Origin: Chloroflexota bacterium
GTDB taxonomy: Bacteria > Chloroflexota > Anaerolineae > B4-G1 > DUEL01
Direction of reading: 5' to 3'
Assembly: GCA_017743275.1 (NCBI GenBank)
Contig: JAGHZG010000143.1
Location: forward strand, 1 to 5,426
DNA length: 5,426 bases
The stretch's first letter is position 1, and each line of letters starts with the position of its first letter. The translations under genes and the position numbers were made by a program. A model generated the notes under the pieces. That model ran no database searches. It was not told where the DNA came from and worked only from the letters and a program-made list of their open reading frames with translations. Of this stretch, positions 1-5,426 are shown piece after piece.

Positions 1-19
1 CTGAACGAATCCCAAACGA

Positions 20-49
20 ACGCCGGGCGCCCGTTCGGGCGCCCGGCGT
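20..49 (-). terminator. GC-rich inverted repeat, probable operon terminator
   Basis: Positions 20-32 pair perfectly with 37-49 (13 bp, almost all G-C) around a four-base loop at 33-36. It begins 29 bases past the stop codon of the last gene. On the minus strand the hairpin is followed by TTCGTTT, a modest rather than classical U-run, so intrinsic termination is likely but not certain. The structure is symmetric and could also stop transcription arriving from the plus side, where a C/T-rich stretch follows. I see nothing else in the remaining bases of 1-78. Confidence 0.75.
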
Positions 50-78
50 CCTCTTTCCAGACCAGACCCCTCCGCCGA

Positions 79-465
79 CTACCCGGCCTTCCCTTTCAGC
101 GCCTCCTCTATCCGCGCCAGAAGCCGATCCGGGTCTATCGGCTTGTGGATCCACTCGTCCACCGGGATATACTCCCCTGAAAGTTGCGCCGCCTCCGCGC
201 GCGCCCCTGTCAGCGAAGTTACCATAATCACCGGCACGTCTTTCAACTCCGGATCCTGCGCCATCTCCCGGCTCACATCCAGCCCGTCCAGGATGTAGGA
301 CATCATAATGTCCAGCAGCACCAGGTCCGGCTTCTCCTTCCGCATCACTTTCAGCGCCTGCTGCCCGCTGGCCGCCGTGACCACCTCGTACCCCTTCCGC
401 TGCAGGATCCGCCGCGTCAGGCCGACAAAATCCGGGTCGTCGTCAACCACCAGTATCTTTGCCAT
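79..465 (-). CDS. Single-domain CheY-like response regulator, hydrogenase-associated
   Basis: This 128-residue protein is one receiver domain (Response_reg family) with no DNA-binding or enzymatic output domain. The acidic pocket is D8-D10 in VVDDD, the phosphoacceptor is D52 in LVLLDIMM, the switch Thr is T83 in VTS, and the conserved Lys is K108 in HKPI. A normal receiver reads D-x-MMP-x-x-DG after the phosphorylated Asp. Here it reads DIMMSYILDG, which lacks the Pro and is one residue longer, so the loop after the phosphorylation site is remodelled. The ATG at 465 has a GGAGG ribosome-binding site at 475-471 and lies 11 bases after the cytochrome b stop, so it is the last gene of the operon. 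It probably relays a signal by protein contact, perhaps to a partner kinase or diguanylate cyclase. No kinase lies in the window and its target is unknown. Confidence 0.93.
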   Translation of the reverse strand: MAKILVVDDDPDFVGLTRRILQRKGYEVVTAASGQQALKVMRKEKPDLVLLDIMMSYILDGLDVSREMAQDPELKDVPVIMVTSLTGARAEAAQLSGEYIPVDEWIHKPIDPDRLLARIEEALKGKAG

Positions 466-470
466 ATTCC

Positions 471-475
471 CCTCC
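471..475 (-). promoter_or_regulatory. Ribosome-binding site of the response regulator
   Basis: GGAGG, within a longer purine run, sits in the 11-base gap after the cytochrome b stop and 5 bases before the ATG at 465. Confidence 0.75.
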
Positions 476-476
476 T

Positions 477-1205
477 CTAATGGCCACCCTTATGGGCCGC
501 TTCCCGCTTTTTCGCCTCCCAGATTTCCATTGCCCGCTTGGGGCCGTAGTACCACTTCGCGTGGTGCACCATTGCGTACTCCGCCGACGTTACCCCGAAG
601 CGCATGCTCACCAGCCCGGCCCACATCAGGGGGTGCGCCACCGCCAGGTACAGATGGACCAGGAACATACAGACCGAGACGATCATCGCCAGGTCGTGGA
701 ACACCACCAGCCAGCGGAAGATCTCCGGCGGGATCACTCCCTTGCCAAACCACATCGGCACGCCGGTGATGCCGAAGACCGCCCAGGCGACAATCATCAC
801 CAGCCCGTTCATCTTCTCCCCGGCGTTGAAGCGGCCCTGGGGCGGCATCGCCTCGTGCCTGCCCAGCAGATAGTAGGCAGGGGCGGCCTTGAGCCAGCCG
901 AGGTCCTCCTTATTGGGCAGGAACTCCCGGATGTTCATCAGCAGCCGACGGGGCTCGAAGATGAAGTAGACAATGGGCAGGAGGCCGAAGATGACCGCGG
1001 CAACCCGGTGGACCAGCCGGATAAACAGGCCCGCCTCCCCCTGGGCCAGCGGCTCCAGGAACGGGAAGTAGAGGATCATCCCGGTAATGGCCAGCGGGAC
1101 GAAAGTGGCGGTATGAATCCAGTGGGCCGCCCGTTCCAGGGTGGTGTACTTGGGAATCCACTGAATCTGAATGACTTCCGGTCTGCCCTTCAGCTGGACG
1201 GTCAT
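477..1205 (-). CDS. FdnI/HyaC-type diheme cytochrome b, quinone-reducing membrane subunit
   Basis: This 242-residue integral membrane protein has four hydrophobic segments at roughly 31-48, 64-83, 133-151 and 164-190. Candidate heme ligands are H28, H66, H170 and H184. Their spacing (38 residues, then 14 between the last two) matches H18, H57, H155 and H169 of E. coli FdnI, the formate dehydrogenase-N cytochrome b. The RFNAGEKMN segment before the third helix is also typical of the FdnI family. It should take electrons from the adjacent four-cluster ferredoxin protein through two b hemes and reduce quinone near the inner side of the membrane. The C-terminal tail is basic and His-rich (AKKREAAHKGGH). 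The ATG overlaps the upstream TGA (ATGA at 1205-1202) and has GGAGG 7 bases upstream, supporting this start. Its resemblance is closer to FdnI than to HybB, which is a larger protein without heme. Confidence 0.92.
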   Translation of the reverse strand: MTVQLKGRPEVIQIQWIPKYTTLERAAHWIHTATFVPLAITGMILYFPFLEPLAQGEAGLFIRLVHRVAAVIFGLLPIVYFIFEPRRLLMNIREFLPNKEDLGWLKAAPAYYLLGRHEAMPPQGRFNAGEKMNGLVMIVAWAVFGITGVPMWFGKGVIPPEIFRWLVVFHDLAMIVSVCMFLVHLYLAVAHPLMWAGLVSMRFGVTSAEYAMVHHAKWYYGPKRAMEIWEAKKREAAHKGGH

Positions 1206-2110
1206 TTTACTTCCTCCATACGGATCTTACGGCGGACGAAGAGGAAGGTGCCCAGGATGCCCAGGAGCGCGGCGCCGAAGGCCACGTTGCCCAGCGGCTG
1301 GATGATCCTCTGCCAGGCCCGGGCAAAGGCCGGTGTCTTCGGCACAGAGGGCAGGCCGTACTCCTCTGGCTCACCCAGGAGGATGCTCAGCCGGCGCAGT
1401 CCTCCTGCCTCGTTCTCGCCGTAGATGCGGGCGTTTAGCCCCTGGGCCTGCAATTCCGCCACCCGGGCCCGTGCCCTATCCAGCAGGTCTCCCCGCTTGC
1501 CCCAGACCAGCGCGCCCACCGGGCAGACTTCCGCGCAGGACGGCCCGCCGATGCCGCTCCAGAGGCGGTCCTGGCAGAAAGTGCACTTGGCCGATTTTGC
1601 CTCCCCGGTGAGGAGATTGGCAACCTGCAGATGGGGGACGCCGTAGGGGCAGAACTGAGTACAGTAGCCGCAGCCGTTGCATTTCTGCCGGTCCAGGGCG
1701 ACGAACCCCAGCGGGTCGTGAAAGAGCGCGCGGGTCGGGCAAACCTCCACACAGGCGGCGTCGGTGCAGTGCATACACTGATAGTTGAAGAAATGCCACC
1801 CCACCTCGGTCCGCCGGAGTTTGATGATGTTCCAGGTGATAGCGGAGAGATCCCGCGGCGATTCGTAGATGCCCAGCGGGTCGGTGCTCTCGTTGGGCAG
1901 TTTGTTCCAGCGCTTACAGGCCATCTGGCAGGCCTTGCAGCCGACGCACTTGACCGGGTCGTAGAGGATGGCTACGTTGTCGGGAGAAGCGACGGAGGGT
2001 GCGGCTGCCGCCGCGCGGGCGCCAACCAGGGAGATGCCCAGCCCCAGCGCGGAGAGGCCCAGAAACTCCCGCCGATGGATCGCCAGTTTGGGAGATGGTC
2101 TGTTGTTCAT
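1202..2110 (-). CDS. Tat-exported ferredoxin-like subunit with four [4Fe-4S] clusters and C-terminal anchor (HybA/FdnH-like)
   Basis: This 302-residue protein begins with a Tat signal peptide: twin arginines R13-R14 in HRREFLGLS, then a hydrophobic stretch to about residue 37. Sixteen cysteines fall into four groups: C55/58/61/65, C112/115/120/124, C144/147/150/154 and C176/179/192/196. This is the FdnH/HybA arrangement of four [4Fe-4S] clusters. A single hydrophobic helix at about 272-292, followed by RRKIR, anchors it in the membrane, as in FdnH and HybA. It should form the periplasmic wire between the small subunit's distal cluster and the cytochrome b. Residues 211-232 form a short Arg/Ala-rich helix (DLLDRARARVAELQAQG). 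All cysteine codons here are TGC or TGT; the only TGA is the stop. The ATG overlaps the protease stop (ATGA at 2110-2107) and has GGAGG at 2123-2119. Confidence 0.95.
   Translation of the reverse strand: MNNRPSPKLAIHRREFLGLSALGLGISLVGARAAAAAPSVASPDNVAILYDPVKCVGCKACQMACKRWNKLPNESTDPLGIYESPRDLSAITWNIIKLRRTEVGWHFFNYQCMHCTDAACVEVCPTRALFHDPLGFVALDRQKCNGCGYCTQFCPYGVPHLQVANLLTGEAKSAKCTFCQDRLWSGIGGPSCAEVCPVGALVWGKRGDLLDRARARVAELQAQGLNARIYGENEAGGLRRLSILLGEPEEYGLPSVPKTPAFARAWQRIIQPLGNVAFGAALLGILGTFLFVRRKIRMEEVK
1213..1217 (-). promoter_or_regulatory. Ribosome-binding site of the cytochrome b gene
   Basis: GGAGG inside the end of the ferredoxin-like gene, 7 bases before the ATG at 1205. It supports the start that overlaps the upstream stop. 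Confidence 0.8.
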
Positions 2111-2592
2111 ATCTCACCCCTCCTGGTGGGTTGAATGCCCCACCGCTGTAGTTCCGCCAGAACGTTCTGGACCACGGTTTCCACCTGAGCGGCGACGGCA
2201 GGGGACAACTCCAGTCCCACTTCCAGGGAGGCTGGCTGGATGCCCCAGAGGATCAGTTCGGCGGGATATCGGCCCATCAGACGGGCCGCCGCCAGCAGGT
2301 CGCTCACCCCCATCTGATGGGGGGAATACTTCAGGTTCAGGACTGCGGGGACTTCCTCTCCCGCCAGCCGGGCCACCGTCCCCGGCGGGGCGTCCATCTG
2401 GACGGCGTCCACGATCAGCAGCCGGTCCGTATCCTCCACGTAGGGGAGCAGGTCCAGCCCCAGCGTCCCGCCGTCCAGGATTTCCACCTCCTGCGGGAAC
2501 TGATACCGTTCCCGCAGGAGGCGGACGACGTGGACACCCACGCCCTCGTCGCTCAGGAGAATGTTGCCCAGTCCCAGGACCAGCGTCTTCAC
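2107..2592 (-). CDS. HyaD/HybD-family hydrogenase maturation endopeptidase
   Basis: This 161-residue peptidase (HycI/HybD family, M52) cleaves the C-terminal extension of the large subunit once nickel is inserted. The N-terminal motif GLGNILLSDEGVG is diagnostic. The likely nickel-sensing residues are E16, D62 (LLIVDAVQ) and H92 (YSPHQ), matching E16, D62 and H93 of E. coli HybD. I choose the GTG at 2592 as start because it puts the beta strand KTLVLGLGN at the N-terminus and overlaps the large-subunit stop (GTGA). The longer frame from an upstream ATG at 2673 would add 27 residues that are an out-of-frame copy of the large-subunit C-terminus. No clear Shine-Dalgarno precedes the GTG, so translation probably depends on coupling to the large subunit. 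Its substrate here is presumably the adjacent large subunit, cut after H552. Confidence 0.94.
   Translation of the reverse strand: MKTLVLGLGNILLSDEGVGVHVVRLLRERYQFPQEVEILDGGTLGLDLLPYVEDTDRLLIVDAVQMDAPPGTVARLAGEEVPAVLNLKYSPHQMGVSDLLAAARLMGRYPAELILWGIQPASLEVGLELSPAVAAQVETVVQNVLAELQRWGIQPTRRGEI
2119..2123 (-). promoter_or_regulatory. Ribosome-binding site of the ferredoxin-like subunit
   Basis: GGAGG inside the end of the protease gene, 8 bases before the ATG at 2110. It supports the start that overlaps the protease stop. Confidence 0.8.
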
Positions 2593-4307
2593 AGGCAGGT
2601 CCAGTCGTTCAGGCGGATGCAGGTCACCTCCCGGCCGTGCGCGTCCAGGATGTGGACGCCACAGGCCATGCACGGGTCAAAGGAGTGGATGGTGCGCAGG
2701 ATTTCTATGGGCCGCTCCGGATCGGCGATGGGCGTCCCCACCAGGGCGGCCTCATAGGCCCCTGGCTGGCCCTTCGGGTCTCGCGGCGAGGAGTTCCAGG
2801 TGGAGGGAACCACGGCCTGGTAGTTGGCAATCTTGCCGTCCACGATGCGGACCCAATGGCCCAGCGCGCCCCGTGGGGCCTCGTGCCATCCCCAACCCTG
2901 GGCCTCCTTCGGCCAGGTGGCGGGATCCCACTTCTCTCCGTTGTGGATCTGGAGGTCGCCGCGGGCCATGTTTTCGGCCAGTTCGTCCACCCAGGCGTTC
3001 AGTTGCTCGGCGACCACCAGCGTTTCAATGCCGCGCGCCGCGGTGCGGCCCAGGGTGGAGAAGAGAGCCTCCGGTCCCACGCCCAGTTGCTTCAGCACCC
3101 CGTCCACCAGTTCCTTCACCCGCTTGTGGCCGGAGGCGTAGGCCACCAGCATTCGGGCCAGGGGGCCCACCTCCATCGGTTTATCGTCGTAGCGGGGGGC
3201 TTTCATCCAGGTGTACTTCCCGTCGGTGTCCAGGTACTGGTAGGGAGGCTTGGGGCCGGTGTAGTTGGGGGTCGTCTCCCCTTCCCACGGGTGTTTGGCC
3301 ACCCGGTCACCTTCGGCGTACTGATACCAGGAATGGGTCACGTACTCGGCGATCTTCTTCTGGTCCACCGGATAGACCTGGCTCAGGTCCCGGTTGAGAA
3401 TGACCCCCGAGGGGAGGAAGAGGTTGCCCGCCCGGTCGGGGTAGTCTCCGTAGGCCAGAAAGTTGCCCAACCCCTCGCCGATGGTGGTCCATTCATCCTT
3501 GTAGTAGGAGGCGATCGCCAGAAGGTCAGGGATGTAGACCTGCTGGACAAACTGGAGGGCCTTCGTGAAGAGCCGCTTCAGGAAGGCCAGTTTGTCGGCG
3601 TTCAGCGCGGTCTCGCTATCGGGATCCACGGGGATCGCCATGCCGCCCACCAGGTAGGTCTGGGGATGGGGGTTCTTGCCGCCCAGGATGGCATGGGCCC
3701 GGATGACATCCCGCTGCCAGTCCAGCGCCTCCAGGTAGTGGGCTACGGCCATCAGATTGGCCTCGGGGGGAAGTCGGTAGGCGGGGTGGCCCCAGTAGCC
3801 GTTGGCAAAGATACCCAGTTGGCCGCTGCGCACAAAGGCATCCAGTTTCCCCTTGAGGGTGCGGAAATAGTCGGGGCTGGAGTTGGGCCAGTCGGAGATG
3901 GACTGGGCCAGTTGCGCCGTCTTGTTGGGGTCCGCTTTCAGCGCGCTGACCACATCCACCCAGTCCAGGGCGTGGAGGTGATAGAAGTGGATGACGTGGT
4001 CCTGGACGTACTGAATACCGCCAATCAAGTTCCGGATGATCCGGGCATTATCCGGAATGAGAATTCCCAGGGCATTTTCTACGCTTCGCACGGAAGCGAC
4101 GGCATGCACCGTCGTTCAGACCCCTCATATCCGCTGGGCCATCAGCCAGGCCTCCCGGGGGTCGCGGCCTTTCAGGATGATCTCCAGTCCCCGAAACGCG
4201 GTGCTGGAAGCCCAGGCCTCAACAATCCGGCCGTCTTCCACCCGGGCCTCAATGCGCAGATGGCCCTCTATGCGAGTGATGGGATCAACCACGATTTTCT
4301 GGGCCAT
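2589..4307 (-). CDS. [NiFe] hydrogenase large subunit with two in-frame UGA codons at the L1 nickel ligands (candidate selenoprotein)
   Basis: This is the catalytic Ni-Fe subunit of a group 1 hydrogenase, 572 residues if the two internal TGAs are read through. The N-terminus VVDPITRIEGHLRIE carries the proton-path Glu E14. The L1 motif should be RxCGxCxxxH, but the codons at residues 61 (4127-4125) and 64 (4118-4116) are TGA, giving R59-I-UGA-G-V-UGA-TTVH68. The frame then continues without a break as AVASVRSVENALGI. The late motif EAPRGALGHW (476-485) contains R479, and L2 is DPCMACGVH with C546, C549 and H552. The positions 14, 61, 64, 479, 546 and 549 coincide with those I recall for E. 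coli Hyd-2 HybC, so there is no indel in the core. A 20-residue extension after H552 is left for the protease to remove. The protein would be co-exported with the Tat-bearing small subunit. Reading through as selenocysteine is the favoured interpretation; a UGA-reading Cys tRNA, a sequencing error or a pseudogene remain possible. Confidence 0.9.
4082..4114 (-). promoter_or_regulatory. Candidate bacterial SECIS: two tandem hairpins just after the UGA pair
   Basis: Hairpin 1 pairs 4114-4109 (CGACGG) with 4102-4097 (CCGTCG) around the loop TGCATG. Hairpin 2 pairs 4098-4093 (CGCTTC) with 4087-4082 (GAAGCG) around the loop CGTGC. They share two bases, so they either stack end to end with a slightly shortened stem or compete. 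In hairpin 2 the loop G (4091) follows 24 bases after UGA-64 and 33 after UGA-61. Bacterial SECIS apical loops usually sit about 16-37 bases downstream and expose a G, often GU, for SelB. Hairpin 1 has a loop G (4107) 17 bases after UGA-61 but only 8 after UGA-64. I did not see an obvious bulged U. The fold is judged by eye, not computed. Confidence 0.6.
4116..4127 (-). other. Double in-frame UGA (UGA-G-V-UGA) replacing the L1 CxxC
   Basis: Minus-strand codons from 4127 are TGA GGG GTC TGA. They replace the TGC/TGT codons of the almost invariant CGxC of L1. One residue is normally a terminal nickel ligand and the other bridges Ni and Fe. Flanking codons encode consensus hydrogenase on both sides and in the same frame, so this is neither a frameshift nor a gene boundary. 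Each change from TGC or TGT to TGA is a single third-base change. Confidence 0.88.
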
Positions 4308-4313
4308 TTCATA

Positions 4314-4318
4314 CCTCC
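4314..4318 (-). promoter_or_regulatory. Ribosome-binding site of the large subunit
   Basis: GGAGG lies 6 bases before the ATG at 4307, within the 15-base gap after the small-subunit stop. A second ATG at 4312 is out of frame and too close to the Shine-Dalgarno, so 4307 is the start; it gives the standard N-terminus MAQKIVVDPITRIEGH. Confidence 0.85.
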
Positions 4319-4322
4319 AGGG

Positions 4323-5408
4323 TTATTCTTCCTTCTTGTACAGTTGGCTCACTGCCACCGCACCGGCCACACCAGCGGCCACGCCGACGGCGGCGCCGAT
4401 GACACCCGCCGTCACCGGGGACATGCCCTTTTCGGGCTCCACCTCGGGGTAAGTGGTGGGCGGCGTCAGGGCATGGATGGGGACGGGCTGGTACGCGGGC
4501 ATCTCCCAGAAGTTGGGGGCCGCGCAGGCGATACAACCGTGCCCGGCGCCCACGGGCCAACTGGTCCCCTCGTTCCAGCGGATAGAAGGACAGTTCATAA
4601 AGGCCACAGGCCCCTTGCAGCCCATCCGGTAGAGGCACCAGCCCTTGCGGTGGCCCTCGTCTCCCCAGGCCTCCACGAACTCTCCGGCATCAAAGTGGCC
4701 GCACCGTTCGCAGTTATCGTGAATACGGCGGCCGTGGGCGAAGAGGGGCCGGCCCAGGTCGTCCAGCGCAGGCAGTTCCTTAAAGGTGAGGTAGTGGACC
4801 ACCGCGGCGGTCAGGTTGTCCGCGTTCGGCGGACAACCGGGCAGATTGACGATGGGAACGCCAGAGATAATATCCTTTACCCCTTTGGCACCGGTGGGGT
4901 TCGGGGTGGTGGCCGGCCAGCCGCCGTAGAAGGCGCAGGCGCCCACGGTGATGATGGCCGCCGTATGGGCGGCAACCTCCCGGAGAATCTCCAACGCGGA
5001 GCGCCCTCCAATGCAGCAGTAGACCCCGTCGTCGGCGGTGGGGATGGCACCCTCCACAATAGTGAGGTAGCCACCCTCTTTGATGGTATCCTGGAGGGAC
5101 TTTTCAGCCGCATGGCCAGCGGGAGCCATAATGGTCTCGCTGTAGTTCAGGGAGAGGATGTCCAGCACCAGTTCGGCAACGGTGGGGCGGTTGGCCCGCA
5201 GGAGGGATTCGGTGCAGCCGGTGCAACCCTGGAATTCCAGCCACACTACGGCGGGGCGCCGGGCCGTCTCCAGCGCCCGGGCGATTTTGGCCGTCTGCTC
5301 CACCGGGAGGGCCAGGACACCAGCCATCATGGTGCAGAACTTCAGAAACTCCCGGCGGGTGATGCCCCGGACGGCCAGTTCTTCCGCTATGCTCATCGTG
5401 GGACTCAT
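4323..5408 (-). CDS. [NiFe] hydrogenase small subunit, Tat-exported and membrane-anchored (group 1)
   Basis: This 361-residue electron-transfer subunit carries three Fe-S clusters. A Tat signal occupies about residues 1-40 (ITRREFLKF, R18-R19, then a hydrophobic run). Ligands follow the D. gigas spacing: proximal C62, C65, C158, C192; distal H230, C233, C258, C264; medial C273, C292, C295, with P285 where a fourth Cys would make it a 4Fe cluster. Positions 64 and 163, which are Cys in oxygen-tolerant Hyd-1 types, are both Gly, so the proximal cluster should be ordinary [4Fe-4S]. The C-terminus has a Gly/Ala-rich membrane helix (about 332-354) followed by YKKEE, giving a membrane-bound, periplasm-facing enzyme. 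Extra cysteines at 131-132 and 236 have no assigned role. The ATG at 5408 is preferred over an overlapping TTG at 5411 because GGAGG lies 7 bases before it. All Cys codons here are normal. Confidence 0.96.
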   Translation of the reverse strand: MSPTMSIAEELAVRGITRREFLKFCTMMAGVLALPVEQTAKIARALETARRPAVVWLEFQGCTGCTESLLRANRPTVAELVLDILSLNYSETIMAPAGHAAEKSLQDTIKEGGYLTIVEGAIPTADDGVYCCIGGRSALEILREVAAHTAAIITVGACAFYGGWPATTPNPTGAKGVKDIISGVPIVNLPGCPPNADNLTAAVVHYLTFKELPALDDLGRPLFAHGRRIHDNCERCGHFDAGEFVEAWGDEGHRKGWCLYRMGCKGPVAFMNCPSIRWNEGTSWPVGAGHGCIACAAPNFWEMPAYQPVPIHALTPPTTYPEVEPEKGMSPVTAGVIGAAVGVAAGVAGAVAVSQLYKKEE

Positions 5409-5415
5409 CAAGGCA

Positions 5416-5420
5416 CCTCC
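5416..5420 (-). promoter_or_regulatory. Ribosome-binding site of the small subunit
   Basis: GGAGG (within GGAGGTG) lies 7 bases before the ATG at 5408 and only 4 before the in-frame TTG at 5411, so it favours the ATG. A TAG at 5425-5423 could be the end of an upstream gene, but the window stops there and no promoter can be assigned. Confidence 0.8.
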
Positions 5421-5426
5421 CTCTAA

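Follow-up and report, generated by a model that had tools for sequence, protein, structure and literature searches.

A hydrogenase large subunit with two in-frame UGA codons, predicted to encode selenocysteine, in its L1 nickel-binding motif

In [NiFe] hydrogenases, one cysteine of the L1 pair is a terminal ligand of the Ni-Fe site and the other a bridging one. Natural [NiFeSe] enzymes are described, in the portion of PMC13188914 available to us, as carrying one selenocysteine (Sec) in the alpha subunit and as being exclusive to sulfate reducers and methanogens. A first-pass annotation of the DNA studied here had stated that this Sec replaces the first cysteine of the L2 motif, in agreement with the excerpted text of PMC11212049, which puts Sec at the equivalent of C546. 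Sec has also been introduced artificially into the E. coli enzymes: Hyd-1 variants were reported by Evans 2021 (as cited in the accessible parts of PMC11212049 and PMC9961374), and Hyd-2 variants with a single Sec at position 61, 64, 546 or 549 were active, with H2 oxidation below native levels, C546U alone markedly changing the voltammetry (PMC11212049, same excerpt). A synthetic Ni-Fe model with an S2Se2 ligand set exists as well (PMC4510704). Within the titles and abstracts of the open-licence (CC0, CC BY, CC BY-SA) PMC literature, we recognised no report of a natural hydrogenase with Sec in L1.

Here we describe a gene whose L1 motif has UGA codons at both cysteine positions. The best reading of our data, which are sequence comparisons, is that it represents a variant of the [NiFeSe] enzymes that is both new and widespread, with Ni(Se2S2) as the predicted site and one SECIS element that would serve two UGAs.

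The large-subunit gene and its surroundings

The window, by which we mean the whole 5,426-nt stretch of DNA analysed, encodes on its minus strand the large subunit of a [NiFe] hydrogenase (2589..4307), assigned to PF00374 by a profile search (802.5 bits). Following a GGAGGT motif, its frame runs from an ATG start to a TGA stop (2591-2589) and spans 572 codons if read through two UGA codons; when 4307-2592 is translated with U written for TGA, the product has 572 residues and its L1 reads MAQRI-U-GV-U-TTVHAVASVR. UGA codon 61 (4125..4127, minus strand) occupies the first and UGA codon 64 (4116..4118, minus strand) the second L1 cysteine position, as placed by alignment with homologues and with the best solved relative, the structure from A. 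vinosum (3myr), which aligns without gaps over residues 1-103 and has Cys at 61 and 64. We predict Sec at both. The first-pass annotation had placed UGA at both L1 cysteine codons (4116..4127) within otherwise intact consensus, and this observation is confirmed: its coordinates are exact, codons 61 and 64 are both TGA, and the reading frame stays open and conserved to both sides of the pair. The L2 motif, DPCMACGVH (2652..2678, minus strand, codons 544-552), is ordinary as annotated, with Cys 546 and Cys 549 seen in the translation. The nickel ligand set of this subunit thus comprises two Cys and two UGA codons, not four Cys.

This arrangement sets the gene apart from the HysA type, for which the corresponding NCBIfam model (NF045518) scores 398 bits against a cut-off of 780, and whose defining Sec at the first L2 cysteine is absent from the window gene. 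Both L2 cysteines are likewise kept in the 20 UGA genes that we aligned by codon, and L2 is also Cys/Cys in the UGA genes among 80 of 587 listed contig relatives, leaving out L106. Residues E14, D103, P478, R479 and D544, which we take to be outer-shell residues of the Ni-Fe site, are invariant across 19 sequences. A predicted model superposes on 3myr with a TM score of 0.91 and 59% identity in the structure alignment; its mean pLDDT is 77.3, dropping below 50 at residues 60-62, and it adds little, the fold being already set by sequence identity.

The neighbouring genes, all on the minus strand, encode the partners of a respiratory uptake complex. They comprise a hydrogenase small subunit whose RRxFLK signal motif was read by eye (4323..5411; TIGR00391, 425.6 bits; also PF14720 and PF01058), a HyaD/HybD-type maturation endopeptidase (2107..2592; TIGR00140, 172.5 bits, above cut-off) whose GTG start overlaps the TGA stop of the large subunit, a 4Fe-4S electron-transfer subunit (1202..2110) that we call HybA-like, since its best NCBIfam match is HybA at 187.7 bits, below the equivalog cut-off of 263, and a b-type cytochrome membrane subunit (477..1205; PF01292, 76 bits). 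Apart from L1, the operon thus looks, from its predicted products, like that of an ordinary respiratory uptake hydrogenase. Adjoining it on the same strand, 79-465 encodes a stand-alone response regulator receiver protein, and a G+C-rich inverted repeat, seen by eye, lies at 20-50, where Rfam gives a sub-threshold hint (E 0.38).

Recurrence of the UGA pair in related genes

The first-pass annotation had proposed an alignment of codons 61 and 64 with homologues, and this shows Cys at both positions in some relatives and UGA at 64, and usually also at 61, in many others. Our homologue sets grew from 29 UGA and 72 Cys sequences to 36 and 78, and comprise 30 distinct UGA/UGA genes, six Cys/UGA genes changed at codon 64 only, and 78 Cys/Cys genes; none of these 30, 6 and 78 homologues has UGA at codon 61 only. 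By the titles of their records, double-UGA genes occur in Chloroflexota and Nitrospirota. Of 149 related genomes surveyed, 123 gave some match, and two internal TGA codons are present in most of the best full-length homologues. A codon alignment of 29 loci, from which L035 was left out because its N-terminus lies off the contig, consists of 19 TGA/TGA genes, one TGC/TGA gene and nine Cys/Cys genes. Among the nine Cys/Cys genes is one from the window's own genus (L012), at 89% identity.

Eighty of the 587 loci encoding a relative were compared in a named GTDB contig scan; nine of the 80 fell outside the regular expression, one of which (L100) begins after L1, and by eye L106 is Cys/UGA and the other seven are Cys/Cys. 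Among the matches listed, TGA/TGA is found in MAGs titled Nitrospirae (L079, L080, L083, L087, L091) and in BMS3Bbin08 (L093); Cys/TGA occurs in L101, from a Leptolinea bin, and in L106, whose record is titled deltaproteobacterium. Across 396 genomes of the window's class, a pattern covering all four states, strict enough that variant L1 motifs escape it, matched 59 times in 57 genomes (26 UGA/UGA, 5 Cys/UGA and 28 Cys/Cys), with UGA/Cys in 0 of the 59 matches. The UGA64 pattern was present in 3 of 400 genomes in a scan of the phylum, run with patterns other than UGA/Cys, suggesting that the trait is rare within the phylum outside the window's class. In two genomes, G094 (L029, L192) and G603 (C80, C337), a UGA/UGA large subunit occurs alongside a Cys/UGA one. 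A 3.3-kb contig titled Desulfurococcales archaeon (L099), possibly misbinned, encodes a hydrogenase of the Cys/Cys state that shares 69% identity with the query.

Genes of this kind appear to be truncated in protein databases. We searched the part of the protein following the UGA pair (506 aa) against 5.8 billion proteins and scored 8000 candidates. Of the best 120 of these 8000, 29 are full-length with RICGVC and 91 are without L1; these 91 start at V67 in 19 cases and at V73 in 68, with neither start matched in 4. The expectation that standard annotation would miscall the gene is thereby borne out, with 87 proteins beginning shortly after the two UGAs. Such proteins, which are known from protein records alone, are what a gene caller would be expected to produce from UGA genes, and the Sec reading, if true, would explain why L1 is absent from 91 of the best 120.

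The same missing L1, together with two stops inside the large-subunit frame under the standard code, is also what would be expected of a decaying pseudogene whose L1 was destroyed by two point mutations, or of an assembly error. The wider comparison leaves this explanation with a negligible probability. Thirty distinct sequences, which record titles assign to two phyla, share the pair, and as it recurs in independent assemblies of different projects, an assembly error is very unlikely. Moreover, codons 61 and 64 change to TGA in every case, with no TAA or TAG at either position in the loci read. The decay in relatives that the first-pass annotation had named as evidence against its own reading is not seen, since dN/dS between the window gene and eight relatives, including the Cys gene L012, is 0.06-0.19 both upstream and downstream of the pair (one upstream value was saturated). 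The covarying hairpin described below likewise argues against a gene in decay.

A SECIS-like hairpin and the selenocysteine machinery

Within the coding sequence that follows the UGA pair lies a SECIS-like hairpin (4082..4098, minus strand) of 6 bp with the loop CGUGC (4088-4092), for which covariation, a consensus fold and association with UGA genes all provide evidence. Counted from UGA64 and UGA61, the loop begins 23 and 32 nt downstream and the 5' base of the hairpin lies 17 and 26 nt downstream, respectively; across the UGA genes the loop reads CGUGC, CGUGA or GGUGA. In 29 distinct UGA sequences the six stem pairs are formed in 97.7% of cells, and three of the pairs vary on both sides (31 cells), which constitutes compensatory change. 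Stem covariation is 0.423 versus a mean of 0.128 in shuffled controls, which preserve no relatedness, and was reached in 0 of 500 shuffles; slid-partner controls for it fail. At the protein level, residues 71 and 75 co-vary as the stem requires, being mostly A..S, A..G, S..A or C..A. RNAalifold found the same hairpin unprompted, plus a weak 3-bp stem before it.

The hairpin follows UGA usage closely. All six pairs can form in 34 of 36 UGA genes versus 0 of 78 Cys genes in the larger homologue set (27 of 29 versus 0 of 72 in the smaller one), and a synonymous-codon null yielded the complete hairpin in a mean of 0.99 and a maximum of 6 of 29 genes over 2000 draws. By eye, L079 and L093, which have A..A at residues 71 and 75, keep four of six pairs in register, and a one-base bulge can restore their stem; the Cys/Cys gene L012 also has four of six pairs in register.

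The SECIS rules given in the available part of PMC13188914 ask for a loop of 3-9 nt, a stem of 4-16 bp, a G in the first two loop positions, a distance of 16-37 nt from the UGA and an energy of -7.5 kcal/mol or lower. With a 5-nt loop, 6 bp and distances of 23 and 32 nt, the hairpin agrees with the loop, stem, G and spacing rules; its energy is borderline, at -7.3 kcal/mol for a 27-nt core and -15.1 kcal/mol for 48 nt, and the folded length behind the -7.5 rule may differ from either. Folds of 48 nt contain the hairpin with a 5-nt loop in 20 of 20 UGA genes, and 27-nt folds prefer another register in 5 of 20. The U bulge of the fdhF SECIS element of E. coli has no counterpart in this stem. Rfam gave no match at the hairpin and two sub-threshold matches elsewhere in the window, the one mentioned above and another with E 1.1.

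Other UGA-containing genes of the source genome bracket these distances. Its SelD gene has a hairpin with the loop GUC 33 nt after the UGA, and a formate dehydrogenase (FDH)-like gene (L167) has a possible one, by eye, with the loop GGUCU 18 nt after the UGA; the minimum-energy fold of 52 nt of L167 favours another pairing, and the hairpin is the predicted fold in the genus-mates L166 and L168. As 23 and 32 nt fall between 18 nt in the FDH-like gene and 33 nt in SelD, one hairpin can serve both UGAs, and we infer that it actually does so.

The position of the hairpin also bears on whether the UGAs could be regulatory, with translation stopping at 61 and restarting at V67 or V73 to give a second, shortened product. 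The window does have GTG at codons 67 and 73, the very valines at which gene callers begin 19 and 68 of the L1-less proteins. Several UGA genes, however, have GTT or GTA at codon 67, so a V67 start is not conserved, and codon 73, although GTG in 29 of 29 rows, lies within the hairpin loop, whose G-U-G is invariant anyway. A product without L1 would be unlikely to hold a Ni-Fe centre, and the 60 codons upstream are under purifying selection. We therefore consider a regulatory restart very improbable.

A further feature of these genes is codon 60, directly before UGA61 (4128..4130, minus strand), which a codon comparison shows to be ATA in 30 of 30 UGA/UGA, 1 of 6 Cys/UGA and 2 of 78 Cys/Cys genes. 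Among the other Ile codons of 19 UGA/UGA genes, ATA makes up 5.8%. ATA also precedes the UGA in one FDH gene (L159), and was absent from this position in three other FDH-like genes and in motif-matched SelD genes.

On a rapid tree built from 112 large subunits (29 UGA/UGA, 6 Cys/UGA and 77 Cys/Cys; duplicates and short rows removed, SH-aLRT support only), the labels require 11 changes, and the six Cys/UGA genes require six. The Cys/Cys gene L012 falls inside a UGA/UGA clade, which points to a reversion to Cys. Since UGA/Cys was seen in neither the class scan nor the homologue set, a path in which the second position (64) changed first is plausible from the comparison of codons.

Decoding of UGA as Sec requires a dedicated machinery, and the first-pass annotation had suggested looking for its genes in the source genome (assembly of 2.26 Mb, 76.5% complete). 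Three components were found there: a tRNA-Sec with UCA anticodon (71.2 bits, above cut-off, also called tRNA-Sec by ARAGORN), SelB (348.8 bits, above cut-off) and SelD (335.2 bits, above cut-off, with an in-frame UGA of its own). SelA is represented by a C-terminal fragment only (27.2 bits), located 19 bases from a contig end, and scores above cut-off in six of six genus-mates. In-frame UGA codons are present in the SelD gene of the source genome (L186, G000:C255) as well as in its FDH-like gene L167 (G000:C425), whose family match of 152.9 bits is below cut-off. A tandem pair of SelD matches, with an in-frame TGA in each, was seen in another genome (L183, G048:C278).

Among 21 genomes of the class with a UGA gene, SelB is found in 17, SelA in 19, SelD in 18 and tRNA-Sec in 19, and at least three of the four in 19 of 21; five of 14 Cys-only genomes (G014, G062, G078, G110, G125) are without all four. 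These tallies count families above cut-off and tRNA-Sec above 60 bits, and come from 39 genomes, omitting G132, whose contig does not include L1, and G009-G011, which gave no close homologue, with G066 outside the SelD tally. Two genomes with UGA genes, G001 and G058, have only SelA above cut-off and tRNA-Sec matches of about 47-50 bits, a range in which three matches checked in the source genome are tRNA-Ser; G001 is 72% complete, and G058 has pieces of SelB below cut-off. Named loci led to 14 genomes, in which SelB scores above cut-off in 9 of 9 with UGA versus 3 of 5 with Cys.

UGA-decoding tRNAs other than tRNA-Sec exist in some bacteria, and a suppressor tRNA that reads UGA as Cys or another residue would yield an ordinary Cys enzyme, with a Cys residue suiting the site. 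Against such suppression, UGA is the terminal stop of three of the six window genes (large subunit, HyaD and Fe-S subunit), the SECIS-like hairpin follows UGA usage, the tRNA with UCA anticodon is called tRNA-Sec by ARAGORN (four loci scanned), and SelB and SelD are present. We give this explanation very little credence. Taken together, Cys in homologues, conservation of UGA, Sec machinery and a covarying hairpin support the double-Sec hydrogenase proposed by the first-pass annotation, and from them we infer selenium in the protein.

Proposed mode of action and comparison with known hydrogenases

The gene very probably encodes a [NiFe] large subunit in which both L1 UGAs are read as Sec by SelB and tRNA-Sec under the direction of one SECIS-like hairpin, as indicated by the recurrence of the pair in relatives from two phyla together with a conserved hairpin. 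The ribosome would insert Sec at 61 and then at 64, with the hairpin still ahead of it. After folding, Ni would be bound by two Se ligands of L1, one terminal and the other bridging, and by the S atoms of two L2 cysteines; cleavage of the C-terminal tail would fall to the endopeptidase encoded next to the subunit, in the manner of ordinary [NiFe] enzymes. A full-length subunit could be made only with selenium, since failure at either UGA would leave a fragment of 60 or 63 residues. By analogy with single-Se enzymes, the likely benefit might be an easier reversal of oxidative damage or an altered handling of protons; the engineered Hyd-2 Sec variants give no firm ground for such a benefit from Se in L1, as they fell below native and C546U was the only one to alter the voltammetry markedly.

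More broadly, we think it likely that these genes form a widespread natural Se2S2 class, in which both L1 cysteines are replaced by Sec, one SECIS drives two UGAs nine nt apart, the stem dictates residues 71 and 75, and an AUA before the first UGA is obligatory. This class may have evolved with the bridging position first, and could revert to Cys/Cys, as in the window's genus. If true, this would give a compact example of two UGAs that a single bacterial SECIS probably serves, and close natural relatives with Cys/Cys, Cys/Sec and Sec/Sec would allow a direct test of Se at each ligand position.

Of the known systems, ordinary [NiFe] hydrogenases of the uptake type (A. vinosum 3myr, E. coli Hyd-1 and Hyd-2) share similar partner subunits and, for 3myr, the 59% identity noted above; they have RICGVC, whereas the window gene has RIUGVU and a SECIS-like hairpin inside its coding sequence. 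In engineered E. coli Hyd-1 and Hyd-2, all four cysteines that bind Ni have in turn been exchanged for Sec, among them those at 61 and 64 in L1 of Hyd-2, yet according to the excerpt of PMC11212049 these are man-made variants with a single Sec each, introduced via UAG. Close UGAs encoding two Sec are found in UxxU selenoproteins (Prx-like, mercuric-reductase-like and FmdB-like), which the consulted part of PMC13188914 places in other families, not hydrogenases. The methanogen Vhu/Fru [NiFeSe] enzymes are Sec hydrogenases too, but their alpha subunit has UxxC with one Sec (PMC13188914, motif also in PMC9312934, both in part), and their multiple Sec residues are in the delta subunit FrhD/VhuD (PMC13188914, same portion). 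Finally, HysAB [NiFeSe] of sulfate reducers (NF045518; PDB 5jsh, 1cc1) shares with the window gene the large-subunit family and a UGA-encoded Sec as Ni ligand; its one Sec is at the first L2 position (PMC11212049, as excerpted), whereas the window gene has Cys at both L2 positions and predicted Sec at both L1 positions, the one corresponding to a metal-bridging ligand included. If this prediction is true, the enzyme would have a natural Ni-Fe centre with two Se ligands, one of them metal-bridging, compared with the one L2 Se of the [NiFeSe] hydrogenases reported in the literature available to us.
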